A DNA stretch of 16,450 nucleotides. Origin: Burkholderiales bacterium (GTDB lineage Bacteria; Pseudomonadota; Gammaproteobacteria; Burkholderiales; Burkholderiaceae_D). The stretch spans positions 1 through 16,450 of the forward strand of contig SYFN01000006.1 of NCBI GenBank assembly GCA_005800405.1. The letters run 5' to 3'. Below are positions 1 to 16,450 of the stretch, one piece after another. The notes beneath the pieces are model-generated. The model did not search any database. It worked only from the letters and a program-made list of their open reading frames with translations, and had not been told where the DNA came from. The translations under genes and the position numbers were made by a program. Numbering within the stretch: the stretch's first letter is position 1; each line of letters opens with the position of its first letter.

Positions 1-135
1 GATATTGATCTGGATGCCGTCGTGGATGCGGGACAGTTCATTTCACATTACCTTGGCCGCAAGGCTGTCAGCCGCGCGGGCAATGCCATGGCGGCGCGGC
101 GCGCCAATGACTCATCCAAGGAGACAGCATCATGA
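1..135 (+). CDS. Hydroxymethylglutaryl-CoA lyase, C-terminal fragment (partial, 5' end outside window)
   Basis: Frame 1 is open from the first base to a TGA at 133-135 and encodes 44 residues. The stretch DIDLDAVVDAGQFISHYLGR, followed by a Ser-Arg-Ala-Gly-Asn-Ala segment, resembles the C-terminal end of the HMG-CoA lyase / pyruvate carboxyltransferase-like TIM-barrel family. That enzyme cleaves HMG-CoA to acetyl-CoA and acetoacetate in the last step of leucine catabolism. The catalytic residues lie upstream of the window, so the call rests on this tail alone. Its stop overlaps the next start (ATGA at 132-135), so translational coupling with the thioesterase gene is likely. Another lyase of the same superfamily remains possible. 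Confidence 0.6.
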   Translation, partial: DIDLDAVVDAGQFISHYLGRKAVSRAGNAMAARRANDSSKETAS

Positions 136-563
136 GTCCGAAGCTGCAACCCGGTATACAGTTTGAATGGCAAACCACGGTGCCGGCACATTCCGTGGTA
201 CCACATTTGTTCGGATCGCAAACACCCTTTGCGCAGGATATGCCCTCCGTGATGGCTACGGGTTACATGGTGGGTCTGATGGAATTAGCGTGCACGCAGG
301 GCATTATGGATTATGTGGATTGGCCAAACGAGCAGAGTCTGGGCACGCATGTGAGCTTTTCCCATCTTGCGGCCACGCCGCCCGGCATGACACTCACGAT
401 ACGCGGTGAGGTTATTGCGGTTGAAGGCCGACGGGTGCGTTTTCGTGTTGAAGCTTGGGATGGTCTGGACAAAATCAGTGAAGGCGAACACGAGCGCGCC
501 ATTATCACGTCTGAAAAATTTCATGAGCGATTAAACGATAAAAAACTCCGGGCGGGTTTGTGA
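132..563 (+). CDS. FlK-type hotdog-fold thioesterase
   Basis: The 143-aa protein matches the length of single-domain hotdog thioesterases related to fluoroacetyl-CoA thioesterase FlK. The FlK catalytic triad (Thr, Glu, His) appears at expected positions: Thr43 in VMATGYM, Glu51 in GLMELA, and His78 in VSFSHLAATPPG. The segments EGRRVRFRVEAWDG and GEHERAII are also family-typical. The start is supported by AAGGAGA a few bases upstream and by the ATGA overlap with the lyase gene. Family members hydrolyse small or unusual acyl-CoAs in the cytoplasm. The context suggests a housekeeping role that removes a stalled acyl-CoA linked to branched-chain acid breakdown. True fluoroacetate specificity is not implied. 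Confidence 0.8.
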   Translation: MSPKLQPGIQFEWQTTVPAHSVVPHLFGSQTPFAQDMPSVMATGYMVGLMELACTQGIMDYVDWPNEQSLGTHVSFSHLAATPPGMTLTIRGEVIAVEGRRVRFRVEAWDGLDKISEGEHERAIITSEKFHERLNDKKLRAGL

Positions 564-647
564 GCTTTGCAAGCGCCAGGCTGACCTATGGCGATTGTTT
601 TGAAAGAAATTCTTGTGCCCACACATGAGTAAGAAAATTCTGATTTT

Positions 648-851
648 ATGGACCTGAAAAATTTCGATCCGCTGGCACACATATGGCCACTACCAACACC
701 TTGCATCAACATTTGCCAGATGGAAGAGACGACAGGATGGTGCAAAGGTTGTCAGCGCACGATCAATGAAATCATTGACTGGGGTATCGCACCAGAAGCA
801 AAAAAACGACAAATCTGGCTGGCTATTCATGAGCGTCGGGCGGCAAAATAA
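648..851 (+). CDS. DUF1289 family small cysteine protein
   Basis: This 67-aa protein carries the DUF1289 pattern: Cys19, Cys23, Cys32 and Cys35 arranged as C-x3-C-x8-C-x2-C, followed by QRTINEI and an aromatic WGI turn. The four cysteines are likely to bind a metal or an iron-sulfur cluster, although the biochemical role of the family is unknown to me. The C-terminus (KKRQIWLAIHERRA) is a basic, probably helical tail typical of the family. There is no clear Shine-Dalgarno before the ATG, and no alternative in-frame ATG nearby. It lies on the same strand as its neighbours, with gaps of about 84 bp on each side. Confidence 0.8.
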   Translation: MDLKNFDPLAHIWPLPTPCINICQMEETTGWCKGCQRTINEIIDWGIAPEAKKRQIWLAIHERRAAK

Positions 852-934
852 GCGCTTTCATCAAAGTCGATTTTGCAGTTTTTGACGTCAGTGCATTCTG
901 CTGTTTTCTTCGTTGGCATCCTCAAGGACAATTC

Positions 935-1384
935 ATGCAGTCAAGTTTCTATCAGCCAGCCTCTGTGGTAACCGGCCCGGCCTACAGCCCCTGGTTCAAA
1001 ATGTTGGCCACCATATTCACGATCGGACTGATCGCCTACGGTATTAGTTTTTCGATGCGATTTTCCCTCGATGCCTATGGTTGGGGCGTGATTTTGCTGA
1101 TGCTGGCAGCGCTGGCGCTGTTACTGGTCTCGTTTTACGGGTTTTTACATTCAACCGTCACGATTGACGAAAAAGGCAGCAAGCAAACCTGGGTGATTAA
1201 CCGTCAGGTACTCTGGCCCGACATCCGCGGTGCAAAAATGATTGGGATACCGCGCGCAGGCTGGCTATCCCCGCCTCGACTAGTCGTGCGCACCGGGACG
1301 GCTTTTTATACTTTTAACGGCGGCACTGAAGCCTTGCTGACTGAGTTCGCCAGAATATCCTTGGCCTACGAGATGAAAAAATGA
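935..1384 (+). CDS. Small inner-membrane protein, function unknown
   Basis: I do not recognise a named family for this 149-aa protein. Two hydrophobic segments (about residues 21-43 and 48-70) form a likely helical hairpin. The remaining C-terminal half is soluble and strand-rich, with the sequence TVTIDEKGSKQTWVINRQ and a later VVRTGTAFYTFNGG. It resembles the bacterial PH-like domains that follow a membrane hairpin, but this is only a shape-based guess. A good ribosome binding site (AAGGACA) precedes the ATG. The stop overlaps the ATG of the next gene (ATGA at 1381-1384), so it is probably co-translated with the MBL-fold hydrolase. Confidence 0.7.
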   Translation: MQSSFYQPASVVTGPAYSPWFKMLATIFTIGLIAYGISFSMRFSLDAYGWGVILLMLAALALLLVSFYGFLHSTVTIDEKGSKQTWVINRQVLWPDIRGAKMIGIPRAGWLSPPRLVVRTGTAFYTFNGGTEALLTEFARISLAYEMKK

Positions 1385-2304
1385 ATCTTCCCGACTCAAT
1401 GCATGTACTGGAGCGTGGCTGGCTATCGTCGAATAATATTGTCTTTATCGGCAAGGATCGAACCGCCATCGTTGACACTGGCTATTGCACTCATGAGAAC
1501 CAGACGCTGATTCTGTTGCGTCATCTGCTGAAAGGGAGAGTGCTCGATGCCATTTACAACACCCATCTGCATTCCGATCACTGCGGCGGCAATCATATTT
1601 TGCAAACCCATTTTCCGGCGGTACGTACCTTCGTTCCCGCAGCAGAGTTCAATCGGGTACAGAACTGGGAACAATCAAAACTGACCTTTGAAGCGACTGG
1701 ACAACGCTGCGAGCGCTTCAAGGCGAACGCAAGCGTCCATCCCGGCGACAAGATCATTCTGGGTGATCTCGAGTGGTCCGCGCTTTGTGCCCCCGGCCAT
1801 CATCCTTATGCTTATCTCTTGTTTTGCGAGAAGCACGGCATACTGATTTCAGCGGATGCTTTGTGGGAAAAGGGTTTTGGTGTCGTTTTCCCGGCACTGG
1901 ATGGCGTGTCGAGTTTCAGAGAAACGCGTGCTACCTTGCAGATTATTGAGGAACTCGATGTCAGTATCGTGATACCTGGGCATGGCAAGCCATTCACTGA
2001 AGTGAAACAGGCGATCGAAGTGGCGCATTCCCGCATTGACTATCTTGAAGGTGACCCACTGCGAAATGCGCAAAACGGTATCAAAGTCTTGCTGAAGTTC
2101 TTGCTCATGGAGCGTCAGCGTATCAAGCTTTCTGAAGTGCCGAAACTTCTCAATTCGATACCTCTGGTAAAAGCAGCTAATCAGCGACACATGAATTTTG
2201 GTCAAATCCATTTGGCGCACTGGGCCATCACCCAGCTACGACGTGCAGGCGCGTTGGATGTGCAGGGCGACGATCTGGTTGATGTTGAAGCGAAAGCGGG
2301 TTGA
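1381..2304 (+). CDS. Metallo-beta-lactamase-fold hydrolase
   Basis: This 307-aa protein has a full metal-binding set. THLHSDHCGG supplies His62, His64, Asp66 and His67; CAPGHHPYAYL gives His140; ISADALWEKGFG gives Asp159; and IPGHGKP gives His201. This predicts a di-zinc or other bimetal centre in the MBL superfamily. About 100 residues follow the last metal ligand and look helical (KVLLKFLLMERQRI), as in a C-terminal substrate-binding or winged-helix extension. The substrate cannot be read from sequence; RNase, glyoxalase II-like and quorum-lactonase relatives all share these ligands. No signal peptide is visible. It is coupled to the upstream membrane protein by an ATGA overlap. Confidence 0.87.
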   Translation: MNLPDSMHVLERGWLSSNNIVFIGKDRTAIVDTGYCTHENQTLILLRHLLKGRVLDAIYNTHLHSDHCGGNHILQTHFPAVRTFVPAAEFNRVQNWEQSKLTFEATGQRCERFKANASVHPGDKIILGDLEWSALCAPGHHPYAYLLFCEKHGILISADALWEKGFGVVFPALDGVSSFRETRATLQIIEELDVSIVIPGHGKPFTEVKQAIEVAHSRIDYLEGDPLRNAQNGIKVLLKFLLMERQRIKLSEVPKLLNSIPLVKAANQRHMNFGQIHLAHWAITQLRRAGALDVQGDDLVDVEAKAG

Positions 2305-2380
2305 ATACTTGTGGAGCGTCATGGCGATAATTTTTTATCTCACTACGTGCAATGCTATTGAAGCACAAGAACTAAAAAAC

Positions 2381-2683
2381 TCAGGCGCCCTCGACAATAA
2401 ACAAGCGTCCCTTCGATGCTGCCAGTCGCAGCGCTTTCGCTTTCGTATAAGCGGGTGAGGTATACCATTCACGTGCCCTCGACAGCGATGGAAATTCCAG
2501 AATCACGGTGCGCATCTGGTTGTGATGCGCGTCATCCTCTCCCTCGCACTGAACGCGCGTACCTCCCCGCACCAGAAACTGCCCTTCAAAAGCCAGCACC
2601 GTTGGCAATACCTGTTTGCGGTACTCCTCATACGCCTGAGGGTCAGTGACAGTAATTTCAGCAACAACATAAGCTTTTGGCAT
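2381..2683 (-). CDS. DUF1330 domain-containing protein
   Basis: A 100-aa protein covering the whole DUF1330 domain, a small dimeric alpha-beta barrel-type fold. Family-typical segments are AYVVAEITVTDPQAYEEYRK near the N-terminus, FLVRGG in the middle, and FPSLSRAREWYTSPAYTKAK followed by ALRLAA and a terminal FIVEG. The biochemical role of the family is unestablished. The start is supported by GAGGTAG upstream of the ATG. It is convergent with the MBL-fold gene across a 76-bp gap in which I see no clear rho-independent terminator. Confidence 0.88.
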   Translation of the reverse strand: MPKAYVVAEITVTDPQAYEEYRKQVLPTVLAFEGQFLVRGGTRVQCEGEDDAHHNQMRTVILEFPSLSRAREWYTSPAYTKAKALRLAASKGRLFIVEGA

Positions 2684-2988
2684 AGCATCTACCTCGGAAA
2701 GTGGATCGCGACGACGTTGGTACTGTGTCCCGATTACTTGAGAAATGCATCAGTCCTTTGTCGGCTGGTCGCCAATCGAGTACCTGGACGGAGTCAATCA
2801 CACCCACGTCGCACTCCCATTATCCGCGGCGGATTGCACGAAATAAAAAGTGATGAGTCGATGACGAACAGAGTCCATGGTCGTGGCAGGGGCAGCAAGG
2901 GCCTGACGGTCGCCGAATACTTCTTCAAGCCGGGTTCAATTATAGGCGAAGCCAAGCCGCGCATCGAAAAGCTCCGCCTGATGGTGAG
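2684..2988. other. 305-bp stretch without a supported gene
   Basis: Short open frames exist on both strands, including a plus-strand one that reads through 2522-3085, but none has recognisable family features. It could be a 5' leader for the DUF1330 gene plus decayed coding DNA at the edge of the accessory block. No inverted terminal repeats, tRNA or convincing terminator were seen. Confidence 0.5.
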
Positions 2989-3276
2989 TCATTCAGTCGC
3001 TAGCGTTTCCATCCATTGCATCAGTCCTTCAAGACGTTGCCAAAGCTCCGTCGGTGATTGGGGATCCGGAAGACCGCTGTTGTAGTGCTTAAACAGCGTG
3101 AGTGTATCGTCCGTCATCACGCGTTGCACAGCCCCCCAGACGGTCACGCGGCACCCCGTCGCCGGCATCTCCGGCGTGGTGCCGATGAACCCGTAAGGGA
3201 CACCCAGCGACTCCCATTCATACCTGACCTCCAGAGCGGCGGCGAGCAAGCGACTCGAATCCACGGGTACGCGCAC
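2989..3276 (-). CDS. 95-aa ORF, possibly the detached C-terminus of the upstream 412-aa gene
   Basis: The apparent start is GTG, with no visible Shine-Dalgarno. The ORF lies in the same reading frame as the 412-aa gene, separated only by that gene's TAA (3289-3291) and four sense codons (His-Ala-Trp-Ser). Read through the TAA, the two would form one protein of about 512 residues. The 95-aa product is acidic, with strand-helix-strand character: a VRVPVDSSRLLAAALEVRY segment, then VPYGFIG, then RVTVWGAV and a helical, Trp-rich tail. I recognise no domain. It may be a remnant made by a nonsense mutation, a separately translated small protein, or part of the original gene if the TAA is a sequencing error. 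Confidence 0.4.
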   Translation of the reverse strand: MRVPVDSSRLLAAALEVRYEWESLGVPYGFIGTTPEMPATGCRVTVWGAVQRVMTDDTLTLFKHYNSGLPDPQSPTELWQRLEGLMQWMETLATE

Positions 3277-3288
3277 AGACCACGCGTG

Positions 3289-4527
3289 TTAATCAGGATA
3301 GCTCTCCTCGTTTTCTTTCATGCTCATGAAATAAGCTGGCCATTCACGAATCGGGGAGTCAGCGGGCTCAAGGCGAAATCCCGAATGCATGAATCGATAT
3401 CCAAGATCTGTATGATTTTTTCGTTTATCCGGTACCAGCGATAGGGATGGCACTATCCACGCGTGCCCAAGTGCGACCCCGGTCGTCGGCTGAATTTTAA
3501 TTTCACCGAAATCAATCGCATCTTTCAGAGTCGCGCTCGCTAGTTGCTTGAAATCCTGCCCGCTACTCGATGGAACGTTGGTATAAATTTGTGCTATCGC
3601 AGCAGATAGTTGTTGATGTTGCGTACGCGTGAGTTTATCGGGAGGTACAGCAATGCCGGATAGCTTTTGCGTAAGCAGTAGTTCAAGAACATCGCGCAAC
3701 AATTCGGCGAACAGATTCCCTTTAGTATCGGCCATGACGGCTTCGGCCATTCGACTATCAATGTAAATTGATTTTTGACCAGCAGTTACCTTCGTCGAGT
3801 TTATCTTCAGTATATCAGTGATAATTTCATACGAGGTAATCGAAAAATTTAATGCTTTTGTGAAAATCAAGACGCTGTGACGCAGATCATCTATGGTTTT
3901 GTTGGTCTGATTCCAATCGCGTACGCTCGAATGCAAGGCGTCGGGCACAGCGACTGAAAAGTCGGACGGTAGAAAATTTGTTCCGCACTTTTGAATATTG
4001 GTTTTCATATCCTCAAGTAAATTGAAAAAATCTGTCGTTTGCATCAGCGTACGATGGAATGCATGCGGCGGACCATTGGAAAAACGATGATCACAGTATA
4101 CCTCATCATCAATCACCGTTTCGACGACATTGCAGGAAAATTGTGCAGCCTTTAGCGCATCACGAAGCTGTGCAATCTCGTCATCTGTCAAATATGACAA
4201 ATGTATGCGTAGCAGCCCGATGAAATATTGTCGACTTCGTGCATCGTCATCGATACCCGGGCGAATGGATGCGAGCAGGTTATCCATATTCAGACATAAA
4301 AAATCCCTTGTGCGGCGGTACTGTACGGACTCTTTGGGTTCTTTAAGCTGTGACAGCAAAAGGCGGAAAGACAATGAGGTGTGCCGGCTGGATTCAAAAT
4401 AATACGAAGCCCTGTGCTGACGATGATAGAGCTGCGGTGCTCGTCCGGAGGTTACCGTAGATTGTTGGGTTACTTGCACAGAGCGATTTCGTGGAGGTGA
4501 CAGTGAACGGTTGAGCAGCGCGTACAT
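3289..4527 (-). CDS. Hypothetical 412-aa protein, effector-like (possibly 3'-truncated)
   Basis: No family is recognised. The first 60 residues or so are polar and low in acidic residues (Ser, Thr, Gln and Arg rich, for example RSVQVTQQSTVTSG). The rest looks mostly helical and soluble, with no signal peptide or transmembrane segment. Such an N-terminus is compatible with a type III or other secreted effector, but no secretion genes are visible. The start is well supported by AAAGGA seven bases before the ATG. Base composition looks lower in GC than flanking genes. The frame continues after the stop into the 95-aa ORF, so this may be a broken gene. It is divergent from the 275-aa gene, suggesting the two arrived as a unit. 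Confidence 0.65.
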   Translation of the reverse strand: MYALLNRSLSPPRNRSVQVTQQSTVTSGRAPQLYHRQHRASYYFESSRHTSLSFRLLLSQLKEPKESVQYRRTRDFLCLNMDNLLASIRPGIDDDARSRQYFIGLLRIHLSYLTDDEIAQLRDALKAAQFSCNVVETVIDDEVYCDHRFSNGPPHAFHRTLMQTTDFFNLLEDMKTNIQKCGTNFLPSDFSVAVPDALHSSVRDWNQTNKTIDDLRHSVLIFTKALNFSITSYEIITDILKINSTKVTAGQKSIYIDSRMAEAVMADTKGNLFAELLRDVLELLLTQKLSGIAVPPDKLTRTQHQQLSAAIAQIYTNVPSSSGQDFKQLASATLKDAIDFGEIKIQPTTGVALGHAWIVPSLSLVPDKRKNHTDLGYRFMHSGFRLEPADSPIREWPAYFMSMKENEESYPD

Positions 4528-4827
4528 GGAATTCCTTTCGATTCAGTTATCGGCAGAGCTTGCCGGCCCCATCATGAGTGGAAAATCCCAGCGCTCAGTT
4601 TGATACCTACAAGAAAATTCGTTTGAGATGCCCCAGCGTCAGCTTCACTCTAGTGCGGTAAACAGCTAAAAAAATCGCCAATTCCTAAATTTCTTCAAAT
4701 AAAGAACGATTCTTGAGAACTCGCGGCCCTGTTTTTTGACCGACTTTGACTATTCCCGTACGTCGCTGCGCAACGAGGCAGGGTAATTACCGGCGTGTTT
4801 TATACCAATTTTCATTTTTGACACCTG
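4528..4827. other. 300-bp divergent intergenic region
   Basis: This gap separates the start codons of the 412-aa (minus) and 275-aa (plus) genes, so it should hold both promoters. It is AT-rich in the middle (about 4665-4740). A weak sigma70-like -35 (TTGACC, about 4736-4741) lies toward the plus gene without a good -10. I searched for PIP, hrp and tts-type boxes and found only partial matches that I do not accept. Confidence 0.4.
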
Positions 4828-5655
4828 ATGAGAACAACCAAGATCCCGCTGACCCAGGATCACAGCATCCCAACAACCGATAGTCGCACGGTAAACGACG
4901 CGAGCTTATTCATATCTTCAAGCAAGCCCACGATGTCATCAAAACAAAAAATAGCGACACCCTCAACCATTGTGAATGCCGGACCTGGGGCAAGATGCAA
5001 GTTTTCGTCATTGACACCCTACGGAGAGAAACTCGATGAGCTGGCCGCCCATGCCTTACCTGCGATACTGGGTGTGGGTGATATGGCATCAAATACACCC
5101 GGGTCCATTATCCGAGCGCTGCTGGAACAAGCGATCGCTACCCCTTTGCGCACGAAGGATATCCGGACCCTGCCATCAACATGGTCTGTGGCGTTGATCA
5201 GCGACGCCATGGTGATTGCATGGGCAAGCCAACTTGTCGCAGCCTGCGATCATGTCTGTAACGAGCGCGGTATGCAAGCCTACATCGAGGCCGTAACGGA
5301 TTTGATTTTCGATGAAGGCAATATTGAAGGAGGTCTACCCAGTGGCATCCGGGATTTTTGCGCGATGCTCACTAAAAAAGCACTTGAGGTCGGTATCACA
5401 CAGGGATTGGATCGTCGATCCCTGCAAGGCTTGCGCAACACCGTGATCATTCGATTTCTGATGGGTAGCGTATTTGTTCCCCATTTGCGGCCCACCGCCA
5501 TGCGGGAATCAACGAGTGATGCGATGCTTTATGCATTTGATCGTCAGCTATTCAGGCGGTTTTGTCATAAAACAACGGAGATCATTGATATTGATGCAGA
5601 GGCGATCGCGCTGCTGGCATTGGCGCGTAAGTTGAAGCAATCAGCTGTTACCTGA
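4828..5655 (+). CDS. Hypothetical 275-aa protein with RasGAP-like residue pattern
   Basis: No family is identified with certainty. Residues 1-55 are Ser/Thr-rich and probably disordered, as in many secreted effectors. Residues about 80-250 look helical. Two segments recall RasGAP domains. TLPSTWSVA (114-122) lines up with the finger-loop pattern TLFRGNSLA, with Ser117 where the catalytic arginine would be. IRFLMGSVFVP (208-218) has the spacing of LRFINPAIVSP, keeping Arg209, Phe210 and Pro218. Between them YIEAVTDLI matches the usual Tyr-Leu helix. If real, the protein would be a GTPase-binding domain without arginine-finger catalysis. The ATG has no clear Shine-Dalgarno, and a TGA lies two codons upstream. 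A chance match remains quite possible. Confidence 0.6.
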   Translation: MRTTKIPLTQDHSIPTTDSRTVNDASLFISSSKPTMSSKQKIATPSTIVNAGPGARCKFSSLTPYGEKLDELAAHALPAILGVGDMASNTPGSIIRALLEQAIATPLRTKDIRTLPSTWSVALISDAMVIAWASQLVAACDHVCNERGMQAYIEAVTDLIFDEGNIEGGLPSGIRDFCAMLTKKALEVGITQGLDRRSLQGLRNTVIIRFLMGSVFVPHLRPTAMRESTSDAMLYAFDRQLFRRFCHKTTEIIDIDAEAIALLALARKLKQSAVT

Positions 5656-5805
5656 TGATCTTTTTGAACATCTGCCGCGTGATCTGATTTGTACCTGTTG
5701 GTACTTGATCGAACTCAAACACGACGGCGCTTCTCCCTACTGAGCTCGGGTTGTTGGCGTGAGCTCTCAAGCGCGCACAAAGCAACTGACCATCGAGTAA
5801 TCACA

Positions 5806-7059
5806 TCACTGATAACTGCGTGCATCCTCAATAACTTTACCGTCATTGGGCAGCGTGCCGGTAGCGACCAACCTGACATCACCACGCAACTTGGTAATGT
5901 CGCGTATGGAGGCTGCAATGGTTTCGATCTCGCTCAAGAGCGTGGCAGGATCCGCCACTTCACAGTGCAAGGTCATCTGGTCATTTGCCATTTCGCCCGT
6001 GATGACCAGGCGAGCTTTAAGAATACCCCTATGGCGGCGCGCAATCTCTGCAACTTGTGAGGGATGTACGAACATTGCGCGAACTTTGGTGGTCTGATCC
6101 GCACGACCCATCCAGCCTTTGATGCGCGTGTTAGTTCTGCCGCACGGCGAAGCCTCTGGCAAGACTGCGGACAAATCGCCCGTCGCAAAGCGAATCAGTG
6201 GATAGTCTGGATTGAATGAGGTAATCACGATTTCTCCGACTTCGCCTATCGACACGGTATCGCCCGTACCCGGTCTTACGATTTCCAGTAACAGCGTCTC
6301 ATCAAGCACCATACCGGGGTTGACTTCGCCGCCCGTCATCGTTTCAAACGCAATATTGCCGATGTCAGCCGATCCGTAGGTTTGCAGCACATTCGGCACG
6401 CCTTTCGTATTGAGCCACTGGCGCAGGGAGGGTGGCAACGCCTCGGCGCTCACCAGCGCGTATTCAACACTGCGTATGTCTTCACCCATCTCCTGCGCTT
6501 TCTCGATGATGATCTTCAGAAAGGATGGTGTCCCTGTGTAGACGCGGGGCCGCAGCAAACTCATTGCCTGTACTTGCATTTCTGTTTGTCCGGTACCGGC
6601 TGGTATCACCGGGCAGCCAAGCCTGATCGCGCCGCCTTCGACCATCAGTCCGGCCGGTGTGAAATGGTAAGCAAAGCAATTCTGTATGAGATCCCCACGC
6701 CTGACACCTAGGGCATGCAGAGGACGCGCGAAGCGCCACCAGTCAACCCCACGCCCTTCAGGATCGAAAATGGGGCCGGGTGACATGAAGACACGCGACA
6801 AATCACGGGTCGACGTGTTGACGAGACCACCAAAGGGCGGTGCCATGCTTTGCAATGTTTTCAGTTCAGATTTGCGTGTCACTGGCAGTTGCGCTAGGGC
6901 CTCGCGGGAGCTGATATCCGGGGCATTTACCCTGGCGAGAATAGATGACCAGCCGGCAGTTTTTTGCGCGCATTGTATCAGCTCAGGCAATGCGGCCAGC
7001 AGTTCTTTTTCGCGCGTATGGGGATCGCGCGATTCGAGCGCGTCATGGAAATCAGTCAT
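5806..7059 (-). CDS. PaaK-like AMP-binding protein (phenylacetate-CoA ligase family)
   Basis: This 417-aa protein has the layout of phenylacetate-CoA ligases, which activate a carboxylic acid with ATP and transfer it to CoA. Visible core motifs are YTGTPSFL (174-181), LQTYGSADIGN (225-235) with the aromatic-Gly-Ser adenine-contact motif, and LIRFATGDLS (288-297). The C-terminus ends in LPNDGKVIEDARSYQ (403-417), with a Lys after Asp-Gly at the position of the catalytic lysine. The usual Ser/Thr/Gly-rich phosphate loop is replaced by FMSPGPIFDPEG (91-102), so the subgroup is atypical. It lies 21 bp after livF with no clear Shine-Dalgarno and is likely the last gene of the transporter operon. 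The substrate is unknown. Confidence 0.83.
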   Translation of the reverse strand: MTDFHDALESRDPHTREKELLAALPELIQCAQKTAGWSSILARVNAPDISSREALAQLPVTRKSELKTLQSMAPPFGGLVNTSTRDLSRVFMSPGPIFDPEGRGVDWWRFARPLHALGVRRGDLIQNCFAYHFTPAGLMVEGGAIRLGCPVIPAGTGQTEMQVQAMSLLRPRVYTGTPSFLKIIIEKAQEMGEDIRSVEYALVSAEALPPSLRQWLNTKGVPNVLQTYGSADIGNIAFETMTGGEVNPGMVLDETLLLEIVRPGTGDTVSIGEVGEIVITSFNPDYPLIRFATGDLSAVLPEASPCGRTNTRIKGWMGRADQTTKVRAMFVHPSQVAEIARRHRGILKARLVITGEMANDQMTLHCEVADPATLLSEIETIAASIRDITKLRGDVRLVATGTLPNDGKVIEDARSYQ

Positions 7060-7080
7060 GGCAAGTATCGGAGAAGGGAA

Positions 7081-7893
7081 TCAGGCCAGCCAGCGTTTGC
7101 GGCGGCGATAAAATTTCATGTCACGGAAACTCTTGCGATCACCACCGGACACGCCAAGATAAAATTCTTTTACGTCTTCATTCGAAGCCAGATCGGCTGC
7201 AGCACCTTCCATGACCACCCGACCATTTTCAAGAATATAACCAAAGTCCGCATAGCGCAGCGCAATGGTGGTGTTCTGTTCGGCGAGCAGAAAGGAAACC
7301 TGCTCGTTTTTATTGAGATCTTGAACGATACCGAAAATTTCTTCGACAATTTGTGGCGCGAGCCCCATTGAGGGCTCATCGAGCAGAATCATGGATGGTT
7401 TGGCCATCAGTGCGCGGCCAATCGCGCACATCTGTTGTTCACCGCCTGAGGTATAGCCGGCCATCGAGCTGCGGCGCTGCTTCAAGCGTGGAAAGTAGTG
7501 ATAGACCTTCTCAAGCTCATTTTTCAGATCATTACGAGAAATCTTCCGTGTATAAGCGCCGGTCAGTAGATTTTCTTCTATCGTCAGGTGACCAAAGCAA
7601 TGGCGGCCTTCCATCACTTGCGACAAACCACGCCTGACCAGTTCATTGGGCGTCAGCTGATCGATACGTTCGCCATTGAATTCAATACTACCCTTGGTCA
7701 CATCGCCACGCTCACCACGCAAAAGCGTCGAGATGGATTTGAGTGTGGTCGATTTACCCGCGCCATTTGCTCCCATCAGCGCCACGATTTTTCCACGGGG
7801 TACCGACAAAGATACGCCTTTGAGTACAAGGATAACGTGGTCATAAATGATCTCGATGTTATTAATGGTCAGGATGGGCGGGTTCTGGTTCAT
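7081..7893 (-). CDS. livF: Branched-chain-amino-acid-type ABC transporter ATPase, LivF-like
   Basis: The protein is 270 aa from the chosen ATG. It has Walker A GANGAGKST (41-49), signature TSGGEQQ (148-154), Walker B MILLDEP (168-174) and LLAEQN, with Gln206 at the switch position as usual in LivF proteins. A 20-residue basic C-terminal tail ends in RRRKRWLA. I chose the start at 7893 because GGA (7903-7905) sits nine bases upstream and the sequence MNQNPPILTI opens the domain. An ATG three codons earlier (7902) is also possible. A GTG at 7959 would place the terminator-like hairpin inside the coding region, so I reject it. It pairs with LivG to drive the LivH/LivM channel. Confidence 0.9.
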   Translation of the reverse strand: MNQNPPILTINNIEIIYDHVILVLKGVSLSVPRGKIVALMGANGAGKSTTLKSISTLLRGERGDVTKGSIEFNGERIDQLTPNELVRRGLSQVMEGRHCFGHLTIEENLLTGAYTRKISRNDLKNELEKVYHYFPRLKQRRSSMAGYTSGGEQQMCAIGRALMAKPSMILLDEPSMGLAPQIVEEIFGIVQDLNKNEQVSFLLAEQNTTIALRYADFGYILENGRVVMEGAAADLASNEDVKEFYLGVSGGDRKSFRDMKFYRRRKRWLA

Positions 7894-7902
7894 ATTGGCC
7901 AT

Positions 7903-7905
7903 TCC
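7903..7905 (-). promoter_or_regulatory. Ribosome binding site deciding the livF start
   Basis: GGA on the minus strand, nine bases before the ATG at 7893. It favours that start over the GTG at 7959. Confidence 0.4.
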
Positions 7906-7915
7906 ATTGGTCTGC

Positions 7916-7951
7916 AAAAACCACAGGACCCCGGCCTGTGCCGAAGTCCTG
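7916..7951 (-). terminator. Intrinsic terminator or attenuator between the binding-protein gene and livF
   Basis: On the minus strand CAGGACTTCGGC pairs with GCCGGGGTCCTG to give a 12-bp stem (two U-G pairs) closed by the tetraloop ACAG. It is followed by TGG and five T residues. This has the shape of a rho-independent terminator, though the T-tract is short. It lies about 50 bp after the substrate-binding protein stop and just ahead of livF. It may set the higher binding-protein to ATPase ratio common in ABC operons by letting only part of the transcripts pass. Confidence 0.7.
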
Positions 7952-8000
7952 CGATCCACAACGTAGGGTCTTCGTTAAAAAGCTTCTGCTGCTGAATCAA

Positions 8001-9302
8001 TTATTTGAGACAAGCTGCCTTGATGTTTTTTTCTTTGGCATAATTTGCCGATGTCTCTTCAAGCAGCCGGCGCACCAATACTTTGTCACCGGTAATCCAG
8101 GTATTTGATAACGGAATCCACTTGCTCCCGTCCCATTGCTGCACCTTGGTGGCGCCCGAGCCTTCGTGATCATCACAAGAAGTTTTCACGGGCGGGAACA
8201 GATCAGCGACACCGAGCGCTTTCTGACGTGCAGCATCGACATTCAGATTCTCTAAGCCCCAGCGGACCTGCTCACCGGTCAGCACTTTGCCCTTGCCAAA
8301 TTTGGCTTGGGCATTGCGCATAGCTTCCACCATCAATACACCTGCCACAACGCCGCGCAGATACATCGTGTGACCCACGCGATTCTTCTCGGCCAGATTA
8401 CCTTTGCCAGCGCCGTACACCGTGCCGCGAATTTCATCAAGCAGCGGATAGTTACCTGGTGTGGTGAAGCTCATTGTCGTAAAGCCTTTGGCCGCATCAC
8501 CTGCGGGCACGGCGTCCTCTTCAGCACCTGCCCACCAGACACCCAGCATTTTTTCACGCGGGAAGCCATTGCGCTGCGCTGTCTTCAGCGACACGGCGCT
8601 CATCACACCGTAGGTCCAGACGATCACGAAGTCGGGTTGTACCTGACGAATCTGCAGCCACTGCGACTGCTGATCATTGCCCGGTGGCTGGACTGGAATT
8701 TTGATCAATTCAAAACCGTATTTGGCGGCCTCTGCTTCCAGTACCGGCAGCGGCTCTTTACCGTAAGCGGAGTCGTGATACAGATGGACAATTTTCTTGC
8801 CTTTGAGTTTGTCCATACCCCCCATTTTGTCGCCGAGATAATGCACCATCGCAGCGGCCTGATTCCAGTAGCTGGTGATCAGTGGAAATACGTACGGGAA
8901 AACCTTGCCGTTCGCGGCATCGGAGCGGCCATAGCCCAGCGTCGTCATCGGGATTTTGTCTGTGCCAACGCGATCAAGGATGCCGTAGGCGATACCTGTG
9001 GAAAGCGGCTCAACCAGCGAAGCGCCACCGTTCTTGCTCTTGAGACGCTCATAACATTCCACACCCCGCGAGGCGTTGTACTCGGTCTCGCACTCTTCCC
9101 AGATCAACTTGACGCCATTGATCCCGTTGTCACGCATATTGATCAGGGTCATGTAGTCGATGATGCCGCCGTAGAAACCGCTGCCGCCAGCGGCATAAGG
9201 GCCTACACGGTAAGACAGCATGGGTATGAATTGCTGGGCCATTGCAGTGCTGGCAGCGGCCAGCAGTAAGACGCTTGCCAAGAGTGATTTCAGTAACTTC
9301 AT
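8001..9302 (-). CDS. ABC transporter periplasmic substrate-binding protein (Leu/Ile/Val-type family)
   Basis: The protein is 433 aa from the ATG at 9302, preceded by a strong GGAGGAG (9306-9312); a start four codons further up is less likely. Residues 1-22 (MKLLKSLLASVLLLAAASTA plus MA) form a clear signal peptide with cleavage expected after AMA. The mature part has the type I periplasmic binding protein layout, including IIDYMTLINMRDNGINGVK, LYHDSAYGKEPLPVLEAEA and PDFVIVWTYGVMSAVSLKTA. It is longer than classical LivJ (about 345 aa), as in homologues found with acyl- or aryl-CoA ligase genes. The ligand is therefore probably not leucine, but cannot be read from sequence. It lies 39 bp after livM, in the operon. 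Confidence 0.9.
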   Translation of the reverse strand: MKLLKSLLASVLLLAAASTAMAQQFIPMLSYRVGPYAAGGSGFYGGIIDYMTLINMRDNGINGVKLIWEECETEYNASRGVECYERLKSKNGGASLVEPLSTGIAYGILDRVGTDKIPMTTLGYGRSDAANGKVFPYVFPLITSYWNQAAAMVHYLGDKMGGMDKLKGKKIVHLYHDSAYGKEPLPVLEAEAAKYGFELIKIPVQPPGNDQQSQWLQIRQVQPDFVIVWTYGVMSAVSLKTAQRNGFPREKMLGVWWAGAEEDAVPAGDAAKGFTTMSFTTPGNYPLLDEIRGTVYGAGKGNLAEKNRVGHTMYLRGVVAGVLMVEAMRNAQAKFGKGKVLTGEQVRWGLENLNVDAARQKALGVADLFPPVKTSCDDHEGSGATKVQQWDGSKWIPLSNTWITGDKVLVRRLLEETSANYAKEKNIKAACLK

Positions 9303-9305
9303 AGT

Positions 9306-9312
9306 CTCCTCC
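9306..9312 (-). promoter_or_regulatory. Ribosome binding site of the binding-protein gene
   Basis: GGAGGAG on the minus strand, three bases before the ATG at 9302. It is the strongest Shine-Dalgarno in the operon, in line with high demand for the periplasmic protein. Confidence 0.6.
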
Positions 9313-9341
9313 ACAAAAATTAATCGGTATGACGAAGATAG

Positions 9342-10400
9342 CTAGTGCGGGAAAGGCCAGAGCCTCAGTTTTTCTTTGGTGATTTGCCACAGCCGGGCAA
9401 GGCCATGCGGCTCGACGATCAGGAAGAAGATGATCAGAGCACCAAAGACCATCAATTCCAGATTGGATGCCACCGCAGTCGAAATGCCAAGCGCGTGTGC
9501 CAGCATATTCAGAACGGTGGGCAGCAGGACAATAAAAGCAGCACCTAGAAATGAACCCATCACAGATCCGAGTCCGCCAATAATCACCATGAACAGAATA
9601 CGGAATGAGAGATCGAGGTTATACGCCTCAGGCTCTACCGTACCCAGATAGGCATAGGCATACAGGGCGCCGGCCACGCCGCAATAGAACGAGCTGATCG
9701 CAAATGCCAGCAGCTTGGTGTGCATCAGCCGTATGCCGATTACCTCGGCGGCCACATCCATATCCCGTACTGCCATCCAGCACCGGCCGATGTTGGAGCG
9801 CACGAGATTTTTTGCGAGCAGGGCGAGCAGAAACACAATTGCCAGCACCAGCAGGTATTTCGTCATGGGCGTGTCAAATACGAAGCCGAGTATCTCGAGC
9901 TTTTGTGCAGTGATGACCCCTGATGAACTGTAGTTGGTAAACCATTGCACCTTGGTCAGCGCCCAAACGACGAAAAACTGCGTCGCCAGCGTCGATGCGG
10001 CCAGATAAAATCCGCGCACACGCAAGGAGGGCAAGCCGAACACAATACCCAGCGCAGCGGCGCACAAGCCGCCCAAAGCAAACGCCAGCAGCAAAGGAAT
10101 GTCCAGCACGCGGAGCATGAAATTATACGAGGCAAATGCGCCCACGGCCATAAATGCTGCCGAGCCCAGCGAGAGTTGGCCAGCATAGCCAGTCAATATG
10201 TTCAAGCCCAGTGTTGCCAGCGAAAAAATCAGAAACGGAATCAGGATTGCTGAAAAAAGATACGGGGTCGCTACCAGAGGTACGACGAAAAAAGCCAGTG
10301 CAAGCAGGAGCAGCATGCCGATGCGGTCCTGACGAATCGGAAAAATCTGCCCATCAGCCTCGTAAGTCGTTTTGAATTGTCCTGCTTCACGGTACAGCAT
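9342..10400 (-). CDS. livM: Branched-chain-amino-acid-type ABC transporter permease, LivM-like
   Basis: This is a 352-aa inner-membrane permease. Hydrophobic helices start at about residue 28. Family motifs are LGLNILTGYAGQLSLGSAAF (64-83), LPSLRVRGFYLAASTLATQF (123-142) and the coupling region IGRCWMAVRDMDVAAEVIGI (204-223), followed by KLLAFAISSFYCGVAGALYA. A later FMVIIGGLGSVMGSFLGA segment is typical of LivM. The N-terminus carries about 27 cytoplasmic residues before the first helix. AGGGAG before the ATG supports the start. It should pair with LivH to form the channel. It sits 99 bp after livH and 39 bp before the binding protein. Confidence 0.92.
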   Translation of the reverse strand: MLYREAGQFKTTYEADGQIFPIRQDRIGMLLLLALAFFVVPLVATPYLFSAILIPFLIFSLATLGLNILTGYAGQLSLGSAAFMAVGAFASYNFMLRVLDIPLLLAFALGGLCAAALGIVFGLPSLRVRGFYLAASTLATQFFVVWALTKVQWFTNYSSSGVITAQKLEILGFVFDTPMTKYLLVLAIVFLLALLAKNLVRSNIGRCWMAVRDMDVAAEVIGIRLMHTKLLAFAISSFYCGVAGALYAYAYLGTVEPEAYNLDLSFRILFMVIIGGLGSVMGSFLGAAFIVLLPTVLNMLAHALGISTAVASNLELMVFGALIIFFLIVEPHGLARLWQITKEKLRLWPFPH

Positions 10401-10499
10401 AAAAACTCCCTGAATCCTTGTAGCGTCGATTGCAATATGCGATAGCCTCGTCAGGCCGACAGCAACTTCAATACTTGGCGGCGCTCCTCGTTCGGCGCT

Positions 10500-11399
10500 T
10501 CAAATCCTTCTGATAATTTTTTCACCGAACAAACCTTCAGGCCGAACCAGCAGGAAGCCCAGTGCAAGCACATAAGGGAACCAGCCCTCTATGCCGCCAC
10601 CGACAAAAGGTCCGATGTAGACTTCAGCAAGTTTTTCAGACGAGCCGATGATGAGTCCGCCAATGATGGCACCGGGCACTGAAGTAAATCCACCGAGAAT
10701 CAATACAGGGAGCGCTTTGAGCGCCACGAAGCTCAGCGAAAACTGCACACCATTGCGCGATCCCCACAGCAAGCCCGCGACCAGCGCCACAAATCCCGCT
10801 ACCCCCCAGACAATGCCCCAGATCTGCTGCAAAGGAATCCCGACGGCAAGTGCCGCCTGATGATCGTCTGCCACCGCACGAAGCGCGCGACCGACCTTGG
10901 TGCGAGAGAAAAACAGCGCCAGTCCTGTCACCAGCAGCGCACAGATGGCAGCCGCCGTTACATCGAAGCGCGAGATCACGATGTTGAACACATTCATCAT
11001 GCTCTCCATCGGCACGTCCTCGATACCGAGATCCAGGCGTTTCACATCCGAGCCCCAAACCAGCTGCGCCATGCCTTCGATAAAAAATGTCAGGCCTATC
11101 GTCGCCATGAACAGCGAGATCTCCGGCTGATTAACCAGAGGCCTGAGAACAAAGCGTTCAATTGCCAGCCCCAGCAAGGCCATCACACCGATGGTTACAA
11201 GAATCGCAGTCCACAAAGGCAGACCCAATTCGGTGAGCGACACGCAGGTAAGTGCGGCAAAAAAAACCATTGAGCCCTGCGCGAAATTGAATACGCCCGA
11301 AGCCTTGTAAATCAGCACAAAGCCCAGCGCTACCAGCGCATACATGATCCCGGAGAGCAAACCACCGATCAGGACCTCAAAGAAAAAATTCAGATTCAT
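10500..11399 (-). CDS. livH: Branched-chain-amino-acid-type ABC transporter permease, LivH-like
   Basis: A 299-aa membrane permease with about eight hydrophobic segments. The LivH hallmarks are GLLSGIMYALVALGFVLIYK near the N-terminus, FNFAQGSMVFFAAL (37-50), the coupling helix VGRALRAVADDHQAALAVGI (169-188), and GGFTSVPGAIIGGLIIGSSE before the C-terminus. The final ALGFLLVRPEGLFGEKIIRR is also typical. AGGATC about ten bases upstream of the ATG serves as a moderate ribosome binding site. A 206-bp gap with a palindromic element separates it from livG, so this junction may have reduced or separately controlled expression. Confidence 0.92.
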   Translation of the reverse strand: MNLNFFFEVLIGGLLSGIMYALVALGFVLIYKASGVFNFAQGSMVFFAALTCVSLTELGLPLWTAILVTIGVMALLGLAIERFVLRPLVNQPEISLFMATIGLTFFIEGMAQLVWGSDVKRLDLGIEDVPMESMMNVFNIVISRFDVTAAAICALLVTGLALFFSRTKVGRALRAVADDHQAALAVGIPLQQIWGIVWGVAGFVALVAGLLWGSRNGVQFSLSFVALKALPVLILGGFTSVPGAIIGGLIIGSSEKLAEVYIGPFVGGGIEGWFPYVLALGFLLVRPEGLFGEKIIRRI

Positions 11400-11404
11400 G
11401 GGGG

Positions 11405-11556
11405 CAAGATCCTAAATACACGGTGTCCCGGACTGCGCCGGGATGACAGTTTTGGTGCTGATGCGTTTCGAAAGATCAATCGGGTGCAAGCCAATGCCAG
11501 TGCGTCGCACCAGATGCGGCGCGCCTGACCCGTTGGTCTGGCTTGCAAGCCAGACC
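11405..11556. repeat. Palindromic repeat-like element between livH and livG
   Basis: A hairpin (TCCCGG-ACTGCG-CCGGGA, 11426-11443, followed by TGACA) resembles the dispersed extragenic palindromes with a GTCATCCCGG... theme that are common in proteobacteria. A perfect 22-bp palindrome lies at 11535-11556 (left half GGTCTGGCTTG). The segment TGCAAGCCA occurs twice (about 11486 and 11544). Neither stem has a T-tract, so it is not a classical terminator. Only one copy is in this window, so being a repeat is an inference. Confidence 0.45.
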
Positions 11557-11605
11557 GCTGCCTGGAGGAGGAGCAGCATACTTGTCTCACTTGTCAGCAA
11601 GCGGT

Positions 11606-12403
11606 TCAATGGGCAACTCCAAGGTAAGCATTGATCACGTCCTGATTGTTGCGAACTTCATCCGGTGTCCCGTCGCCAATCTTTTTGCCGTAATCCAGTA
11701 CCACGACCCGGTCCGAGATATCCATGACTACACCCATGTCGTGCTCGATCAGTACGATGGTGGTACCAAATTGTTCATTCACATCGATTATGAAACGGCA
11801 CATATCTTGTTTTTCTTCTACGTTCATGCCAGCCATGGGTTCATCGAGCAAAAGAATTTGAGGCTCAGCGGCTAGTGCGCGACCCAATTCAACACGCTTT
11901 TGTAAGCCATACGGCAGACGTCCTACAGGTGTTTTGCGTATATGTTGTATTTCAAGAAAATCGATGACTTCTTCAACTTTAATGCGATGAGCATTTTCTT
12001 CGCGCCGAGCAGGTCCTACATACAGCGCTTGCATTAAGAAATTGGATTGCATTTTCAAATTACGGCCGGTCATGATGTTGTCGAGAACCGTCATGCCTTT
12101 AAACAGCGCAATATTTTGAAAGGTGCGGGCAATGCCACTTTCTGCCGCAGCATGAGTATTCATGTCACGCAGGTGCTGACCGCGATAAATGATTTCGCCC
12201 TGTTGCGGACGGTAGACACCATTAATCACATTCAGCATGGAGCTTTTGCCAGCACCATTGGGTCCGATGATGGCGCGGATTTCATGTTCGCGTATGTCGA
12301 ATGAAATATCCGTTAACGCTTTAACTCCACCGAACGACAATGAAATATCTCGTAAATCAAGGATGACATCGCCCGAGCGACGAGCAGCAGTAGTGGTATT
12401 CAT
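11606..12403 (-). CDS. livG: Branched-chain-amino-acid-type ABC transporter ATPase, LivG-like
   Basis: A 265-aa ATPase with Walker A GPNGAGKS (47-54), signature LPYGLQKRVELGRAL (163-177), Walker B ILLLDEP (183-189) and H-loop His221 in LIEHDMGVVMDIS. The LPYG form of the signature is a LivG trait. The C-terminal GDGTPDEVRNNQDVINAYLG tail is also family-typical. Its ATG overlaps the stop of the acyl-CoA synthetase gene (ATGA at 12400-12403 on the minus strand). This ties transport and acyl activation into one transcript and suggests translational coupling. Confidence 0.93.
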   Translation of the reverse strand: MNTTTAARRSGDVILDLRDISLSFGGVKALTDISFDIREHEIRAIIGPNGAGKSSMLNVINGVYRPQQGEIIYRGQHLRDMNTHAAAESGIARTFQNIALFKGMTVLDNIMTGRNLKMQSNFLMQALYVGPARREENAHRIKVEEVIDFLEIQHIRKTPVGRLPYGLQKRVELGRALAAEPQILLLDEPMAGMNVEEKQDMCRFIIDVNEQFGTTIVLIEHDMGVVMDISDRVVVLDYGKKIGDGTPDEVRNNQDVINAYLGVAH

Positions 12404-14361
12404 CAGGCAGCCTTGCGGGTGGCGCTAAAGATTTTGGCATTACGAATTTCCAGATCAGCGCTGATGATGCCTTGCCGCCCATCTTCGAATTTAACCTGTG
12501 TTTCTATGAACTGTCGTTCACGACCGTCGTATAACGCATCAATTAAAACAGCATATTTTTCGCTAATGAAGCGACGTCGTACTTTGCGTGTACGGGTAAG
12601 TTCATCATCGTCCGGATCAAGTTCTTTATGCAATATAAGAAAGCGATGCACTTGTGAGCCCGACAGCAGCGCATCATGCGCCAGATCGGCATTCACTTTT
12701 TCTACGCATTCACTAATGAGCTCGTACACTGCAGCTTGACTGGCAAGATCGCTATAGCCGCTATACGCCAGATTACGCCGTTCAGCCCAGTTGCCGACAG
12801 CTTCCATATCAATATTAATAAAGGCAGTACAGCTAGGGCGACTATCACCAAAAGCGACCGCTTCTTTGATAAAAGGGAAAAACTTTAATTTGTTTTCTAT
12901 GTACTTAGGAGCGAACAGCGTACCGTCTGCCATTTTGCCGACGTCTTTGGCGCGATCAATAATTTTGAGATGGCCATCATTATCAAAAAAGCCCGCATCT
13001 CCAGTGTGAAAATACCCTTGGCTATCAATAGCTTCGGCGGTGTCATCTGCTTTTTTGTAATAGCCCACCATGAGGCCCGGCGAACGTACTAATACTTCAC
13101 CACTATCAGTAATTTTTACTTCAACGCCAGCCATAGGCCGACCCACCGTGTCTAGTTTTACATCCCCCGAGCGCTGCATGCACACGGTGACGCAGGTCTC
13201 CGTCATGCCATAGAGCTGTTTAAGATTAATTCCTATAGAGCGGTAGAAGTCGAATAAGTCAGGGCCTATGGCTTCGCCACCGGTATACGCTACTTTAATG
13301 CGTGACATGCCGAGCACATTTTTCAATGGACCGTAAATTAATAAGTCACCAATGGCATACAAAACTTTGTCTATCAGGCTAACCGACTCTTTGCCATCGA
13401 GTAGCTTTAAACCGACGCGTCGTGCTAAGCGCATGAAGTAATGAAATAGCGATCGCTTGATCGCGCTGGCATCTTCTATACGTATCATGACTTGGGTCAG
13501 AATATTTTCATAGATGCGTGGCGGCCCGAAGTAATACGTGGGCCCAATTTCACGCAAATCACTGGCTACCGTGGCAGGGGATTCCGGACAGTTAAGACAA
13601 AAGCCAGCGATGTGGGACATCGCGTATGAATAAAGAAAATCGCCTACCCACGCCAGCGGCAGGTAGCACAACACTTCATCCTCTGCAGTTATGTGATCGA
13701 ACTCAATGAGCGTATGACCCGTAGCAATCATCGCGGCATGCGAGTGACACACGCCTTTAGGTTTGCCCGTTGTGCCAGAGGTGTACAGGATGACAGCGAT
13801 ATCGTGAGTATCACCTGCATCGATTTGTTGTTGAAAAAAATCGGGGTGATCTTGATCGTGTGCTTTGCCTAACGCTTGCAGGCTATCGCATGAATGTACA
13901 CCCGCTTGTGTGTAATTGCGCAGACCACGACCATCGTCAAACGCTATGTGCGATAGGCCAGAAATACTTTCGCGTATCTCGAGTAGCTTGTCGACTTGTT
14001 CCTGATTTTCAACGATAGCAAAATCAATTTCAGCATTTTCCAATACATAGGCCATGTCTGCTGCCGGAGCATCCTGATACAGGGGAACGGCAACGCCACC
14101 TAAGCACTGAGCAGCTGCCATCGCCCAATACAAACGAGGACGATTGTCACCAACCACGGCGAGATTCATGCCGCGTTTAAAACCCAGTGCCGCTAGCCCG
14201 CAGGCCAACAAACGAACGTGGGTTTCTACTTCTGCCCACGTACTTGTTTGCCAGATACCCAAATGTTTTTCGCGAAATGCAGGATGCATGGGTCGCTGTA
14301 ACCCGTGCTGCTGCAATAAGCGCGGAAACGTATCCGCTGCTTTTTTATTGGTCTCCACCAT
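12403..14361 (-). CDS. Long-chain-type acyl-CoA synthetase (AMP-dependent ligase)
   Basis: The protein is 652 aa from the ATG at 14361. It activates a carboxylate through an acyl-adenylate and transfers it to CoA. Visible motifs are the phosphate loop YTSGTTGKPKGV (193-204), YGMTET (384-389), HTGD (452-455) with Asp455 for ribose, DRAKDVGK (469-476), and the C-terminal lysine region TRTRKVRRRF (589-598). The length and the long C-terminal domain fit the fatty-acyl or bulky-substrate subfamily rather than acetyl-CoA synthetase. The start is set by AAGAAGG (14368-14374); an ORF extension to 14502 gives a poor N-terminus. It heads the operon and overlaps livG, so the imported ligand is probably a carboxylic acid activated after uptake. 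Confidence 0.88.
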   Translation of the reverse strand: MVETNKKAADTFPRLLQQHGLQRPMHPAFREKHLGIWQTSTWAEVETHVRLLACGLAALGFKRGMNLAVVGDNRPRLYWAMAAAQCLGGVAVPLYQDAPAADMAYVLENAEIDFAIVENQEQVDKLLEIRESISGLSHIAFDDGRGLRNYTQAGVHSCDSLQALGKAHDQDHPDFFQQQIDAGDTHDIAVILYTSGTTGKPKGVCHSHAAMIATGHTLIEFDHITAEDEVLCYLPLAWVGDFLYSYAMSHIAGFCLNCPESPATVASDLREIGPTYYFGPPRIYENILTQVMIRIEDASAIKRSLFHYFMRLARRVGLKLLDGKESVSLIDKVLYAIGDLLIYGPLKNVLGMSRIKVAYTGGEAIGPDLFDFYRSIGINLKQLYGMTETCVTVCMQRSGDVKLDTVGRPMAGVEVKITDSGEVLVRSPGLMVGYYKKADDTAEAIDSQGYFHTGDAGFFDNDGHLKIIDRAKDVGKMADGTLFAPKYIENKLKFFPFIKEAVAFGDSRPSCTAFINIDMEAVGNWAERRNLAYSGYSDLASQAAVYELISECVEKVNADLAHDALLSGSQVHRFLILHKELDPDDDELTRTRKVRRRFISEKYAVLIDALYDGRERQFIETQVKFEDGRQGIISADLEIRNAKIFSATRKAA

Positions 14362-14367
14362 GATCTG

Positions 14368-14374
14368 CCTTCTT
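14368..14374 (-). promoter_or_regulatory. Ribosome binding site deciding the acyl-CoA synthetase start
   Basis: AAGAAGG on the minus strand lies six bases before the ATG at 14361. It favours this start over an in-frame ATG at 14502, which lacks comparable support. Confidence 0.6.
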
Positions 14375-14496
14375 ATAGGTAGTAATTGCTGAGCGGGCTC
14401 GTCATTGTGGACGGACCAACTCTTATTTTTGCCTAATGATAACCAGCTTGAGCTTTTTATAAGTATGTTCTGATGCGTAAGGATCAAGTTTCTATG

Positions 14497-14516
14497 ATGC
14501 AATGCACAAATTGCAT
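14497..14516. promoter_or_regulatory. Inverted repeat, candidate operator
   Basis: ATGCAAT and ATTGCAT are perfect 7-bp arms around a 6-bp spacer (GCACAA). The size and position between two divergent genes fit a dimeric regulator site. The regulator is unknown, and no regulator gene lies in the window. Confidence 0.35.
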
Positions 14517-14747
14517 GTCAAGTGGGCCATACCAGTCTTGTTACTTCCTGGGTAAAGACCAGTAAAACGCGGCTCGAGGTTGAGCAAAGCGGGATAGAGA
14601 TCCGTATCTAGAAACTGGGATCTGAACTTTTAGGTCAACTGGAATGCGCCACTGATTATTCAGCCCATGCGGGCGTCATTTCTCAACCTGACAACTTGCT
14701 AGCGATATGCGAGCTTCATTTCCTCACGACGTGGATTTAGCGACCTG

Positions 14748-16450
14748 ATGCCCTTGCGTTTTTTAGGGGTTTCGCTGCGTTTTATTCTGCCACTGGCGCT
14801 GATTTTGGGTTTGTTTGCTTTGGCTTTATTGCCATTGGTAGATGAATTGACTCAGCGCTGGTTTTTGCGTGACCTAAAAACACGATCGCAGATGGTAGTT
14901 GCTGCATTGAGTGAGCCGGCAAGGGTGGCGTTGTTATCTCGGGATGCAGGATCAGTCAGGCTACCGTTTGAAAATGCACGACGAAACAGACAAGTACTTG
15001 CATTTGGATTGTGCGACACCAACGGACGACTTGTGTATCGCAGCGACCCGACACCAAGGACCTTGGATTGCCAGACCAAGACTGACTACGGCGTATTGGT
15101 GACTGAAACCGTCATTGAGCAGGACGGGATAATGCTGGGCAAACTTATACTCGCTCAAGACACCCGCTTCATGGAAAAACGCAGCACCGAATTCAGGCGC
15201 TATTTGATCATTGCATTTGTATTGATGTTCGTTGTGATATCCACGCTCAGTGCCTGGATAACGCATTGGAATTGGCTAAGTTGGGTAAGTTCATTAAAAA
15301 GTTTATTGAGCCGAGAAACAGGCAAGGCAATCAAGCAAGCTCCTCCTGAATTTAGGCCACTGGTAGGTGATTTGCGAGCGATGATCATAGAGATGAATCG
15401 TGAACGTCAATTGCAGAGGCAGTCACCGCAATCATGGACACCAGAAAAATTACGCTCACTTTTGCATAATGAATTAGCCGGGGATGAAATTATCGTGGTC
15501 TCCAATCGTGAACCCTATATTCATGAGCAAACTGAACAAGCGATAGTCTTGCGTCGACCAGCTAGCGGGTTAGTAACGGCTGTAGAGCCCGTCATGCGTG
15601 CTTGCTCAGGAACGTGGATAGCGCATGGTAGTGGTTCTGCAGATCGGGCAACGGTCGATGCAAATGATCATCTCCGTGTGCCTCCTAATCATCCGGAATA
15701 TACCTTGCGCAGAGTATGGTTGTCGGACGCAGAAGAGATGGGCTATTACTATGGATTTTCAAATGAAGGCCTGTGGCCCCTGTGTCATATGGCGCATGTA
15801 CGCCCCGTATTTCGTACCTCTGACTGGGAGCACTACGTAGCGATTAACTATCGTTTTGCAGAAGCCGTTATTACAGAGGCGCGCACAGATGATCCTATTA
15901 TTCTGATACAGGATTATCACTTTGCACTTTTGCCATGCATGATAAGAGAACGATTACCCAAAGCTACGCTTATCATGTTTTGGCACATACCGTGGCCGAA
16001 TCCGGAATCATTTGGAATTTGTCCGTGGAGGGAAGAAATTTTGCAGGGTTTTTTAGGTAATACCTTGCTGGATTTTCACACACCATTTCATTGTAAAAAT
16101 TTTTTAGAAACCATAGATCGTTATCTCGAAACACATATTGAATATGAAGCCTCAACTATTTCTTACGGCGGTGACTTGATCCAGGGTGAGCCTTATCCTA
16201 TTTCAATTGCCTGGCCAGAAAATGATAGGAGTATAGATTTAGTTCAGTACAGAAAAGCTTTCAGGCAAGAATTACATGTGCCAGATACGCATGCGCTTGC
16301 ACTGGGTGTGGACAGACTTGATTACACTAAACGCATACTGGAGCGGTTTCATGCGCTCGATAGACTATTTGAACTACATCCTGAACTAATAGGTAAATTT
16401 TCTTTACTGCAGATAGCAGCGCCTAGTCGATTCTCCTTAGGGGAATATCA
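14748..16450 (+). CDS. otsA: Membrane-anchored sensor-like module fused to trehalose-6-phosphate synthase (partial, 3' end outside window)
   Basis: The frame is open from the ATG to the window edge (567 codons). Residues 1-30 contain a transmembrane helix (FILPLALILGLFALALLPLV). About 30-150 form a predicted periplasmic domain. Residues 152-170 are a second helix, and 171-240 are a polar linker. From about residue 246 (DEIIVVSNREPY) the protein is a GT20 glycosyltransferase that makes trehalose-6-phosphate from UDP-glucose and glucose-6-phosphate. Visible motifs are YYYGFSNEGLWPLCH, Asp389 and His391 in IQDYH, His413 in HIPWPNPESFG, and GVDRLDYTK with Arg523 and Lys528. These match the substrate-binding residues of OtsA. 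An in-frame TAG at 14700-14702 and no other ATG fix the start. No strong Shine-Dalgarno is visible. Confidence 0.88.
   Translation, partial: MPLRFLGVSLRFILPLALILGLFALALLPLVDELTQRWFLRDLKTRSQMVVAALSEPARVALLSRDAGSVRLPFENARRNRQVLAFGLCDTNGRLVYRSDPTPRTLDCQTKTDYGVLVTETVIEQDGIMLGKLILAQDTRFMEKRSTEFRRYLIIAFVLMFVVISTLSAWITHWNWLSWVSSLKSLLSRETGKAIKQAPPEFRPLVGDLRAMIIEMNRERQLQRQSPQSWTPEKLRSLLHNELAGDEIIVVSNREPYIHEQTEQAIVLRRPASGLVTAVEPVMRACSGTWIAHGSGSADRATVDANDHLRVPPNHPEYTLRRVWLSDAEEMGYYYGFSNEGLWPLCHMAHVRPVFRTSDWEHYVAINYRFAEAVITEARTDDPIILIQDYHFALLPCMIRERLPKATLIMFWHIPWPNPESFGICPWREEILQGFLGNTLLDFHTPFHCKNFLETIDRYLETHIEYEASTISYGGDLIQGEPYPISIAWPENDRSIDLVQYRKAFRQELHVPDTHALALGVDRLDYTKRILERFHALDRLFELHPELIGKFSLLQIAAPSRFSLGEY

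Follow-up and report, generated by a model that had tools for sequence, protein, structure and literature searches.

Trehalose-6-phosphate synthase (OtsA) functions elsewhere as a soluble enzyme, and sensor inputs occur on kinases, cyclases, diguanylate cyclases and chemoreceptors. The gene analysed here (termed membrane-OtsA) resembles described systems of both kinds in part. With soluble OtsA, such as the enzymes of E. coli (1uqt) and Mycobacterium thermoresistibile (5jij; PMC11046441), it shares the glycosyltransferase domain of family GT20; the soluble enzymes, however, have no membrane or periplasmic part, and among the rows compared the fused enzymes form a separate clade. With the inputs of sensor histidine kinases (the CusS/CopS type, TIGR01386, as well as WalK, CitA and LuxQ) it shares, in the same order, a first transmembrane helix (TM1), a PDC/Cache-like domain, a second transmembrane helix (TM2) and a HAMP-like linker; but the HisKA/HATPase core of those kinases was not found in membrane-OtsA, the output of which is instead a biosynthetic glycosyltransferase. 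A possible precedent is Geobacter sulfurreducens GSU2337, paired with GSU2336; it is described as a trehalose-6-phosphate synthase, and a domain that it contains shares 37% identity with the M. tuberculosis enzyme, but that description mentions neither a membrane part nor regulation (PMC2700814). As Geobacter anodireducens and G. grbiciae are among the sources of the listed fused relatives, GSU2337 is probably a member of the fused family.

We lean towards the reading that membrane-OtsA is a transmembrane receptor-enzyme, in which a sensor-kinase-type input is joined to a GT20 output. The parts of the fused protein are of known kinds; it is their combination, common to many bacteria, that has been overlooked, and a search of titles and abstract openings found no description of a membrane- or sensor-fused OtsA. 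Direct fusion of a sensor to an osmolyte biosynthetic enzyme is unusual, and would put stress control on the enzyme itself. That there is here an overlooked class of receptor-enzymes, spread over several phyla, whose sensor-kinase input would gate the opening step in the making of trehalose directly, within one protein and independently of transcription, we judge to have an even chance of being correct; if true, a periplasmic signal would be linked to a compatible solute within a single protein.

Architecture of the membrane-OtsA gene

The window--that is, the whole stretch of DNA that was analysed--comprises the whole of one contig, 16,450 bases long, from a MAG that is 71% complete, and the features of the gene are given in Table 1. 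To the first-pass annotation it must be added that the gene is incomplete: about 168 C-terminal codons lie outside the window. A complete relative (P0001) of 735 residues is 91% identical and has an identical layout. The profile PF00982 (Glyco_transf_20) matches residues 248-565 of the window ORF (E 4.9e-62; 210.6 bits versus a curated cut-off of 32.5) and is the sole Pfam family above its cut-off there, in agreement with the earlier placement of the start of the OtsA domain near residue 246, after a membrane part. The proposed pair of helices enclosing about 120 residues is likewise borne out by hydropathy, which finds a strong second helix and a TM1-TM2 spacing of 121 residues; among 67 alignment rows, the window included, 66 have two N-terminal helices and one has three.

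Table 1. Features of membrane-OtsA, in window positions
Feature	Positions	Strand	Residues	Basis or remark
Membrane-OtsA gene	14748..16448	+		ORF, 567 codons, 3' end cut by contig end
TM1	14784..14840	+	13-31	hydropathy 2.74; within helix 3-64 of AF2 model
PDC/Cache-like sensor domain, putatively periplasmic	14841..15203	+	32-152	AF2 strands, sensor-domain matches
N-R-Q in window; D-E-R in most of family	14985..14993	+	80-82	alignment
Cys89, invariant	15012..15014	+	89	67/67 rows; possible disulfide with Cys108
Cys108, invariant	15069..15071	+	108	67/67 rows
TM2	15204..15260	+	153-171	hydropathy 2.63
HAMP-like linker	15273..15419	+	176-224	profile comparison; helix-gap-helix in full-length model, low confidence
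Linker helix preceding enzyme	15435..15482	+	230-245	helix 232-244 in AF2 model
GT20 / trehalose-6-phosphate synthase domain, incomplete	15489..16448	+		PF00982 profile positions 3-325 of 473

An artefact, in which a wrong start codon or a frameshift has fused two genes, might be suspected of a gene truncated where a contig stops in so incomplete a MAG, and of a contig that looks mosaic. It is nevertheless extremely improbable, being refuted by homologues: the identical fusion occurs in well over 100 other sequences, isolates included, and no start error or frameshift was found. Of 7998 proteins scored with residues 1-245 as query, 129 match at E<=1e-3, and PF00982 is present in 119 of the 120 listed, the exception (P0005) being a protein of 329 residues with no Pfam domain.

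The window's GT20 domain retains the active-site-type residues N253, R254, G274, W290, W343, D389, H413, R523 and K528 (positions taken from an alignment to 5jij and lying in the domain's first two thirds). Two further positions lie beyond the window's 3' end: among the 66 relatives ungapped there, D622 is found in 65 and E630 in all. The best PDB match of P0001 is 5jij (E 2.5e-77, residues 246-711). Within the genus to which the window belongs, the N-terminal half is under purifying selection (dN/dS 0.108, 0.131, 0.065 and 0.242 for four pairs with dS < 1). Scanning the surroundings of the gene for promoters and terminators gave nothing above chance.

Distribution, neighbourhood and phylogeny of the fused family

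Of 8000 proteins scored with a Geobacteraceae query, 2672 reached E<=0.01, PF00982 being present in 120 of the 120 listed. In the genome collection, the alignment starts at or before residue 29 in 79 of the best 80 of 581 confirmed relatives, all but L026 (which, like L018 and L019, is probably a duplicate contig of a genus genome, and probably the same contig as L016). Record titles of relatives name Noviherbaspirillum, Janthinobacterium, Ramlibacter, Rhodocyclaceae, Geobacteraceae, Syntrophaceae, Smithella, Nitrospira, Acidobacteria and Bdellovibrionota. The expectation that relatives would be found in beta-proteobacteria thus holds, but was too narrow, inasmuch as they extend to Geobacteraceae, Syntrophaceae, Nitrospira, Acidobacteria and Bdellovibrionota. 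Because this large, conserved family goes simply by trehalose-6-phosphate synthase in those sources that give it a name, the assumption of a soluble enzyme may be wrong for the Geobacteraceae, Nitrospira and Janthinobacterium relatives, among others.

Among 300 genomes of the order, the N-terminal module (N-module) was found in 21 and GT20 above its cut-off in 46; in all 21 carriers the module is in frame with GT20 across a gap of 54-63 bases. One genome (G059) encodes both a fused and a soluble OtsA. In a sample of the phylum the N-module was matched in 5 of 398 genomes, namely the window's own, three with further fusions, and G550; the last match was judged spurious, covering 36 positions in a 148-residue frame with no OtsA match.

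An otsB gene lies downstream on the same strand in 68 of the 80 loci, no more than about 0.4 kb away save in L087 (1.2 kb), and 47 of the 80 contain a match to a GH15 glycosidase; some of these loci are truncated by contig ends, and a few are only partial matches. Among 21 genomes of the genus GT20 is present in 15 and otsB in 14; only the window's own genome has GT20 but no otsB, and there the contig stops within otsA. The nearness of otsB in relatives supports the predicted trehalose-6-phosphate synthase activity of the fused protein.

In a tree of 69 GT20 domains, the 45 fused enzymes form one clade (100/99) that adjoins the soluble L133 and L134, though some long-branch joins are marked as uncertain, the join of L133 and L134 included. 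(The rows were every second row of alignment A3 together with its first rows. A3 represents 48 of the 80 loci, and A2 56; L034 was left out of A3 owing to a stop in its translation. Two soluble enzymes, L129 and L132, had been labelled 'fused' automatically, hence a count of 45 rather than 47; they also explain three label changes.) The soluble L133 (from G288) and L134 (from G076), sister to the fused clade and 46-50% identical to P0001, keep by eye a helix-like stretch directly before the enzyme.

The sensor-like N-module

The first-pass annotation had likened the N-terminal half to the topology of a bacterial sensor, and this likeness is strengthened both by its predicted fold and by profile comparison. 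In the AF2 model strands occur at residues 85-90, 95-98, 116-125 and 128-138, and the resulting arrangement (a long helix, a helix and antiparallel strands between the TM helices) has the features by which a PDC/Cache periplasmic sensor domain is recognized. In many members the N-module follows, in collinear fashion, the input half of a profile for sensor kinases: for ten hand-picked proteins, of which only the N-modules were searched, matches to TIGR01386 end at or before position 242 of 457. The HAMP-like linker scored higher in a profile-profile comparison than all of 200 column shuffles, but with a probability of only 24%, the HAMP profile having been built from 13 of 14 matches (one, below the cut-off, was omitted).

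The window's N-module matches no Pfam family at E<=0.001, and a Pfam search of 57 N-modules gave no credibly supported family among the 25 of 35 families listed; the HAMP profile PF00672 was absent both from these 25 and from the own-genome matches. The commonest name, Adeno_E3B (30 N-modules, best 0.00024), was taken to be a chance match to a transmembrane helix; CHASE4 matched weakly in 4 of the 57. Two relatives (P0175 and P0183) bear the source name 'membrane protein affecting hemolysin expression', which we take to be linked to SMP_2 (PF10144); that family had no match in the window's own genome, and was rejected as the module's identity. A PDB sequence search with the N-module profile gave nothing usable (best E 0.13).

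The computations show the fusion itself, its two helices, its conservation, a predicted fold of sensor type and the linkage to otsB; how the protein is oriented, how and in which direction it would be regulated, and by what signal, we infer as follows. Its fold and cysteine pair, and the location of OtsA's substrates in the cytoplasm, suggest that the loop between the helices is periplasmic; counts of Lys and Arg flanking the helices were indecisive. The input would then consist of TM1, the PDC/Cache-like domain with its invariant cysteine pair, TM2 and the HAMP-like linker, and the GT20 synthase would face the cytoplasm in place of a kinase core. Most likely, a periplasmic ligand or a state of the envelope would change the packing of the helices and, through it, the activity of the attached OtsA, and OtsB, whose gene comes next to it in most relatives, on the downstream side, would complete trehalose.

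Loss and divergence within the genus

Residues such as R82, H117 and H137 are candidate pocket residues of the sensor domain. Outside the genus all 57 rows have R82, 55 have H117 and 54 have H137. Among the ten rows assigned to the genus by similarity in that count, H117 occurs in one and R82 and H137 in none; in a repeat of the count on the 12 full-length copies of the genus genomes, R82 occurs in one and the other two in none. The window has Q82, L117 and Q137. Since these conserved residues are absent from its clade, the window copy is a poor place to seek the ancestral signal.

In two sister genomes, G001 and G008 (loci L016 and L015), the membrane module of OtsA has been deleted, with identical junction letters in both. 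Remnants of about residues 22-66 abut codon 216 (weak tblastn matches, E 0.27-6, read by eye, which the multiple alignment failed to place), and the enzyme frame is open to its normal end; by eye, the junction is perhaps at a short repeat. Between the two genomes dN/dS is 0.015 for the first part of the enzyme (4 versus 65 changes) and 0.121 for the rest (10 versus 21), so that the enzyme has stayed under purifying selection since the deletion. Because the enzyme is kept without it, the module would appear to regulate or place the enzyme rather than to support catalysis, and these genomes provide a ready comparison of forms with and without the module.

Placement without regulation is one way to read this: the N-module would be a mere membrane anchor for OtsA (and perhaps OtsB), its inherited sensor-like fold not gating the enzyme. 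The dispensability of the module in G001 and G008 and the soluble OtsA forms seen in this comparison are consistent with such an anchor; anchoring, however, needs neither a folded domain of about 120 residues with an invariant cysteine pair, nor residues such as R82, H117 and H137 retained in 54-57 of the 57 rows from outside the genus, and would leave the HAMP-like linker superfluous, so that we consider it unlikely. Returning to the receptor-enzyme reading, the change of the sensor site and the deletion of the module in one genus branch imply that control there is probably altered or relaxed.

It may also be asked whether the window copy is decaying, its sensor site lost and its enzyme half relaxed, such that it is weakly functional or becoming a pseudogene. 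For residues 251-567, outgroup-polarised, the window branch carries 15 nonsynonymous and 17 synonymous changes and its sister 1 and 24 (Fisher p 0.0003), a split into halves that was chosen post hoc, after inspection of the data. The window-branch changes include G529R, beside the invariant K528, and GT20 is absent from 6 of the 21 genus genomes. Over the whole gene, however, the contrast is 22/33 versus 11/33 (nonsynonymous/synonymous) or, with another outgroup set, 28/32 versus 15/33; two of the changes fall within the contig's final 20 bases, where an error of assembly could explain them; and there is no stop or frameshift, the enzyme-half dN/dS to the sister is 0.063, and the active-site-type residues checked are intact. 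Decay is therefore doubtful. The neighbouring ligase gene is symmetric, with 8 and 27 changes on each side.

The contig itself looks mosaic. Window 11604-16450 aligns to G006 as a single piece at 89.8% identity and the leftward pieces at 67-79%, with a sharp boundary at 11400-11606; GC is 0.469 to the right of this boundary versus 0.538 at 5806-11400, and G006, G003 and G008 show no corresponding step. Thirteen other stretches of the MAG have a mean GC of 0.547 (0.516-0.566), and one of them matched G006, over 110 bases only (72%). Given this identity and the GC step relative to the rest of the MAG, the otsA end was either recently transferred or comes from another population (a chimeric contig); the membrane-OtsA architecture, being seen in many genomes, is unaffected. 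Judged by eye from the translations, window 5806-14361 (-) encodes a pair of AMP-dependent ligase-like proteins and an ABC transporter set of the branched-chain type; G006, G008 and G003 have counterparts of these genes, arranged in the same order. The ORFs at 3289-4527 (-; 412 residues) and 4828-5655 (+; 275 residues) belong, to the eye, to no obvious family.
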